NCBI RefSeq assembly: GCF_029029505.1
Contig: NZ_JAKJSD010000002.1
Coordinates: 186,001-250,000 of the forward strand
Direction: 5' to 3'
Length of the DNA: 64,000 bases
Source of the DNA: Ancylomarina sp. DW003
GTDB taxonomy: Bacteria > Bacteroidota > Bacteroidia > Bacteroidales > Marinifilaceae
Shown here: positions 1 through 64,000 of the stretch, one piece after another
How the letters are laid out: each line of letters opens with the position of its first letter
Numbering within the stretch: the first letter of the stretch is position 1
Notes under the pieces: model-generated
What the model saw: only the letters and a program-made list of their open reading frames with translations
Database searches by the model: none
Told to the model about the DNA's origin: nothing
Program-made: the position numbers and the translations under genes

Positions 1-347
1 TTGTAATAACAATATGCGCTCATATACAAACACTCTTCTGCATAAGGGCTATCTGGAAAATTCTTAATGAAGTTACGGAAGTAGTATCCACCAGTGATAT
101 AATCACCCATACCATAATTACAGTAAGCCATATAATAAGCAACCGTTTCGGCCTTACTAGTACCACGGAAAACAGGCACTAACTCTTCGAAAAGCGTTGC
201 AGCTTTCACATATTGCTCTTCGTTATAATATACAATTGCTTTCTTGTATTTTAGAGTAGTATCGTTACTCTTCAGAAGTTTTTGATATTCGCTACATCCA
301 GCTAAAAGCGTAGAAAAAAGCACGATCAACAAAAGGATTTTTTTCAT
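1..347 (-). CDS. bamD: BamD-like outer-membrane assembly lipoprotein (3' part missing)
   Basis: The gene starts at an ATG at 345-347 on the minus strand and runs off the left edge, so only about 115 N-terminal residues are visible. The start MKKILLLIVLFSTLLAGCS is a lipoprotein signal peptide with lipobox LAGC, placing the protein at the membrane as a lipoprotein. It continues with SEYQKLLKSND and TPR-like helices (YYNEEQYVKAATLFEEL, YYFRNFIKNFPDSPYAEEC), the pattern of BamD, which works with BamA in folding beta-barrel proteins into the outer membrane. It diverges from the alpha-oxoamine synthase gene. The family call is fairly firm, but the C-terminal TPRs cannot be checked. Confidence 0.85.
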   Translation of the reverse strand, partial: MKKILLLIVLFSTLLAGCSEYQKLLKSNDTTLKYKKAIVYYNEEQYVKAATLFEELVPVFRGTSKAETVAYYMAYCNYGMGDYITGGYYFRNFIKNFPDSPYAEECLYMSAYCYY

Positions 348-380
348 AAGTATAAGGGACTCTACAATTTTTGTATCATG

Positions 381-388
381 CAAAGATA
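381..388 (-). promoter_or_regulatory. -7 box, probable bamD promoter
   Basis: Read on the minus strand this is TATCTTTG, matching the Bacteroidota sigma-70 -7 consensus TAnnTTTG, about 35 bases before the bamD start. I see no good -33 TTG at the usual spacing. Confidence 0.45.
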
Positions 389-607
389 GAATTTTCCGTC
401 AATTTTGAACATTTCATACTATCATATTGTTGCATTTAGATTTTTTTAACAAGACTATCAGGCAGATAGGTACAGCAAGTCTTAGATTACAGCTATAAAT
501 TCATTTAAACTCGTGATTTTGGGAAGTTATCAAACTCAGAAACTTAGTGTTCTCAGTCTCATATCATTTATTATTAATTAGCGAAGAAAATCTACTGCTT
601 CTATAAC

Positions 608-637
608 TTGATATTTTTTTATAAAATGTTACTTTTG
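608..637 (+). promoter_or_regulatory. Bacteroidota-type promoter of the oxoamine synthase gene
   Basis: TTG at 608-610 and TACTTTTG at 630-637 are separated by 19 bases, matching the TTG-n19-TAnnTTTG consensus of Bacteroidota primary sigma factor. It leaves a 5' leader of about 80 bases before the GTG start at 727. The rest of the 348-726 interval is AT-rich with nothing else recognisable. Confidence 0.65.
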
Positions 638-726
638 CACAGTTATGAATCCATTTCGGAAAATTTCTAGAAAATAGACTTCATAACTCTATTCAGAATA
701 TTTGAAAACTCAAAAAAACATATAAC

Positions 727-1977
727 GTGGATATTTTTGACAAAGTTAACACCCAGAAAGGGAATATTGGACAATACGCAAAGCAAGCACATGGCTACTT
801 CGCATTCCCAAAACTAGAAGGCGAAATCAACTCTAGAATGAAATTTAGAGGTAAAGAAGTTCTTACATGGAGTTTGAACAACTACATTGGACTAGCTAAT
901 CACCCGGAAGTAAGAAAAGCTGATGCTGAGTCTGCTGAAAAATGGGGCCTAGCGTATCCAATGGGAGCTCGTATGATGTCAGGACAAACTAGTCGCCACG
1001 AAGAATTAGAAGCTCAATTAGCTGACTTCGTTGGTAAGCCAGATGCATTCCTTTTAAACTTCGGTTACCAGGGTATGCTTTCTATTATCGATGCCTTGGT
1101 TAATCGTCATGATGTTATTGTTTATGACTCTGAGTCGCATGCATGTATCATGGATGGCTTAAGACTACATCAAGGGAAACGTTTTGTTTACCCACACAAC
1201 GATATGGAAAACCTACACAAGCAGCTTGAAAGAGCTACTAAGTGGGCAGAAAATACTGGTGGTGGTATTCTTGTAATTACTGAAGGTGTATTCGGTATGG
1301 CTGGTGACCTAGGTAAATTGGACGAAATCGTTGCTATGAAAGAAGAATTCAACTTCCGTTTGTTAGTTGATGATGCTCATGGTTTCGGTGTAATGGGTCC
1401 TACTGGCGCTGGTGCTCCAGAGCATTTCGGTGTTACTGAAGGGGTTGATGTTCTTTTCGGTACTTTTGCTAAAGCAATGGCTGGTATTGGTGCATTTGTT
1501 GCATGTGATGAAGATGTTTGTGGCTATTTACGTTACAACATGCGTTCACAAACTTTTGCTAAATCTCTTCCTATGCCAATCGTAGAAGGATCTATCAAAC
1601 GTTTAGAGCTACTTAGAACTAAGCCTGAATTGCGTGAGCAGTTATTTACTATCTCAGACACTCTTCAAAAAGGGTTAACTGAAGCGGGACTAGAAATTGG
1701 ATGCACTGAATCTCCGGTTACTCCGGTTTACCTTTCTGGTAGTGTAGCCGAAGGAACTCAGGTAACTATGGATCTTAGAGAGAATTATGGTATTTTCTGC
1801 TCAATAGTAGTATACCCGGTAATTCCTAAAGGACAATTACTACTTCGTTTGATTCCTACAGCAACTCACACTCTAGAAGATGTTGAGTACACAGTAAACG
1901 CATTTAAAGATGTTTCTGCTAAGCTGAAAGAAGGTAAATACAGCAATGAAAAATTTGCTGATATTTTCAATCAGTAA
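727..1977 (+). CDS. spt: Alpha-oxoamine synthase, probable serine palmitoyltransferase
   Basis: A 416-residue PLP enzyme of fold type I. It is expected to condense an amino acid (probably serine) with an acyl-CoA to give a 3-keto sphingoid base, the first step of the sphingolipid synthesis typical of Bacteroidota. Visible landmarks are His138 in DSESHAC (ring stacking on PLP), the Asp215-Asp-Ala-His218 motif in LLVDDAHGFGVMG, and the PLP-binding Lys249 in FGTFAKAMAGIGAF. Translation begins at a GTG; no in-frame ATG sits near it, and the N-terminus MDIFDKV aligns with how the family usually begins. It stands alone between a clear promoter and a strong terminator. A glycine- or alanine-using family member (KBL- or BioF-type) is the alternative, but the sequence looks most like the Bacteroidota SPT group. 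Confidence 0.82.
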   Translation: MDIFDKVNTQKGNIGQYAKQAHGYFAFPKLEGEINSRMKFRGKEVLTWSLNNYIGLANHPEVRKADAESAEKWGLAYPMGARMMSGQTSRHEELEAQLADFVGKPDAFLLNFGYQGMLSIIDALVNRHDVIVYDSESHACIMDGLRLHQGKRFVYPHNDMENLHKQLERATKWAENTGGGILVITEGVFGMAGDLGKLDEIVAMKEEFNFRLLVDDAHGFGVMGPTGAGAPEHFGVTEGVDVLFGTFAKAMAGIGAFVACDEDVCGYLRYNMRSQTFAKSLPMPIVEGSIKRLELLRTKPELREQLFTISDTLQKGLTEAGLEIGCTESPVTPVYLSGSVAEGTQVTMDLRENYGIFCSIVVYPVIPKGQLLLRLIPTATHTLEDVEYTVNAFKDVSAKLKEGKYSNEKFADIFNQ

Positions 1978-1995
1978 GCACACAATATGAATTTT

Positions 1996-2028
1996 AAAAA
2001 GCGATGCTTAAAGCATCGCTTTTTTTTG
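1996..2028 (+). terminator. Rho-independent terminator after the oxoamine synthase gene
   Basis: The 14-bp stem AAAAAGCGATGCTT with its complement has a two-base loop and is followed by a run of T. Confidence 0.85.
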
Positions 2029-2053
2029 TACCCAAAACCAAAATTTTATTCAT

Positions 2054-2090
2054 AAAAAAAGGATTGCTTCGTAAGAAACAATCCTTTTTT
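2054..2090 (-). terminator. Terminator of the tRNA-Gly array
   Basis: AAAAAAGGATTG and CAATCCTTTTTT form a stem around a 12-base loop. On the minus strand it lies just downstream of the last tRNA-Gly and ends in a T run. The A/T symmetry means it could also act on the plus strand. Confidence 0.75.
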
Positions 2091-2103
2091 AAGCTCTATA
2101 ATG

Positions 2104-2176
<73 letters not shown>

Positions 2177-2218
2177 AATTTCTTTTTTTTTATAAATCAG
2201 AAAAGAAAAACTGATTCG

Positions 2219-2291
<73 letters not shown>

Positions 2292-2332
2292 AATTTCTTT
2301 TTTTTATAAATCAGAAAAGAAAAACTGATTTG

Positions 2333-2405
<73 letters not shown>

Positions 2406-2484
2406 AATTTACATTTTATTCTCAATCGTTATTGAGAGATTATCAAAGAATAAGTATGGTGTATTATTCCTGTCAATTGCGATG

Positions 2485-2515
2485 CAAATATAGGCATTCT
2501 ATGCGTTTCAGCAAG
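2485..2515 (-). promoter_or_regulatory. Promoter of the tRNA-Gly array
   Basis: On the minus strand CTTG (2512-2515) and TATATTTG (2485-2492) are 19 bases apart. The 17 bases TATATTTGCATCGCAAT (2476-2492) are identical to those at the promoter of the second tRNA array at 60069-60085, which supports both calls. Confidence 0.8.
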
Positions 2516-2539
2516 TCTTTTAGCTGAAAAAGTGAATAA

Positions 2540-2570
2540 AAAAACACCTCTGAATAACAGAGGTGTTTTT
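2540..2570 (-). terminator. Terminator of the methylmalonyl-CoA decarboxylase operon
   Basis: AAAACACCTCTG pairs with CAGAGGTGTTTT around a five-base loop and is followed by T residues on the minus strand, 30 bases after the last gene of the operon. Confidence 0.85.
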
Positions 2571-2600
2571 GAATATATCTATCAAAATGTAAGCTAATTC

Positions 2601-4241
2601 TTACATCAAGAAACTCAATAGAATACCAGCTCCTACTGCCGAACCAATAACACCAGATACGTTAGGCGCCATTGCATGCATCAACAAGTGGTTAGTTGGA
2701 TCATTCTCCAATCCCATCACCTGTACTACACGAGCACTATCAGGAACAGCAGATACACCAGCCGCACCAATCATAGGATTGATAGGACGATCTTTTGGCG
2801 AGAAGATGTTCATAACCTTAGCAAAGATTACACCACCAGCTGTTGCAACAATAAATGATGCAGCTCCCAATCCGAAGATTAAGATTGAGTCAGCAGTTAA
2901 GAATACATCAGCCTGAGTTGAAGCACCTACTGTTACACCCAATAGAATTGTAATAATGTTAATCAATGCATTACTAGCAGTTTCAGCCAAACGGTTAGTC
3001 ACTGTAGATTCTTTAAGTAGATTACCAAAGAATAACATACCCAACAATGGCACCGAAGTTGGTGAGATATAAGCTGTTAATAACAAACCAATAATTGGGA
3101 ACATGATTTTTTCAAGACGAGTTACCGCACGAGGCGCTTTCATCTTAATCTTTCTTTCCTTTTTAGTTGTCAACAAGTTAATAATTGGAGGTTGAATTAC
3201 AGGAACCAAAGCCATATACGAATAAGCCGCAATCGCGATAGGTCCGATCAAGTTCTTCACCGTTTCTCCATTTGCCATCACATTCATACCATTGGCAAGT
3301 TTTGATGACAAGAAGATAGCCGTAGGACCATCAGCACCACCAATAATTCCAATCGCACCTGCCTCTGGTGGAGCAAAGCCCATCCAAAGAGCACCTAGGA
3401 ATGTTGCAAAGATACCAATCTGAGCTGCTGCTCCAAGAATCATCAAACGTGGGTTTGAAATTAATGAAGAGAAGTCTGTCATAGCACCAATTCCTAAGAA
3501 AATCAAAGGAGGATACCATCCTTGCAATACACCTGAATATAGTAGATTCATTACTGAACCTGGCTCGTAAACACCTAACTTCAAGTTAAAGTCTACTGCT
3601 TGGAACATTGGAATATTACCAATCAAGATACCTGTTCCAATAGGAATCAATAATAATGGCTCGTAGTCATACTTAATCGCTAAGAAAATAAAGAAGATAC
3701 CAATCAACATCATCAACAAGTGACCAGGTGTTACATTAGCAAAACCAGTAAATTCATAGAAATTTTTCAATCCTACAACAGCATCTGATTCATGTGCACA
3801 ATTTAATTCAGCATTGCTACCAAACTTAAGTACATCATTTTCTATTTGCCCTACACGAGTACCTAAATCAAGGTCTTCAGTAGTAATCCAATAATTATTT
3901 GAACTTGAATTTGGATTTGTGTTTTTATTTAAATGCTGGACATTTTGCTTATTAAAGATCATTACAACCTTTTTTCCTTCAATTGTCCAGTGTCCGGTAA
4001 AACGTTGCTTTATTGAATCCATTGTGAACGTTTTGTCCTCTTTGAATTCATAAATTTTATAACGTTTTACGGTTCCTCTACTTTTATCACTCAAAGCATT
4101 TGGAATATAACCATCTTGATGATTAATCCATTTACCTTCAGTCAACTGATCTGAGACAGTCCCCGTATTTTGAGCTAGAGACGAAAAAGCCACCCCTAGC
4201 ATCAAAACAAGTGAGAATATCATTTTATATAGGTTTCTCAT
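2601..4241 (-). CDS. mmdB: Na+-pumping decarboxylase beta subunit (MmdB/OadB) with an extra exported N-terminal domain
   Basis: 546 residues; the last roughly 375 are the OadB/GcdB/MmdB membrane subunit, which couples decarboxylation of carboxybiotin to Na+ export. The hallmark IGGADGPTAIFLSSKL, whose Asp is needed for Na+ transport, and SAVPDSARVVQ are present, along with about ten hydrophobic segments from residue 173 onward. Family members are usually about 380-430 residues. The surplus is a cleavable-looking signal peptide (residues 1-23, ending SSLAQ) and about 140 beta-rich, lipocalin-like residues (GKWINHQDGYIPN, FKEDKTFTMDSIKQRFTGHWTIEGKKVVMIF). That domain should face the periplasm. 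It is the last gene of the mce-mmdA-mmdD-mmdC-mmdB operon. The decarboxylase identity rests on the neighbours; the beta subunit alone would also fit oxaloacetate decarboxylase. Confidence 0.9.
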   Translation of the reverse strand: MRNLYKMIFSLVLMLGVAFSSLAQNTGTVSDQLTEGKWINHQDGYIPNALSDKSRGTVKRYKIYEFKEDKTFTMDSIKQRFTGHWTIEGKKVVMIFNKQNVQHLNKNTNPNSSSNNYWITTEDLDLGTRVGQIENDVLKFGSNAELNCAHESDAVVGLKNFYEFTGFANVTPGHLLMMLIGIFFIFLAIKYDYEPLLLIPIGTGILIGNIPMFQAVDFNLKLGVYEPGSVMNLLYSGVLQGWYPPLIFLGIGAMTDFSSLISNPRLMILGAAAQIGIFATFLGALWMGFAPPEAGAIGIIGGADGPTAIFLSSKLANGMNVMANGETVKNLIGPIAIAAYSYMALVPVIQPPIINLLTTKKERKIKMKAPRAVTRLEKIMFPIIGLLLTAYISPTSVPLLGMLFFGNLLKESTVTNRLAETASNALINIITILLGVTVGASTQADVFLTADSILIFGLGAASFIVATAGGVIFAKVMNIFSPKDRPINPMIGAAGVSAVPDSARVVQVMGLENDPTNHLLMHAMAPNVSGVIGSAVGAGILLSFLM

Positions 4242-4265
4242 TACGTTGTTTTTAACTTAAATTGA

Positions 4266-4685
4266 TTACCCAATTTCAATAAGTACATCATCCTGAAGTA
4301 CTGCATCTCCCACATTTACTTTAATAGCTTTAACTGTACCAGGCTTTTCAGCCAGTACGTTATTTTCCATTTTCATGGCTTCCATTACAAGTAAAGTATC
4401 ACCAGCATTAATTGAGTCACCTACGGCAACGTCAACTTTAATGATAGTTCCTGGAAGAGGAGCTTTAATACTAACACCACCTGCAGTTTTTTTAATCTGA
4501 CCTTCACCTGGCTTATTAACGACAGGCTTACGAATCAACTGAGGCGTTTTAGAAGCTTTTTCTTCTGCATGAATCTCAACATCGTAAACAGTACCGTTTA
4601 CTTCAATTTGAGCATTTGAACCTTCGATCTCTTTGATATCAACATCGAAATCCTGTCCTTTTATAGTAAATTTGAACTTTTTCAT
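4266..4685 (-). CDS. mmdC: Biotin carboxyl carrier subunit of methylmalonyl-CoA decarboxylase
   Basis: 139 residues ending in a biotinyl domain with the motif VMEAMKMENNV; Lys105 is the biotin attachment site. The first 45 residues form a small beta-rich domain, followed by a Lys/Pro-rich linker (residues 45-65) of the kind that lets the carrier swing between subunits. It carries the carboxyl group from the MmdA carboxyltransferase to the MmdB membrane decarboxylase. It sits 4 bp downstream of mmdD and 24 bp upstream of mmdB, so the genes are surely cotranscribed. Confidence 0.92.
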   Translation of the reverse strand: MKKFKFTIKGQDFDVDIKEIEGSNAQIEVNGTVYDVEIHAEEKASKTPQLIRKPVVNKPGEGQIKKTAGGVSIKAPLPGTIIKVDVAVGDSINAGDTLLVMEAMKMENNVLAEKPGTVKAIKVNVGDAVLQDDVLIEIG

Positions 4686-4689
4686 CGTC

Positions 4690-5043
4690 TTATCTTGGTT
4701 GATTCATTACTCCATAAATCTTTGAACTCCATGGAGAATAATTCTTAGTTACTTTCTTAATGGTAATAATATTGCTTTCATCATCATGAATTTGATCGAA
4801 GTGCAAATGAAGTGCCATAGCTATAGCCGCATTTACATTTCCTTCAATATTCAAATCCTCAACATGAGCGCTTGGCTTACCTTGCTTTTTAAGTTTCGAT
4901 CTAAGATTGATTTGTAAAAGCCTAGGCAGATTTACAAAAACAATAACCAAGGATATCAGAGCGGTAAATACAATACCATATCCAACCAAGGCAATTGTCC
5001 ATCCTCCCTGACTTCCAATCGATAATAAATTGATATAACTCAT
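4690..5043 (-). CDS. mmdD: OadG-family small membrane subunit of the decarboxylase
   Basis: 117 residues with one N-terminal transmembrane helix (about residues 15-38, WTIALVGYGIVFTALISLVIVF), then a cytoplasmic tail. This is the layout of OadG/MmdD gamma or delta subunits, which anchor and assemble the carboxyltransferase on the beta subunit. The tail (MALHLHFDQIHDDESNIITIKKV) contains the region with HxH seen in Bacteroidota family members. The identification rests on the topology and on its position between the carboxyltransferase and carrier genes. Confidence 0.85.
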   Translation of the reverse strand: MSYINLLSIGSQGGWTIALVGYGIVFTALISLVIVFVNLPRLLQINLRSKLKKQGKPSAHVEDLNIEGNVNAAIAMALHLHFDQIHDDESNIITIKKVTKNYSPWSSKIYGVMNQPR

Positions 5044-5056
5044 AGTTTATTATTTT

Positions 5057-6613
5057 TTACAATGGAATGTTTGAATGCTTTTTAGCTGGATTACTCTGCT
5101 TCTTAGTCTGTAAAGACTGGAATGCACGAATCACTCTAAAACGTGTATTACGAGGCTCAATCACATCATCAATGTAACCATATGAAGCTGCATTGTATGG
5201 GTTAGCAAATTTCTCGTTATACTCAATTTCTTGCTCATTGATGAAAGCAACTTTCTCATCATCGCTAAGTTCCATCATTTTTCTACCATGTAGTACCTCG
5301 ATAGCACCTTTAGCTCCCATTACTGCAATTTCAGCTGAAGGCCAAGCGTAGTTAAGGTCACCACGTAATTGCTTACAAGACATTACATCGTGAGCACCAC
5401 CATAAGATTTACGTAGAGTGATAGTTACTTTAGGAACAGTAGCCTCACCATAAGCGAACATTAATTTCGCACCATGAGTAATGATACCACCAAACTCCTG
5501 ACCTGATCCCGGAAGGAATCCTGGAACGTCAACTAAAGTAAGAATAGGAATATTAAAACAGTCACAGAAGCGGATAAAACGAGCTGCTTTTCTTGAAGAT
5601 TCAATATCTAAAACACCTGCAAGGAAGTTAGGCTGATTGGCAACAATACCTACTGGCATACCACCCATTCTTGAGAAACCTACAAGAATATTCTTTGCAT
5701 AGTGACGGTGAACTTCTAAGAACTCAGCATTATCAACCATAGAATAAATAACATCCTTCATATCGTAAGGCATGTTAGGATTCTCAGGAATAATCTCGTT
5801 CAACACATCTTCCATTCTATCGATTGGATCATTACAATCCGCCAATGGTGGCTCTTCAAGATTATTAGAAGGCATGAAAGATAACAACTTACGAATAATC
5901 ATGATTCCTTCTTCTTCATCTTCCAATTTGAAGTGAGAAACACCTGATTTAGATGCGTGCATATGAGCACCACCCAAGTCTTCAGTTGTAATATCTTCAC
6001 CAGTCACAGTTTTTACAACCTTAGGACCGGTAACAAACATGTATGACTTTTCTTCAGTCATCATGATAAAGTCAGTTAATGCAGGAGAATAAACGGCTCC
6101 ACCAGCACAAGGACCAAAAATTGCAGAAATCTGAGGAATAACACCAGACGCCATAATATTTCTCTGGAAAATCTCAGCATAACCAGCTAGAGCAGTAACA
6201 CCCTCCTGAATACGAGCTCCTCCTGAATCATTCAATCCAATACAAGGTGCTCCAACTTTCATTGCCATATCCATCACCTTGCAAATCTTTTGTGCAAAGG
6301 TTTCCGATAAAGAACCACCAAATACTGTGAAATCCTGAGAGAACACAAAAATTAAACGTCCATCTACAGTTCCTTGACCTGTAACAACACCATCGCCTAA
6401 GAATTTAGTTTTCTCCATACCAAAATTGGTACAACGATGTGTTACAAACATATCGAATTCCTCGAAACTACCTTCATCCAAAAGCATATCGATTCTTTCA
6501 CGAGCAGTACACTTACCTTTCTTGTGCTGAGATACAATACGCTTCTCACCTCCGCCAAGTTTAGCTTCAGCTCTTAAGTCAATTAACTTCTTAATTTTAT
6601 CCTGACTAGCCAT
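5057..6613 (-). CDS. mmdA: Methylmalonyl-CoA decarboxylase alpha subunit (carboxyltransferase)
   Basis: 518 residues, the usual size for the biotin-dependent carboxyltransferase family (also PccB). It has two crotonase-fold halves with acyl-CoA and biotin site motifs such as [27 protein letters not shown] and [13 protein letters not shown]. It transfers the carboxyl of (S)/(R)-methylmalonyl-CoA, after epimerisation, to biotin on MmdC, giving propionyl-CoA. The enzyme could act as propionyl-CoA carboxylase, but no biotin carboxylase subunit is encoded nearby and the membrane pump subunits follow directly, so the decarboxylase direction is favoured. It lies 38 bp downstream of mce. Confidence 0.92.
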
Positions 6614-6651
6614 AACTTCTATTAGTTATAATATATTATAATTGAGTGTTC

Positions 6652-7056
6652 TTATTTATTACCACAAAGTTCAGTCAAAACTCTCTGAGTTGACTTAGGG
6701 TGCATGAAACCAATCTTCAAACCTTCAGCTCCACCACGAGGTGTCTTATCGATCAATTGACATCCTGCTTCTGCAGCATCATTCAACGCTTCTTGAACAT
6801 CTTCTACAGCAAATGCTAAGTGATGCATTCCGCCACCAGTCTTCTCTACGAATTTACCAATTGGTCCTTCTGGATCAGTAGACTCAAGCAATTCGATTTT
6901 TACATCTCCTACTTTGAAAAACGCAGTCTTCACTTTCTGATCAACTACTTCTTCAATAGCATAACACTCTAATCCTAATACTTTCTCGTAAAATGGAATA
7001 GCTTCTTCTAAGCTTTTAACAGCAATTCCGATGTGCTCAATATGTGTCGGTTTCAT
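6652..7056 (-). CDS. mce: Methylmalonyl-CoA epimerase
   Basis: 134 residues of the vicinal-oxygen-chelate (glyoxalase) fold. It interconverts the two methylmalonyl-CoA epimers, linking B12-dependent mutase to the decarboxylase. Metal-ligand landmarks are His at residue 7 in HIEHIGIAV, Gln in EEVVDQKVKTAFF, the GGGMHHLAF His and the C-terminal LTELCGN Glu. It is the first gene of the five-gene propionate operon and has its own good promoter at 7091-7121. Both length and motif order match the family closely. Confidence 0.93.
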   Translation of the reverse strand: MKPTHIEHIGIAVKSLEEAIPFYEKVLGLECYAIEEVVDQKVKTAFFKVGDVKIELLESTDPEGPIGKFVEKTGGGMHHLAFAVEDVQEALNDAAEAGCQLIDKTPRGGAEGLKIGFMHPKSTQRVLTELCGNK

Positions 7057-7090
7057 AATTAAATTATATTTTGATTGAATAATTTGGTGA

Positions 7091-7121
7091 CAAAAATATT
7101 GAAAGGAAAAACGATAATCAA
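7091..7121 (-). promoter_or_regulatory. Promoter of the mce-mmd operon
   Basis: On the minus strand TTG (7119-7121) and TATTTTTG (7091-7098) are separated by 20 bases, fitting the Bacteroidota consensus. It is about 35 bases upstream of the mce start. Confidence 0.65.
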
Positions 7122-7676
7122 CGTTTTCTTAGATTATTAAACTTGTTCTTCAACATGTTCAGGCCAACGACTAAAAAGCACCTTCTCTAGTTTGATACAA
7201 AGACTATTACAGGAATCAACCAGCCTTAAAACTTTCAGAAATAAAACTCGGATAAGCTTCAGATTCTGCACTTTCGAAAACCTTTGCACGATTCTTAATT
7301 TTCTTCGAAACAAATGAAAAGCGTTTTCATCATATTTAGAAATAAAAAAATAGTTTCCTCAACATAGATTTATCTGTTTTATAACAAGAATATTACAACA
7401 TGAACTTTTTCTTATCAAAATCTCAAACTTCGTTATCAAATAAATCTGTTGTGTTGAAGAATTAAAAAGCTCTTCAATTGGCATATTTCGCAATTTACCA
7501 CCTCTTTATTACAAGAGCAAAACAAATAAGCTCTACATCTCTTATTTTCACAGAAATAAAAGCTCAATGTGGAAAAATTACATATACAATTTTGTATCTA
7601 AATACCTTACTAAAATTCAACTTGTAAAAACACAGAATTTCCTCACAGTCTACTCAACAAAATCAAACTCTTTAAC
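7122..7676. other. AT-rich intergenic region with no recognised gene
   Basis: About 550 bases between divergent operons. I see no tRNA, no convincing small ORF and no known regulatory RNA. The only structure noticed is a modest 7-bp inverted repeat (TTGAAGA...TCTTCAA) near 7457-7480. Confidence 0.5.
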
Positions 7677-7684
7677 TATATTTG
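7677..7684 (+). promoter_or_regulatory. -7 box of purL
   Basis: TATATTTG, a perfect -7 element, lies 43 bases before the purL ATG. It overlaps the upstream in-frame TTG at 7682, which argues that translation cannot start there. No clear -33 element is seen. Confidence 0.6.
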
Positions 7685-7726
7685 CAGCGAAATCTGCTTT
7701 CAACCAATTTTTATAAAAAATTTAAG

Positions 7727-10700
7727 ATGATACTATTCTTTAAAAAAGGTAAAGTTCATTACGGAGTACATTGTTCTCTCGAATTAAATGCAATTGACAC
7801 AGCTAAACTTTCTTGGCTATTCAGCGACGCTGAAGTTTTGACAAACAAGTCTGTAACTGGTAAGTTTGTAGGACCTCGTAAAGAGATGATTACACCTTGG
7901 AGTACAAATGCTGTTGAAATCACCCAAAATATGGGATTAAACGGAATTCTTCGCATCGAGGAATTCGCTCAGGTAGACACTGAGCATCCTCAGTTTGATC
8001 CAATGCTTCAAAGTTCATATGAAAATTTAGATCAAGAAATTTTCACAATTGAGAAACAAGCTGACCCAATTCTTTATATCGAAGACATTAGATCTTATAA
8101 CAAAGAAGAAGGTTTAGCGCTAAGCGAGGAAGAAATAAAATACCTTGAAGATGTTGAAAAGAAGATTGACCGCAAACTAACTGATTCAGAAGTATTCGGT
8201 TTTTCTCAAGTTAACTCGGAGCACTGCCGTCACAAAATATTTAACGGGACTTTTGTTATTGATGGTGAGGAAAAAGAGTCTTCTCTGTTTCAATTAATTA
8301 AAGAAACATCTAAAAAGAACCACAACCGAATTGTTTCGGCTTACAAAGACAATTGTGCATTCCTTGGCGGACCAAGAGTTGAGCAGTTTGCTCCAGCTTC
8401 TCACGATAAAGCAGATTTTTTCTATACCAAAGATATTGACACTGTTATTTCATTGAAGGCAGAGACACACAATTTCCCTACTACAGTAGAACCATTTAAT
8501 GGTGCTGCAACAGGAACTGGTGGCGAGATTCGAGATCGTATTGCAGGTGGTAAAGCTTCTTTACCAATGGCTGGAACAGCGGTTTACATGACTGCTTACC
8601 CAAGATTAGAATCGTCTAGAAAATGGGAAGATGCTACAGATCCTCGTAAATGGTTATACCAAACTCCTGAAGAGATTCTTATTAAAGCATCTAATGGAGC
8701 GAGTGACTTTGGGAACAAATTTGGTCAACCATTAATTTGTGGTTCTGTACTAAGTTTCGAACATTTCGAAAACAATAAAAAATACGGATACGATAAGGTT
8801 ATCATGCAAGCTGGTGGTATTGGTTATGGCCGATTGGAGCAAGCTCAAAAAGATGTACCTAATAAAGGTGACAAAGTTGTTCTTTTAGGTGGTGATAACT
8901 ACCGAATTGGAATGGGTGGTTCTGCTGTATCTTCAGTAGCAACAGGTGAATTCGATAACTCTATTGAGTTAAATGCAGTCCAACGTTCTAATCCTGAAAT
9001 GCAGAAACGTGTTTGCAACGCAATACGCGCAATGGCTGAATCTGATCACAACCCTATTGTTTCTATTCACGATCATGGTGCAGGTGGCCACCTGAACTGT
9101 TTATCAGAATTGGTTGAAGAAACTGGTGGTAAGATCGACCTTAATGCACTTCCTGTTGGTGACCCTACTCTATCGGCTAAAGAAATCGTTGGTAACGAGT
9201 CTCAAGAAAGAATGGGATTGGTTATTGGAAAAGATGATGTTGATTTATTGACTCGTATTGCTGATCGCGAACGAGCTCCTATATACACAATTGGTGAAAC
9301 AACTGGTGACATGCGTTTCACATTCGAAGATAAAAAGACTGGTGAGAATCCTATTGATCTTGGTCTTTCTGAAATGTTTGGTAAGCCACCCAAAACTGTA
9401 ATGACTGATGAAACTGTAGTGGAGTCATTCGAAGAAGTTGTTTACGAAGCAGATAAGTTGGAAGATTACCTTGAAGAAGTATTACAATTGGAATCAGTTG
9501 CTTGTAAAGATTGGCTAACCAATAAAGTTGACCGTTCGGTAACAGGTAAAATTGCCATGCAGCAATGTGCTGGTCCTCTTCAACTGCCTCTAAATAACCT
9601 AGGAGCTGTAGCTTTAGATTTCCAAGGTGAAAAAGGTATTGCAACCTCTATTGGACACGCTCCAGTTTCGGCTCTTGTTGATTCTGCTAATGGTTCTCGT
9701 CTTTCCATTGCTGAGTCATTAACTAACTTAGTTTGGGCTCCAATTGAGCAAGGCATTAAAGGCGTTTCTCTTTCTGCTAACTGGATGTGGCCTTGTAAGA
9801 ACAAAGGTGAAGATGCTCGTCTTTATAAAGCTGTTGAATCAATTAGTGAATTCGCTATTGAACTTGGCTTAAATGTTCCTACTGGTAAAGATTCCTTATC
9901 GATGACTCAAAAATATGGTCAGGATGATGTGGTATACGCACCGGGAACAGTAATTATTTCAACTGTTGGTGAAATTGTTGACATCAATCGCATGGTTAGC
10001 CCAGTGATGAAAAATGCTGCCAACTCTCACCTACTACATATCGATTTCTCAAAAGATGCTTTTCAACTAGGAGGAAGTAGCTTTGCTCAAATCGTTAATA
10101 AATTAGGAAAGACAACACCTAATGTAAACGATGCTAAATATTTTGCTAAAACTTTCGAAACACTTCAACAGCTTATCCTAGATAGAAAAGTTCTTGCTGG
10201 ACATGATATTTCTGCTGGTGGTATGGTTACTGCATTGCTTGAAATGTGTTTTGCCGATAACAAACTTGGCGCATCAATTAACCTTGACGAAATTAAAGAA
10301 GCTGACTTAATCAAAGTTTTATTCAGCGAAAATCCAGGTGTTATTATTCAAGTTGAAGATCTTGATTTGGTAAGCAAAACCTTAACTAAGGCTGGTATTA
10401 TCTTCCATAAAATTGGAACACCAGATGAAGCAGGCAAAATGACAATTACTAAAGCTGATAAAAACTTATCACTTGATATAGCTTCACTACGTGACCTTTG
10501 GTATAAAACATCTTACCTATTAGATCGCAACCAATCAGGAAATGATAAGGCTTTAGAACGTTTCAAATCGTATAAAGAAAATAGTTTAACTTACAAATTC
10601 CCTGAGAACTTTACAGGTAAATTTGCACAGTATGGTATTGATCCTAAGCGTCAAACTAAATCTGGCATTAAAGCAGCTATCATCCGTGAAAAAGGTGTGA

Positions 10701-11416
10701 ATGGCGATAGAGAAATGGCTTGGATGATGCATTTAGCTGGTATGGATGTGAAAGATATTCATATGACTGACTTAATTTCTGGTCGTTCTGATTTCTCAGA
10801 CGTTAACATGATTGTTTTCGTTGGTGGATTCTCTAATTCAGATGTATTAGGTTCTGCTAAGGGTTGGGCTGGAGCATTCTTGTATAACGAGAAAGCTAAG
10901 AAAGCTCTTGAAGATTTCTACAAACGTAAAGACACTCTAAGTTTAGGTGTTTGTAATGGGTGTCAGCTAGTCTCTGAACTTGGATTGATTTACCCTGAAC
11001 ACGACAAGCATCCAAAACTAATTCATAACGAAACTCATAAATTCGAATCAGGCTTCGTGAATGTTGATATTCAAGCTAACGAATCAGTTATGCTTTCAAC
11101 ACTTGCTGGTAGTCGTTTAGGTATTTGGGTTGCTCACGGTGAAGGTAAATTCGATTTGCCTTACGGTGAAGACAAGTATCAAATTCCAATGAAGTACAGC
11201 TTTAAAGATTATCCTGCAAATCCTAATGGCTCTCCATTCGAAACTGCAGCAATCTGTTCTAAAGATGGTCGCCATTTAGCAATGATGCCTCACTTAGAGC
11301 GTGCAACATATCCTTGGAATTGGGCTTACTATAACGAAGACAGAAATGAAGACGAATTAAGTCCTTGGATCGAAGCTTTTGTTAATGCTAAAAACTGGAT
11401 TGCAAAACATAAATAA
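7727..11416 (+). CDS. purL: Phosphoribosylformylglycinamidine synthase, large single-chain form
   Basis: 1229 residues from the ATG at 7727, the size of the large PurL that fuses the PurS-like, synthetase and glutaminase parts. It converts FGAR, glutamine and ATP to FGAM, the fourth step of de novo purine synthesis. Visible landmarks are the linker SQVNSEHCRHKIFNG, the ATP/metal region LKAETHNFPTTVEPFNGAATGTGG, a second AIRS-like half, and a C-terminal class I glutaminase with nucleophile Cys1076 in LGVCNGCQLV and a late His/Glu in MPHLERATYPW. A longer frame can be read from a TTG at 7682, but that codon lies inside the -7 box. The gene is monocistronic, bounded by a strong terminator; purB lies separately at 50053. 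Confidence 0.96.
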   Translation: MILFFKKGKVHYGVHCSLELNAIDTAKLSWLFSDAEVLTNKSVTGKFVGPRKEMITPWSTNAVEITQNMGLNGILRIEEFAQVDTEHPQFDPMLQSSYENLDQEIFTIEKQADPILYIEDIRSYNKEEGLALSEEEIKYLEDVEKKIDRKLTDSEVFGFSQVNSEHCRHKIFNGTFVIDGEEKESSLFQLIKETSKKNHNRIVSAYKDNCAFLGGPRVEQFAPASHDKADFFYTKDIDTVISLKAETHNFPTTVEPFNGAATGTGGEIRDRIAGGKASLPMAGTAVYMTAYPRLESSRKWEDATDPRKWLYQTPEEILIKASNGASDFGNKFGQPLICGSVLSFEHFENNKKYGYDKVIMQAGGIGYGRLEQAQKDVPNKGDKVVLLGGDNYRIGMGGSAVSSVATGEFDNSIELNAVQRSNPEMQKRVCNAIRAMAESDHNPIVSIHDHGAGGHLNCLSELVEETGGKIDLNALPVGDPTLSAKEIVGNESQERMGLVIGKDDVDLLTRIADRERAPIYTIGETTGDMRFTFEDKKTGENPIDLGLSEMFGKPPKTVMTDETVVESFEEVVYEADKLEDYLEEVLQLESVACKDWLTNKVDRSVTGKIAMQQCAGPLQLPLNNLGAVALDFQGEKGIATSIGHAPVSALVDSANGSRLSIAESLTNLVWAPIEQGIKGVSLSANWMWPCKNKGEDARLYKAVESISEFAIELGLNVPTGKDSLSMTQKYGQDDVVYAPGTVIISTVGEIVDINRMVSPVMKNAANSHLLHIDFSKDAFQLGGSSFAQIVNKLGKTTPNVNDAKYFAKTFETLQQLILDRKVLAGHDISAGGMVTALLEMCFADNKLGASINLDEIKEADLIKVLFSENPGVIIQVEDLDLVSKTLTKAGIIFHKIGTPDEAGKMTITKADKNLSLDIASLRDLWYKTSYLLDRNQSGNDKALERFKSYKENSLTYKFPENFTGKFAQYGIDPKRQTKSGIKAAIIREKGVNGDREMAWMMHLAGMDVKDIHMTDLISGRSDFSDVNMIVFVGGFSNSDVLGSAKGWAGAFLYNEKAKKALEDFYKRKDTLSLGVCNGCQLVSELGLIYPEHDKHPKLIHNETHKFESGFVNVDIQANESVMLSTLAGSRLGIWVAHGEGKFDLPYGEDKYQIPMKYSFKDYPANPNGSPFETAAICSKDGRHLAMMPHLERATYPWNWAYYNEDRNEDELSPWIEAFVNAKNWIAKHK

Positions 11417-11439
11417 TCATACATCCATATATTTAGAAG

Positions 11440-11469
11440 CCCTCTTTCCTATCGGAAAGGGGGTTTTTT
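11440..11469 (+). terminator. purL terminator
   Basis: CCCTCTTTCC pairs with GGAAAGGGGG (one G.T pair) around a four-base loop, followed by six T. Confidence 0.85.
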
Positions 11470-11544
11470 CATTTACTATAAAGATATACTCTTTTCGTTT
11501 TTTTTTATACCTTGTGCTTCGAACTAATCAAACCGACCCGCATT

Positions 11545-11940
11545 ATGAAGCATTTCGCACTATTAATATCTATCCTATCTATCACATTTTCATGTGCTAA
11601 CCAGAAAAACACTCACAATAAATCAATAGCTGATTCAGCTCAAGCCAATAAAGAAATTCCTATCAATAAATCAGATTTTGCACCTGGGACTTTGGCTTTA
11701 AACATAAAAATATCAAAAATAATTTTGCATGATGGTTATTATGAAATTAATGCAATGATTAATAAAACTCTTGGCTCAGGAGCAGGGATAATTGGAGTTT
11801 ATTCTAAAGGCAATGAAATTACTATACAAACAAAACAGGATTTAAAATTAGAATCAAATTCATCATACAGCTTCCTTTTCACAGAAAGCAAAAAGATGGA
11901 GAATAAAAACAGATTACAAATAATTAGGGAAATAAAATAA
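11545..11940 (+). CDS. Small putative lipoprotein of unknown function
   Basis: 131 residues from the ATG at 11545. The start MKHFALLISILSITFSCAN is a lipoprotein signal with Cys after TFS. The mature part begins with a polar, Asn/Lys-rich linker and ends in a compact domain with alternating hydrophobic residues (LALNIKISKIILHDGYYEINAMINK, GNEITIQTKQDL), suggesting a small beta domain on the envelope. I do not recognise a family. An upstream in-frame start at 11512 would bury the signal peptide and is less likely. It sits alone between the purL terminator and the secreted propeller gene. Confidence 0.6.
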   Translation: MKHFALLISILSITFSCANQKNTHNKSIADSAQANKEIPINKSDFAPGTLALNIKISKIILHDGYYEINAMINKTLGSGAGIIGVYSKGNEITIQTKQDLKLESNSSYSFLFTESKKMENKNRLQIIREIK

Positions 11941-12036
11941 AGACTTTAAATAGTAAAGGTTCTATACTCATTCGACCATGAGATCTTGATCTTTTTATTT
12001 AATCTAACTTACTAACCGCTAACTAACAAAAAAAGA

Positions 12037-14871
12037 ATGGCAAAAAATTTACTATTGAGTACAGCATTTTTTGTGGCATGCTCCTTAAGTGGCTTAGCTC
12101 AAACAAAAAATATTGTTATTAATGAGAATACTTACAAAAAGCTTACTGCACCTGGAATAAACCATGTGAGAATGGCTAAAAAAGCAGACAAGCGTAAAGG
12201 TATCATCCGAGTAAAAGATGCACCTCATGAGCGTATATTGTTCCAACAACTTGTTTTACAAAATCCAAGTACGGAAAAAATGCCTACAAATTTCCGTGAG
12301 AGAGAATTAAATTTTTTCACAACTAATCGAAATAAATTCGTTTCCAGAACCAAATCTCAGAGCATTGATTGGAAACAAACTGGCCCATATAATGTAGGAG
12401 GTAGAACTAGAGCTCTCGCTATTGATGTGACTGACGACAATATTATTTTAGCAGGTGGAGCTACAGGAGGAATGTGGCGATCAGAAGATGGTGGCACTAA
12501 TTGGACAAAAACCACTACTACTACTGATCATCAATCTGTAACTGCTGTTGCACAAGATCCTCGGGATGGTTTTACTAACATTTGGTATTATGCTACAGGA
12601 GAGTATTCAGGGTCAGCTGGCGCAAGTGGGGCTTTTTATTCCGGCCAAGGTGTTTTCAAATCTGAAGATGGTGGTAAATCATGGAATAAATTAGCTTCAA
12701 CAGATACGGATGATACACCTATTTTTACAGAAACCATTGATATTGGTTGGAACATTTGTATAGATCCGCTAAATGGAGATGTATATCTAGCTTCTTATGG
12801 TAAAATTTGGCGATTAACTCAAGGTGGCGCTATTGCAACTACAGTTTTAACCAGTAAACCTACTGCTGAAGATAGCTGGGCATCACAAACCGATGTGATC
12901 TGCACACCCACAGGTGTAAAATATGCAACTTTAAGTAGCGGTGGCACAGTAAAAGGTTTTTTCAGATCAACAACTGGTAATATGGGTGATTGGACAGAGA
13001 TTACTCCTTCAGAGTTTCCAATAACCTTTGCAAGAACTGTATTGACTTACGCACCTGGTAATGAGAATATATTATATTTCCTATCACAAACTCCAGGTAA
13101 TGGTTTAAGAGGTCATAGCTTATGGAAACTGACAATAAACGGTGACGAACTTGTTTGGGAAGATAGGTCTCAGAACCTACCAGCAAAAATATCTGAGGCT
13201 GACAATGATGTATCTGGCTACAACTCTCAAGGATCATATAATATGGTCATAAAAGTAGCTCCGGATGACGAAAACATGGTTTTTGTTGGTGGAACAAATC
13301 TACATCGAAGCGATGATGGTTTTGAAACTAATACTAAAACATATTGGATTGGTGGGTATGCTACAGAAAACAATGTCAGTCAGTATGACAACCAACATCC
13401 TGATCAGCACTCTTTAGCATTCTTTGATGACGGTTTAACACTTTTAAGTGGTCATGATGGTGGTATTAGTAAGACTAATAATTACAAACAAACTGAAGAT
13501 TCTGGATTAGAAGATGATCCTGCTCATCCATCAGTTAAACCTGTAGATTGGATTTCATTAAATAATGGTTATTTAACAACTCAGGCATACACTGTTGGGA
13601 TAGATGCTAAAGATGAAACATCTTTTGAAATCTTAACCGGTTTTCAAGATAATGGAACTTGGTATACTGTCAAAGAAAATGGTACTCACAGAAAAAATTG
13701 GATTCAACTAGGTAGTGGAGACGGAGCTTACTGTAGCATGCACAATTCTTCAAATGGTTATATCACTTCATCACAACGAGGTCGTATTTATTTGAATGTT
13801 TACAATACCACTGATAAAGAATGGGAATGGACACGGGTTGATCCTGAAGGCGTAGATTCTGATGATGTCCTATTTATCAATCCATATGAAATTGATGGTA
13901 ATAATGAAGCGATCATGTTTTACGCAGGAGGTACAGATATTTGGAGAAATACAAATATTTATGAAATTCCAAGATTTTCTAATGATGCAGCCAGTTTAGG
14001 ATGGGAAAAGATGGAAGGAACTAATGTTACAGGTCAAATATCAGCAATCAAATCGTCGATTCTTCCTGCTAACCTTTTGTATTTTGGTACTTCTGAAGGA
14101 AAAATTTACAAAACAATTAATTCACAATCCAATCAATCTGTAACAACCGAAATTACAGGTCCGTCTATGCCTGAAGGTTATGTCAGTAGTATTGAAGTTA
14201 ATCCAGCGAATGCAGAATATGTATACGTAACTTTCTCAAACTATGAAGTAGAGAGTATTTTCTTTTCAAAAGATGCTGGAGAAACATGGAGTGCTGTTTC
14301 AGGAAATTTGGAAATCACGCAGAATGAAAAAAACATTGGTCCATCCGTCAGATACATCAATGTAATAAATGCTGAAAATGGACCTATTTATTTTGCAGCA
14401 ACAAGTATAGGTTTATATAAGGCTACCGAGTTAACTTCTAACACGCAATGGACTCAAGTTTCAACAGATAAAATTGGAAATACTGTTGTGGATATGGTTA
14501 AAACTCGTAAGGATGGCTTTATCGCAGTAGGAACTCACGGTAATGGTATATTCCATGCTAATATTACTCCAGGTGAACCTAATGTAGATCCTGCAGGGCC
14601 TCTTGTTGGTATTGATGATTTGGATGAAACGAATACAAAATTAAGTATTTATCCAAACCCATTGGTTACTGAAAGTCGTATAGCTTTTCCTAACAAGGAC
14701 AATGAAATTTACCGATTAGTTGTTGTTGATGCCTCAGGTCGTGTTGTTCGTATTATTGAGAATATCACAAATAATAATATCACAATTAACCGTGAGCAAT
14801 TAAAGCCTGGTATTCATATTATCAATCTTGAAGGAGAAAAGATTTACAAAGGTAAATTACTTGTGAAATAA
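12037..14871 (+). CDS. T9SS-secreted beta-propeller (BNR/sortilin-like) protein
   Basis: 944 residues with a signal peptide (MAKNLLLSTAFFVACSLSGLAQ). The central part carries repeated Asp-box-type elements (SEDGGTNWTK, SEDGGKSWNK, SKDAGETWSA), as in sialidase and Vps10/sortilin beta-propellers. The last about 80 residues are a type A T9SS sorting domain: IYPNPLVTESRIAF, VVDASGRVVR, GIHIINLEGEKIYKGKLLVK. The protein should therefore cross the outer membrane through the type IX system and be attached to the surface or released. No catalytic residues of a known hydrolase stand out; adhesion, glycan binding or proteolysis-related roles are all open. Confidence 0.85.
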   Translation: MAKNLLLSTAFFVACSLSGLAQTKNIVINENTYKKLTAPGINHVRMAKKADKRKGIIRVKDAPHERILFQQLVLQNPSTEKMPTNFRERELNFFTTNRNKFVSRTKSQSIDWKQTGPYNVGGRTRALAIDVTDDNIILAGGATGGMWRSEDGGTNWTKTTTTTDHQSVTAVAQDPRDGFTNIWYYATGEYSGSAGASGAFYSGQGVFKSEDGGKSWNKLASTDTDDTPIFTETIDIGWNICIDPLNGDVYLASYGKIWRLTQGGAIATTVLTSKPTAEDSWASQTDVICTPTGVKYATLSSGGTVKGFFRSTTGNMGDWTEITPSEFPITFARTVLTYAPGNENILYFLSQTPGNGLRGHSLWKLTINGDELVWEDRSQNLPAKISEADNDVSGYNSQGSYNMVIKVAPDDENMVFVGGTNLHRSDDGFETNTKTYWIGGYATENNVSQYDNQHPDQHSLAFFDDGLTLLSGHDGGISKTNNYKQTEDSGLEDDPAHPSVKPVDWISLNNGYLTTQAYTVGIDAKDETSFEILTGFQDNGTWYTVKENGTHRKNWIQLGSGDGAYCSMHNSSNGYITSSQRGRIYLNVYNTTDKEWEWTRVDPEGVDSDDVLFINPYEIDGNNEAIMFYAGGTDIWRNTNIYEIPRFSNDAASLGWEKMEGTNVTGQISAIKSSILPANLLYFGTSEGKIYKTINSQSNQSVTTEITGPSMPEGYVSSIEVNPANAEYVYVTFSNYEVESIFFSKDAGETWSAVSGNLEITQNEKNIGPSVRYINVINAENGPIYFAATSIGLYKATELTSNTQWTQVSTDKIGNTVVDMVKTRKDGFIAVGTHGNGIFHANITPGEPNVDPAGPLVGIDDLDETNTKLSIYPNPLVTESRIAFPNKDNEIYRLVVVDASGRVVRIIENITNNNITINREQLKPGIHIINLEGEKIYKGKLLVK

Positions 14872-14893
14872 GCTCCTAAATATATAAATATGG

Positions 14894-14930
14894 AAAAGAC
14901 CTAAAAGCTATTGCTTTTAGGTCTTTTTTC
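14894..14930 (+). terminator. Terminator after the propeller gene
   Basis: The 15-bp stem AAAAGACCTAAAAGC/GCTTTTAGGTCTTTT has a four-base loop and a T run on the plus strand. With four T on the other side it may also serve the convergent operon at 14953. Confidence 0.88.
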
Positions 14931-14952
14931 TTTATAATCCGTTCGCAGAATA

Positions 14953-15195
14953 TTAATAGCCCACACCTGCAGCCATAATATTGTTAGGGTCAAAGGCATG
15001 GCATGGTGTTACACCGTGAACCATATCACATTTTGGGCAATGTCCTTCGAATTCTTCCATAGTAAAAGTTTCCTTGCAACCATGACATTCGATATCTAAT
15101 GGCATTGGCATTAATTGCTGAGCAAATCCCATCATTCTTACCTTATCAACTACTTGTTGTCCATTCTCGAAACTTCCTGCGCATCCGTCGTGCAT
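14953..15195 (-). CDS. Small Cys-rich zinc-ribbon-like protein, last gene of the soluble ABC/GTPase operon
   Basis: 80 residues with two CxxC knuckles (Cys37-His-Gly-Cys40 and Cys53-Pro-Lys-Cys56), which should bind one Zn or another metal, plus extra Cys5 and Cys65 and His2, His52, His60 and His66. The N-terminus MHDGC recalls the MHE Ni-binding start of HypA, the partner of HypB, and HypA also has a two-CxxC zinc domain. This is a resemblance in layout, not demonstrated homology. It lies 56 bp downstream of the ABC ATPase gene and is very probably cotranscribed. There is no signal peptide, so it should be cytoplasmic. Function unknown; a metal or iron-sulfur cofactor carrier is the working idea. 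Confidence 0.6.
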   Translation of the reverse strand: MHDGCAGSFENGQQVVDKVRMMGFAQQLMPMPLDIECHGCKETFTMEEFEGHCPKCDMVHGVTPCHAFDPNNIMAAGVGY

Positions 15196-15251
15196 AATAT
15201 CTATTTTTTAGTGTTAGTTCTTTATTCTATTTCTGTGATTAATATCTCAAT

Positions 15252-16280
15252 CTAAAAGCCAATATCTTCTTTCTGAATAATTTCTCCTTGACGTAATCTT
15301 GTTCTCATATTTTGAACCACGGCATCCATTCTTTCAAGATCACTCAATAAATTTTGCTCCTCATCACTAGTTTCAATCACTTTATGAATACCGCCATTTT
15401 TAATTACGATACGCTTATCACCCATAAGAGCAAGAATAGGATCGTGAGTTGCCATCAGAACAATCTTTTCTTCGCCGACTAATAAATCCAAAGCACGTTT
15501 TCTATCAATACCGGCATTCTCAATCTCATCAATTAAAATAATTGGCGACTTACTTAAAATTGCGGTATCTGCAATCATTAAAGCTCGCGATTGACCACCA
15601 CTCAAACTCGTAATAGGCGTTGTTAATTCGAACTTCTCTCCTGCCAAATCATTGGCTTGTGCAAAAATCTTATTTATGACACCTTCAACATCTTCAACCA
15701 AACGAGACTGTGCATGTAGTTCAATAAACTCATAAACCGTTAAGTCCATTACAAAGTTCATATTTTGCGATAGCTGAGCAACAAGTTTATTACCTGAATT
15801 TAATCGCCACTTAGAATCACCTACTTCCCCATTAACAAGTACAGAACGAGAAGTTGGTGTATCTTTTTGTGCTACCCATTCAATATCTGCCAATAAACGA
15901 CTTTTTCCGGAACCAGTAGGACCTACAATACATACAATCTCACTCTTATTTATCTTTAACTCTTCAAATTTTTCAACCTCACCAGATTTATTCGTTCCAG
16001 GTAATAATGTGATTGAATGAACACCATCATCCTCATCTTCTCCTAAGAATTCAAGCATTTGATCGATATAAATACACATCGAATCTAAAACCTGAGCTTT
16101 ATCCATTGCTCTGTTCTCTTGCTCTTCTTCTTCGTCAAGAAAATCCAAATAGTTAACAAGTGCTATATCTAAGTTTCCATTCAGCTGCAAAGTATGTTCT
16201 TCGAAAAAACCAGGTAAAAATGGGTATTTCTCAAATAAATCGGCAAGTGTTTTACTCTGTATATCGTTTACTGTAATCAT
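15252..16280 (-). CDS. Soluble ABC-type ATPase with N-terminal DUF1858/ScdA-N-like domain
   Basis: 342 residues. The N-terminal about 80 residues (KTLADLFEKYPFLPGFFEEH) resemble the DUF1858/ScdA-N helical domain, followed by an acidic linker. Residues 105-300 form an ABC ATPase with Walker A GPTGSGKS (120-127), signature LSGGQ (226-230), Walker B ILIDE (248-252) and switch His279. A C-terminal helical tail follows (LLSDLERMDAVVQNMRTRLRQGE). No membrane segment is present and no permease gene lies in the operon, so it is unlikely to drive ordinary transport. It follows the GTPase gene by 39 bp. Possible roles are ATP-driven remodelling or cofactor insertion, like other soluble ABC ATPases; the actual target is unknown. 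Confidence 0.7.
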   Translation of the reverse strand: MITVNDIQSKTLADLFEKYPFLPGFFEEHTLQLNGNLDIALVNYLDFLDEEEEQENRAMDKAQVLDSMCIYIDQMLEFLGEDEDDGVHSITLLPGTNKSGEVEKFEELKINKSEIVCIVGPTGSGKSRLLADIEWVAQKDTPTSRSVLVNGEVGDSKWRLNSGNKLVAQLSQNMNFVMDLTVYEFIELHAQSRLVEDVEGVINKIFAQANDLAGEKFELTTPITSLSGGQSRALMIADTAILSKSPIILIDEIENAGIDRKRALDLLVGEEKIVLMATHDPILALMGDKRIVIKNGGIHKVIETSDEEQNLLSDLERMDAVVQNMRTRLRQGEIIQKEDIGF

Positions 16281-16319
16281 TTTCTAAATCTAAATTGGTT
16301 AATTGAAATCCTCAATAAT

Positions 16320-17018
16320 CTATTTCTTATCACTCATGTCAATCTTTCGAACATTACCCATTTGGTAAGATTCACCAATTCGGGTTTCACCCAAACAATA
16401 TGAGCAAAGAGCCGATGGCATTGAAAATCTCAACTTCTCACCAACAAGTGTTTTCACTTCAACTTTATCATCATATAAAAGAGTACTTAACTCATAAGCT
16501 CCCTGCCCCGTTAAACCATTTACGTGCATAATCGTCGCTCCTGGATTCACCGTATTTACTCTTGAAGCAAACACTTCACGCTCAGCCTGAGAAACGATAT
16601 CGCCTTTTGTGATGATAACAATATCAGCCGTTTTTAGCATGGGTCCAATCTTCTTTGGCGTATTAATACCACTTAAATTATCTATTACACAAACAGCAGT
16701 AACAGTTTTGATGTATGGAGAACAACGGTTACACAAACCTGCCGATTCTGTAATTAACAAATCCAATCCCTCTTTCAATCCCCACTGTGTTACTTCCTCA
16801 ATATTACTTACAAAATAATGATCCGGACAAAGCGAACCCGAAAGTCCTTTCTTAACTTTTACTCCTGCTTTTTCGTATAGTATATCGTCATCGGTATACA
16901 AACAGTCGAATTTGACAACTCCAACCTTTAAACCACGCTTTTGAACGGAGTCAATAGTCTTTAAAATAACGGCTGTTTTTCCTGATGAAGGAGGTCCTGA
17001 TACTGTAACTAAATTCAT
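16320..17018 (-). CDS. SIMIBI-class GTPase related to HypB/UreG-type metallochaperones
   Basis: 232 residues. The P-loop GPPSSGKT is at 8-15; TKGD at 137-140 stands in for the G4 motif NKxD. The segment LLITESAGLCNRCSPY (88-101) corresponds in position to the IENVGNLVCP switch of HypB, where the Cys binds nickel. Cysteines are concentrated in plausible metal sites: Cys64 (LCP), Cys96/Cys99 and a C-terminal pair Cys205/Cys208 in LCSYCLGETRIG. The protein is probably cytoplasmic and uses nucleotide hydrolysis to deliver a metal or metal cluster. It sits between the binding-protein-like gene and the ABC ATPase. The class is fairly secure, but the substrate is not known and the hyp or ure genes are not in the window. 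Confidence 0.7.
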   Translation of the reverse strand: MNLVTVSGPPSSGKTAVILKTIDSVQKRGLKVGVVKFDCLYTDDDILYEKAGVKVKKGLSGSLCPDHYFVSNIEEVTQWGLKEGLDLLITESAGLCNRCSPYIKTVTAVCVIDNLSGINTPKKIGPMLKTADIVIITKGDIVSQAEREVFASRVNTVNPGATIMHVNGLTGQGAYELSTLLYDDKVEVKTLVGEKLRFSMPSALCSYCLGETRIGESYQMGNVRKIDMSDKK

Positions 17019-17104
17019 ATCTTAAGGTTATATCTATTAAAATGTATGAGTTAATGCAAACGTCTTACTTGCGAAATTAAGACCTGAAATTAATCAATTC
17101 TAAA

Positions 17105-18391
17105 TTAAGGTTGAGGCGAAAAACTTAAAGGTCCCATATTCTTAAAGCTATTATCCTTTATTGCTTTATTAAAGATACCTTCACACTTAACGATTAACTC
17201 TCCAATGTTGTTTGAGTTGATATAATCCCAACCCAACCACATAAACTTATTCTTTTCTGGAAGTCTGTTATCGACTTCAGGATTTATACTAGGGAATAAA
17301 CCTTGATGTGAAAGAATTTCACCAACACCTTTTGATGCAAAGAAATCAATAACATCCTGAGTTTTATCCAATTTATCTTTCTTTGTTAGCATGAAAATAG
17401 GACTAATAATAGCTCCATCTTCTGGCCAAACCGCAACCATACTACCACCCTCTTTCACCATTTTAGTAAAGAAATAAGGCATAATAGTAATGGCTGGTCT
17501 ATCCTTTTTCTTCGTATGTGATTTCACCATTTGCGATGGGTGCATACTTTCCAAAAGACATTCTCCTAAGCCTTTAACACCTTCTTCACCATAAGCTTTA
17601 TAGATATGTAACAACATAGAGTTGAACAAATCAAAGTCACTAATTGGAAGGCTCACACTATTTTTAAATTCAGGCTTGAATAAATCTGCCCAAGTACGAG
17701 GTACTTCTCTATCTCCTAATTCATCCTTATTTACAAGAAATACAGCTGGCACAACACCAATCATTGAATAGTGTCCTTCAGGATCTTTTAAACATATATC
17801 TTCGTTATCAAAATCTTTATTCAAACGCTCAAATCCAGTGCTATCAGCAAATACATCACGCTTCTTAAATTTACCCATCAGCTTCTCGTCAAAAAACAAA
17901 TCGAAACCTGCAGAGATAAAGATATCAGCTAATTTATCTGGGTTATCTTCGTTAATAACATCTCCCATCAACCAATCTAGCCCCATTGAAGCTGCCTTCA
18001 AATCATAAACAATCTCTCTATCGTTAGCTTTCTTGTAATCTTCAATAAAAGCATCAATTCCTTCAACCAGTGGCACACGAACAGGACATGGCAACAACCC
18101 CTGAACATGAACAGCATCCTCATCAGTACTCGTTTCTTTCTGATTTAAATCTGCATCAATTTGGTTTCTTGTCAAGTCAATACCTTCAACTAATAAAGAT
18201 GCAAATGCGTCGACATTTAATTTTTTCATCTTTAAAGCCATATCGAGAGTCAAAGACTTACCGAAAAGTTCTCTTTTCTTAGGATCTTCCAACTGCTTGA
18301 ATCCGTTTGAGACAAAAATCTTAATTGTTTCAGGGAAACGTGTGCAAATATCAAGTAAACTATCGGTATTTTTAAAATATTGATTCTCCAT
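17105..18391 (-). CDS. Cytoplasmic solute-binding-protein-like protein with DUF1858-like N-terminus
   Basis: 428 residues. The first about 70 residues match the DUF1858/ScdA-N style helical domain (LLDICTRFPETIKIFVSNGF, then FGKSLTLDMALKMKKLNVDAF). The remainder has the fold signature of Fe(III)/thiamine-type extracellular binding proteins (GVVPAVFLVNKDEL, PRTWADLFKPEFKNSVSLP, GGSMVAVWPEDGAIISPI). There is no signal peptide or lipobox before it, so it is predicted to stay in the cytoplasm, which is very unusual for this fold. It is the first gene of a four-gene operon, behind a -7 box and a Crp/Fnr-like palindrome. Possible roles: a cytosolic metal or anion sensor or carrier for the ABC ATPase and GTPase encoded downstream. 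Confidence 0.7.
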   Translation of the reverse strand: MENQYFKNTDSLLDICTRFPETIKIFVSNGFKQLEDPKKRELFGKSLTLDMALKMKKLNVDAFASLLVEGIDLTRNQIDADLNQKETSTDEDAVHVQGLLPCPVRVPLVEGIDAFIEDYKKANDREIVYDLKAASMGLDWLMGDVINEDNPDKLADIFISAGFDLFFDEKLMGKFKKRDVFADSTGFERLNKDFDNEDICLKDPEGHYSMIGVVPAVFLVNKDELGDREVPRTWADLFKPEFKNSVSLPISDFDLFNSMLLHIYKAYGEEGVKGLGECLLESMHPSQMVKSHTKKKDRPAITIMPYFFTKMVKEGGSMVAVWPEDGAIISPIFMLTKKDKLDKTQDVIDFFASKGVGEILSHQGLFPSINPEVDNRLPEKNKFMWLGWDYINSNNIGELIVKCEGIFNKAIKDNSFKNMGPLSFSPQP

Positions 18392-18421
18392 ATCTATGAG
18401 CTTTTATTTAATTTTCTATTA

Positions 18422-18429
18422 CAAAAGTA
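18422..18429 (-). promoter_or_regulatory. -7 box of the soluble ABC/GTPase operon
   Basis: TACTTTTG on the minus strand, about 30 bases before the first start codon. No -33 element is visible at the normal spacing, as expected for an activator-dependent promoter. Confidence 0.5.
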
Positions 18430-18450
18430 GCTCTGGTAACAGTTTTAAAA

Positions 18451-18466
18451 TGTAACTAATGTTACA
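18451..18466. promoter_or_regulatory. Crp/Fnr-family-like operator palindrome
   Basis: TGTAAC-TAAT-GTTACA is a perfect 16-base palindrome, with an extra half-like GGTAAC nearby at 18435-18440. Its centre lies about 33 bases upstream of the -7 box centre, or about -40 from the expected start of transcription, the classic class II activator position. Bacteroidota Crp/Fnr-type regulators (the HcpR group among them) bind palindromes of this general form; the specific regulator is inferred. Confidence 0.5.
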
Positions 18467-18654
18467 CTCTCTGTTTTTTCTCAAAAAAATAAAGCATGAA
18501 AGTTTATTACTCAAACTAAGCCCTCTTCTTTTAATTGATGATAAATAACCAGATAAACCTGACGAACGTATTTTTTCTATAGATAAAAGCTATTAATTTC
18601 ATATCTTTAAGGCAGTTATACCGATTTCATTGCTCAAAATAAATTCAACTGCTT

Positions 18655-20931
18655 TTGAGATCTCTTGTAAAAATAGCAATTAGACTACTGAGTATCATAC
18701 TATTACTCAGTATCTATTTGCACGCCAATGCTCAAGATGATATAGTAGAATTCTCAAGTACATCAAGCAAGACACTCTGCCCTCTTAATAACGGAGTAGT
18801 TACATCATTACAAACCTCATCTCTTGAAATATCTGGTCCAACAGATAAAATATGGTATGCTTCTTACTCAATAAACGGTGGTCCTTCTGAGAATATGAAT
18901 GGCGGCCTAGGTATAAACACAAGTATTTTCGATTTTGAAATTAGTTTTAGAAATGACAGTAAAAAACTAAAAACATTCACCGTTCAAATTGAAAAAGCCT
19001 GGCTCGAGGATGGAACACAACTGACCATTTCTGCAAATGATGATAGCCGAGATGTAACAGTTTATCCACTTACCAAACCTAGTGTACAAGCATACGAAAA
19101 CAAAATAAAAACAAATTCTGAAGAAGATTATACAGTAATAATTGGAATGAATTCTATTTACAAAGGAGAACTTCCAACTGGTGCTTCACAAATGAGTTAC
19201 AACACTGAAGTTATTGATGCCTTTAAATACATCAACTTTCGGATTAAGTGGCAAGCAGAAGCAGGAATCACAACTTTTAAATCAATTGAAAAAACTGGTT
19301 TTGGTTGTAATAGCGACACCATCTATAGCAATATTGAACTCAAAAATGAATTTAGTGTAGATCTTGGAGATGATAGAAACATATGCTCAGGTGAGACTGT
19401 TACCCTAACACCTGCAATAGATCTAAAATCGGAATACACTTACTTGTGGAGTACAGGTGAAACAAGTGAAAGTATAGAAGTAAATAAAATCGGGGAATAC
19501 GAACTCTCGGTTACTGACACAAGAGACAATCAAAAAATAACGAATCAGGTTAATGTTAATGTTCACGATTCGCCTCCTATCAATATTGATGATGTTATCA
19601 TGATGGATGGCTCTCCAATCCAACTTGATATTCAAAAAGAAGGTTGTACCTATCTATGGTCTACAGGAGAAACAAGTAGCAAAATTGAGATTTCCACACC
19701 AGGAGATTTTTCTGTCATGATTACCTCAGAATATGGATGTACTAATTCTAAATCATTCACTGTTAAAGACCAATCATCATTCTTCACTTTAAATCTTCCC
19801 AATATCATTCATATGTGTGCCCAGGAAACGATGACTTTGAGTCCATATATGGATATCGATCAGGAGTACACTTACGAATGGAGTACGGGATCAACGGAAA
19901 GAGAAATAGAGATCAGTACTGAGGGGACTTACACTTTGAAAGCAACAGATCCTAATGGCTATTCTCAAACAGCAAGTTCAAAAATTTATTATCATTCAAA
20001 ACCTATCGTTGATTTAGGAGATGATTTCATTCTGTGGGATGGTGAATCAAAAGAATTAAATGCTCAAAATACTGGTGCTAGTTTCAAGTGGAGTACATCT
20101 GAAATGAGTCAAATAATTACTGTGAATTCTGGAGGTGAATTTTGGGTAAATGTAATTGATGAATATGGCTGTGCTAATGCAGATACCATCAATGTGGACT
20201 ACAGAGAAGGTGAAAAATTCCGAATCGAGTTGGGTGATGATAGAAGCATCTGTCAAGGTGATTCTGTATTAATTATACCTGAAATAATTGGACATCCGGT
20301 TTCGCCACTCGTTTATAATTGGGTAGATCAGAATCATAATGACGCTGAAATTTACTTAAAAGAAGAAGGCAATTTCTTACTGGAAGTAACCGACAATTTA
20401 GGTAATATCGAAAGTGCTGAAATACACATCACTGTACTCCCAGCTCCAATTGTCAATTTAGGTGAAGATATCATTGATTATCCAAACTTAGAACAAAAAC
20501 TAATTGCTAATGTTGATAATGTGAGTTACAACTGGTCAACAGGAGAAGTCAGCAAATCTATTACAATCGAAAATACAGGAACCTATTGGGTAGAGGTTAT
20601 TAACGAAGCTCAATGTTCAGCCCGAGACAGTATTTATGTGAAATTCTTAAACGATTATCCATTTGTCGGCTTACCTAAAGCCTTTTCTCCAAACGGTGAT
20701 AGTCACAACGATCTTCTTTTTGTTCGTGGTATTGATATTGACAAAATCAACTTAATGATTTATAATCGACTGGGTAAGAAAGTATTTGAAACTTCAGATA
20801 TAAATCAGGGATGGGATGGCAGATACAACGGTCATATTCAGGACATGGATAGCTACTACTACAGCCTTGATATTACTTATACCAATGGAGTGATGCGAAC
20901 TAAAACCGGTAAATTCTCCCTTCTTAGATAA
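18655..20931 (+). CDS. Gliding-motility-type T9SS cell-surface protein (type B sorting domain)
   Basis: 758 residues from a TTG start. An in-frame TAA at 18640-18642 leaves no ATG upstream, and the signal peptide (LLSIILLLSIYLHANAQ) requires a start here. The body has at least five repeats of an Ig-like unit marked by LGDD, then the YxWSTGE/S motif (LWSTGETSE, LWSTGETSS, EWSTGSTE, NWSTGEVSK), as in SprB-like and PKD-type surface proteins. The C-terminal about 90 residues (LPKAFSPNGDSHNDLLFVRG, MIYNRLGKKVFE, GWDGRYNG) are the type B (CHU_C) T9SS sorting domain. The protein is expected to be displayed on the surface as an adhesin or to be released. Confidence 0.85.
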   Translation: MRSLVKIAIRLLSIILLLSIYLHANAQDDIVEFSSTSSKTLCPLNNGVVTSLQTSSLEISGPTDKIWYASYSINGGPSENMNGGLGINTSIFDFEISFRNDSKKLKTFTVQIEKAWLEDGTQLTISANDDSRDVTVYPLTKPSVQAYENKIKTNSEEDYTVIIGMNSIYKGELPTGASQMSYNTEVIDAFKYINFRIKWQAEAGITTFKSIEKTGFGCNSDTIYSNIELKNEFSVDLGDDRNICSGETVTLTPAIDLKSEYTYLWSTGETSESIEVNKIGEYELSVTDTRDNQKITNQVNVNVHDSPPINIDDVIMMDGSPIQLDIQKEGCTYLWSTGETSSKIEISTPGDFSVMITSEYGCTNSKSFTVKDQSSFFTLNLPNIIHMCAQETMTLSPYMDIDQEYTYEWSTGSTEREIEISTEGTYTLKATDPNGYSQTASSKIYYHSKPIVDLGDDFILWDGESKELNAQNTGASFKWSTSEMSQIITVNSGGEFWVNVIDEYGCANADTINVDYREGEKFRIELGDDRSICQGDSVLIIPEIIGHPVSPLVYNWVDQNHNDAEIYLKEEGNFLLEVTDNLGNIESAEIHITVLPAPIVNLGEDIIDYPNLEQKLIANVDNVSYNWSTGEVSKSITIENTGTYWVEVINEAQCSARDSIYVKFLNDYPFVGLPKAFSPNGDSHNDLLFVRGIDIDKINLMIYNRLGKKVFETSDINQGWDGRYNGHIQDMDSYYYSLDITYTNGVMRTKTGKFSLLR

Positions 20932-21046
20932 TAAATAAGCTTTTTACAGTCTTACATCTCCACTTTACCGATTAGTCGTCTTGGAATTTCTCATTAATCG
21001 AACTATTCATTAATTTAGATTTTCTCTTAACCTAATCAATTAACTT

Positions 21047-21973
21047 ATGCTAAAAGCTAACGAGCTATCTAAATCATATAAAGAAGTAAAGGCCCTATCG
21101 GGAATTTCTCTTAAGGTAAAAAAAGGTGAATTATATGGTTTACTCGGTCCCAATGGAGCAGGAAAAAGTACTTGCATCAATATTCTGAGTTCACTCATTA
21201 AACCAGATTCAGGAGAAGTATTCTATGATGGCAAATCACTCTCTGATAACAGAAAGTATTGTAGGCAAATACTTGGTGTTGTACCTCAGGAAATTGCCCT
21301 TTACGAAGATCTATCAGCTTTTGAAAACCTAATGTTCTGGGGTAAACTATATGGAATAAAAGGGAAAGCTCTTGAGACCAAAATAGACGAACTTCTCAAG
21401 ATGCTGGGACTTTTCGACAGACGAAAGCATAAGGTGAAAACTTACTCGGGAGGAATGAAAAGGCGCATTAATATTGCCGCAGCCCTACTTCACGATCCTG
21501 AAATTGTTTTTATGGATGAACCTACAGTCGGAATCGATCCGCAAAGTAGAAATTTAATTTTTGAAGTTATAGAACAACTACATGCCAAGGGTTTAACCAT
21601 GATATACACGACACACTATATGGAAGAAGCCGAGCGTTTATGTGACAGAATTGGAATTATTGATGAAGGAAAAATTTTTAGAGAGGGAACCTTAGCTGAG
21701 TTGAGAAAGGCTTCATCTATTAAAGAAGAAATTAAGCTCAAATTCTCGAATCCTGAGAAGAATGAGCTTATTGACCTAAAGGAAAAACACGAGCAAAACT
21801 TAATCGTAAATGAACATCAACTTGTTCTGTCATCCAATCAATCAGATGTTGATTTACCTCTATTGATTCAAGGCTGTTTAGCTTCGCATTTAAAAATTGA
21901 AAATATTAGCATTAGCAATGTGAATCTCGAATCGATATTCCTCGAATTGACAGGAAAATCTCTTAGAGATTAG
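21047..21973 (+). CDS. ABC-2 transporter ATP-binding protein
   Basis: 308 residues: Walker A GPNGAGKS, signature YSGGMKRR, Walker B IVFMDEP and switch His in TTHYMEEAERL, in the pattern of the drug/polysaccharide exporter ATPases (CcmA/NodI-like). The last 80 residues are the regulatory extension common in this group. It is followed 41 bp later by its ABC-2 permease and together they form an exporter. The substrate cannot be told from the sequence. The intergenic stretch in front shows no clear promoter. Confidence 0.9.
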   Translation: MLKANELSKSYKEVKALSGISLKVKKGELYGLLGPNGAGKSTCINILSSLIKPDSGEVFYDGKSLSDNRKYCRQILGVVPQEIALYEDLSAFENLMFWGKLYGIKGKALETKIDELLKMLGLFDRRKHKVKTYSGGMKRRINIAAALLHDPEIVFMDEPTVGIDPQSRNLIFEVIEQLHAKGLTMIYTTHYMEEAERLCDRIGIIDEGKIFREGTLAELRKASSIKEEIKLKFSNPEKNELIDLKEKHEQNLIVNEHQLVLSSNQSDVDLPLLIQGCLASHLKIENISISNVNLESIFLELTGKSLRD

Positions 21974-22014
21974 TTCTCCAGATCATTGAATTCTTTATCA
22001 AAAACACCCACAAC

Positions 22015-23250
22015 ATGTTCAATTTAGCATTAAAAGATATACAACAATACTTCAAGGATAAAACAGCAGTCTTCCTCTCACTACTATTGCCTATAGCACT
22101 AATGACAATTTTTGCTTTAATGTATGGCGGAATCGGAGGTTCTAAAGAATCTAAACCAATCACTCTTCTTTTTACCGATCAGGATAATACTGAGATTTCA
22201 AAAGAAGTTTATGTAAAATTGGATTCTCTTGATGGACTCAAGCTCGTTAACAAACCCTTAGCTGAGGCAAAAAAATTAATAAAAAAAGGTAAGAGTGCTT
22301 CTGCTTTTGTTTTATACAAGGGCTTTCAAGATTCAGTCATCTCTGGTCAGAAACTTCCTATGGAACTTTTCTATGATGAAGCCAAGGAAATTGAAGTTGG
22401 ATTGCTTCAACAGGCTTTATGGTCCAATCTGTTTGGTATTACCATGAAGAGAAGTATGAAAGGTAAAATAAACGACTGGCTGGTAGAAAAGAATCCTGAT
22501 CTATCTTCCAGTGAGTTGGATGAAATTCAAGAACATATTTCTGAGCAATTCAACGAATTTGAACAAACAGAAAATGATTCAGAAATTAAAGAAGATTCTG
22601 GTTTGCCAATGACCGCTCTGGTTAGTGAAAAGAAAGATGGTAATTTAGGCTTGGTTCAAGCCATTGCAGGTATGGCTATAATGATGTTACTTTTTAGTGT
22701 ATCTGCTAGCGGAGCATCTCTATTGAAGGAGAAAGAAGAAGGAACTTTACGTCGTTTACTTGTTGCACCTATCTCTCCTCAGAGTATATTGTATGGTAAA
22801 ATGCTTTCAACACTATTCCTTGCTATTCTACAGCTTACGGTTATGTTTCTGTATTCGTGGTTAGCTCTTGGCTTAGATATTTTCATCAACTTACCAGCTT
22901 TGATTCTTATGATTTTATCATCGGCAATAGCCTGTAGTAGCTTTGGAATTTTTATGGCTTCTGTTTGTAAAAGTCGCAAGCAGGTTGAAAGCCTATCAAC
23001 ACTCATCATTCTGGTTATATCTGCCTTAGGTGGAAGTATGATGCCAATGTTCTTTATGCCTGCTATTATGCAAAAAATTGCCGTTATATCAGTAAACTAT
23101 TGGGCCATGGATGGTTTCTTCGATATTTTCTGGAGGCAACTTCCAATAGCTGATATCATTCCAAATGTTCTCGTATTACTTGGAATTGGATTTGGTTTAA
23201 CCGCCATATCGGTTATTAGTTTCCGTAAGAGTATTCTAAAAATGATGTAA
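22015..23250 (+). CDS. ABC-2 type permease
   Basis: 411 residues with the usual plan: one N-terminal membrane helix (LSLLLPIALMTIFALMYGG), a large extracytoplasmic domain of about 180 residues rich in charged residues, then five membrane helices starting at IAGMAIMMLLFSVSASGAS. The conserved KEKEEGTLRRLLVAPISP motif, which contacts the ATPase, is present. It pairs with the ATP-binding protein encoded directly upstream. Linearmycin/NatB-like exporters have this architecture; the substrate is not known. Confidence 0.9.
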   Translation: MFNLALKDIQQYFKDKTAVFLSLLLPIALMTIFALMYGGIGGSKESKPITLLFTDQDNTEISKEVYVKLDSLDGLKLVNKPLAEAKKLIKKGKSASAFVLYKGFQDSVISGQKLPMELFYDEAKEIEVGLLQQALWSNLFGITMKRSMKGKINDWLVEKNPDLSSSELDEIQEHISEQFNEFEQTENDSEIKEDSGLPMTALVSEKKDGNLGLVQAIAGMAIMMLLFSVSASGASLLKEKEEGTLRRLLVAPISPQSILYGKMLSTLFLAILQLTVMFLYSWLALGLDIFINLPALILMILSSAIACSSFGIFMASVCKSRKQVESLSTLIILVISALGGSMMPMFFMPAIMQKIAVISVNYWAMDGFFDIFWRQLPIADIIPNVLVLLGIGFGLTAISVISFRKSILKMM

Positions 23251-23268
23251 ACGGAGTTCATATAAAAT

Positions 23269-23306
23269 AAGAAAGGCTGTTGGAATAATCCAACAGCCTT
23301 TCTTTT
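23269..23306 (+). terminator. Bidirectional terminator between convergent genes
   Basis: A 16-bp perfect stem (AAGAAAGGCTGTTGGA with its complement) around ATAA, with A and T runs on either side. It can end both the ABC exporter operon and the minus-strand peptidase gene. Confidence 0.88.
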
Positions 23307-23322
23307 ATATTTAGAATCGGAA

Positions 23323-25503
23323 TTACTCCACAATATTCATTTCATCAAGAAGGTATCCGGCACCTGCAAATTTATCAACGATAAATAAGACGTAACGGAT
23401 ATCTAATGATACATTTCTACAAATAGTTGCATCGTACATTAAATCAGACATTACACCTTCCCAGGCACGGTCGAAATTTAACCCAATCAACTCACCATTA
23501 GCATTCAATACAGGAGAACCAGAGTTACCACCAGTTGTATGGTTTGTTGCAGCAAAACAAACATTCATCTGTCCATTCTGACCGTAACGACCATAGTCTT
23601 TAGTTGCGTATAGATCTCTTAACTTTTGAGGTACATCATAATCGAAAATATTTGGATTATCCTTTTCGATGATACCTTCAAGCGTTGTATAATAGTCATA
23701 GTTTACTGCATTTCTAGCTTTATAACCAGCAACTTTACCAAAATGAACACGGAAAGTTGAATTTGCATCAGCATAAAATACTTTATCCGACTCCATTGCC
23801 ATTAAACCAGCCATATAAGTACGTTGCAACTTATCAACCTTATTCTTTAATTCAGAATACTTAGGGCTAATTGCCATCGTGTATAAGTCAAGAATACTCA
23901 TGGCCATGACATAAGCAGGATCTTTAGCGATCCTCTTAGCATTTGACGGCTTGTAGTTAGCCAGTAGCTTCTCAAGTTGAGCTTGGTTAGCAAGTACTGA
24001 TTTAGCCATTGCTTTATTCGCGTAAGCTTTAAAATCACCATTGTATTTTTTAGCTATTGTTTTTAATTCCTCTGGTTGAAATTTAGCTTCAACATTGTCG
24101 AAATACATACGCATCATTGCCTCTAACAACTTCTGATCTGTAGCCTTATTGTAATTCTTATAGAAAGAAGTCGCTTTCTTTTGCAAGCCTTTTACTTCTT
24201 TAGCAATTGCCTCTGAATCTTTCTTATCCAATGAAACAAGCTTTTTGAAATTGCCTGCAAATTTCACAACTTCTGATCCTGAAAAACCAGCCTCAAGAGC
24301 ATAATCGCGAGCCAGACTATATGGCGTCATTTCTTCATAAATGCCTTTCATTTGCTCAAGAATACCAGCATATTTTGCTTTCAACTTAGCATCAGAGTTT
24401 GCCCATTTTTCGAATCTAGCTTCTAAGTCCTTCTTCTTAGTAATCGCATCTAATCTCTTTAAACCTTTGATCTCACCTTGCCATCTTTTCCATGAGTTTG
24501 CAACACCAGCATATTTTGCTGAATACTGAATTCTCACCATTGGTGAAGCATCCATATCAGCACGCATTAAGTCTAGCTTCTTAGTTCTCAACTTAATTTT
24601 ATGAGGATTGTCAACCTGAGTCATCATCTCTAATGCATACGAAGTTAAATACTCAGTTGTTGTTCCCGGGTAACCAAATACCATTGTGAAATCACCTTCG
24701 TTAATACCTTTCAACGAAATTTTGAATGAAGACTTAGCTTGCAATGGTACATTGTCCTTTGAATAAGAAGCAGGCTTATTGTCTTTGTTTGCATAAATTC
24801 TGAACATTGAGAAGTCACCTGTATGACGAGGCCACATCCAGTTGTCAGTGTCACCACCAAATTTACCGATAGCTGATGGAGGCGCTCCTACTAAACGAAC
24901 ATCCTTAAAGATTTCGTAAACTGAAAGGAAATATTGGTTACCTGCAAAATAAGCTTTTACACTAGCACGGTATTCTGAGTTTTTCTCAGTTTCAGCTTCA
25001 ATTTTCTTGATGTTTTCTCCGATAATCTTTGAACGATCTTCTTCTTTGGTATCATCATTAACACCTTTAAGAACTTCAGCAGTTACATCAGCCATGCGAA
25101 TTAGAAATGAAGCTGTAATACCTTCGTTTACCAATTCCTCACCTTTGTTCATTGCCCAGAAACCATCTTTCAAATAATCGTTCTCAAGTGTTGAGTGATT
25201 CTGAATAGCACCGTATCCACAATGGTGGTTGGTAACCATTAATCCTTGATCAGAGATCAATTCTCCTGTACAAAAGTGACGAAACGGTCTTCCTTCGCGT
25301 CCTAATCCTACTACAGCATCTTTCAAGCAAGCCTGATTAACATCGTAGATATCCTCAGCAGTCAGCTTAAATCCAGCTTTCTGCATGTCTTCAATATTGT
25401 ACTTTTTCAACAGCATAGGAATCCACATTCCTTCGTCTGCTTTTACCTGATTACCCACTAATAATAGTACGGCAGTCAGCAATAATGTCATTTTTCTTAA
25501 CAT
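23323..25503 (-). CDS. S46 dipeptidyl peptidase, DPP11-like
   Basis: 726 residues with signal peptide (MTLLLTAVLLLVGNQVKA), a periplasmic serine exopeptidase releasing dipeptides from oligopeptides. Catalytic residues are visible: His94 in TNHHCGYGAI, an Asp in FGGDTDNWMWPRHTGDF, and Ser661 in TGGNSGSPVLN. Arg679, 18 residues after Ser661, stands where Porphyromonas DPP11 has the Arg that selects Asp/Glu at P1, whereas DPP7 has Gly; this favours an acidic-residue-specific DPP11. The length matches the family. It was probably once directly behind maf, but a four-helix-bundle unit now lies between them. Confidence 0.9.
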   Translation of the reverse strand: MLRKMTLLLTAVLLLVGNQVKADEGMWIPMLLKKYNIEDMQKAGFKLTAEDIYDVNQACLKDAVVGLGREGRPFRHFCTGELISDQGLMVTNHHCGYGAIQNHSTLENDYLKDGFWAMNKGEELVNEGITASFLIRMADVTAEVLKGVNDDTKEEDRSKIIGENIKKIEAETEKNSEYRASVKAYFAGNQYFLSVYEIFKDVRLVGAPPSAIGKFGGDTDNWMWPRHTGDFSMFRIYANKDNKPASYSKDNVPLQAKSSFKISLKGINEGDFTMVFGYPGTTTEYLTSYALEMMTQVDNPHKIKLRTKKLDLMRADMDASPMVRIQYSAKYAGVANSWKRWQGEIKGLKRLDAITKKKDLEARFEKWANSDAKLKAKYAGILEQMKGIYEEMTPYSLARDYALEAGFSGSEVVKFAGNFKKLVSLDKKDSEAIAKEVKGLQKKATSFYKNYNKATDQKLLEAMMRMYFDNVEAKFQPEELKTIAKKYNGDFKAYANKAMAKSVLANQAQLEKLLANYKPSNAKRIAKDPAYVMAMSILDLYTMAISPKYSELKNKVDKLQRTYMAGLMAMESDKVFYADANSTFRVHFGKVAGYKARNAVNYDYYTTLEGIIEKDNPNIFDYDVPQKLRDLYATKDYGRYGQNGQMNVCFAATNHTTGGNSGSPVLNANGELIGLNFDRAWEGVMSDLMYDATICRNVSLDIRYVLFIVDKFAGAGYLLDEMNIVE

Positions 25504-25547
25504 GGTTTGTTGTGAGTTTGTTATTATTATTCTAGTTGTGTTTATAA

Positions 25548-25962
25548 TTAATGACGAATTATCAATTACGAATTACGAGATTTCACAGTTTTCTGTATAC
25601 TCCCTATTATTCTTAAAAGCTCATCAATATCTTTTAATAGACTATCACTTTCATCCTTCGAAAGGTAGTCTGTATCTTGTAGTAAACGAATCCAATAATG
25701 CGCTTCTCTAGCCTCTTTATACGAAATCGTTAATTTGGCAAAGAAATCTTTTTCACTTTGTCCTCCAATAGCCTCTTCAATATTAGCCCCAATAGAAGTT
25801 CCTGATCTCAATAACTGTTTACTTAAGACATATTCCTTTTTAACGTCTTGCAAATACCTCGACAGTTTCACGATTCTAACTGCAAAAGCATAACTCTTTT
25901 CTTGTACGATATTATCCTTCTTCATATCAAATTCTAATTCGTAATTGATAATTCGTAATTAA
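25548..25962. mobile_element. Inverted-repeat-bounded unit carrying a four-helix-bundle gene
   Basis: A 415-bp unit with 28-bp terminal inverted repeats at 25548-25575 and 25935-25962 that match at 27 of 28 positions (mismatch at 25553/25957). Each arm is itself built from repeats of AATTACGAATTA type. The unit contains only the four-helix-bundle ORF, whose stop codon lies inside the left arm. It separates maf from the peptidase gene in an otherwise continuous minus-strand run. It looks like a small transposable or casposon-like unit moved in trans, but no target-site duplication is evident. Confidence 0.55.
25566..25925 (-). CDS. Four-helix-bundle protein (23S rRNA intervening-sequence protein family)
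   Basis: 119 residues of the S23/IVP four-helix-bundle family (PF05635-like): YAFAVRIVKLSRYL, LLRSGTSIGANIEEAIGGQSEKDFFAKLTISYKEAREAHYWIRLL. Members are found inside 23S rRNA intervening sequences and as stray genes in Bacteroidota; the relative Avd works with reverse transcriptase in diversity-generating retroelements. Here it is neither in an rRNA gene nor next to a reverse transcriptase. The final codons and stop (SRNS*) come from the left inverted repeat. Function unknown; a nucleic-acid-binding role is likely from the family. Confidence 0.85.
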   Translation of the reverse strand: MKKDNIVQEKSYAFAVRIVKLSRYLQDVKKEYVLSKQLLRSGTSIGANIEEAIGGQSEKDFFAKLTISYKEAREAHYWIRLLQDTDYLSKDESDSLLKDIDELLRIIGSIQKTVKSRNS

Positions 25963-25967
25963 ATTCA

Positions 25968-26546
25968 TTAGAATTTAGAAAGTTCTTGATATAGTCGTTG
26001 AATTGGCAAGCCAACAACATTAAAGTACGAACCTTCAATTCCGTCTATCCCTACAAAGCCGATCCACTCCTGAATACCATAGGCTCCTGCTTTATCAAAT
26101 GGTTTATAATTGTCTATATAGTAATCTATTTCTTCCAGATTTAATTCTTTAAAGTGAACATGCGTTGTCGTTGAGAATGTTGCTTCCTTTTCTTTTGATT
26201 TCAGACAAACACCTGAAATCACCTGGTGCGAACGGCCAGATAACATTTTCAACATTTTTACGGCATCAGCCCTATCTTTGGGCTTTCCTAATACCATATC
26301 GTCAACACAAACAATGGTATCAGCGGTAATCACCAATTCCTTTTCATTCATATCAAGCACAAAAGCCTCTGCTTTTAGCTTAGCTAGATAAACAGGAATT
26401 TCTTCGCCTTTTAGATGATCAGGATAAACTTCCTCAACATCTTTAGTTTGAATTTTAAAATCAAGGCCCAACTCTTTCAACATCTGATGACGTCGTGGCG
26501 ATTGAGATGCCAATATCAATTGATAATCTTTTAGATTATTCAACAT
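25968..26546 (-). CDS. maf: Maf-family nucleotide pyrophosphatase
   Basis: 192 residues from the ATG at 26544-26546. Maf proteins hydrolyse dTTP/UTP or modified nucleotides, cleaning the pool. The hallmark LILASQSPRRHQML near the N-terminus and ITADTIVCVDDMVLGKP, KMLKMLSGRSHQVISGV and FDKAGAYGIQEWIGFV are all present. A longer reading from 26609 overlaps the upstream gene by 59 bases and adds a non-homologous hydrophobic stretch, so the shorter start is chosen. The start lies 4 bp after the UbiA-family stop, so translation is likely coupled. Confidence 0.92.
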   Translation of the reverse strand: MLNNLKDYQLILASQSPRRHQMLKELGLDFKIQTKDVEEVYPDHLKGEEIPVYLAKLKAEAFVLDMNEKELVITADTIVCVDDMVLGKPKDRADAVKMLKMLSGRSHQVISGVCLKSKEKEATFSTTTHVHFKELNLEEIDYYIDNYKPFDKAGAYGIQEWIGFVGIDGIEGSYFNVVGLPIQRLYQELSKF

Positions 26547-26550
26547 AGGT

Positions 26551-27510
26551 TTAGAAATTTGTATTTGAGAGAATATGATTGACAACAAAAGCGTATGAAA
26601 TACCAGCAAGTATTGCCAATCGTAATAAAAACACCCCGAATTTTAAACTTTCGTCCTTTTTCAGTTTCAAAACTAAATAGGCAAGTAAAAACAATGGGAT
26701 AATAATTAGAAGGCTAAAGTACCAAGGTGTAATTTTATCAACCGGTGCATTTAAGAACTGATACCATACGCCAAAAACTGATGCGCATAAAAATAGAATT
26801 AAACTTACAATAATAAGTTTAGTCCATTTAAAACCGATAATAAAAGGTAAGCTTCTTCTTCCGATTTCCTTATCTCCTTTTACCGAAATTAAATCACGTA
26901 CAAATTGATGAATTAAAACAGCAAAAAATGAAAAGAAGGAGAAAGCTCCTACCCAATACAAAAGATAATCGAAATTTGTTTCTGAGGCTACAAGCACCTC
27001 AGCATAGGTTTTATTTAATGGTGGGATCTCGTAGATCACAACCAAAAATGGTATAGCCGCACAAATAAATGCTAAAACCAAATTTCCCAGTATGAAATGA
27101 TTCTTGTAAGAAGTAGAGTAAAACCACAACAAACCTCCAGCCATAAAAAAGATCAAGACAAATTGCCAATGACCAACTTTATATGAGACATAACCACCCA
27201 AAACTACACCAATAAAACTAAAGGATTGGTGTAACATGAGCGAAATTCGACGACTGATCTTTCTTCCCACAATCACGTCTCGCTTATTTAGCCGATCAGC
27301 TTTAGAATCAAAATAATCGTTAATAATATGCCCGCCTGCTGCAACAAAAAGGGTCGCCATTACCAAAATTGCAAAATTAAGATCGCTCAACTGCAATTGA
27401 ATTCTATTAATCGCCAAAATAGGCTGAATAATAAAATATCGCATTACGTATTGTGTCAGAGCAATAATTATCAGATTGGGTAAGCGAATTAATTTTAACA
27501 AGCTGAGCAT
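26551..27510 (-). CDS. UbiA-family prenyltransferase
   Basis: 319 residues, integral membrane, with about eight hydrophobic helices. The first Asp-rich motif Asn64-Asp65-xx-Asp68-xxx-Asp72 (INDYFDSKADRLNKRD) binds prenyl diphosphate through Mg2+. The second motif is around FVRDLISVKGDKEIGRRSLP. In Bacteroidota this group is commonly labelled geranylgeranylglycerol-phosphate geranylgeranyltransferase, but the true acceptor is not settled. It lies in a DUF2520-kdsC-ubiA-maf order on the minus strand, which is frequent in this phylum. Confidence 0.85.
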   Translation of the reverse strand: MLSLLKLIRLPNLIIIALTQYVMRYFIIQPILAINRIQLQLSDLNFAILVMATLFVAAGGHIINDYFDSKADRLNKRDVIVGRKISRRISLMLHQSFSFIGVVLGGYVSYKVGHWQFVLIFFMAGGLLWFYSTSYKNHFILGNLVLAFICAAIPFLVVIYEIPPLNKTYAEVLVASETNFDYLLYWVGAFSFFSFFAVLIHQFVRDLISVKGDKEIGRRSLPFIIGFKWTKLIIVSLILFLCASVFGVWYQFLNAPVDKITPWYFSLLIIIPLFLLAYLVLKLKKDESLKFGVFLLRLAILAGISYAFVVNHILSNTNF

Positions 27511-27596
27511 TTATATTATATTGAATGAATGAGTCATATGTGAATGAGTAATTTTGCCTCTTCACACTTTATCCTTTTTCCTTTAAACTTTAAATC

Positions 27597-28124
27597 TTAT
27601 ATGCTTTGAATCTTAGTATCTGTTGCAAACCAGTTACCATGAGCACGAAGTACTTGCTCCATTACATCACGAACAGCTGCACAACCACCATCCATATCAG
27701 AAATATAAGCTGAAATTTCTTTAATCTGTGTTACAGCATTCTTAGGACAAGTCGGCACACCCACTCTTTTCATCACCTCATAATCAGGTAAATCGTCACC
27801 CATATACATGATATTATCTTCCTCAATCTTGTGTTTTGATAGAAAATCTTCAAAATCAGCTATCTTATCTTTCGACGACATATAAATATCTTGAACACCC
27901 AAACCACGGTAACGTTTTTCAACCGCACTTGATGTTCCTCCCGTGATAATAGCGACCGGATAACCTTTCTTTACAGCATACTGAATCGCGTAACCATCTT
28001 TGGTATTCGCTGTTCTCAACAACTCCCCATCAGAATCGATAGTGATACACTCTGTAGACAATACACCGTCTACATCGAAAATGAAAGCCTTAACTTTCAT
28101 CAAATCTTCTTTAAAAAAGGCCAT
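27597..28124 (-). CDS. kdsC: KdsC-like HAD phosphatase
   Basis: 175 residues of the C0-type HAD family without a cap domain. The nucleophile Asp17 and acid/base Asp19 are in FIFDVDGVLS; the Thr/Ser motif is ITGGTSSAV; the Lys is in SSKDKI; and the Mg-binding GDDLPD motif follows. KdsC removes the phosphate from 3-deoxy-D-manno-octulosonate 8-phosphate on the way to Kdo for LPS. The related sialic-acid pathway phosphatase would look much the same. Family certain, exact substrate likely. Confidence 0.85.
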   Translation of the reverse strand: MAFFKEDLMKVKAFIFDVDGVLSTECITIDSDGELLRTANTKDGYAIQYAVKKGYPVAIITGGTSSAVEKRYRGLGVQDIYMSSKDKIADFEDFLSKHKIEEDNIMYMGDDLPDYEVMKRVGVPTCPKNAVTQIKEISAYISDMDGGCAAVRDVMEQVLRAHGNWFATDTKIQSI

Positions 28125-28195
28125 ATATTATAAATTTACTTTTAATTCCCTCTAGTATTATCCAATCACTTTTACTCTGATAATCTTGACTTTAA

Positions 28196-28978
28196 TCACT
28201 TATTATCTTTCGAATGCAAGCGATAAATACTTTGACTCACAAATCTATACAATTTTTGAAAATCAGGATGCATATTTAAGCTTTCCTCATGTGCTTTTAT
28301 AACATCTTCGTCGAAACGAACAGCAGGTCCGGTTTGTGCATTTTTTGCTGATAATTCCTGAACCTTTTCGGCTGTCTCCTTTATCAAAGGTTTTAACAAA
28401 TCGAAATCCATATTTTCATCCTGCAGCAACTCTTGCCCAATATGGTACATATGATTGGTAAAATTGCATGTAAACACAGCGGCCATATGTAATTGCTTAC
28501 GTTGCTCCGATGATAATAACTGAACTGAATTAGAAATCATCTCACCTATTCCGACAAGCTGAAATTCTAGTTTAGAGTTATTGGCTTCAATGCAAATTGG
28601 AATATTAGAAAAATCCACTTCACGAGCTTTTGAGAACGTTTGTAACGGATAAAAAACCCCATAATTAGTAGTATAAGCTTCAAAAATCGACATTGGTAAA
28701 CTTCCAGCTGTGTGAACCATAAATTTGTCTTTCAATTGCAAGCTTTCAAGAGCTGTAGGCAAAGCCTTATCGCTTAAAGCAAAAATATAAAGATCGGCAT
28801 CATGATTAACTTTCGCATAATCGAAACAGAAATCCGCATCAATCTGCTTAGCCAATGTTTCTGCAGATTCTTTTGTTCTACTATACACCTGAGTGATATT
28901 GAACTTTGCTTTTTTTAAAACCAATGCCAGTTGAGTGGCTAGATTACCAGCTCCAATAAATACAATGTTTTTAATCAT
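28196..28978 (-). CDS. DUF2520/Rossmann-like NAD(P)-binding protein
   Basis: 260 residues. A Rossmann fold begins at residue 5 (IVFIGAGNLATQLALVLKKA) with the dinucleotide motif GAGNLA, and is followed by a DUF2520 helical domain (LHMAAVFTCNFTNHMYHIGQELL). The arrangement resembles 6-phosphogluconate or ketopantoate reductase-like enzymes, but the substrate is unknown. It is the first gene of the cluster leading to kdsC, ubiA and maf. Confidence 0.82.
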   Translation of the reverse strand: MIKNIVFIGAGNLATQLALVLKKAKFNITQVYSRTKESAETLAKQIDADFCFDYAKVNHDADLYIFALSDKALPTALESLQLKDKFMVHTAGSLPMSIFEAYTTNYGVFYPLQTFSKAREVDFSNIPICIEANNSKLEFQLVGIGEMISNSVQLLSSEQRKQLHMAAVFTCNFTNHMYHIGQELLQDENMDFDLLKPLIKETAEKVQELSAKNAQTGPAVRFDEDVIKAHEESLNMHPDFQKLYRFVSQSIYRLHSKDNK

Positions 28979-29110
28979 TTAATATCTATATTAAAGATAG
29001 CCTTAGTGAATTTTCCACTTGGCATATATATTTAGATCGCAATTTAATACAAAAAAATAATGAAATATGATTTTATTCGCACTAGCCTATTTTTATAGGA
29101 GTATCATAAT

Positions 29111-29139
29111 AAAAAAAGACAAAACCTAAGTTTTGTCTT
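29111..29139 (-). terminator. Terminator after the ankyrin-phosphatase gene
   Basis: AAGACAAAAC/GTTTTGTCTT around CTAA with a T run on the minus strand, about 70 bases past the stop codon. It is flanked by A and T runs on both sides. Confidence 0.75.
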
Positions 29140-29206
29140 AAAAAAATAAACCATATACTAACTCTACTCAAATTACGAAGGTTGTCGAAAACGAAATTTA
29201 AATCTT

Positions 29207-30670
29207 TTACAGTTTTTCTTTTTGTCCTTTATCATCTACTCGATAAAAAGTTTCACCATTTACTATTAATAAGGCCTGTGCCTCCTCATGATGATCAACA
29301 TCAACTCTTACAACTCGACCACCAAAATCAAATGAAACCTCATCAACAACATTATGTCCTACAATTATTCTTTGGGCTTTATAGAAATCTAATAGTGCAT
29401 CTAAGTTTTGACTTGAGATCTTAAGATAATCTTTATAATCAACCACCATACCTCGATACCAAAGAAGTCCCATTCTTCCATACAGAAAATCAATCAATTC
29501 AATACCTGCACGCACATCTCTATCAGTTCCAATATAAGGAATCGCTGTATTATTTAACTCTTCAACAGATAAGTTTTTATCCAACAGTTCTTTGCTCAAA
29601 CCAGCATGAACAAAAATACAATCTCCGACCTTTGCTATTAATTTTTTTGTTCTCAACCATTTCCCAAGCTCGGTACCATTACCATATAAATCCTTATACC
29701 CAATAGCCAAAGAACTTGCAATTGCCTTATACTTCTGTTGTGTGTATTTCCAATTGCCACGTAATAGCATATCTTCATGATTTCCAATAATAAAATGGAC
29801 CTTACCTCCTGCGTTTTCAGCTTCAGATTCGAGCTTATAGATTAGCCACAAAACCTGTGTTACGTAGTTTCCGCGGTCTACAAAATCACCATTGAGAACA
29901 AGATGTCCATTCCCAAAAATCCATTTATAATCTTCATCAATAACATGATTAGACTTTAGCAGATCTACAAAGGCACTTATATCTCCCTCTATATCAGCAA
30001 CAACCAACACTTTTTCAGCTATTGGATAAATGGCTTCTTCTCTTTCGTGCTTTCCTTTTAATTGAACTTTAAAGGTTTTGTATGGTTCTGGTAATTCAAC
30101 ATCAAATTCAGATTTTCCAGACATATCTTCACGAACAAGTTCATGTTTAATATTGACGGATACAGATTCTACTTTCTCGTCTGAATAAAATATATAAGGT
30201 CCATCAACACCATCGTATAAAGTAATATGATCAGCTAATATGGACATTACTTCTCTATCAGCATATTTATTCGCATAATACAAGACATCATGACCATCAG
30301 GATTTTTCACATCCAAGTTAGCCCCCTTCTCTATCAAAAGTTTGAGAACCTCCAGCTGCTTGTATTTAACTGCGTACATCAAAGGTGATTTCGAGGACTT
30401 AGTGGTACTCATTGCATTAACATCGGCACCACTCTCAATTAAGAAAAGAGCTATTGAGGATTCTTTCTCCTTTATCGAATAATTCAATAAAGAATAACCT
30501 GAAGAATTAGTCGTATTTAAATCGCTTGAAGCATCTACAGCAGCTTTAAATTGTTCTAAATTGCCTTTCGCAATAAGCTCAAATAGCTTATCACCTGCTG
30601 AATTTTCTGATTTGGTACACATGACAAAGGCAAGTGCTAATAATAGAAATATATATGGTGTTTTTTTCAC
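29207..30670 (-). CDS. Ankyrin-repeat lipoprotein with PPP-type metallophosphatase domain
   Basis: 487 residues. Lipoprotein signal MKKTPYIFLLLALAFVMC. Residues 25-150 hold four ankyrin-like repeats (SGYSLLNYSIKEKESSIALFLIESGADVNA, KSPLMYAVKYKQLEVLKLLIEKGAN in order). A linker follows, and from residue 220 a PPP-like metallophosphatase: ADIEGD (226 onward), LNGDFVDRG (259-267), IIGNHED (294-300), VHAGL and a late VGHNV. The usual GDxHG first motif reads ADIEG, with Glu in place of the metal-binding His. It follows SusD after a terminator. A periplasmic or surface phosphatase is likely, of unknown substrate; a regulatory role is also possible. Confidence 0.78.
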   Translation of the reverse strand: MKKTPYIFLLLALAFVMCTKSENSAGDKLFELIAKGNLEQFKAAVDASSDLNTTNSSGYSLLNYSIKEKESSIALFLIESGADVNAMSTTKSSKSPLMYAVKYKQLEVLKLLIEKGANLDVKNPDGHDVLYYANKYADREVMSILADHITLYDGVDGPYIFYSDEKVESVSVNIKHELVREDMSGKSEFDVELPEPYKTFKVQLKGKHEREEAIYPIAEKVLVVADIEGDISAFVDLLKSNHVIDEDYKWIFGNGHLVLNGDFVDRGNYVTQVLWLIYKLESEAENAGGKVHFIIGNHEDMLLRGNWKYTQQKYKAIASSLAIGYKDLYGNGTELGKWLRTKKLIAKVGDCIFVHAGLSKELLDKNLSVEELNNTAIPYIGTDRDVRAGIELIDFLYGRMGLLWYRGMVVDYKDYLKISSQNLDALLDFYKAQRIIVGHNVVDEVSFDFGGRVVRVDVDHHEEAQALLIVNGETFYRVDDKGQKEKL

Positions 30671-30694
30671 TTTTCTTGATTTAAGATTACAAAA

Positions 30695-30729
30695 AGAGGC
30701 TGTTTAAAGCTTAACATCAAACAGCCTCC
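30695..30729 (-). terminator. Terminator after susD
   Basis: GAGGCTGTTT pairs with AAACAGCCTC across a 13-base loop. On the minus strand it ends in five T. It separates the SusCD pair from the phosphatase gene. Confidence 0.75.
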
Positions 30730-30782
30730 TACTTTACCAACTATTTAAGTTTGAAAATTATTATTTGTCCGGTAACACATAA

Positions 30783-32249
30783 CTAATAATCTGGGTTTTG
30801 AATCAAATTTGGATTCGCATTTCTTTCTGAAATAGGAATTGGATAAACTATCTTGTAATAGTTCCAATCAATAAATTTTGGAACACTTGAGCTTTGCCTC
30901 TTAGTCAACCTGGGTCTGTCAATATTCAACTTATTTCTTGTCAAATCAAAGAAACGATGCCCTTCTGAAACAAATTCTTTTCTTCTTTCAAGTAATATTC
31001 TATCCAAATCAATATCAGCTTCAGCAACCGTTGCTGTAGGGTCAGCACGCTCAACAATTTTATTCAAATACAAAGTTGCATTAACAGGATCAGCTTCCTT
31101 AATTGCAGCTTCGGCAGCGATAAGATAAAGTTCAGAAAGTCTAAAAACAGGCGTATTACTTGTATATGACGGATTAGAAAGGGTTTTCCCTTCTTCCCAT
31201 GCAGCTACAATTTTGTCTTTAGTATTTCCTTTCCCGGGAAACTTAAGCACTCTACCTTGAACATCGTATTTGTAAGTTCTGTAATCGTCATACAAAAGCT
31301 CTTTACGAATATCAGCATCGTCGAATATTAAAGTTAACTTCTTTGTCGCAGCAAAAATATAATACCCATCAGGATCAGCATAATTACCTATAGATTCAAG
31401 TCCTCCATTATCGGTCAGAGTATTCGAAATAGAAAAAATAGATTCTGATGTGTAATCGTCAGCCCATGAATCAACATACTTATCGCGAGATACCAATTCA
31501 TATGGGCTATTATCGATAATGTCTTTAGCAGTAGAATACGCTAAAGCATTGTCTTCTTTATAAAGGTAAACTCTGGCCAAAATAGTTTTTGCTGCCCAAT
31601 GATTGATATAACCATCAGTCACCTCAGTATCCATTAAAGGAATAGCAATAGTGAGATCATTTATTACTTGCTCGTAAACTTCTTTAACCGTGTTTCTTTC
31701 TTTTTTAGCATCCCAATCAAGAATCGTGGTAATAATAGGTACACCTAGAGAGCTACCACCATTGTGAGAATAAGGAAGACCAAACATTCTACAAAGATCA
31801 AAATGAGCAAGTGCGCGAATAGTTAGGGCTTGCCCTTTCATGCTATTTTTCATTGTCACATCCGATTCTGAAACAGCTTCAATAGCTTCAAGGTGATTCA
31901 AAACTCTGTTTGCCTGGCGAATTGCAGTATAAGGTACTGACCACATTCCTGAGGTACATTTCTCAGGTGTATATTGATACCTGTTTTCAGTTCCTAATCT
32001 GGATGAAGATAAACTTAGCATATCATCAGCCCGAACGTCACTTCTAGCTAAATAACCATTATTGTAATAATCATTATCCGATAATATATTGTAGGCTCCA
32101 TGCAAAAGCATCTCTACATCATCAAGTGTATTTACTGCATCCATACTCTGCGATGTGCTCGAGTCCAGATCAAGATAATCTTCTGAACATGATGAAAGCA
32201 ACAACACAAAACTAAATGCTATTATATATATGTTTTTCATTTTTATCAT
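30783..32249 (-). CDS. SusD/RagB-family nutrient-binding outer-membrane lipoprotein
   Basis: 488 residues with lipoprotein signal (FSFVLLLSSCSED). SusD-like TPR-rich fold: the N-terminal segment DYLDLDSSTSQSMDAVNTLDDVEMLLHGAYN and the C-terminal LLERRKEFVSEGHRFFDLTR and YPIPISERNANPNLIQNPDY are the family landmarks. It acts as the lid that captures ligand for the SusC channel. It starts 33 bp after susC. An alternative start three codons downstream (32240) is equally plausible. No glycoside hydrolase is adjacent, so the ligand may not be a glycan. Confidence 0.93.
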   Translation of the reverse strand: MIKMKNIYIIAFSFVLLLSSCSEDYLDLDSSTSQSMDAVNTLDDVEMLLHGAYNILSDNDYYNNGYLARSDVRADDMLSLSSSRLGTENRYQYTPEKCTSGMWSVPYTAIRQANRVLNHLEAIEAVSESDVTMKNSMKGQALTIRALAHFDLCRMFGLPYSHNGGSSLGVPIITTILDWDAKKERNTVKEVYEQVINDLTIAIPLMDTEVTDGYINHWAAKTILARVYLYKEDNALAYSTAKDIIDNSPYELVSRDKYVDSWADDYTSESIFSISNTLTDNGGLESIGNYADPDGYYIFAATKKLTLIFDDADIRKELLYDDYRTYKYDVQGRVLKFPGKGNTKDKIVAAWEEGKTLSNPSYTSNTPVFRLSELYLIAAEAAIKEADPVNATLYLNKIVERADPTATVAEADIDLDRILLERRKEFVSEGHRFFDLTRNKLNIDRPRLTKRQSSSVPKFIDWNYYKIVYPIPISERNANPNLIQNPDY

Positions 32250-32281
32250 TTTATTTACTTTAAATTATTAAGCTTTATCAT

Positions 32282-35200
32282 TTAAAAACCCAACTCTACA
32301 CCAAAGGTTATGGTTTTGGTATTAGGTATTTCGAATGTTGTTCTTCCACTATACGCTTGCTCCGGATCACACAAATCTTGTTCTGACCAAGTCAAAAGAT
32401 TTGTAGCTTGCAGATAAACTTTTAGAGAACTTAGCTTAGCTTTATTAGTAAGCGATTTCGGAAAACTATAGGCTAATGAAATATTCTTAAGTCTTATAAA
32501 ATCATTGTCAAATAAAAATCGCGTTGAATAAGCTGCTGAATCATCATCTCTATCCCATATTCTTTGTGGGTGAGCAGCGACATCACCTGGCTTCTGCCAT
32601 CTGTCTAACTGATCTTTCTGGAATGAATAAGAAGTTGAGCTAGCTCCGTCTCTCCATGATTTATAACCTGATGAGTACCAAATTTTACCGCCAACAGCAA
32701 AATTAAATAGGAAGGATAGCTCCAAGCCCTTATACGAAAGTGTATTGGTTAATCCACCAAAAAAGTCAGGATCAGGGCTTCCTGCAATCATCTGATTGGT
32801 ATCTCCGTAGTCATTGGTTATTTTTTTAACCTCTTTCCCATCAGCATTTGTTTCATATTCATAATTACCTTCTTCGTCGACAACATACCATTGAGGTTTT
32901 CCATTATCAACATTAACCCCAGCCCATGGTTTTAGATAAAAAGTATAATAAGGCTGTCCTTCAATCTTAATTGAGGTTGTACCCGAAATTGGCTCATTAT
33001 TATAAAGTTTAACTACCTTATTTTTCACATGAGTGATATTGAAACTGGTAGCCCACCTGAAATTATCTGTGTTAATATTTTCAGACCTTAACTCAATTTC
33101 AAAACCTTTGTTCTCCATTTCCCCAATATTTTGCATTGTACTGCCAAAACCAGTAACTCTAGAAATAGGGACACTAACTAACAAATCCGATGTTTTACGT
33201 TTAAAATATTCAACTGAACCTGAAAATTTAGTCAAGAAACTAAACTCAGCAGCAAGGCTTAAATTATGGTTCTTCTCCCAAGTTAGATCCTGATTTTCGT
33301 ACTGAGAATCAATCCCTGCAGGAACAGAATTGTATGATCCTGTATAAGAATACAATTGCTGGTAGCCATAATAAGAAGAAGGTAAGTTTCCACTTGTTCC
33401 ATACGAAGCTCTTAACTTTAAATTATCAATAAAAGTTAAGTTCTTCATAAACTCTTCTTCGCTTAATCGATAAGATCCCGATAGCGACCAAAAGTTAGCC
33501 CAACGCTCATTTGTTCCCAATTTCGAACTTCCATCACGACGAATACTTGTTGATAAATAGTATTTGTTGGCATAATCGTAATTAAATCGTGACAAGTAAG
33601 AGATCAGTCTTTTCTCAGATTCTGAACCACTCACACCAGCAGGGTCAGAAGCTGTACTAAGAACCTTAATTTCTTCACTCGGAATATTCTTACCATAAGC
33701 TCTATAATATGAGCTTTTACTACTTTCAACTTCGAAACCTGCAAGTACATTTATATGATGTTTTTCTGAGAATGTTTTATCGTAAGTTAGAATAGACGAG
33801 GAAGTTGCCATGATTCTTTTTCTATTCGTATTCTCCATAGAACCATGTGATTTTCTTCCTGCACGAGAATTAGGAGATGAATAATCAAGTTCATCGTTAT
33901 TAATCCAGTCGTAATAAGCTGTTGTTTTTGCTGTTAAACCTTCTGTAAGTTCATATTCCGCCCATGCTGAAGTTGTACTTCTGTATATCTCTGTGCTTTG
34001 CTCATTTAATTCATATTCGCGGACGATATTATATGAATTCCCATGCAAGACTTCTCTTAATTCGCCATTCTCGTCGTAAGGCGTTTCTGTAGGCCACGCT
34101 TTACGTGAAAGAAAATAAAATGGATTAGAATAGGAACTACCTCCAGATTGATAATTCCGAATTGTTTTGGCATTAACCATATTAACACCTATTCGAAATT
34201 TATCATTCACATTATGTGTCAAATTAATTCGCCCTGTATACCTTGTTAGATCTGAATATTCTGCAATACCAGTTTGATCGAAAACATTTGCTGAGATATA
34301 AAACTTCGTCTTCTTATTACCTCCTGAAGCAGAAAATTCCAGATTTTTAGTAACCCCTGTTCGAAACAATTCATCTTTCCAATCGACGAAACCTCCGGCA
34401 GGTTCTTCCCATCCATTATCTTCCAATTCGTCAGCAATTTCGTCTGCATCCATACCTGCGTTTACCATAGATTCATTAAGCAGAGTTAAATAATCTTCAC
34501 CATTCACATTTTCAAAATTATCTGTAGCAAAGTCTGAAAATCCCATCGAAGCCTTAAGATTAAATTTAGCTTTTCCAGCCTTACCTTGTTTGGTAGTAAT
34601 CAGGATAACACCATTGGCAGCTCGAGAACCATATAATGAAGCAGCGGCAGCATCTTTAAGAACAGTTAATGCCTCAATATCACCAGGATTAAGAGTCGAC
34701 ATATCGCTTGAAGAAACAGGAATACCATCGATAACATACAGTGGGTTGTTTCCTGCAGAAAACGATCCCATACCACGAATTCTAACTGATGTTGAAGAAC
34801 CTGGCTGTCCACTCGAATTACTAACCGACAGGCCAGAAACCAGGCCTGTAAGTGATTTTTCGAAAGAACTAACAGGAATACGACTAATATCCTTTGTTTT
34901 GACAGTTGCTGCCGACCCTGTGAATGAAGTCTTCTTTGTTGTTCCATATGCAACAATCATCACTTCATCTAAATCTTTAGAGTCAATTTCCAGGCTCACA
35001 TTAATAACATTAGAACGACCAATTATTATCTCCTGTGTTTTCATTCCTATAGAAGAAAATACCAAGACACCACCAGATGTATTTAGTTTTATGGAATAGT
35101 TTCCATCGATATCTGTTGAAGCGCCATTGGTTGTTCCTTTAACAACAACAGACACTCCTGGTAGTGATAAACCATCTTGGGCAGCAATCACATTTCCAGT

Positions 35201-35302
35201 TATTATTCGATCTTGGGCATTTACTTGCGCAAAAAAGAATGTAAAGAAGACACTTAAAAGTGCCATTCTGAGAATTACAAAATTCCTCTTTTTCATAAGC
35301 AT
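32282..35302 (-). CDS. SusC/RagA-family TonB-dependent outer-membrane transporter
   Basis: 1006 residues. Signal peptide, then a carboxypeptidase-regulatory-like domain (ITGNVIAAQDGLSLPGVSVVV, FSSIGMKTQE), TonB-box region (DEVMIVAYGTTKKTSFTGS), plug (SLTGLVSGLSVSNSSGQPG, IRGMGSFSAGNNPLYVIDGIP) and a 22-stranded barrel ending in TFGVELGF. The barrel and plug with SusD form an energy-dependent import complex. The start may be M1 or M3 (35296). No sensor such as an anti-sigma factor is next to it; the TPR/HTH protein upstream may fill this role. Confidence 0.93.
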   Translation of the reverse strand: MLMKKRNFVILRMALLSVFFTFFFAQVNAQDRIITGNVIAAQDGLSLPGVSVVVKGTTNGASTDIDGNYSIKLNTSGGVLVFSSIGMKTQEIIIGRSNVINVSLEIDSKDLDEVMIVAYGTTKKTSFTGSAATVKTKDISRIPVSSFEKSLTGLVSGLSVSNSSGQPGSSTSVRIRGMGSFSAGNNPLYVIDGIPVSSSDMSTLNPGDIEALTVLKDAAAASLYGSRAANGVILITTKQGKAGKAKFNLKASMGFSDFATDNFENVNGEDYLTLLNESMVNAGMDADEIADELEDNGWEEPAGGFVDWKDELFRTGVTKNLEFSASGGNKKTKFYISANVFDQTGIAEYSDLTRYTGRINLTHNVNDKFRIGVNMVNAKTIRNYQSGGSSYSNPFYFLSRKAWPTETPYDENGELREVLHGNSYNIVREYELNEQSTEIYRSTTSAWAEYELTEGLTAKTTAYYDWINNDELDYSSPNSRAGRKSHGSMENTNRKRIMATSSSILTYDKTFSEKHHINVLAGFEVESSKSSYYRAYGKNIPSEEIKVLSTASDPAGVSGSESEKRLISYLSRFNYDYANKYYLSTSIRRDGSSKLGTNERWANFWSLSGSYRLSEEEFMKNLTFIDNLKLRASYGTSGNLPSSYYGYQQLYSYTGSYNSVPAGIDSQYENQDLTWEKNHNLSLAAEFSFLTKFSGSVEYFKRKTSDLLVSVPISRVTGFGSTMQNIGEMENKGFEIELRSENINTDNFRWATSFNITHVKNKVVKLYNNEPISGTTSIKIEGQPYYTFYLKPWAGVNVDNGKPQWYVVDEEGNYEYETNADGKEVKKITNDYGDTNQMIAGSPDPDFFGGLTNTLSYKGLELSFLFNFAVGGKIWYSSGYKSWRDGASSTSYSFQKDQLDRWQKPGDVAAHPQRIWDRDDDSAAYSTRFLFDNDFIRLKNISLAYSFPKSLTNKAKLSSLKVYLQATNLLTWSEQDLCDPEQAYSGRTTFEIPNTKTITFGVELGF

Positions 35303-35711
35303 ACTCGTGTATTTTTAGATTAGTAAAAGGGTTAGTTTTGATTTACACAGTAAGTATTGCTCATTTTTTTTGAGGAAGAAAAAAAACAAGACACACAAGC
35401 TTAATACAGTTCTTTTTTCCTATGATACAAAATACATACACACAGATGTAAGCATCTAAAACAGAACAAATACAACAACCTCTTTTTTTTAGAAAAATTA
35501 CATTACAGAGTTCCGGAACTCTAAATAAACATAAGAATTTAAGAAGGTATAATTAGGCAAATATGGACGGAAAATAATGAAGTCAAGCTAGATCAATCCC
35601 ATTAATTGTGGATACCAAAATAAAACTAAAACAGTCAAATTTCAATAAATGGATTAACGCTTAAATACACTTAGTTAGTTCAATAGATAAGAAGTCTGTC
35701 TTCAAATAAAT
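35303..35711. other. Intergenic region upstream of susC
   Basis: About 410 AT-rich bases. No tRNA or small ORF is seen. No perfect TAnnTTTG box was found on the minus strand, so the susC promoter is not assigned. Confidence 0.4.
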
Positions 35712-37616
35712 TCAGGAGATAATGGTCATCTCTGATTCACAAAAGCTATCAAAAAACTCCGCAAAACTAATATCCTTATTAGCAATACCCAGCTTTTTAC
35801 GCAGACGTGTTCGTGCCACATTAATACTATGAGGTGTCTGTTTGGTAATAAAAGATATTTCTTTAGTATTTAAATCCAACTTTAAAAAAGCGATCAATTT
35901 TCGCTCATTATTAGTTAGATTGGGAAAAGTAGCCGTTAAACTTTTAAAGAAGTCACTATTTAACTGCTCGAATCGATAATCCAATTCATCAAATATCGAA
36001 TTATTCTTATTCAACTCAATATTTTTAACAACATCCCGAACAGCTTTTTCTCTTTTGTTAGGAGACAAGTTTAGAGCAGATTTAAACTCAGAAGCCACCT
36101 CATCCATAAAGTTACTTTTTTCTCTAAGACTAATCATTGTGCTTGTTAATTCCTTTTTCTGACAAATAAGATTTTCTTCCAGAATATGTTTTTCAAGATT
36201 CATTTTTTCTTGTCGCAACTTATTCTTCTTATTTCGCATTGATATAAGAACAAGTAAGAATACTAAGACAACAATCGAAATGAGCAAGGATGAAAGCATC
36301 ATTACATTAGAATTTCTGGCTTTCTGCAAGGCAATTTCTCTATCTTTTAATTGTTTATCTACTTTATAAGAACTTTCGATATTTACAATTCTTCTGGCCT
36401 GACTGATATTGAAAAGGCTATCGCTGGTTTCTTTATAAAGCTTAAAGTAGTCCAAAGCTTTTTTATGCTTACCATTCTGCTCAGCAATCTTATATAAATA
36501 ATGATAATTACTATTGATATCAATTAGTATTCCTAATTGCTTTGACAGATCCAAAGCTTTTTTATAATAATACTCGGCAGAACCATATTCCTTATTCCTG
36601 TAATAGATGAATGCCAGCGTATTATACTTTGAACAAAACTCTTTAGAATCCTTATTTTCATCCAACAAACTTAAACTCTTTTGAATATAGGCATGTGCTT
36701 TATCAAATTGATTAATTTTAGCATACACCATTGCAATATTATTATACTGAGTCGATAATGAAGTTCTTGATGCTGCGTAATTCTTTTTAATCTCAACACT
36801 CTTCATATAATAATCGAGTGCAATATCATATTCTTCCAAATTATTATAGATAATACCAATATAATTATATGAGGAAGCGATGGATCGTGTATTATCATTC
36901 TTTTTATAAATATCGAGCGATTTTATATAATAAGCTAATGCCTTTTTATAGTGCTTCTGGTATTTATAGACGGAACCTAATGTATTGTAAACCCTAGCCA
37001 AATCTTTATCAGAGCCTTCGTTTTGTTCCAATAAGGTCAGGCTTGCTAATGCATACTCTACAGCCATAGAGTAGTTACAAATTGTTTTGTAGATAGAAGC
37101 AATTCGAATTTTATTGAGAGCTATTTTAGAAATAGATTTGCTTAATTTATAATGTTCATTAGACTTCTCAAGGTATTCTACAGCTATACTATACTCGTAT
37201 AACTTTTCGTATTCACGACCAATTTTCCCATAAATTTTGGCTCTTTTTGTTATACTTAGATCCAAATTCAGTAAGGATGAAAATTCAGAAATCGCTTTAG
37301 TATGGTTCTCAATAAAAGAATAGTATTTTGCTCGTTTATATCGATATTTGTAAATGGTTTCCTTATTCTGATTTTTTACTGCCTTACTTTCAGCCTTATT
37401 AATTATTGATAAAATCTTAGAGGTGTCATTTTCGTAATAATAGTCGATTATTTTATCATATATTTCATTCTTTTCCAGCTCAGAAGATGCACTTACACTC
37501 TTATATAACAAGCTGTCAATATCAGTTGAAAAAACAGATATTGAGACGAATAGAAAACAAATAAAACTTGATAATCGTAGCACAAGCACGGAGGTATTAT
37601 CCAAGAAATGAAACAA
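35712..37616 (-). CDS. TPR-repeat membrane protein with C-terminal LuxR-like HTH
   Basis: 634 residues. A signal or membrane anchor (LVLRLSSFICFLFVSISVFS) is followed by about nine tetratricopeptide repeats (for example YNTLGSVYKYQKHYKKALAYYIKSL), a transmembrane helix near residue 440 (MLSSLLISIVVLVFLLVLI), a coiled coil, and a LuxR-like HTH at the C-terminus (LTNNERKLIAFLKLDLNTKEIS). The TPR part would be outside, with the DNA-binding end inside. Bacteroidota have many such TPR-HTH regulators. It is 410 bp upstream of susC on the same strand and could control it. Direct evidence of target DNA is lacking. Confidence 0.78.
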   Translation of the reverse strand: MFHFLDNTSVLVLRLSSFICFLFVSISVFSTDIDSLLYKSVSASSELEKNEIYDKIIDYYYENDTSKILSIINKAESKAVKNQNKETIYKYRYKRAKYYSFIENHTKAISEFSSLLNLDLSITKRAKIYGKIGREYEKLYEYSIAVEYLEKSNEHYKLSKSISKIALNKIRIASIYKTICNYSMAVEYALASLTLLEQNEGSDKDLARVYNTLGSVYKYQKHYKKALAYYIKSLDIYKKNDNTRSIASSYNYIGIIYNNLEEYDIALDYYMKSVEIKKNYAASRTSLSTQYNNIAMVYAKINQFDKAHAYIQKSLSLLDENKDSKEFCSKYNTLAFIYYRNKEYGSAEYYYKKALDLSKQLGILIDINSNYHYLYKIAEQNGKHKKALDYFKLYKETSDSLFNISQARRIVNIESSYKVDKQLKDREIALQKARNSNVMMLSSLLISIVVLVFLLVLISMRNKKNKLRQEKMNLEKHILEENLICQKKELTSTMISLREKSNFMDEVASEFKSALNLSPNKREKAVRDVVKNIELNKNNSIFDELDYRFEQLNSDFFKSLTATFPNLTNNERKLIAFLKLDLNTKEISFITKQTPHSINVARTRLRKKLGIANKDISFAEFFDSFCESEMTIIS

Positions 37617-37739
37617 ATAATTCCACTAATATAACTTTAACAGCTCATATTTCAATGCCAAATTGGGGTCTGCTTTTTAACTTAGAATTAATTAAAACTA
37701 AAATGCCTTTCAGACAGAATCGATATTTTATCAAGTTGA

Positions 37740-38243
37740 TCAGTTATGCAAAAGTAAGTCCTCAGGTGAAGCTGCAATATTCTTCAAAGGTACTTTACCC
37801 TTATCAATCATAGAGAATAAATGCTTGCAAGCTCCCTTTAAATCGTCGTACATATCTTCTGCAATTAGAACCAAACGATCATCACACCATTCAAGATGAT
37901 TTAATTCCACTGTTTGTTTGTCGCGAGAAAGTAGGTGAAGCGATTTGCTAGGCACAAAAGAATGAGTCAATTGGTTGCGCAACTTATCGTACAACCAATG
38001 GTCATTATTTACCGCACGATACTTATTTCCCATCAGAATATTCAATGCTTTTGAAAAACGCTTAGACGACTGAGCACGAGCTTTCAATGGTTTATTATCG
38101 AGGAAACAACCGAGGGCTTCAATAGCCTGTCCCATCAGGATAAACGAAAAGAAATAAAAGCCTTCTTTCTGCAATCGTCCAATCTCATCGATAAAGATTC
38201 TCGATATAAATTCTTTCTCTTGATCTGCCTTTATTTTTTCCAT
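37740..38243 (-). CDS. Conserved helical protein with HEPN-type Rx4H motif
   Basis: 167 residues, mainly helical, no signal peptide. Residues 89-94 read RNQLTH, the Rx4H arrangement typical of HEPN ribonuclease domains, within HWLYDKLRNQLTHSFVPS. Other HEPN members act as toxins or in RNA-targeting defence, but many HEPN-like proteins are inert, and a single motif cannot decide. No partner nucleotidyltransferase (MNT) antitoxin is next to it. I do not recognise the orthologous family with certainty. Confidence 0.5.
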   Translation of the reverse strand: MEKIKADQEKEFISRIFIDEIGRLQKEGFYFFSFILMGQAIEALGCFLDNKPLKARAQSSKRFSKALNILMGNKYRAVNNDHWLYDKLRNQLTHSFVPSKSLHLLSRDKQTVELNHLEWCDDRLVLIAEDMYDDLKGACKHLFSMIDKGKVPLKNIAASPEDLLLHN

Positions 38244-38344
38244 CCCACAAATTTATAGCATTTGCCTGATAATATCGATTATATACACTAAAAATCACTT
38301 TAAAGCCTTAAATATGCCAAGCTCATCTAATTCTTATTTATTCG

Positions 38345-38352
38345 TACATTTG
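38345..38352 (+). promoter_or_regulatory. -7 box of the RsmI-like gene
   Basis: TACATTTG, a perfect -7 match, 38 bases before the start codon. No -33 TTG at standard distance. Confidence 0.5.
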
Positions 38353-38390
38353 CGCCATATTATAACAAAGCTAATTCCATCACAGATTAT

Positions 38391-39098
38391 ATGAAAGGTA
38401 AACTTTATTTAATACCAACTACACTAGGCGATTCAGGCCTCGATACCGTTATTCCCAAAGATATTCAAGAACTGATTCCTAGAATCAAACACTTTATTGT
38501 TGAGAATATCAGAACGGCTCGCCGTTATTTGAAAAAGGTTGATCGTAGCATAGAAATAGATGAGCTAAGTTTTTATGAACTGAACAAACACAGTTCTCCT
38601 GAGGCTATTTCGGGCTATTTAAAGGCGATAAAGGAACACGACATAGGCATAATATCAGAGGCAGGCTGTCCTGGTGTTGCCGATCCTGGCGCCGATGTGG
38701 TTAAGTTGGCTCACGAAAGAAATATTCGAATTATTCCTTTGGTTGGCCCTTCGTCTATTTTGCTTTCGCTAATGGCATCGGGTTTTAACGGACAGAGTTT
38801 TGCATTTAATGGCTACATTCCCATTAAAGATGGCGAACGAGCAAAAAAAATCAAACAACTAGAGAATCGTTCTGTTAACGAAAATCAGACTCAAATTTTC
38901 ATAGAAGCCCCTTACCGTAATATGAAATTACTTGAAGATTTGGCTCAGCAGTGTAGCGCTGGAACGAAGATTTGTGTGGCTGTGGATATTACACTAGATA
39001 CAGAATTCATTAAAACGCTTCCTGCAAAACAATGGAAAAACGAAATGCCTGAGCTTCACAAACGTCCTACTATATTTCTTTTACACAAGAATAAGTAA
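38391..39098 (+). CDS. RsmI-like tetrapyrrole-methylase-fold SAM methyltransferase
   Basis: 235 residues of the tetrapyrrole methylase fold used by RsmI (16S rRNA C1402 2'-O-methyltransferase). Landmarks: KLYLIPTTLGD at the N-terminus, FIVENIRTARRYLKKV, ISEAGCPGVADPGADVVKLAH (SAM site), LVGPSSILLSLMASGF. It is shorter and more diverged than canonical RsmI (about 280 residues), and Bacteroidota often carry this second, shorter paralogue. The rRNA-methylation role is therefore only probable. Confidence 0.82.
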   Translation: MKGKLYLIPTTLGDSGLDTVIPKDIQELIPRIKHFIVENIRTARRYLKKVDRSIEIDELSFYELNKHSSPEAISGYLKAIKEHDIGIISEAGCPGVADPGADVVKLAHERNIRIIPLVGPSSILLSLMASGFNGQSFAFNGYIPIKDGERAKKIKQLENRSVNENQTQIFIEAPYRNMKLLEDLAQQCSAGTKICVAVDITLDTEFIKTLPAKQWKNEMPELHKRPTIFLLHKNK

Positions 39099-39114
39099 AC
39101 TTTGATGAAATATT

Positions 39115-39149
39115 CAAAGAGCTGTCGAGATAATCGGTAGCTCTTTTTT
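39115..39149 (+). terminator. Terminator of the RsmI-like gene
   Basis: AAAGAGCT and AGCTCTTT form a stem followed by a run of T. Confidence 0.7.
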
Positions 39150-39293
39150 TATGCATTTTAATTCAACAAATCTCTTTTAGATTCATTCTACAAATGATAT
39201 AAACATAAATTCATTAACTTCAAAGATCTTACTGATAAATACTATTAGTACAATTATTAAGTACTTACACAATATTCACTAAACACAACCCAA

Positions 39294-41147
39294 ATGAAAC
39301 TAGAGAGAATACTGGACAGTATAAATTCATTAGAAAAAAATTCATTTTTAAAGATCGTTGATAATATAATTGCAAATAGTCCTAAAAAAATCAAAGAGAT
39401 AGATAAGATTCTCTCAGGCAATAATAATGAACTTAAAAGTTGTGATAATGCCAATATCTCTAAAGTTTTTAATCTAATTACGGATGAGTTCACAAAATCC
39501 ATTAAATCTGAATTTGTAAATACAATATCCCAACTTGATATACTAATAGATATAATTAGTCGTGATGGAAATGCCATTTTGAAAAGAGAATGGCTAGGGT
39601 ATTTGTATGAAAAAGAACTCTCTAGTATTAAAAAGAAAACAAAGCTTTTAAAATCTAATTTAATTTTAGAAAAATCAGAAATCGATGAATTAAGAAAACG
39701 AGATTATTCGATATATCAATCTTGTGTAGAAATTGCATATACTAATGATTTGGAAAATAATCGAGATGCAAAAATTACTAATGACGAACTTTCAATTTTA
39801 CTTTGTTTAGCTCAAAAACTTGAGTTGTCTCAAGAAGAAGTCAAGCTGATTAATTACCTCATCATTCCTCCAGCAAAACTTGACATAGATGAAGTTATTA
39901 CATCTCTTAAAAACATTGGTGTTATTTTCTATTCAAGAAAAAACAGTCAACTATATGTTGCTGATGAAATGGTTCGAGTTTTAAGAAAAATTCGAGAAAA
40001 AGATTTAGCAGACAAATATTATCGAAGAATTCTTAAATCATTAAGGGAACCGCAACTCAACCTTATTTGTAAAAAGCACAATATTACAACTAAGGATCAA
40101 TCCTATGAAGATAAAATTAAACTTATTATTACTGAAGGGATATCGATATCTACTCTTTTACAAAATAGTCTTCATAAGGATGGAACAAACCTCACTGATA
40201 AAAAGAAGTTCGTAAATGATTTATGGGAAAATGGACTGAAAATTAAAATACCTTTACGCGGTCTGAATTTGGAGGATAAGATCTCTAATTTAATCGCATA
40301 TTTTGAAGATATTGAACGAGATGAAAAAGTTGGAATTTCAATAGAAGGTTATGAAAGGCTTCTAATTGATTTAGTTGAAATACTGCCAAGCCTAAAAAAA
40401 CAAATTCAAAGAGAATTTGAAATGCAAGATGATAATATTGAAAGTAGCCAATACTTCCTCGATTTTAATATTAAGCCCAGAGATATTCTCGATCTAATTT
40501 CAACTGACAATCTAAAAAAATTCATAGCTGCTAAAGAAATAAGATCAAGAGGTGATCTTATTTTAAACATTTTAGATGCATATAAAGATGCCGAAAACCT
40601 ATATATCGAAAACTATGAACTAATTGGATTTAGAAATCTTTCCGAACTAAAAGAGAATGGAATTACTATAAAAGAAAGCGAATTAGGTTTAAAATTTGAA
40701 GATGTTACTCGTACCATATTTGAACAACTAGAATTTAATGTTGATGACAAACTAAAGAAACAGCTGAATTCAAGTAAGAATAAAATGGATTTGATTCTGA
40801 ACCTAGGCAATAATGAAGTAATTATAATTGAATGTAAAACAGTTAAAGAAAGTGGCTATAATAAATTCAGCTCTGTTTCAAGACAAATAAAATCATATGT
40901 CGATCAGGCTAAAAATAATGGCTATACTGTAGTAAAATCATTATTAATTGCACCCGATTTCAGTGATGATTTTGTTAATGATTGCGATCTAGAATTTGAG
41001 ATCAACTTATCCCTAATAACCGCAGGTTCATTAGTTAATATTCTTGATGGGTTTAGAAGTTCTAAGCACAAAAAATTTCCTTATCAGCTTTTAATGAAAG
41101 ATGTGTTAATCAAAGAAGATCGAATTCTTAAAGCAATATCCAGATAA
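39294..41147 (+). CDS. Solitary protein with SAP-like elements and PD-(D/E)XK nuclease domain
   Basis: 617 residues, AT-rich, no signal peptide, alone between terminators. The first about 240 residues are helical and unrecognised. Segments at about 250-285 (LREPQLNLICKKHNI) and 398-430 (ILDLISTDNLKKFIAAKEI) look like SAP-type DNA-binding helices. The C-terminus fits the PD-(D/E)XK restriction-like fold: Glu469 (KFEDVT), Asp499 (KMDLILNL), Glu513-Cys-Lys515 (IIIECKT). This would make it a DNA or RNA nuclease. It could be a single-gene defence or repair factor; the arrangement and its isolation fit neither a known restriction system nor a clear transposon. Family unknown. Confidence 0.65.
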   Translation: MKLERILDSINSLEKNSFLKIVDNIIANSPKKIKEIDKILSGNNNELKSCDNANISKVFNLITDEFTKSIKSEFVNTISQLDILIDIISRDGNAILKREWLGYLYEKELSSIKKKTKLLKSNLILEKSEIDELRKRDYSIYQSCVEIAYTNDLENNRDAKITNDELSILLCLAQKLELSQEEVKLINYLIIPPAKLDIDEVITSLKNIGVIFYSRKNSQLYVADEMVRVLRKIREKDLADKYYRRILKSLREPQLNLICKKHNITTKDQSYEDKIKLIITEGISISTLLQNSLHKDGTNLTDKKKFVNDLWENGLKIKIPLRGLNLEDKISNLIAYFEDIERDEKVGISIEGYERLLIDLVEILPSLKKQIQREFEMQDDNIESSQYFLDFNIKPRDILDLISTDNLKKFIAAKEIRSRGDLILNILDAYKDAENLYIENYELIGFRNLSELKENGITIKESELGLKFEDVTRTIFEQLEFNVDDKLKKQLNSSKNKMDLILNLGNNEVIIIECKTVKESGYNKFSSVSRQIKSYVDQAKNNGYTVVKSLLIAPDFSDDFVNDCDLEFEINLSLITAGSLVNILDGFRSSKHKKFPYQLLMKDVLIKEDRILKAISR

Positions 41148-41237
41148 GTTAAAAGAAAGCCATACTAATTAGATACAAGATGAGCCCATTTCTAGTAAAA
41201 GAGTGGGCCCATTCTTAGTAATAATATTGTATTTAAA

Positions 41238-42257
41238 TTACAAGCTCTTATAAAAAGCAGGTAGCTCCTTTTTTAGTTTCTCAATTGCTTTCGGCATGCT
41301 CTCAAAAGTACGGCCACCTGCCGCATTAATATGACCTCCCCCGTTGAAGAAATCACGTGCCATTTGATTGATTGGAATATCACCTTTCGATCGGAAAGAG
41401 ATTTTTACGGTATCATCTTTTTCCATGAAAATAACCGAGATATTTATTCCTTTTATAGAAAGTGGATAATTAACGAATCCTTCAGTATCTCCGTCCTGAT
41501 ACTCAAATGCGGCCAAAGTTTCTTTCGTTAGATGAATAATAGCCGTTTCATATTCAGCTAAAAGTTCCATGCCTTCGTTCAAACAATAGCCTAAGAGTTT
41601 CATTCTACTGGCCGAATAATTATCGTAAATTTTATCGTGAACCTTAGCTTTGTCAATACCTTTCTCCATTAAATCACCAACAATCTGATAAATACGCTCG
41701 TTAGACGAATTATAGCTCAAGCCTCCCGTATCAGTAATAATACCTGTATAAATACATTCAGCAATATCCTTATCAATTTGGTTGTTTCCGCCAATGGCAT
41801 CGATAAACTCATAAATCATTTCGCAGGTAGAACACATAGCTGTATCCGAAATTGTGATATCAGCTATATCTTCTGGCATTGGATGATGATCAATCATAAC
41901 CTTAGTTGCCGAATGCTTTTCCAGCAATTTACCCATGTCTCCCGAACGCTTAAACGAATTGTGGTCGAGAATAAAAATCAAATCAGACTCTTTGATATAG
42001 CTAGTGCAAGCTTCTTCATTATTTTCAAAAACATCCAGCTCATCTTCCCCATGCAACCAAGTTAAAAACTCAGGATAAGCATTAGGGCAAATAGCTTTTA
42101 CTTGCTTCCCTTGCTTTTTCAAATAGCGCATTAAAGCTAATGATGAACCAATGGCATCACCGTCAGGTCCTGCATGAGGTACAATAACAATTTGCTTTGC
42201 ATTCTGGATATATTCTTTGGCCGATAAGCTCAATTCTATGTTGATTCTATTTTGCAT
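41238..42257 (-). CDS. nrnA: DHH/DHHA1 phosphoesterase, NrnA-type
   Basis: 339 residues. The N-terminal DHH domain has PHAGPDGDAIGS (His28, Asp32, Asp34), FILDHNSF and VMIDHHPMPED, and the C-terminal DHHA1 domain has GGHINAAGG. NrnA degrades short RNA oligomers and hydrolyses pAp. In Bacteroidota it stands in for oligoribonuclease. The gene lies alone on the minus strand opposite to the flanking ones. Confidence 0.9.
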   Translation of the reverse strand: MQNRINIELSLSAKEYIQNAKQIVIVPHAGPDGDAIGSSLALMRYLKKQGKQVKAICPNAYPEFLTWLHGEDELDVFENNEEACTSYIKESDLIFILDHNSFKRSGDMGKLLEKHSATKVMIDHHPMPEDIADITISDTAMCSTCEMIYEFIDAIGGNNQIDKDIAECIYTGIITDTGGLSYNSSNERIYQIVGDLMEKGIDKAKVHDKIYDNYSASRMKLLGYCLNEGMELLAEYETAIIHLTKETLAAFEYQDGDTEGFVNYPLSIKGINISVIFMEKDDTVKISFRSKGDIPINQMARDFFNGGGHINAAGGRTFESMPKAIEKLKKELPAFYKSL

Positions 42258-42462
42258 GCTCTTATTTTTCTCTCTAATGATTCAAGTTTGCTAAATTACT
42301 TAATATTTTAAAAGAACCTTAAATAAAATTAATTTGACATAAACCTGTCTTACACCTCTCAAATACCAGCTCATTCATAAATTTATTTATAATTCGTAAT
42401 CCAAACAACAAAACTCTTAATACATCAATATTCAACTCATTAGAAGATGAAGTCCATTTTTC

Positions 42463-42492
42463 TTGCATTTTTATTTAGATTGATTAAATTTG
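42463..42492 (+). promoter_or_regulatory. ndk promoter
   Basis: TTG at 42463-42465 and TAAATTTG at 42485-42492 with exactly 19 bases between them, the optimal Bacteroidota arrangement, 25 bases before the start codon. Confidence 0.7.
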
Positions 42493-42517
42493 TTTCACTA
42501 ACCAAAATAAGAGAATT

Positions 42518-42937
42518 ATGAGAAGTGACAGAACTTTCACAATGATAAAACCAGATGCTGTAGCCAATGGATATATTGGTGATATTTTAGCCGCAATAAC
42601 AAAGGGTGGCTTTAGAATTGCAGCAATGAAATACACAAAAATCAGCAAAGAACAGGCAGAAGTATTTTATGAGGTTCACAAAGAACGTCCATTTTATGGC
42701 GAGTTGACTGATTTTATGAGTTCAGGTCCCATTGTCGCAGCAATTCTTGAAAAAGAGAATGCAGTGGCTGATTTTAGAAAATTAATTGGTGCTACTAATC
42801 CTGCCGAAGCCGAAGAAGGAACTATTCGTAAACAATTTGCTGAATCGATGTCTAAAAATGCAGTTCACGGTTCCGATAGTGATGAAAATGCTTGTATCGA
42901 AGGTGCATTTCACTTCTCTGGTTGCGAAATATTCTAA
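42518..42937 (+). CDS. ndk: Nucleoside diphosphate kinase
   Basis: 139 residues, the normal NDK size. It moves phosphate between nucleoside di- and triphosphates. The MIKPDAV N-terminal motif and the catalytic His117 in [12 protein letters not shown] are plain. It has its own promoter and a terminator shared with the opposite strand. Cytoplasmic, housekeeping. Confidence 0.97.
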
Positions 42938-42962
42938 GGATTTTTTCAAAAAATATTAAATA

Positions 42963-43000
42963 AAGGTTTAAAAAGTTCCACAGCTTTTTAGACCTTTTTA
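42963..43000 (+). terminator. Bidirectional terminator between ndk and dciA-like gene
   Basis: AAAGGTTTAAAAAG pairs with CTTTTTAGACCTTT (one G.T pair) with a T run behind. It overlaps the stop codon of the convergent DUF721 gene. Confidence 0.8.
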
Positions 43001-43288
43001 TCTTACCACAATATCGTCAATAATATTATCACCAACTTCTTTGTTTAATGCTTGAATCAATCCTGTTTTTATCAGCATTAGCTCGTTACGAACAATAGAT
43101 GATCGAACCTGAACAAATAGTTTTCTGTTTTTTATATAAAGATTGGTGGTTGCATTTGCCACATTTTTACCTATTACATTCTCCCAGGCCTTAATCAACT
43201 CCAACTCCTTTAGCTTGGTATCTAAACCTTGTTCTTTTAAAACAAGCTTTACAAGTTCTTCTATTTTTTGTGTTTTGGAGCGGCGCAT
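42998..43288 (-). CDS. DUF721/DciA-like protein
   Basis: 96 residues: a helical N-terminus (KIEELVKLVLKEQGL) and WENVIGKNVANAT, KLFVQVRSSIVRNELMLIK as in DUF721. The family includes DciA, which loads the replicative helicase DnaB in bacteria lacking DnaC. It is directly behind recF (48 bp), a frequent pairing in Bacteroidota. Its role in helicase loading is inferred from the family. Confidence 0.82.
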   Translation of the reverse strand: MRRSKTQKIEELVKLVLKEQGLDTKLKELELIKAWENVIGKNVANATTNLYIKNRKLFVQVRSSIVRNELMLIKTGLIQALNKEVGDNIIDDIVVR

Positions 43289-43336
43289 ATTTTAAGATTA
43301 AAGGTTAAAGTGAAAAAGGATGCAAGAACTAATTTC

Positions 43337-44440
43337 TTAGAGGTCGACAACTGCACCTTTATCTATTGAAAAGAGTTTGTAGTTAAGGTTTGAACCTGAT
43401 AATATCTGATCCAAGTGATCGCGATTGGTATCTGATATGAAAATTTGTCCAAACCTTTCTTCGGATACTAAGTGAACAATTTGCTCAACACGTTCTGCAT
43501 CCAGTTTGTCGAATATATCATCTAGTAAAAGAATCGGGTTATAATCTGAAAGCTTCTTTATAAACTCGAATTGAGCCAGCTTGAGCGCAATCAAATAGGT
43601 TTTTTGCTGCCCTTGCGATCCCATTTTCTTTATAGGATAATCGCCAAGTGAAAGGATCAAATCATCTTTATGAATACCTACGGTTGTGTATTGCATCACC
43701 TGATCTTTCAATCGTGCATGGCGCAATAAATCTCGCATACTGTGATCGTTTAACTGAGATTTATATTCCAGCTTTACCAATTCGTTTCCCTTTGATATGA
43801 TATTGTAATATTCCTGAAAAACCGGCATCAGCTTATTCAAAAAGTTCTGGCGTTTTTCATGAATTGAAGCTGATAGAATTATCATCTGTTCATCCCAAAT
43901 GCTCAAACTATCCTCTTCAAACTTGCCACGACGAGCAAAGTCTTTCAGCAACTTATTACGCTGTTGAATTACACGGTTGTATCGAATTAAATCATCCAAA
44001 TACTTTCTGTCATACTGAGAGATTACACTATCCATATACTTACGTCTCTCATCGCTCCCATCGGTAATCAAGCGAACATCAGCTGGCGAAACCATTACAA
44101 TGGGCAATAGTCCAATATGCTCCGAAAGTTTTTTATATTCCTTCTTATTCCGCTTAAAATTCTTTTTCTGTCCGCGCTTAACACCACAATAAATCAGCTC
44201 ATCCTTGTCTTTTCGCTTATAGTTGCCTTCAAGCACCATAAAGAGTTCTTCGTGTTTGATGTTCAGCTGATCTGTAGAAGAAAAATAACTTTTGCAAAAA
44301 CTCAGATAATAGACAGCATCTAACAAATTGGTTTTCCCCATTCCGTTATTACCTATAAAACAGTTTATTTTAGGCGAAAGCTCTATTTCCAACTCTTTTA
44401 TATTCTTGTAATTTATAAGGGATAAACGCTCTAAATGCAT
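43337..44440 (-). CDS. recF: DNA replication and repair protein RecF
   Basis: 367 residues, standard length. SMC-like ATPase that loads RecA at gaps: Walker A GNNGMGKT (29-36), signature GSQGQQKTYLIALKLAQ and Walker B ILLLDDIFDKLD. The start MHLERLSLINYKNIKELEIE is typical. Divergent from the TPR gene at 44654 and cotranscribed with the DUF721 gene. Confidence 0.95.
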   Translation of the reverse strand: MHLERLSLINYKNIKELEIELSPKINCFIGNNGMGKTNLLDAVYYLSFCKSYFSSTDQLNIKHEELFMVLEGNYKRKDKDELIYCGVKRGQKKNFKRNKKEYKKLSEHIGLLPIVMVSPADVRLITDGSDERRKYMDSVISQYDRKYLDDLIRYNRVIQQRNKLLKDFARRGKFEEDSLSIWDEQMIILSASIHEKRQNFLNKLMPVFQEYYNIISKGNELVKLEYKSQLNDHSMRDLLRHARLKDQVMQYTTVGIHKDDLILSLGDYPIKKMGSQGQQKTYLIALKLAQFEFIKKLSDYNPILLLDDIFDKLDAERVEQIVHLVSEERFGQIFISDTNRDHLDQILSGSNLNYKLFSIDKGAVVDL

Positions 44441-44611
44441 ATAATTTGTTTTTGCTTTAAGAATAGAACAATCTAAATTTATGTTCAGATTTTCAATTCC
44501 GACTCAAAAATACGAATAAATTCAGATACAGGCTTAAATTCACTCATTATTCATAGGAGAATTGGCATTCACTTTTTAGTCAAAAGTTGTCGTAATATTC
44601 ACAAAAAAAAT

Positions 44612-44619
44612 TACATTTG
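44612..44619 (+). promoter_or_regulatory. -7 box of the TPR membrane protein gene
   Basis: TACATTTG, 35 bases before the ATG. A TTG at 44587-44589 lies 22 bases upstream, slightly long for a -33 element. Confidence 0.5.
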
Positions 44620-44653
44620 CGTTAGAAAAAATAAAACATTAAATATTTCTAGT

Positions 44654-45346
44654 ATGTCTACAAACAAAAACGATCAGGTTCACGAAGATAATTTTGAAAA
44701 CTTAGAAGAAGCTTTAGGGAGAACCGAACAATATATCGAGAAAAATCAAAAGAAATTAACTTATATTGCTTTAGCTATTGTTTTAGTAGCTGTTGGTATC
44801 TTTTCATACCAGAAATACTACAAAGCTCCTCTTGAGCTAAGCGCTCAAACTGAGATGTTCCAAGCACAACGTTATTTCGAAATAGACTCATTCAACCTTG
44901 CTATCAACGGTGACGGTAACTACGATGGATTCCTTGATATCATTGATAACTACGGATCAACTGAAGCTGGTAACCTTTCGGCATATTATACTGGTATTTC
45001 CTACCTTCACTTAGGTGAATTCCAAAATGCAATTGATTATTTAGAGAAGTTTTCTTCTGATGATTTCATTCTATCAACTTTAGCTAAAGCTGCTATTGGT
45101 GACGCTTATATGGAATTAGGTAATAACGAAAAAGCGGCATCAAATTATATGTCAGCTAGCTCGCTTAACACTAACGACTTTACAACCCCTATCTATCTTC
45201 AAAAAGCAGGTATTGCTTACGAACTGACAGGTAACTATAAAGATGCTTTAGCTGCTTACGAAACTATTGAGAAGGATTTCAAAAAATCTTCTGAAGCTCG
45301 TGACATTGAAAAGTATATTACTCGTGCAAAATTGAACTTGAAGTAA
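44654..45346 (+). CDS. Single-pass membrane TPR protein (YfgM-like)
   Basis: 230 residues with a charged N-terminal tail, one transmembrane helix (residues 35-53, LTYIALAIVLVAVGIFSYQ) and periplasmic TPR repeats (GNLSAYYTGISYLHLGEFQNA, AAIGDAYMELGNNEKA, YELTGNYKDALAAYETI). The layout resembles YfgM, an ancillary SecYEG/chaperone-network protein. The substrate is unknown and similarity to BamD-type repeats is limited. Confidence 0.75.
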   Translation: MSTNKNDQVHEDNFENLEEALGRTEQYIEKNQKKLTYIALAIVLVAVGIFSYQKYYKAPLELSAQTEMFQAQRYFEIDSFNLAINGDGNYDGFLDIIDNYGSTEAGNLSAYYTGISYLHLGEFQNAIDYLEKFSSDDFILSTLAKAAIGDAYMELGNNEKAASNYMSASSLNTNDFTTPIYLQKAGIAYELTGNYKDALAAYETIEKDFKKSSEARDIEKYITRAKLNLK

Positions 45347-45364
45347 TCAAGTCATTCAGATATG

Positions 45365-45400
45365 AAAAAAGCGAAGATCAATGATCTTCGCTTTTTTTAT
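45365..45400 (+). terminator. Terminator of the TPR gene
   Basis: AAAAAAGCGAAGATC pairs with GATCTTCGCTTTTTT around a three-base loop, followed by T. Confidence 0.88.
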
Positions 45401-45581
45401 GTCTGCATTTTTTGTCCTAATCAATAGTTCTCCATTTCTTATAATTTTCACTAGTCTCCTTGGCCTACCAAAAAAATAGGAAGACTGATTGGCTTGTTCT
45501 GGATCTTGGTTCCATTAGCAACTATCCTTCATCATTTTATATCATCGCATATCGACTTCAAATCAACTGTTGGTCAGTATA

Positions 45582-45606
45582 AAAAAAGCTCCCCGAAGGA
45601 AGCCTT
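45582..45606 (-). terminator. tnaA terminator
   Basis: On the minus strand GCTTCC-TTCG-GGGAGC, a hairpin capped by a stable UUCG loop, is followed by seven T, about 30 bases after the tnaA stop codon. Coordinates are approximate within a few bases. Confidence 0.8.
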
Positions 45607-45637
45607 ATTACTCTTATGAAATATTGATTTTGTAAGA

Positions 45638-47014
45638 TTAGATTTTCTCTAACTCGACAGTGAAGTGGCGCATTATTGGTGCCTCATCAACAATCTTTAA
45701 CCCATTATTAATCTCAAGTCTGCGATCATATACATTTTTGAAGGCAGCTGCAATTACATCCATATGATTGTTCGTATAAGTTCTTCTTGGAATAGCTAAA
45801 CGCAACAACTCCAGATCCGGGTAACGGTTTTCTCTTGTTTCAGGATCTCTATCCGCAAGGATAGCTCCAATCTCAACTCCACGGATACCTGCTTCTAAAT
45901 ACAACTCACAACCTAATGTTTGAGCTTGAAACTCTTCTTTAGGGATATGACTTAAAATTTTCTTAGCATCAACAAAGATAGCGTGCCCTCCAATTGGCTT
46001 CTGGAACGGAATGCCGTACTCTTCAAGTTTAGAACCTAAGTACTCAACTTGTTTGATACGAGTCTCCAGATAATCAAATTCAGTCCCCTCATCAAGACCT
46101 TGTGCCAAAGCATTCATATCACGACCAGACATACCACCGTAAGTCACATATCCTTCGAACATGATATTGTAAGTAGATGCTTGTTTCCAAAGATCTTTGC
46201 TCTTCATTCCAATGAAACCTCCCATGTTTACAATAGCATCTTTCTTAGAACTCATTGTAGCCATATCAGCATACGAGTACATCTCTTTTACAATCTCTTT
46301 GATTGTTTTATCCTGATACCCTTCTTCACGAAGTTTAATGAAATATGCATTCTCAGCAAAACGAGCCGAATCGTAACATACAGGAACACCATACTTATCG
46401 GCCAGAGCTCTAACACCTTTCATATTTTTCATTGAAACAGGCTGACCTCCTGAAGTATTACAAGTAACAGTAACAATAATCATAGGAATCTGCTCCTTTG
46501 GATAAGAAGAAAGAACTGATTCTAATTTTACAAGGTCTAAGTTACCTTTAAATGGGTGATCGATTTGAGTATCGAAAGCCTCATCAATTGTTACATCAAC
46601 AGCCTTAGCTTTTCTGAACTCGATATGACCTTTAGTTGTATCGAAGTGAGAATTACCTGGAACAACATCACCATCTTTTACCAATACAGAGAATAATACG
46701 TTCTCAGCTGCACGCCCCTGATGAGTTGGTAAAAAATGATCGAACCCTAAGATATTCTTAAGCGCATCTTTCATTTTGTAGTACGAACGAGCACCTGCAT
46801 AAGACTCATCACCTAACATCATCTCAGACCACTGCTTATCACTCATAGCACCAGTTCCTGAGTCTGTTAGTAAATCAATAAAAACCTGATCACTCTTAAG
46901 ATTAAAAAGGTTGTAATTAGCAGTCTTAAGCCACTCTTCTCTTTCTTCACGAGTACTTCTTTTGATGGTTTCTACCATCTTAATTTTAAACGATTCTGCG
47001 AATGGAATTTCCAT
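45638..47014 (-). CDS. tnaA: Tryptophanase
   Basis: 458 residues of the beta-eliminating lyase family, converting tryptophan to indole, pyruvate and ammonia. PLP Lys257 lies in TMSSKKDAIVNMGG; THQGRAAEN and NTSGGQPVSM are family motifs. The related tyrosine phenol-lyase has Arg in the VRSMERG motif that binds the phenol hydroxyl; this protein reads IRGVEIG with Ile there, as tryptophanases do, so tryptophan is the likely substrate. Its mRNA has a long leader with a short ORF (47236-47316) and a promoter at 47340-47347. No tryptophan permease gene is adjacent. Confidence 0.9.
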   Translation of the reverse strand: MEIPFAESFKIKMVETIKRSTREEREEWLKTANYNLFNLKSDQVFIDLLTDSGTGAMSDKQWSEMMLGDESYAGARSYYKMKDALKNILGFDHFLPTHQGRAAENVLFSVLVKDGDVVPGNSHFDTTKGHIEFRKAKAVDVTIDEAFDTQIDHPFKGNLDLVKLESVLSSYPKEQIPMIIVTVTCNTSGGQPVSMKNMKGVRALADKYGVPVCYDSARFAENAYFIKLREEGYQDKTIKEIVKEMYSYADMATMSSKKDAIVNMGGFIGMKSKDLWKQASTYNIMFEGYVTYGGMSGRDMNALAQGLDEGTEFDYLETRIKQVEYLGSKLEEYGIPFQKPIGGHAIFVDAKKILSHIPKEEFQAQTLGCELYLEAGIRGVEIGAILADRDPETRENRYPDLELLRLAIPRRTYTNNHMDVIAAAFKNVYDRRLEINNGLKIVDEAPIMRHFTVELEKI

Positions 47015-47235
47015 GATTATATTCTTTAGATTTTAAAATATTATATGATTAATCTTCTCATTATAAAACGAGAAGCACTGAAATATGGTTTGCAATTAGA
47101 AGTGCCTAAATAACAAATATCAAAAAAAGTAGATGTACAAGCACACAATTACAGTTTTCCTGTAAATAGTTCTAATAATTGTAATAAAGGGACAGCTTAA
47201 AAAGCTATGGTGAGGACAATAGGTGTCTCCAACGA

Positions 47236-47316
47236 CTAATAATGGTATCCGTCGCGGTTCTTAATGTTTAAGAAATTGTTTAGTGTAGGTTTCGAAAGTC
47301 GATTATGCATTTTCAT
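47236..47316 (-). CDS. Candidate leader peptide of tryptophanase
   Basis: A 26-residue ORF, MKMHNRLSKPTLNNFLNIKN followed by RDGYHY, ending in TAG about 220 bases before tnaA. A Met at 47334 (32 residues) is too close to the -7 box to be on the mRNA with a normal leader, so the shorter start is given. E. coli TnaC, a 24-residue Trp-sensing leader, occupies the same position, but this peptide has no Trp and no visible homology to TnaC. It may be a leader that stalls on another signal, or a chance ORF. No terminator is obvious between it and tnaA. Confidence 0.35.
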   Translation of the reverse strand: MKMHNRLSKPTLNNFLNIKNRDGYHY

Positions 47317-47339
47317 AGTCTCAATTTTTACCATTGCCT

Positions 47340-47347
47340 CAAAAATA
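47340..47347 (-). promoter_or_regulatory. Possible -7 box of the tnaA leader
   Basis: TATTTTTG on the minus strand, fitting TAnnTTTG. The -33 region is a T/A run without TTG. It would give a leader of about 320 bases. Confidence 0.4.
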
Positions 47348-47550
47348 AGATTTTTAAAATTCTAAAAAAAGAGCTCGCTCTATTTTTCGCAATCGATTGT
47401 AGTTATTTATAATCGCTTTTTCCTTTTTTTAATAAAATTTATTCTCATTTTTGTTCTTCGTGTAACTCAAAACCAGATCTTGCTTATTTCTATCCAAGGC
47501 ACAAGTTATCACTTACAACTAATACTAAACTCAACGACAAAATTATTAAG

Positions 47551-49272
47551 ATGAATCGCAACCTTTTCCTCTTATTTCTACTCATTCAATCGAACCTTTT
47601 ATTTTCTATCGAAAGTAAGGCTGAATCAGTCAACTACCAAGTTAAAGATTCCTTGCTTTTTAATATTGAAGCATTAGCTAGTGCAAATACAAACCCTCAA
47701 GAACCTGTACGAACAATTGAAAGGGATACGGTGCACATTAGCTCCATGCGATTCCCTAACTCGACATACAAAATTGCCCATGCACCAGGTTCATTGGGAC
47801 ACTATTTCAGTTTTTCAATAAATACTGTAAAATTCCAAGATCCTTTAAAACATATTAAGAACATTAATTTCAAATACCTACTAGGAGAACTTGAAGTTGA
47901 GGTAAAAGAAAAAGAAGACAAATCGGTTGATAAGGCAGTGAGTACATTACTCGACTATGTGAAGAACGATAGTATTCGAAATATGGTAAACTACCTAAAG
48001 GATTATATCGACAAACGCCAAACTGAGGATGCCTTAAGAAAGCTTGCTAAAAAAGTGGCGTTTGAAAACGAAAAGATTCAGCAAGATACTAGCCTTTCAA
48101 TTAACGAGAAGTTCGAATTAGAAGATGATGCAAAAAAATACTCAGAATTATACAATTATGTAGAAGGAGATAATGTTCACCAATGGATCAGAGAAATTAG
48201 TCGGGATTCAGTTTCCTTTGCTATAAGAAATGGCATGAATGATTCTCTTGCCTTTTGGATTAACAATGGAAAAAACGATTTTAAACGCTTTTGGTTGAAA
48301 AAAAGCAAGCGCGATTCTATTGGTGTTTGGGTACAAAATACAAAAGGTAAAAGTATTCGCATTTTATACGATGACGATGTTTATCAGGAATCAGTTAAAA
48401 ACCAAAAACGTAGGGGTGCTAAAGTCAAGCTAGAGGAAAAGATGTCTCCAGATGCATTTAAGTTGGCCAGCTTAAAAAAATACAGACGTTATGTGGATAT
48501 TTGGAAATTAGGAACCCTTATAAAATTAGATTTCAACCAAGGTCATGTGAGTAAAGACTGGGCCGAAGGGGGTGAAAGTTCTATCTCTGCCCTCTCAGGA
48601 ATTAAATCTTTTGCCAAATACAAAAAAAATAAAACCAGCTGGGAAACGACACTTGATATGGAATATGGCCTTCTAAAATCAGGAGAAAATGATTTCCGAA
48701 AAAATCAAGACAAACTGGATTTCAATACCAAGTTTGGACATTTAGCATTTAAGAAATGGTATTATACGTCCATGTTCAACTTGAAGACTCAGTTTGTAAG
48801 AGGCTATAACTATTCATCTGATGGCAGTAGAAAACTCATTTCGAACTTCTTTGCACCAGCCTATATTATCGGATCTATTGGTTTGGACTATAAACCTAAA
48901 AAAGATTTCTCGATTCTACTTTCGCCATTCACGGCTAAGTATACCATCGTAAGCGATACGGCTAATATTGATCAAACTGCTTTTGGTATCGAATCAGATA
49001 AGAAGATAAAGAAAGAGGTTGGTGCCTATGCCAAACTTCTGCACAAGTGGAAAATCACAAAAGATATTAGTATGGAAAATAAGCTTGAGTTTTATTCCAG
49101 TTATTCCAATACACCTAAAAATATTGACGTGGATTGGCAGTTTATCTTGAATTTACCCGTCAACCAGTACTTAACAACAACAATTTCTACCTACCTTATA
49201 TCCGACGACGATACAGGATCTAAAGTCCAATTTAAGGAGAATATAGCAATTGGTGCTAGATATCAATTTTAA
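47551..49272 (+). CDS. DUF3078-type outer-membrane protein
   Basis: 573 residues with a signal peptide (MNRNLFLLFLLIQSNLLFS). The first half is helical and charged, with coiled-coil-like stretches (KEKEDKSVDKAVSTLLDYVKN). The second half, from RRYVDIWKLGTLIKLDFNQGHVSKDWAEGG, is a DUF3078-like beta-barrel domain, and the C-terminus IAIGARYQF ends in Phe as outer-membrane barrels do. The function of DUF3078 is not known. The N-terminal extension is longer than in simple DUF3078 proteins. Confidence 0.75.
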   Translation: MNRNLFLLFLLIQSNLLFSIESKAESVNYQVKDSLLFNIEALASANTNPQEPVRTIERDTVHISSMRFPNSTYKIAHAPGSLGHYFSFSINTVKFQDPLKHIKNINFKYLLGELEVEVKEKEDKSVDKAVSTLLDYVKNDSIRNMVNYLKDYIDKRQTEDALRKLAKKVAFENEKIQQDTSLSINEKFELEDDAKKYSELYNYVEGDNVHQWIREISRDSVSFAIRNGMNDSLAFWINNGKNDFKRFWLKKSKRDSIGVWVQNTKGKSIRILYDDDVYQESVKNQKRRGAKVKLEEKMSPDAFKLASLKKYRRYVDIWKLGTLIKLDFNQGHVSKDWAEGGESSISALSGIKSFAKYKKNKTSWETTLDMEYGLLKSGENDFRKNQDKLDFNTKFGHLAFKKWYYTSMFNLKTQFVRGYNYSSDGSRKLISNFFAPAYIIGSIGLDYKPKKDFSILLSPFTAKYTIVSDTANIDQTAFGIESDKKIKKEVGAYAKLLHKWKITKDISMENKLEFYSSYSNTPKNIDVDWQFILNLPVNQYLTTTISTYLISDDDTGSKVQFKENIAIGARYQF

Positions 49273-49345
49273 TAAAACAGAGTTCCATCACAGAACTCGC
49301 CCAAGATTATAAATACATAGAATTAGAAACTAATAAGTTCAAGTT

Positions 49346-49813
49346 ATGAGTATGATTTACGATGTTTCAGGAGTAGGAACAATTGAGATTGACACCTTAA
49401 TTGTCGACTCAAATGGAACCATCTCTATTAAAGGAGAAATTGTTCCTGGTGTTATCGAGAAAATTCACCAGTTGCAAGCACACGGTGTTAATGTAGTAAT
49501 GGTATCAGCTGATCAACGAGGTACTGCTAACGACCTGGCTCGTGTTAGTGGCATGACCTACTACGAAGCAAGCAATGCTCGCGAAAAAGAGGATATCCTT
49601 CTTTCACTTGGAAGTAGAAATGTAGCTTCCATTGGTAATGCCCGAACCGATATTGGACTATTTGTTCAATCAAAAATATCGATTGCTACACTTCAGGCAG
49701 AAGGCATTCACAAAGATATTATCGATCATGTCGATGTTATTATGCCATCGATTATTGATGCCTTGGATTTCTTTTTAGATTCCGACACCTTTATCGCTAC
49801 AATGAAACGTTAA
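49346..49813 (+). CDS. Small HAD-superfamily protein (soluble P-type-ATPase-like)
   Basis: 155 residues resembling the phosphorylation domain of P-type ATPases as a free protein: IDTLIVDSNGTISIKGEIVPGV with Asp as likely nucleophile, VVMVSADQRGTANDLA and ASIGNARTDIGLF as the metal-binding loop. The +2 Asp of standard HAD phosphatases is replaced by Asn. In P-type ATPases this region forms an aspartyl phosphate. Substrate unknown. Confidence 0.75.
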   Translation: MSMIYDVSGVGTIEIDTLIVDSNGTISIKGEIVPGVIEKIHQLQAHGVNVVMVSADQRGTANDLARVSGMTYYEASNAREKEDILLSLGSRNVASIGNARTDIGLFVQSKISIATLQAEGIHKDIIDHVDVIMPSIIDALDFFLDSDTFIATMKR

Positions 49814-49819
49814 GATTTT

Positions 49820-49847
49820 AAAGACATCCGATTGGATGTCTTTTTTT
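49820..49847 (+). terminator. Terminator of the HAD gene
   Basis: AAAGACATCC-GATT-GGATGTCTTT followed by four more T. Confidence 0.85.
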
Positions 49848-49890
49848 GCATCAATGAGCTAAAGACAACACACCCTTTCGTTTTTTCACT

Positions 49891-49929
49891 ATCCCTTTAA
49901 GAGGAGATGTCCGAAGGGCAGAAGGGGTT
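49891..49929. repeat. Palindromic intergenic element
   Basis: CCCTTT...AAGGGG flanks an inner TGTCC-GAAG-GGCA hairpin. I recognise this as similar to short palindromic intergenic sequences that recur in Bacteroidota genomes, but one copy in this window cannot prove that it is dispersed. Confidence 0.4.
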
Positions 49930-50005
49930 ATTTACATCCTATTAATAAAAACAATATCTATCCCGATATTCGTAAAATTCATTTATGCTCATTCACTTAT
50001 AATTG

Positions 50006-50013
50006 TATCTTTG
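50006..50013 (+). promoter_or_regulatory. purB -7 box
   Basis: TATCTTTG, 40 bases before the ATG, fits TAnnTTTG. A -33 TTG at normal spacing is not seen. Confidence 0.55.
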
Positions 50014-50052
50014 CAAAACTAAATAATCATTTTACAACTTAATATTTATAGA

Positions 50053-51390
50053 ATGCACAGTTTAACAGCTATTTCGCCTATAGATGGACGTTACCGTAAT
50101 AAGGTTGACGTATTGGGAGAGTATTTTTCGGAGTATGCACTTATCAGATACCGCGTATTGGTAGAGGTAGAATATTTCATTTCGCTTTGCGAGCACCCAG
50201 TTCCTCAGTTAGCCGATTTTGATAAAAACAATTTCGATGAACTACGCAGTTTATATCTTGACTTTACTGTTGAAGATGCACAGAAAGTTAAAGACATTGA
50301 GGCTGTAACCAATCACGATGTAAAGGCAGTTGAATACTTCATTAAAGAGAAATTCGACGCTCTAAACCTACAACAATATAAAGAATTCATCCACTTCGGA
50401 TTGACTTCTCAAGATATTAACAACACAGCAACGCCTTATTCTTTAAGAGATGCGGTACACGATGTGTATTACCCGGTTTTGGAAGAATTAATTGCTAAGC
50501 TTGAGTCTTTGGCTAAAGACTGGGATGATATTGCTCTTCTTGCTCGTACTCACGGTCAGCCAGCTTCTCCAACTCGTTTGGGTAAAGAGGTGATGGTTTA
50601 CGTTTACCGTTTAAGAACTCAACTTAACCTATTAAAGTCGGTTCCTTGTTCTGCTAAGTTTGGTGGTGCTACTGGTAACTTCAATGCTCACCATGTAGCT
50701 TACCCACAAATCGACTGGAAAGCTTTCGGTAATAAATTTGTAAACGAGTCGTTAAAGCTTGAGCGTGAAGAATACACAACTCAGATTTCGAATTACGATA
50801 ATATGGGTGCGATCTTCGATAATTTCAAGCGCATCAACACGATCTTGATTGATATGAACCGTGATTTCTGGCAATATGTGTCAATGAATTACTTCAAGCA
50901 AAAAATTAAGAAAGGTGAAGTTGGATCTTCGGCTATGCCTCATAAAGTGAACCCTATCGACTTCGAAAACTCAGAAGGTAACCTTGGTTTAGCTAACGCA
51001 ACTTATGAGCATTTATCAGCAAAACTACCTATCTCTCGTTTACAGCGTGATCTTACTGACTCTACTGTATTGAGAAATATTGGTGTTCCTTTTGCTCACT
51101 CAATCATTGCATTTAAATCGACATTGAAAGGTTTAGATAAATTGATTATCTCAACTGATGCTTTCGAATCAGATTTAGAAGATAACTGGGCAGTTGTAGC
51201 TGAAGCCATTCAGACAATTTTACGTAGAGAAGCTTATCCAAATCCATATGAGGCATTGAAAGCTTTAACTCGTACAAACACAACCGTAACTCAGAATAGT
51301 ATTGCTGAGTTTATCGATACGCTTGAGATTTCGGACAGCCTTAAAGCTGAGTTGAAAACTATTACTCCTAGCAATTATACCGGAGTTTAA
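50053..51390 (+). CDS. purB: Adenylosuccinate lyase
   Basis: 445 residues, all-helical fumarase/aspartase superfamily. It removes fumarate from SAICAR and from adenylosuccinate, so it acts twice in purine synthesis. The signature GSSAMPHKVNPIDFEN, the mobile loop of the active site, is perfectly conserved; LLARTHGQPASPTRLGKE is the other key motif. Monocistronic with its own promoter and terminator; purL, the fourth pathway gene, lies 38 kb upstream. Confidence 0.97.
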   Translation: MHSLTAISPIDGRYRNKVDVLGEYFSEYALIRYRVLVEVEYFISLCEHPVPQLADFDKNNFDELRSLYLDFTVEDAQKVKDIEAVTNHDVKAVEYFIKEKFDALNLQQYKEFIHFGLTSQDINNTATPYSLRDAVHDVYYPVLEELIAKLESLAKDWDDIALLARTHGQPASPTRLGKEVMVYVYRLRTQLNLLKSVPCSAKFGGATGNFNAHHVAYPQIDWKAFGNKFVNESLKLEREEYTTQISNYDNMGAIFDNFKRINTILIDMNRDFWQYVSMNYFKQKIKKGEVGSSAMPHKVNPIDFENSEGNLGLANATYEHLSAKLPISRLQRDLTDSTVLRNIGVPFAHSIIAFKSTLKGLDKLIISTDAFESDLEDNWAVVAEAIQTILRREAYPNPYEALKALTRTNTTVTQNSIAEFIDTLEISDSLKAELKTITPSNYTGV

Positions 51391-51410
51391 TCTCAACACA
51401 TTTTTATTGA

Positions 51411-51443
51411 AAGGCCGCAGGATTCTAAATCTTGCGGTCTTTT
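51411..51443 (+). terminator. purB terminator
   Basis: A fully paired 14-bp stem AAGGCCGCAGGATT/AATCTTGCGGTCTT (G.T pairs included) with a tight loop and a T run. Confidence 0.8.
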
Positions 51444-51599
51444 ACATTAAAACTATCACTTTCTCTAACTGCACCTAAATATTGTTAAATCTTTGCGAAT
51501 AGCTGGTAAGAATCGTATTTTTACCAGCTATTTTGTTTTACTTCATATTCTCAAAACAAGCTAAAACCGATACATACTAGAAATAATTTAAACGATTAA

Positions 51600-53423
51600 A
51601 TGAAAGATTTCATTCAGATATTAAAGCGATTCCTTCCTCCTTACAAGAGTGATTTAATCATGAGTTTTGTGTATAACTTGCTTGCAGCTGTTTTTGGCGT
51701 ATTCTCTTTTGCTATGATGCAACCTGTTTTAGAGATTTTATTCAATATTGCAGAGCCAGCAGAAAAACTTGTACCATGGGAATTCACATTAGAGTCAGTC
51801 AAAACTAATTTTTACTATTACACTTCACAAGTAAAGTTAGAATATGGTGATGATTCGGCTCTTATTTTTGTTGGTATTTTTCTAATAATAGCCGTATTCC
51901 TAAAAGTTGGTTTTACCTATTTGGGCTCATATCACACCGTAGGTTTAAGAAATGGTGTGGTTCGGGATATGAGAAATCTAATTTATGATAAAATTGTAAA
52001 CCTGCCAATCCCTTTCTTTACTGAAGAAAAAAAAGGTGATATTATTGCTCGCTCAACAGGTGATGTTCAGGAAGTAGAAAACTCTGTAATGAACTCATTG
52101 GATATGTTCATTAAAAATCCAGTAATAATCATTGTATCTCTATCGGCAATGATCATCATGAGTCCTCAGTTAACACTTTTCTCTTTCATTCTGCTACCTA
52201 TAGCTGGTTTTATTATTGGTCGCATTGGTCGTAGCTTAAAGAAAACATCTCGTTTGGGTCAAAATAAAATGGGTGATCTTTTGTCTACCATCGAGGAAAC
52301 ATTATCAGGTCTAAGAATCATTAAGGCTTTTACGGCTGAAGAAAAAGTTCAAGATAAATTTGAAGCTGAAAATAATGATTACAGAAGAATAATGAACAGC
52401 TTGATGAGAAGAAGAGTTCTTGCTCATCCTGTTAGTGAATTTCTAGGAACAATAGTTATAGTCATTGTTCTATGGTATGGAGGTAAACTAATATTAAATG
52501 GAGAAGGTAATTTGAATGGCGCAAGCTTTATGGTATACCTAGTCTTATTTTATTCGATCATAAATCCTGCAAAAGCTTTCTCTAAAGCATTCTTTAGCAT
52601 TCAAAAAGGATTGGCTGCTATGGAACGTATCGACCAGATACTAGATGCTGAGTCAACAATCGTTGATAAAGAAAGTGCAAAGTCGGTTGATACATTCGAA
52701 AAGTCGATTGAATACAGAAACGTTGCTTTCTCATACAATGGCGAGAAGCAAGTTCTTAAAAATATTAACCTTGAAATTCCAAAAGGGAAAACTGTTGCTT
52801 TGGTTGGTCAATCGGGGTCCGGCAAAACAACTTTTGTTGATCTATTACCTCGTTTTTACGATGTGATTGAAGGTGGTATTTTTGTTGATGGTGAGGATAT
52901 TCGTGATTGCAAGATTACTGATATGCGTAACCTAATGGGTAATGTGAACCAAGAGTCAATCTTATTCAATGACACCATTTTCAATAATATTGCTTTTGGT
53001 GTTGAGAATGCTACACTAGAAGAGGTTGAAGCGGCAGCAAAAATTGCCAATGCTCACGACTTTATCACAGCAACTGAGGATGGCTACCATACCAATATTG
53101 GTGACCGTGGAGGTAAGCTTTCCGGTGGTCAACGTCAGCGTTTGAGTATTGCCCGTGCTGTCCTTAAGAATCCTCCAATTATGATTCTTGATGAAGCTAC
53201 TTCTGCCCTTGATACAGAATCAGAACGTTTAGTTCAGGATGCTTTGGATAAGCTAATGCAAAACAGAACTTCAGTTGTAATTGCTCACCGTTTATCAACG
53301 GTTAAGAATGCTGATTTAATCTGTGTTTTCCACGAAGGTGAGATTGTTGAACGTGGTCAGCATGATGAGCTGATTAAATTGAACGGTACTTATAAGAAGC
53401 TTAATGATATGCAGATGTTATAA
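51600..53423 (+). CDS. MsbA-like ABC exporter (fused permease and ATPase)
   Basis: 607 residues. Six membrane helices in the first about 330 residues, then an ABC ATPase: Walker A GQSGSGKT, signature LSGGQRQRLSIARAVL, Walker B IMILDEATSALD, switch IAHRLSTVKNA. This is the homodimeric type that flips lipid A core or drugs. Bacteroidota MsbA candidates have this form, but the identity of the transported lipid cannot be decided. It is flanked by terminators. Confidence 0.9.
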   Translation: MKDFIQILKRFLPPYKSDLIMSFVYNLLAAVFGVFSFAMMQPVLEILFNIAEPAEKLVPWEFTLESVKTNFYYYTSQVKLEYGDDSALIFVGIFLIIAVFLKVGFTYLGSYHTVGLRNGVVRDMRNLIYDKIVNLPIPFFTEEKKGDIIARSTGDVQEVENSVMNSLDMFIKNPVIIIVSLSAMIIMSPQLTLFSFILLPIAGFIIGRIGRSLKKTSRLGQNKMGDLLSTIEETLSGLRIIKAFTAEEKVQDKFEAENNDYRRIMNSLMRRRVLAHPVSEFLGTIVIVIVLWYGGKLILNGEGNLNGASFMVYLVLFYSIINPAKAFSKAFFSIQKGLAAMERIDQILDAESTIVDKESAKSVDTFEKSIEYRNVAFSYNGEKQVLKNINLEIPKGKTVALVGQSGSGKTTFVDLLPRFYDVIEGGIFVDGEDIRDCKITDMRNLMGNVNQESILFNDTIFNNIAFGVENATLEEVEAAAKIANAHDFITATEDGYHTNIGDRGGKLSGGQRQRLSIARAVLKNPPIMILDEATSALDTESERLVQDALDKLMQNRTSVVIAHRLSTVKNADLICVFHEGEIVERGQHDELIKLNGTYKKLNDMQML

Positions 53424-53477
53424 TTTAAGATTATCAATTGATGATTTTAGATTAAAATATTAATACATATTATAAGG

Positions 53478-53508
53478 AAAGATGATTCTTAATTGGGTCA
53501 TCTTTTTT
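53478..53508 (+). terminator. Terminator of the MsbA-like gene
   Basis: AAAGATGA and TCATCTTT form a stem across a 12-base loop, followed by a T run. Confidence 0.7.
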
Positions 53509-53590
53509 TATTGGAAATTTTCACATGACTTCCCTTTGGCTTCATTCAGGGATCAAGATGAAGAGAAATAGAATTCTTGTTTGGGGCGGA

Positions 53591-53700
53591 CTTTGTCAGT
53601 CTGCCGTGAGGCGTGATACTTTTATCACCACAAAGAGCAAACAAGGATCAGACTGACTTGATTCTTTTGTCTACTTTTCTCATCTAAGGAGAAAAGTAGA
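53591..53700. repeat. Nested palindromic intergenic element
   Basis: Three inverted repeats lie close together: GTCAGTCTG/CAGACTGAC (53595-53603 and 53649-53657), the enclosed GTGAT-ACTTTT-ATCAC (53613-53628), and CTACTTTTCTC/GAGAAAAGTAG (53671-53681 and 53689-53699). Together they would fold into a compact RNA or DNA structure. It lies in the longest unexplained part of the 53424-53862 interval. Confidence 0.55.
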
Positions 53701-53808
53701 AGCCTAGCGGCTTGAGCGAAAAGAAAACCTAAACTAAACCACCTCCCCCTTAAAAATGAGAAGAAATCAATTTACACCTTAGAACTCGTAAAAAAAAACT
53801 CAAGCAAA

Positions 53809-53841
53809 AAAAAGATGATCCCATGTTGGATCATCTTTTTC
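53809..53841 (-). terminator. Terminator of the E2-E1-flavodoxin operon
   Basis: A 13-bp stem AAAAAGATGATCC/GGATCATCTTTTT around a six-base loop, with A and T runs on either side; probably bidirectional. Confidence 0.85.
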
Positions 53842-53862
53842 TGTCGAGAGTATATAGAAAGT

Positions 53863-54372
53863 TTAAAATTCTTTCTTCAATTGCTCAACCCAAGCCTTAA
53901 TTCGCTCATCAGTTAAAGCAGCCTGATTTTCAATATCCAAAGCTAAGCCCAAAAATTGTCCATCGCGCAAAGCGGCAGAACGCTCGTAAGTGTAACCCTC
54001 AGGGCTAGTAAATCCAATTAACTTAGCTCCTCTATCTTCCAAAGCAATAGCTAATAAGCCAATGGCATCAACAAAATTTTCAGGATAACCTACCTGATCG
54101 CCTAGCCCGAAAAGAGCAACTTTTTTGCCTTTAAGTTTCATATCATCGATAGCTGGCATAAACTCATCCCAGTAGTTTGGCAATTCCCCATCGAACCAAG
54201 TTGGTACACCTAGCACCATATTTTTGTATGACAAGAAAGAATCCTCATCAATCTCTTCAACATTTACCATTTCCACATCATAATCCTTACCGAAGGCTTT
54301 CTTTACCTTCTCAGCATTCTTAGAAGTTTTAATGGTATTGAAACTATATATTAATCCAATTTTAGTCATCAT
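53863..54372 (-). CDS. Flavodoxin-fold protein
   Basis: 169 residues, long-chain flavodoxin pattern: VLGVPTWFDGELPNYWDEF and VALFGLGDQVGYPENFVDA are the two loops that flank the FMN ring. The usual phosphate-binding loop T/SxTGxT is replaced by YSFNTIKTSK, with no Gly in the key place, so FMN phosphate binding may be altered. The gene lies 7 bp after the E1 stop codon, in the same operon. It could accept electrons from other donors, as flavodoxins replace ferredoxin under low iron. The start may be M1 or M2. Confidence 0.85.
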   Translation of the reverse strand: MMTKIGLIYSFNTIKTSKNAEKVKKAFGKDYDVEMVNVEEIDEDSFLSYKNMVLGVPTWFDGELPNYWDEFMPAIDDMKLKGKKVALFGLGDQVGYPENFVDAIGLLAIALEDRGAKLIGFTSPEGYTYERSAALRDGQFLGLALDIENQAALTDERIKAWVEQLKKEF

Positions 54373-54379
54373 CTTAATT

Positions 54380-56434
54380 TTAGTAGTCTAACAAATCTTT
54401 AGCTGCAGCATAAATTTTATCCGTGTTTGGAAGAGTCGCCTTTTCCAAAATTCGATTAAATCCAACCGGTGTAAAGGTCGACCCAACACGTCTTACCGGA
54501 GCGTCTAAATGCTTAAAAGCCTCCTCTGTGATTGTAGCAGCAATTTCACCACCAAATCCGGCGAATACCTTATCTTCATGTACAACCAAAACCTTATTGG
54601 TCTTAGCTACCGACTTAATTATGGTTTCCTTATCCAAAGGTACAAGCGTACGGATATCGATTACTTCAACATTCTTACCAAGATCCTTAACTATTTGATC
54701 CGCTACTTCAACACACATATGCGTTGTGTTACCATAAGTTACAATCGTCAAGTCTGTACCTTCACGACGAACACGGGCTTTACCAAATGGCACCTCGAAA
54801 TCGTCTGGCACAACAGCCTGCGCTTTAGGATCGTTATACAAAGCCTTTGGCTCCATAAATACAGTCATACCTTTCGATCGAATCGATGTACGCAATAGGC
54901 CTGCGGCATCATCGGCATATGATGGGTAAACGATACGAACACCAGGGAAAGTTGCCAAAGCACCTTCAATATTTTGTGAGTGATACAAACCACCACCAAT
55001 ATAACCACCAGAAGCAAGTCTTACCGTAATATTAGGTGAGTATTGACCTTTTGTACGCCAGTATTCATGGGTTGTTTCAACAAACTGCTCCATAGCTGGC
55101 CAGAAGTAATCGGCGAACTCAGCGCCTTCAACTACAATACGAATTTTGTCATTAAAACGACTCATACCGTTGGCAGTACCCATAATGAAGTCTTCGGCAA
55201 TAGGTGCATTAAATACACGCTCAATACCAAACTCTTGCTGCATCCCTTTAGATACATTGAAAATACCACCCTTATCTTTATTAGCGATATCCTGTCCCCA
55301 GATAAAAGTATCAGGATTATTACGGAATTCAGCCTTTAAAGTTTCATTCAATCCCTCAATCAATTTCTTAGGTTCACCAGTTTCGTTATGAAGACCTTCC
55401 GGATATTTCTCAGCTGGGTAAGCATCAGGAATTACAAAATCGTGAATTGAGTTTGGATCCGGATCTGGTGCCGTTAAACCAGCACGGTGTGCTTTCTTAA
55501 CTTGCAACTTCACATCATCTTCAATCTTCACCAATTCAGCTTCCGTAAATCGCTTGTAACGAATCAACAAACGACGAAATTTAGCCAATGGATCATATTT
55601 CTCAACATAACTTAACTCAGCATTATCGCGGTACAATTCGTGTTTATCAGAGTTTGAGTGAGATCCCATACGAACACAATTTGCTTGAACGATAGCTGGC
55701 ATCTGATTCTCCGCAGCATAAGCTTTTGCTTCAGTCATTGTATTCATCGAATCGAATACATCCTTACCGTTGCAATGGAAAATCTTCAAATACTTCAATC
55801 CCTTAAAGTTATCAGCAACCTTACGATTAGCAGTTTGGTCCTTTTTAGGAACCGAGATACCATAACCATTATCCTGGAAGACAAAGATCACTGGTAATTG
55901 TTCTTTCGACGCCCCATTAATCGCCTCATACACGTATCCTTCAGAAACTGAAGATTCCCCTTGAGAACTAATGGCAACACCTTTACCTTTATAATGCTTT
56001 ACCGCTCGGGCAATACCTACCGCATGCAAGGTATGATTACCTGTACATGATGAAACATTGTGCACATTCCATTCTGGCTTAGCAAAATGATTTGACATAT
56101 GTCGGCCACCACCCGCAACATCATTATCCTTTGAAATACCGTTGAAAATAACTTCTTCAGCCGTTAAGCCTGCTGACAATGATGTCAACATATCACGGTA
56201 GTAAGGAAATAGGTGATCTGTTTTTCTATCGAAAATTTGTCCTATGGCCAATTGAATACCATCGTGTCCTGCATAAGGCGCATGGTAGGACCAGCCAATA
56301 GCTTGTTTCAAATAGTTAGGTGCTTTTTCGTCAAGAGCACGACCTAAAGTCATTAAATTAAACCACTCTGAAAGCAATTTTTTAGGTGTCCCTTTTATGC
56401 TATATTTTTTCTTAACTGTCATTGTAATAGTCAT
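54380..56434 (-). CDS. 2-oxoacid dehydrogenase E1, fused alpha and beta subunits
   Basis: 684 residues in one chain. The N-terminal half (to about 330) is the E1 alpha TPP domain: HDGIQLAIGQIF, AGGGRHMSNHF and the TPP motif from Gly159-Glu-Ser to Asn189 in QDNGYGIS. The rest (from about 357) is E1 beta: FIWGQDIANKDKGGIFNVSKGM, NAPIAEDFIMGTANGM, RLASGGYIGGGLYHSQNIE and the C-terminal transketolase domain. Such fused E1 chains occur in Bacteroidota branched-chain or pyruvate-like complexes. Substrate undetermined. It follows the E2 gene by 21 bp. Confidence 0.88.
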   Translation of the reverse strand: MTITMTVKKKYSIKGTPKKLLSEWFNLMTLGRALDEKAPNYLKQAIGWSYHAPYAGHDGIQLAIGQIFDRKTDHLFPYYRDMLTSLSAGLTAEEVIFNGISKDNDVAGGGRHMSNHFAKPEWNVHNVSSCTGNHTLHAVGIARAVKHYKGKGVAISSQGESSVSEGYVYEAINGASKEQLPVIFVFQDNGYGISVPKKDQTANRKVADNFKGLKYLKIFHCNGKDVFDSMNTMTEAKAYAAENQMPAIVQANCVRMGSHSNSDKHELYRDNAELSYVEKYDPLAKFRRLLIRYKRFTEAELVKIEDDVKLQVKKAHRAGLTAPDPDPNSIHDFVIPDAYPAEKYPEGLHNETGEPKKLIEGLNETLKAEFRNNPDTFIWGQDIANKDKGGIFNVSKGMQQEFGIERVFNAPIAEDFIMGTANGMSRFNDKIRIVVEGAEFADYFWPAMEQFVETTHEYWRTKGQYSPNITVRLASGGYIGGGLYHSQNIEGALATFPGVRIVYPSYADDAAGLLRTSIRSKGMTVFMEPKALYNDPKAQAVVPDDFEVPFGKARVRREGTDLTIVTYGNTTHMCVEVADQIVKDLGKNVEVIDIRTLVPLDKETIIKSVAKTNKVLVVHEDKVFAGFGGEIAATITEEAFKHLDAPVRRVGSTFTPVGFNRILEKATLPNTDKIYAAAKDLLDY

Positions 56435-56455
56435 TAGTAAATTAATAATCTGTCA

Positions 56456-57751
56456 TTAAACGTTTCTGGTCACATCAAATTCCTCCAGGTGATCGGCGAT
56501 CTTTCTAAGGAAAGCGCCACCCAAAGCCCCATCAACCACACGGTGATCGTAGGAAAGTGATAAGAACATTTTCTGACGTGGAACAATGACATCGCCGGCT
56601 GGTGTTTCCAATACAGCTGGTTTCTTTTCAATGGTTCCAACCGCAAGAATCGCAACCTGAGGCTGATTGATAATCGGTGTTCCCATTACATTTTTAAACG
56701 ATCCAAAATTCGAAATCGTGAATGTTCCACCTTGAATATCATCAGCATCCAGTTTGTTATTTCTTGCCTTATCTGCTAAAGAATTCATACCAACAGTCAA
56801 ACCAAGTAGGTTTTTCTGATCGGCATTCTTAATAACAGGTACAATTAAATTTCCTGAAGGTAAAGCAACAGCTACACCCACATTTATATCTTTTTTCACG
56901 ATAACCTTATAATCATCAACCGATGAATTGATCATTGGGAATTCACGTAATGCTTTTGAAACCGCTTCGATGATAATTGGCATAAACGTGATCTTTGTTT
57001 TCTCTTTAGCAAAGAATTCATCTTTAATCTTATTTCTCCAATTCACCATATCAGTTACATCAGCCTCAACCATTGCCGTTACGTGTGGCGAAGTTTGCTT
57101 CGACATCACCATATGGTCAGCAATAATTCGACGCATACGATCCATTTCGATAATCTGGTCGTTTGCACCAACAGACATTGAAACTTTTGGCTTTTCTGGA
57201 GAAGCAGCAGCTTTAGGCACTTCTATTTGTGACGCACTGGTTGATGCTACTTGGTTTGGCATTTGTCTTTCAGCAACAAATTTCAGAATATCACCTTTTT
57301 GAACACGACCATTTTGACCATGCCCAACTATTGTATCAAGCTCTGATTGTGAAATATTTTCCTTTTGTGCGATAGCTTTAACCAGAGGTGAATAAAAACG
57401 ATCTGAATCAGATTTAATTTCAGATACCTGATTCACAATCTGTTCTTCGACAATTTCAGTAGCTACCTCTGCTTTTACTTCAGCTACCGGTTCAGCATCA
57501 GCTGCATCCTCACTCATATTAATAATAGCAACGATCTCTCCCACTGGTACAACATCATCCTCTTTAAAACGAATTTCAATAATTTTACCAGATACAGGAG
57601 ATGGAATCTCAGAGTCCACCTTGTCGGTTGCAATCTCAAAAAGCATGTCATCCTCTTCGATAACATCATTTAGATTTACAAACATTTTGGTGATGGTTGC
57701 CTCCTGAACACTCTCTCCCAACTTGGGCATTAGAATTTCAAAACTTGACAT
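56456..57751 (-). CDS. 2-oxoacid dehydrogenase E2 (dihydrolipoyl acyltransferase)
   Basis: 431 residues. Lipoyl domain 1-75 with Lys44 in EIATDKVDSEIPS; linker rich in Ala/Val/Glu; peripheral-subunit-binding domain about 118-157 (YSPLVKAIAQKENISQSELD); catalytic domain from about 195, ending with His403-xxx-Asp407 in SYDHRVVDGALGG. It carries the acyl group from E1 to CoA. No E3 (lipoamide dehydrogenase) is in the operon, so E3 must be encoded elsewhere. Branched-chain or pyruvate substrates cannot be separated. Confidence 0.9.
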   Translation of the reverse strand: MSSFEILMPKLGESVQEATITKMFVNLNDVIEEDDMLFEIATDKVDSEIPSPVSGKIIEIRFKEDDVVPVGEIVAIINMSEDAADAEPVAEVKAEVATEIVEEQIVNQVSEIKSDSDRFYSPLVKAIAQKENISQSELDTIVGHGQNGRVQKGDILKFVAERQMPNQVASTSASQIEVPKAAASPEKPKVSMSVGANDQIIEMDRMRRIIADHMVMSKQTSPHVTAMVEADVTDMVNWRNKIKDEFFAKEKTKITFMPIIIEAVSKALREFPMINSSVDDYKVIVKKDINVGVAVALPSGNLIVPVIKNADQKNLLGLTVGMNSLADKARNNKLDADDIQGGTFTISNFGSFKNVMGTPIINQPQVAILAVGTIEKKPAVLETPAGDVIVPRQKMFLSLSYDHRVVDGALGGAFLRKIADHLEEFDVTRNV

Positions 57752-57793
57752 ATATTCTTTGATTATTAGTTAGAACCGTTATAAATAATAAAA

Positions 57794-57801
57794 CAAATAT
57801 A
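57794..57801 (-). promoter_or_regulatory. -7 box of the E2-E1-flavodoxin operon
   Basis: TATATTTG on the minus strand, about 43 bases before the E2 start. -33 region lacks TTG. Confidence 0.5.
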
Positions 57802-58011
57802 TTATTTATTTTTATTTAGACTCTTTAAAATTTATATTTTTTGCTACCTCCAGATAGCATAATCAAATTCAACGGTGTATATCAAGCAATTACAAGTTCT
57901 TTTTTTACAAGTTAAGCAATATTTATTAGCGAAAAAAGACTTGATTATCCGAAATAGAAAGCTATTTTCAAAATTTATACTCAAATAGTTAGTGAAATCT
58001 ATTATTCAAAT

Positions 58012-58019
58012 TATTTTTG
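58012..58019 (+). promoter_or_regulatory. -7 box of the SRPBCC gene
   Basis: TATTTTTG, 22 bases before the start codon, fits the Bacteroidota -7 consensus. Confidence 0.5.
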
Positions 58020-58041
58020 TGATGAAATAAAACAAAGCATC

Positions 58042-58425
58042 ATGAAAGATTACAACTATACTCTGGATATATCAGCAAATCAAGAAGAAGTATTTAATGC
58101 ATTGACAAATTCATTCCAAATTGAACTATGGACAGGGCATCCAGCCACCATGGATGATCAGGTTGGAACCGTATTCTCTTTGTGGGATGGTGACATATCA
58201 GGTTGTAATATTCAGGTTGTGAAAGATTACAAACTGGTACAGGAATGGTTCTTTGGTGAAACGGAGCAAGATTCAATCGTAACATTTACGCTTAAGAAAG
58301 CTGGAAAGAATACGTCATTAGAACTAACTCACACAAATATTCCGGATGAAGCTTATGAGGAAATTGTAGAAGGTTGGACAGAATATTACCTTGGCTCGAT
58401 GAAGAATTTCCTTGAATTCTATTAG
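58042..58425 (+). CDS. SRPBCC/AHSA1-like domain protein
   Basis: 127 residues with the START-like helix-grip fold: YTLDISANQEEVFNALTNSF at the N-terminus, VKDYKLVQEWFFGET in the sheet and a long C-terminal helix with GWTEYYLGSMKNFLEF. Proteins of this type bind hydrophobic ligands or activate Hsp90. No specific function can be given. Cytoplasmic. Confidence 0.8.
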   Translation: MKDYNYTLDISANQEEVFNALTNSFQIELWTGHPATMDDQVGTVFSLWDGDISGCNIQVVKDYKLVQEWFFGETEQDSIVTFTLKKAGKNTSLELTHTNIPDEAYEEIVEGWTEYYLGSMKNFLEFY

Positions 58426-58445
58426 AAAATCAAGAACAAAATACA

Positions 58446-58477
58446 AAAGCCGCAACTCATTAGAATTGCGGCTTTAT
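58446..58477 (+). terminator. Bidirectional terminator between SRPBCC and M28 genes
   Basis: AAAGCCGCAA/TTGCGGCTTT across a ten-base loop; T run on the plus strand and A-rich sequence on the other side. Confidence 0.75.
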
Positions 58478-58493
58478 TATATAATAGAGTCAA

Positions 58494-59762
58494 CTACCTT
58501 AGTTGATCTGAGAAATCTCGGACTAATTTAAAAATCCCCCCAAACTGAGTCACTTTAAGATTCTCATAATTATCAGTTGTCTCATGATAGTCAGCATTAT
58601 CACCATCAGCATAAATAAAAACAGCTTTTACTCCTTTATTAAAAAAGCTTGCATGATCAGATGATGGCACAGGACGAGTTCCTCTCATATTGGTGACATA
58701 AGCTTTTTCTTTATTGATTTTTTGGTACAAGCTTAACTCTTCAGGAAACACCTTCGAATTAAAAATATATACCCCTTGACTTCCTGTTCCAACCATATCG
58801 AAATTCATTACCATTCTGGTCTTCTCCAAAGGAAAAAGAGGATTCTCTACATAATGCTTTGACCCTAACAAACCAGCTTCCTCGCCACTAAATAACAGGA
58901 ACACCTGAGTATAATTAGGTTTGTTTTTTGCTTTCTTATAATGCTTAGCTAAATTCAAAACCATAGCTACTCCACTCCCATTATCATTGGCTCCTGGATA
59001 TATTTTCGATCCCATCATTCCTAAATGATCGTAGTGAGCGCAGAACACAATACAAGTATCTGATTGTCCCTGTATATACCCCAAAAGATTCTGAGTTTTA
59101 TAATCCTCAATGAAACGATTTTTAATATCAACAGTTATACTCGTAACTGTTGTGTCTAGTTTTGTGCTTTTTACAATTAAGCTAGGAAATTCTTTTTCGT
59201 AAGTACGAGCTGAATATTTCAATTTATCTTTTCTCAATAAAACACCTCTGGCGCCAAAAACATTAGAACTTACAAGGTCATAAGCAAAATTATATAGTTG
59301 CTTATTATTTAAGCCAACTGAATCAATTGCTAAAAATGTTCGAGACAAATCCCTTTTAAGAAATTCCTTTCGGATCTTATTTTTCGTTAAAATCTCAGTA
59401 TTCAACCAAAGCACATCGAAAGTACCTTTGCAGGATGGCGAATCAGGATAAACAATGAAATCTTCGGCTGATTCTAATTGTCTATTTCCTAACTTTAAGA
59501 TCGGATCATTGGGGAAAGTATTTATATCAGTTGTATAAGTTTGATAATAATTTGATGCAAAACCATCCAGCTTTAGCTTCTTCATTTCAGCAGATAAATA
59601 AACAGCTGCTATACTATCACCACTATTTATATAACCTCGTCCAAAATAATCTTCAGAACTTAATTCCTTAATGATTTTTCTGGCATACTTCATATCTTGA
59701 GCCCACGCGTTTGCCAATGGCAAACACAAAGCTAAAATTAAAGCTACTCTCTTATAATTCAT
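58494..59762 (-). CDS. Exported M28-family zinc peptidase
   Basis: 422 residues with signal peptide (RVALILALCLPLANAWAQ). M28 metal and catalytic residues are all present: CAHYDHLG, NDNGSGVAMVL, LFSGEEAGLLGS, NFDMVG and PSSDHASF. It is probably a periplasmic or outer-membrane aminopeptidase. Its first 200 residues contain a PA-like insertion typical of many M28 members. With the S46 peptidase at 23323 it fits a protein- and peptide-feeding life. Confidence 0.9.
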   Translation of the reverse strand: MNYKRVALILALCLPLANAWAQDMKYARKIIKELSSEDYFGRGYINSGDSIAAVYLSAEMKKLKLDGFASNYYQTYTTDINTFPNDPILKLGNRQLESAEDFIVYPDSPSCKGTFDVLWLNTEILTKNKIRKEFLKRDLSRTFLAIDSVGLNNKQLYNFAYDLVSSNVFGARGVLLRKDKLKYSARTYEKEFPSLIVKSTKLDTTVTSITVDIKNRFIEDYKTQNLLGYIQGQSDTCIVFCAHYDHLGMMGSKIYPGANDNGSGVAMVLNLAKHYKKAKNKPNYTQVFLLFSGEEAGLLGSKHYVENPLFPLEKTRMVMNFDMVGTGSQGVYIFNSKVFPEELSLYQKINKEKAYVTNMRGTRPVPSSDHASFFNKGVKAVFIYADGDNADYHETTDNYENLKVTQFGGIFKLVRDFSDQLR

Positions 59763-60045
59763 CTTTTCCTTTTTTAGTTAGTCGGTCAATATCTGCTAAA
59801 GTAAGTTTTTCCTAGTAATTAGGCTTTAATTCGAGCAATGCTTTACAATAGAAAGAGTCAATAATTAGTTCGTCCCAAAAAAAAAAGAAATATTTTTTCA
59901 ACTTTTAAGCATGAAATCATCTCCCAAGTATAGGGAAATAAAGGGAATTTTATTTTTTTCAAAAAAAAGTTCAAAAATAGTTTCTAGTAAATCAAACACT
60001 TACATAAAACAGCTACTATTTTCTCAAAAAAATATTTCCAGAGGG
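59763..60045. other. AT-rich intergenic stretch before the tRNA array
   Basis: About 280 bases, very A/T-rich, no ORF or RNA recognised. Confidence 0.4.
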
Positions 60046-60046
60046 C

Positions 60047-60076
60047 TTGTATATTCGGGTAAAGCATCTATATTTG
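60047..60076 (+). promoter_or_regulatory. Promoter of the Tyr-Gly-Tyr-Gly-Ser tRNA array
   Basis: TTG at 60047-60049 and TATATTTG at 60069-60076 are exactly 19 bases apart. The sequence TATATTTGCATCGCAAT is shared with the tRNA-Gly array promoter at 2476-2492 (minus strand). Confidence 0.8.
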
Positions 60077-60121
60077 CATCGCAATAGGGAGATAACGATC
60101 ACCCAATAAACATTGCAATTG

Positions 60122-60203
60122 GGGAAGATACCAAAGTGGCCAACTGGGGCGGACTGTAACTCCGCTGACTTCGTCTTCGTAGGTTCGAATCCTGCTCTTC
60201 CCA
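60122..60203 (+). tRNA. tRNA-Tyr(GTA), copy 1
   Basis: 82 bases; acceptor GGGAAGA/TCTTCCC, discriminator A, anticodon loop CTGTAAC (GTA), a class II variable arm and T-arm GGTTCGAATCC. CCA not encoded. First of five tRNAs in one transcript. Confidence 0.95.
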
Positions 60204-60260
60204 CAACATTCTGAAGCAAACAAATTCATTCAATAACGATTGATGAATTGCTAAAGATCT

Positions 60261-60333
60261 GCGGGAATAGCTCAGTTGATAGAGCATCAGCCTTCCAAGC
60301 TGAGGGTCGCGAGTTTGAGTCTCGTTTCCCGCT
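60261..60333 (+). tRNA. tRNA-Gly(TCC), copy 1
   Basis: 73 bases; acceptor GCGGGAA/TTCCCGC, D-arm GCTCAGTTGATAGAGC, anticodon TCC in CTTCCAA. CCA not encoded. It reads Gly codons GGA/GGG, complementing the GCC array at 2104-2405. Confidence 0.95.
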
Positions 60334-60354
60334 CAATTTTATTGTAAATATATT

Positions 60355-60436
60355 GGGGAGATACCAAAGTGGCCAACTGGGGCGGACTGTAACTCCGCTG
60401 ACTTCGTCTTCGTAGGTTCGAATCCTGCTCTCCCCA
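60355..60436 (+). tRNA. tRNA-Tyr(GTA), copy 2
   Basis: Same as copy 1 apart from the acceptor pair 4-69: copy 1 has A-T and this copy has G-C (GGGGAGA/TCTCCCC), a compensatory change. Anticodon GTA. Confidence 0.95.
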
Positions 60437-60450
60437 CTATTATATTTTCT

Positions 60451-60523
60451 GCGGGAATAGCTCAGTTGATAGAGCATCAGCCTTCCAAGCTGAGGGTCGC
60501 GAGTTTGAGTCTCGTTTCCCGCT
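60451..60523 (+). tRNA. tRNA-Gly(TCC), copy 2
   Basis: Identical to the first tRNA-Gly(TCC); anticodon TCC, 73 bases. Confidence 0.95.
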
Positions 60524-60530
60524 CAATTAA

Positions 60531-60615
60531 GGAGAGATGGCAGAGTGGTCGAATGCGGTAGTCTTGAAAACTATTGTGCGGCAACGTACCGGGGGTTCGA
60601 ATCCCTCTCTCTCCG
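60531..60615 (+). tRNA. tRNA-Ser(TGA)
   Basis: 85 bases, class II; acceptor GGAGAGA/TCTCTCC, discriminator G, anticodon loop CTTGAAA (TGA), long variable arm GTGCGGCAACGTACC. Last of the array, seven bases after the second tRNA-Gly. Confidence 0.95.
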
Positions 60616-60618
60616 CTT

Positions 60619-60657
60619 TAAAGCATCAAGGTTGAAAAACTTTGATGCTTTTTTTTG
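60619..60657 (+). terminator. Terminator of the tRNA array
   Basis: AAAGCATCAA/TTGATGCTTT with an eight-T run. Confidence 0.88.
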
Positions 60658-60693
60658 TGTTTTAAACTTTTATAAATGGAACATAACTTGAAT

Positions 60694-60728
60694 AAAAAAA
60701 CAAAGCACCCTCTTTCAAGGATGCTTTA
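60694..60728 (-). terminator. Minus-strand terminator downstream of the sulfatase-maturase gene
   Basis: On the minus strand AAAGCATCC pairs with GGGTGCTTT (one G.T pair) and is followed by a T run. It is about 250 bases past the stop codon of the maturase gene, with no gene in between (60729-60974 holds nothing recognised). Confidence 0.65.
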
Positions 60729-60974
60729 TTTCGTGCAACTACACACTTTAATATTAACTCCAAATCAAACATATTCAGAAACAACATCCTGATTTGATTT
60801 TTTATCAATATGTCTTTCCAAGTTTATCATATTAGGCCTTAAAATCTGGCTAAACTTATATTCATCACATTTTTATTTACCTCTTTTATTAGAACTTACC
60901 GTTTCTGAGAGATTCTTTAGAAAACACCCAAGCAGTTTGAATTCTGCTATACTACTGACAATTAATCGTTTTTT

Positions 60975-62177
60975 TTATTTTACAAAATCGTTGAATGCAT
61001 TATAAGTTCCATCATTTTGCTCAGCTTCTGTCTGCTCTTGCATCCGTATTTGCTGTGCTATCCAATTTTTCGCCATCTTCTGTAATTCTGTATGTGCGTG
61101 TGCAAAAAATATTTTATAGGAACTACAAAAGCGAGGCATACCACTATCCTTAGGGTCTTTTATACGATCTTTTGTACAGCCACCAAAACAATGTTTCAGA
61201 TAGCTACAGGTCTTACATTTGCGAGGCAAGTTGGATTTAATACAACCAAACTGGTGCTGTTTTTTTGAGTTCAGCATATTAATGATTTTCTTATCCTTAA
61301 TGTTGCCAAGCTTCCATTTGGGATCAACAAAAAAATCACAGGAATACACATCTCCATTGTGCTCAATAACGGTGTAGGTACCACATTCCTTTTGTAAGGT
61401 GCATTCGGGAGCAGGTATACCCACGTATGTGTGAAAAACAGAATCAAAATGACGAACAGAAGTCGTAGGAATACCTTCTTTAAAATCGTTTATCCAAAGA
61501 TCCCACAATTTACAAAGGACTTCACCATATTTCTCTGATGAAAGCGAAAAAGAAGCTGCCTGTCTGGAATTATCTTTATCTGTCTCCACAATAGGAATAA
61601 ACTGCATAAAATCGAACCCTAATTCTTTCTGGTAATTGTAAATTTCTTCGATATAACCAGCCGAATAATCCGTTAAGCAAGTCAGAACATTAGTTGCAAT
61701 GCCTTTATCCAATAACATTTTAGCATTTCGAAACACAATCTCCCAACTTGGTTTGCCCGATGGTGTTAACCTGTAATGATCGTGTACATGTTTAGGTCCG
61801 TCGAGAGAAACACCCACCAGCCAGTTATATTCTTTTAGAAAATCAGCCCACTCCTCATTCAAAAGTAGCCCATTAGTTTGTAAACCGTTTCCTACCGACT
61901 TCCCCTTACCATACTTCTGTTGTAACTCTATCACTTTCTTAAAGAAATCAAGTCCCATTAAAGTTGGTTCTCCTCCTTGCCAGCCAAAAGAGACTTCGGG
62001 GCCCGATTGTTCCATAACCTGTCGAATCAAATTTTCCAGAGTTTCATCATCCATACGGTGCACCTTCTTCTCCTGATAAAGGCCTGCCTTTTCCAGATAA
62101 AAACAATAGGTACAACCCAAATTACAATCTGGTCCGGAAGGTTTAACCAATACCGAATTTAGTTGTTTTTTTATCAT
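60975..62177 (-). CDS. Anaerobic sulfatase-maturating enzyme (radical SAM/SPASM)
   Basis: 400 residues. Radical SAM cluster Cys18-x3-Cys22-x2-Cys25 (DCNLGCTYCFYLEK), GWQGGEPTLMG for SAM, and SPASM-type clusters toward the end (ECTLQKECG, VYSCDFFVDP, CKTCSYLKHCFGGCTKDR). It oxidises Cys or Ser of sulfatases to the catalytic formylglycine without oxygen, consistent with an anaerobic life. Two genes downstream of a sulfatase on the same strand, so its client is probably that enzyme. Confidence 0.92.
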   Translation of the reverse strand: MIKKQLNSVLVKPSGPDCNLGCTYCFYLEKAGLYQEKKVHRMDDETLENLIRQVMEQSGPEVSFGWQGGEPTLMGLDFFKKVIELQQKYGKGKSVGNGLQTNGLLLNEEWADFLKEYNWLVGVSLDGPKHVHDHYRLTPSGKPSWEIVFRNAKMLLDKGIATNVLTCLTDYSAGYIEEIYNYQKELGFDFMQFIPIVETDKDNSRQAASFSLSSEKYGEVLCKLWDLWINDFKEGIPTTSVRHFDSVFHTYVGIPAPECTLQKECGTYTVIEHNGDVYSCDFFVDPKWKLGNIKDKKIINMLNSKKQHQFGCIKSNLPRKCKTCSYLKHCFGGCTKDRIKDPKDSGMPRFCSSYKIFFAHAHTELQKMAKNWIAQQIRMQEQTEAEQNDGTYNAFNDFVK

Positions 62178-62332
62178 GTGATCTAATATTCAAATTTCAG
62201 TAACTTCTCTAGTCATTTTACAGCAGTCTGTCAGATATGCTTTGCTTTCACGATTCTTGTGATTGGTATAAGTTTCCTGAGTATGAGCAGACAGTCTACT
62301 CACCCCAGGTTCAACAATAAACTTTTGACGTT

Positions 62333-62980
62333 TTATACTTCAAGAACTAGTTTCCCAAAAGAAGATGGAATATGAAAATCAGGCTTCTCTACTTCCGGGT
62401 TAACCCATGATATCCACCTTAAATTTGCTGCATTGTTTTCTTCTGGCAGGCTCATGCAATATCCACGATACAAGCCAGCTTCAAGTTGATTATTTTTCAA
62501 CACTCCCAATTCTTTCAAAGAATCTAAACTGATAGAACCTTCCACAACATAGATATCCTTTTTTTTCGAAGCTTTTATGCTTAAGTTACCTGTTTGAGGC
62601 CACTGCCATTCGTAATCAAAGTCACGATAATATCTGGTTGTATAATCCAATACTCGTCCTCTAGCATCCATCTCTAAGCAGTAGTATGGATTCAATTTGT
62701 CATCTTGTCTGAAAAATATTTCAACACGGTCAGAATCTACCACTTCCATCTTATGATTTTCCCTCACATAAGTTAAAACATTATCATCCTGAACATCAAA
62801 TCTAAAATAAAAGTTTTCATCATCGTAGAGAGCTCGGAAAGTTGTTTTTAGCGCCTCCTCATTCTCCCAAGGGAATGAAAAATCCGAATTAATATTTGCC
62901 TGTTCCCAAACTGGATTCATAATTGTTCCTTCAACCGTTAGTTGATTGGATGCTATTTTTTTTACATTATATATTTTCAT
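62333..62980 (-). CDS. CBM9-like carbohydrate-binding protein
   Basis: 215 residues from the ATG at 62978-62980. Pattern of the family 9 carbohydrate-binding / DOMON-like beta sandwich: RALYDDENFYFRFDVQDDN, DSDRVEIFFRQDDKLNPYYCLEMD, RGYCMSLPE, RWISWVNPEVEKPDFHIPSSFGKL. It lacks a signal peptide in this reading. A longer reading from 63073 adds a sequence unlike the family and is rejected. It is between the sulfatase and its maturase, so it probably binds the same sulfated glycan. Confidence 0.75.
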   Translation of the reverse strand: MKIYNVKKIASNQLTVEGTIMNPVWEQANINSDFSFPWENEEALKTTFRALYDDENFYFRFDVQDDNVLTYVRENHKMEVVDSDRVEIFFRQDDKLNPYYCLEMDARGRVLDYTTRYYRDFDYEWQWPQTGNLSIKASKKKDIYVVEGSISLDSLKELGVLKNNQLEAGLYRGYCMSLPEENNAANLRWISWVNPEVEKPDFHIPSSFGKLVLEV

Positions 62981-63167
62981 AAAATATGTTTCGAAGTAAT
63001 TGGTAAAAGCTTGAATGCATAAAATCCTCCAACCTAACTCCATCTTAGAGTGGATTTTCCATATATGCTTCAAAGTTACAATGACAATCGTAAAAAAGTT
63101 CCAGATGTAATCTTTTTACCAACTACAAAAGAACATTTTTCTCTTTCAAAAATAATCTATCTAGTTT

Positions 63168-64000
63168 TTATGATGCTGGTAGTAATTTTCTCCAGGTATC
63201 TTGATTCCACTCCACAGGTTTTTCCATCGTTAAAATCCATTTATCAAAAGCAGTTTTCATCTTTTTCACTTTATGAGGAAACTCAGAAACTAAATTCTTT
63301 GATTCGCCCGGGTCCTGTTTGATATTATATAGTTCGTAATAATCTCCCACAGGATAGTAGTGCAACATATAATCACCTTCTAAAACGGTTCCTGCAGGAT
63401 CAGAAACATTCTCTTTATACTTACTTATAGGAAATTGATCTTTAACTTTACTTCCTTGTACAAAAGCTGTATAATCATTCCAAAAGCCTAAATTAATATC
63501 ACTCCAATGATAAGCTTGTGTTCCTGCCCAAAACAATTGTCTATCATTCGAAGGGCTTTTTTCACCTTTTAGTGTTCTCGTCAAATCTATTCCATCAAGA
63601 TTACTGGGTATCTCAATACCTGCTTCTGTCAATACTGTTGGTAACAAATCCATCGCTGAAACATTATCTGTAACAACAAGACCTTTTTTGTATTTTGCAG
63701 GATACCAGGCAAACATTGGTACATGAACCCCACCTTGAAACATCAGCCCTTTATTTCCTTTAAAAGCCCCATTTAGTGGCAAGGGAGAATCTACAACTGC
63801 CCCATTATCACTAACAAATAATATTATGGTGTTGTCGTCTAAGTTTAATTCTTCTAGCTTACTTACAATCTTACCTACGCCATCGTCAACGGCAGCAAGT
63901 GTTGCGTAATAATTATCAACCTCAGGATTCCCTGTATTAAATCGTTGATATTTTCTTGGTGCACGCTCTTCCAATGGTATATGAGGAGCGTTATACGACA
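63168..64000 (-). CDS. Type I sulfatase, C-terminal part
   Basis: About 277 residues are visible and the 5' end lies beyond the right edge (reading continues SYNAPHIPLEERAP upstream). It has the alkaline-phosphatase-fold sulfatase region IILFVSDNGAVVDSPLPL, GNKGLMFQGGVHVPMFAWYP and a C-terminal sub-domain DYYELYNIKQDPGESKNL. The formylglycine-forming Cys/Ser motif would be upstream and is not seen. Likely periplasmic sulfatase of polysaccharide breakdown, matured by the anSME encoded nearby. Confidence 0.88.
   Translation of the reverse strand, partial: SYNAPHIPLEERAPRKYQRFNTGNPEVDNYYATLAAVDDGVGKIVSKLEELNLDDNTIILFVSDNGAVVDSPLPLNGAFKGNKGLMFQGGVHVPMFAWYPAKYKKGLVVTDNVSAMDLLPTVLTEAGIEIPSNLDGIDLTRTLKGEKSPSNDRQLFWAGTQAYHWSDINLGFWNDYTAFVQGSKVKDQFPISKYKENVSDPAGTVLEGDYMLHYYPVGDYYELYNIKQDPGESKNLVSEFPHKVKKMKTAFDKWILTMEKPVEWNQDTWRKLLPAS

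Follow-up and report, generated by a model that had tools for sequence, protein, structure and literature searches.

A conserved soluble GTPase/ABC ATPase operon sharing its promoter type with hcp: a possible service module for the Hcp hybrid cluster

Four adjacent genes of Ancylomarina sp. DW003, lying in a stretch of 64,000 nucleotides of its genome (hereafter the window), encode what is, by sequence, a conserved soluble set of proteins: a binding-protein-like product (SBP), a GTPase, an ABC ATPase and a small ribbon protein (SML). The predicted regulator motif and the promoter geometry of this operon are common to it and hcp, the gene of the nitric-oxide enzyme Hcp (hybrid cluster protein). 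The predicted link to Hcp and HcpR is strong, and expression of the four genes seems to be turned on jointly with that of hcp. We see about even chances that, as part of the HcpR regulon of nitrosative stress, the operon encodes a cytoplasmic metallocofactor module, driven by nucleotides, that serves Hcp by building or repairing its hybrid cluster under such stress.

The four proteins and their conservation

The operon lies on the minus strand, with intergenic gaps of 56, 39 and 86 bp. Gene 1 (17105-18391; SBP, 428 aa) combines a DUF1858 domain (residues 10-63; 57.7 bits, Pfam cut-off 32.2) with an SBP_bac_6 domain (152-394; 285.7 bits, cut-off 24.6), gene 2 (16320-17018; 232 aa) encodes the GTPase with its cobW/HypB/UreG domain (PF02492; 53.2 bits, cut-off 20.7), gene 3 (15252-16280; 342 aa) the ABC ATPase (ABC_tran, PF00005; 57.7 bits, cut-off 25), whose N-terminal ~90 aa resemble DUF1858, and gene 4 (14953-15195) the 80-aa ribbon protein SML. 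By Kyte-Doolittle hydrophobicity, from which the absence of signal peptides was judged, no N-terminal or internal segment of the four proteins is as strongly hydrophobic as the stretches of two comparison proteins from the same window, an ABC-2 permease and a protein that is probably exported, and neither a signal peptide nor an N-terminal hydrophobic stretch is seen in SBP. The original prediction of a tight, soluble, four-gene minus-strand operon, with a binding-protein-like product devoid of signal peptide and with the use of both ATP and GTP, is in agreement with these reading frames, gaps, hydrophobicity profiles and predicted domains.

In the AlphaFold2 model of SBP (pLDDT 83.9) the fold is that of a ferric-binding protein (FbpA): such proteins lead its Foldseek list, the top match being 1y4t (E 5.6e-14, TM-score by target 0.68). 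The likeness to FbpA/FutA ferric-binding proteins and their ABC importers thus comprises the SBP fold and the ABC ATPase; unlike those systems, SBP carries an N-terminal DUF1858 and no visible signal peptide, and the operon encodes no permease. The GTPase is of the SIMIBI class, with HypB and UreG as solved relatives, and stays well below the cut-off of the HypB equivalog (TIGR00073; 51.9 bits against 121.2). Its cysteines had been thought to resemble metal ligands, and seven of them are indeed invariant (C39, C64, C96, C99, C110, C205 and C208), as is one histidine (H67). SML has two CxxC pairs (C37xxC40 and C53xxC56), an N-terminal MHDGC and C65.

Of 473 GTPase relatives, the best 80 were used to follow conservation; between their loci the GTPase varies least among the three larger proteins. 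All 80 loci have the GTPase and the ABC ATPase, two of the ABC matches (L045 and L067, both at contig ends) being short and weak. SBP occurs in 77 loci and SML in 62; where there is enough flanking sequence, these last two are found in 70/70 and 56/66 loci, respectively. Gene order and strand agree throughout the 80, and this order is spread over many anaerobic phyla. A failure of the four genes to stay together had been named beforehand as evidence against the operon being a functional unit, and they were found together; chance clustering is ruled out by the conservation of the set and its order.

A promoter type common to the operon and hcp

Upstream of gene 1, at 18451..18466, lies an HcpR2-type palindrome, reading TGTAACATTAGTTACA on the minus strand, followed by a -7-like box (TACTTTTG, 18422..18429, minus strand) at 29 nt from the palindrome centre. 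The HcpR2 consensus is given in PMC1274295 as GTAACnnnnGTTAC, and this short motif alone occurs in the genome at chance level (8 places against 8 for its reversed control), so that the case for a regulon rests on the extended form, its position and its spacing. The extended form, TGTAACnnnnGTTACA, is found at exactly two places in the 4.84-Mb assembly, one before the operon and the other before its only hcp, with an identical 29-nt spacing to the -7-like box. The same spacing occurs in 14/14 operon promoters (that of the window and those of 13 Marinifilaceae loci), and hcp promoters have at that place [TC]AnnTTTG (11/14) or GATATTTG (3/14), the pattern having been loosened after the strict TAnnTTTG was missing in three of them. 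The original prediction had overlooked this common motif.

Beyond Ancylomarina, the palindrome is perfect before 17/17 Marinifilaceae operons and before 12/33 of the other loci that have no linked Rrf2 gene; it was found in none of the 19 Rrf2-linked loci within the stretch searched. Six Halanaerobiales-type loci have a CRP-like site in its place, before the operon (6/6) as well as before hcp (7/7), each with one mismatch and counted without a shuffle control, and these sites accompany a changed regulator helix; a Tepidibacter locus (L075) has no CRP-like site but an HcpR2 site with one mismatch. Within the window no Crp/Fnr homologue, as a candidate HcpR, was found.

Since the operon shares its promoter motif with hcp, and a predicted HcpR2 site lies in its promoter, we assign it to a predicted nitrosative-stress regulon under HcpR. 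The likeness to the HcpR/HcpR2 regulons of PMC1274295 consists of GTAACnnnnGTTAC before both hcp and this operon. A difference is that, in the passages of that paper on these regulons, HcpR2 is said to control hcp only in most Bacteroides and a number of further groups, and the four-gene operon is not named there.

Hcp as the candidate client, and the alternatives

Hcp was found in 64 of the 77 operon genomes, including all 18 of those not labelled as metagenome-assembled (MAG); the 13 in which it was not found are all MAGs, and among them are the three operon MAGs of Aminicenantes. Within the Clostridia, Hcp is present in 14/14 genomes with the GTPase versus 101/231 without it (p 1.6e-5). The GTPase does not appear to be a mere marker of anaerobes, as the control HydF shows no clear association with it in Clostridia: HydF is over the cut-off in 165/245 of these genomes and, among the matches listed, in at least 9 of the 14 GTPase-positive ones; of the other five, G436 has E 9.4e-140 and G368 E 3.0e-96, while G387, G392 and G409 are weaker. 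In 15/80 loci (best 80 of 473) hcp lies downstream of the operon, within 752 bp. The operon-positive sequences cluster in the Hcp tree (5 changes versus a shuffled mean of 21.0), which is weak support given that the tree drew its 24 negatives solely from the best-scoring Clostridia. The control E. coli, which is not known to carry this four-gene module, also has Hcp; together with the 101 GTPase-less Clostridia, this indicates that Hcp does not generally depend on the module.

Co-regulation with hcp does not prove maturation, and a maturation role for the hybrid cluster, which we infer, could in our estimation equally well hold or fail. If it holds, SBP would pick up iron, or a fragment of a cluster, within the cytosol, and the ABC ATPase, with a DUF1858-like domain resembling that of SBP, might drive its release or remodelling. 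The GTPase and the ribbon protein, acting like HypB and HypA, would then hand the metal to Hcp, where the Fe-S-O hybrid cluster would be built, or rebuilt after damage by NO. The solved relatives of the GTPase, the ferric-binding fold of SBP and the NifU-/NifS-like genes near 4/80 operons favour such a role, whereas the scores below the HypA and HypB cut-offs count against it.

Many of the same observations could be accommodated by a general salvage of iron and Fe-S under nitrosative stress, where iron from NO-damaged clusters goes to general Fe-S repair and Hcp is a regulon mate, not a client. The motif common to operon and hcp is as expected under this interpretation, as are the 13/77 operon genomes without detected hcp, the many hcp-bearing genomes without the GTPase, the DUF1858 or DUF1858-like domain of SBP and of the ABC ATPase, and the NifU-/NifS-like genes (Fe-S assembly) located upstream, on the opposite strand, in 4/80 loci (best 80 of 473). 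A dedicated client, however, fits better with hcp downstream of the operon in those 15/80 loci and with the 14/14 co-occurrence in Clostridia, and we regard general salvage as unlikely, though far from negligible. Much less probable seems an energised electron donor, where the CxxC pairs of the GTPase bind an Fe-S cluster for nucleotide-coupled reduction of Hcp, by analogy to NifH-type proteins, which reduce their partners in such a nucleotide-coupled way. It would suit the seven cysteines and the histidine of the GTPase, and one paralogue of the module adjoins NifH- and nitrogenase-component-1-like genes. Ferredoxin-motif ORFs next to hcp are scarce in operon genomes (3/55), but likewise scarce without the operon (5/24, best-scoring genomes only), a comparison that is uninformative as to ferredoxin replacement; moreover, SBP and ABC ATPase would be left unexplained, and the similarity to HypB/UreG suggests metal transfer.

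The chaperoning of nickel, or another non-iron metal, to some other enzyme is evoked by a GTPase resembling HypB that is paired with a HypA-like ribbon protein, which starts with MH[DE] in 27/28 sequences, reminiscent of the HypA nickel site. Unlike the HypA/HypB pair, these proteins are coupled to ABC and SBP and score far below the family cut-offs (for SML, 19.8 against 28.9 with PF01155 and 18.4 against 88.1 with TIGR00100). The SML model (pLDDT 89.9) gave no Foldseek match with E <0.001, to HypA or to any other fold. The genome itself has no match to [NiFe]-hydrogenase (PF00374), and its hcp is the only Prismane-family gene, hence no CODH was found either; judged by these two nickel enzymes, nickel-centre assembly is disfavoured and a nickel client was set aside as first choice. 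This is the part of the original prediction that fares worst, its soluble proteins, ligand-like cysteines, predicted nucleotide use and gene linkage being supported, and we find a nickel role improbable. Maturation of the CODH C-cluster involves the nickel chaperone CooC, which resembles the present module as a nucleotide-driven factor serving a relative of Hcp, for Hcp and CODH are related (PMC10502027); unlike CooC, this operon encodes four other proteins in a genome where no CODH was found. Least probable of all is a reduced ABC importer borrowing a permease encoded elsewhere, despite the importer-type folds of SBP and ABC, the FecCD permeases linked to three of the seven paralogous modules examined (L178, L181 and L182) and the Peripla_BP_2 binding proteins linked to L178 and L183. 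An ABC-2 pair does lie two genes from the operon, on the opposite strand (21047-23250), and near 13/18 Marinifilaceae operons; this pair, however, owns its ATPase and is missing at all 62 other loci, where a permease-like family recurs in just four, again on the opposite strand. With no signal peptide seen in SBP, and neither FecCD nor any other importer permease recurring beside orthologues, a membrane importer was rejected, and the ABC ATPase seems to be without a linked permease of its own, as first proposed.

Implications for hybrid-cluster upkeep in anaerobes

Paralogues of the module lie next to nitrogenase-like genes or to FecB/FecCD importers, which suggests a wider metallocofactor family. 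It is conceivable, albeit less likely than not, that the operon encodes an undescribed system dedicated to maturing or repairing the hybrid Fe-S-O cluster and, at the same time, the first recognised example of a larger class of soluble machines. In these, a GTPase, an ABC ATPase and a cytosolic binding protein would provide various metalloenzymes with metal or clusters: Hcp in this case, and nitrogenase-like or other systems in that of the paralogues. In open-licence papers, supplementary files excluded, we found neither a description of the four-gene system nor any assembly system dedicated to the Hcp hybrid cluster. The operon, with a promoter of the type that also precedes hcp, offers a concrete and widely conserved candidate gene set, by which the building and upkeep of the hybrid cluster under NO in strict anaerobes become testable. 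If the proposed role is true, importer-type parts, i.e., a binding protein and an ABC ATPase, would cooperate in the cytosol and not across a membrane.

Conservation and make-up of the operon

The original prediction of a tight operon without membrane or exported parts holds: four minus-strand open reading frames were re-found at window 14953-18391, with gaps of 56, 39 and 86 bp, and in none of their products does hydropathy, judged against a likely exported protein and an ABC-2 permease from the same window, point to a signal peptide or a membrane segment. Family scans place the 428-aa SBP in DUF1858 plus SBP_bac_6, the 232-aa GTPase in CobW/HypB/UreG and the 342-aa ABC ATPase in ABC_tran, whilst the 80-aa ribbon protein (SML) matches HypA below threshold.

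That the four genes would stay together is borne out by the best 80 of 473 GTPase relatives, where the order SBP-GTPase-ABC-SML and the strand agree in 80/80 loci. GTPase and ABC are both found in all 80 (two ABC matches being short, weak and at contig ends), SBP in 77 and SML in 62 or, given enough flanking sequence, SBP in 70/70 and SML in 56/66; six Halanaerobium-type and four Firmicutes loci lack SML in spite of enough flank. Besides 18 Marinifilaceae, the set holds 62 loci from Spirochaetes, Fusobacteria, Firmicutes, Halanaerobium, Cloacimonadota, Aminicenantes, Acidobacteria and further groups, with GTPases 79-85% identical to that of the window, a range partly due to the selection of the best 80 of 473. 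Within the own phylum, SBP matches occur in 11 of 198 sampled genomes, i.e., the own genome and 10 others at 18-21% identity only. Since the spread is patchy yet identity is high, the operon may well have moved by horizontal transfer, as this distribution suggests.

Across 29 aligned GTPases (7 paralogues included, identity down to 42%) residues C39, C64, H67, C96xxC99, C110 and C205xxC208 are invariant. SML keeps H2, C5, C37, C53, C56 and C65 in 28/28 sequences and C40 in at least 90% of the 28, and has D or E at position 3 in 27/28; we take this MH[DE] start to resemble the HypA N-terminus that binds nickel. A sequence search of solved structures with the GTPase returned RecA constructs first, a rank summed from many weak repeats of which none passes on its own, and then HypB and UreG. 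The SBP model (pLDDT 83.9) best matches ferric-binding proteins in fold, and a fold search with the SML model (pLDDT 89.9) found no significant match. The DUF1858 part of SBP resembles the N-terminal part of ABC, with an hhalign probability of 80.9% local and 24.5% global.

A promoter motif in common with hcp

In the own genome an identical palindrome precedes the operon (window 18451-18466) and the single gene for hybrid cluster protein, hcp (TIGR01703 over cut-off, 767 bits), and TGTAACnnnnGTTACA occurs in the whole assembly at these two places only (reversed control: 1). The HcpR2 consensus, published as GTAACnnnnGTTAC (PMC1274295), has 8 matches in the assembly, which does not exceed its control; 5 fall within ORFs of 70 aa or longer, whereas the remaining 3 lie ahead of the operon, of hcp and of a cupin gene, and only at those 3 does a box ending in TTTG stand at +29 (TACTTTTG, CATATTTG, GACTTTTG). 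The cupin, of 107 aa, lies at 6933-7256 of locus L235 (G000:C56), and roughly 75 nt upstream of its start stands an intergenic site of HcpR2 type. The family to which it belongs, at 28-35% identity and with orthology not proved, is present in 8/80 operon loci, in other phyla too, directly before SBP in 7 of those 8, and adjoins one hcp (L117). The cupin may be a third member of the regulon.

In 14/14 operon promoters the distance from the palindrome centre to TAnnTTTG is exactly 29 nt; at the same place hcp promoters carry [TC]AnnTTTG, a looser pattern chosen after the strict one had been tried, in 11/14 and GATATTTG in 3/14. Upstream sequence sufficed in 69 operon loci; of these, a perfect palindrome precedes the operon in 17/17 Marinifilaceae, in 12/33 others that lack a linked Rrf2 gene, and in 0/19 Rrf2-linked loci (mononucleotide shuffles average 0 to 0.02 per group). 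Before hcp a perfect palindrome stands in 26/50 (53 loci entered, 3 without a recognised start). Many Rrf2 genes of loci L038-L099 have a second palindrome-like element (like TAGGTAnnnnnTACCTA) in their promoters, perhaps for autoregulation, and in L038 and L040 an HcpR2-type site, seen by eye, also precedes the Rrf2 gene.

The Crp/Fnr protein near the operon has Arg-Pro in what we take, by placement against CRP, to be its recognition helix in 13 Marinifilaceae loci, in agreement with the published description of HcpR2, with Pro at 181 (PMC1274295); a search of the window for the own genome's regulator gene found no Crp/Fnr homologue. Five Halanaerobiales-type regulators have Arg-Glu at that helix place, and a CRP-like site with one mismatch precedes the operon in 6/6 and hcp in 7/7 loci of this type. 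Because both helix and promoters differ in this way, it seems that the regulator altered in step with the operon and hcp.

Linkage to Hcp and possible function

In loci from outside Marinifilaceae, the genes that recur near the operon encode Hcp, Crp/Fnr and Rrf2 regulators and a small cupin. No enzyme lies near it more often than Hcp, whose gene is present in 20/80 best loci and, in 15/80, follows the operon on the same strand at a distance of at most 752 bp (63 of the 80 have at least 2 kb of downstream sequence); in L099 an Rrf2 gene sits in between. By genome (77, from the 80 loci), Hcp (TIGR01703) was found in 41/49 + 23/28 = 64/77, 62 over cut-off, and in 18/18 genomes whose titles do not say MAG; all 13 where it was not found are MAGs, including all 3 Aminicenantes. 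Amongst 245 genomes of Tepidibacter's class (here Clostridia; GTPase at E <= 1e-40), Hcp exceeds cut-off in 14/14 with the GTPase versus 101/231 without (Fisher p 1.6e-5); 3 of the 14 carry paralogous modules only, and the remaining 11 against all other genomes give p 1.9e-4. HydF, as control, has no clear association with the GTPase in Clostridia. The hcp frame of L201 (G514:C5:14392-16032) contains one in-frame TGA, which may reflect an error, decay or selenocysteine.

Sequence comparison establishes a conserved four-gene set, a motif in common with hcp and linkage to it, and we infer that the operon matures or repairs the hybrid cluster of Hcp. Metal hand-over is suggested by the pairing of a HypB-like GTPase with a HypA-like ribbon protein, and nucleotide-driven loading or release by an iron-binding-protein fold in the cytosol beside an ABC ATPase with a common DUF1858-like domain; Hcp, the most frequent enzyme neighbour, would be the client. 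NifU-like and cysteine-desulfurase (NifS-like) genes, called from one checked protein of each, lie upstream on the opposite strand in L053, L064, L071 and L097, and in these few loci point to Fe-S chemistry. They stand upstream of the Rrf2-operon unit. The same neighbours slightly favour general iron or Fe-S salvage in nitrosative stress, with Hcp a regulon mate and not the client, which we consider rather unlikely, and they count slightly against nickel chaperoning to another enzyme, which is very improbable. Because Hcp occurs in many Clostridia that lack the GTPase, the module probably assists when NO is present or iron is low and is not universally required.

Paralogous modules

Seven related but not orthologous GTPase/ABC/SBP modules were examined in four Clostridia genomes (G336, G425, G387, G359). 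In three (L178, L181, L182; G336, G425) the linked genes encode FecCD permeases, binding proteins and a small SAM methyltransferase (one methyltransferase checked by Pfam, the rest by eye). In L179 (G336:C1:1702000-1716000) the gene after GTPase and ABC encodes a DUF364/DUF4213 'heavy-metal chelation' protein, with divergent ThiC-family genes nearby that presumably form an anaerobic benzimidazole cluster. L183 (G387:C35:232000-246000), whose GTPase is 46% identical to its nearest relative here, has Crp/Fnr, GTPase, ABC, SBP-like, NifH-like, two nitrogenase-component-1-like and Peripla_BP_2 genes in a row (6360-13734), and this gene content ties the module to a nitrogenase-like system. None of these partners was seen among the neighbours of L180 and L185. 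Because paralogous modules adjoin FecCD, ThiC-family/DUF364 and nitrogenase-like genes, the family may be read more widely as metallocofactor machines, and these neighbours support a general role in metallocofactor supply.
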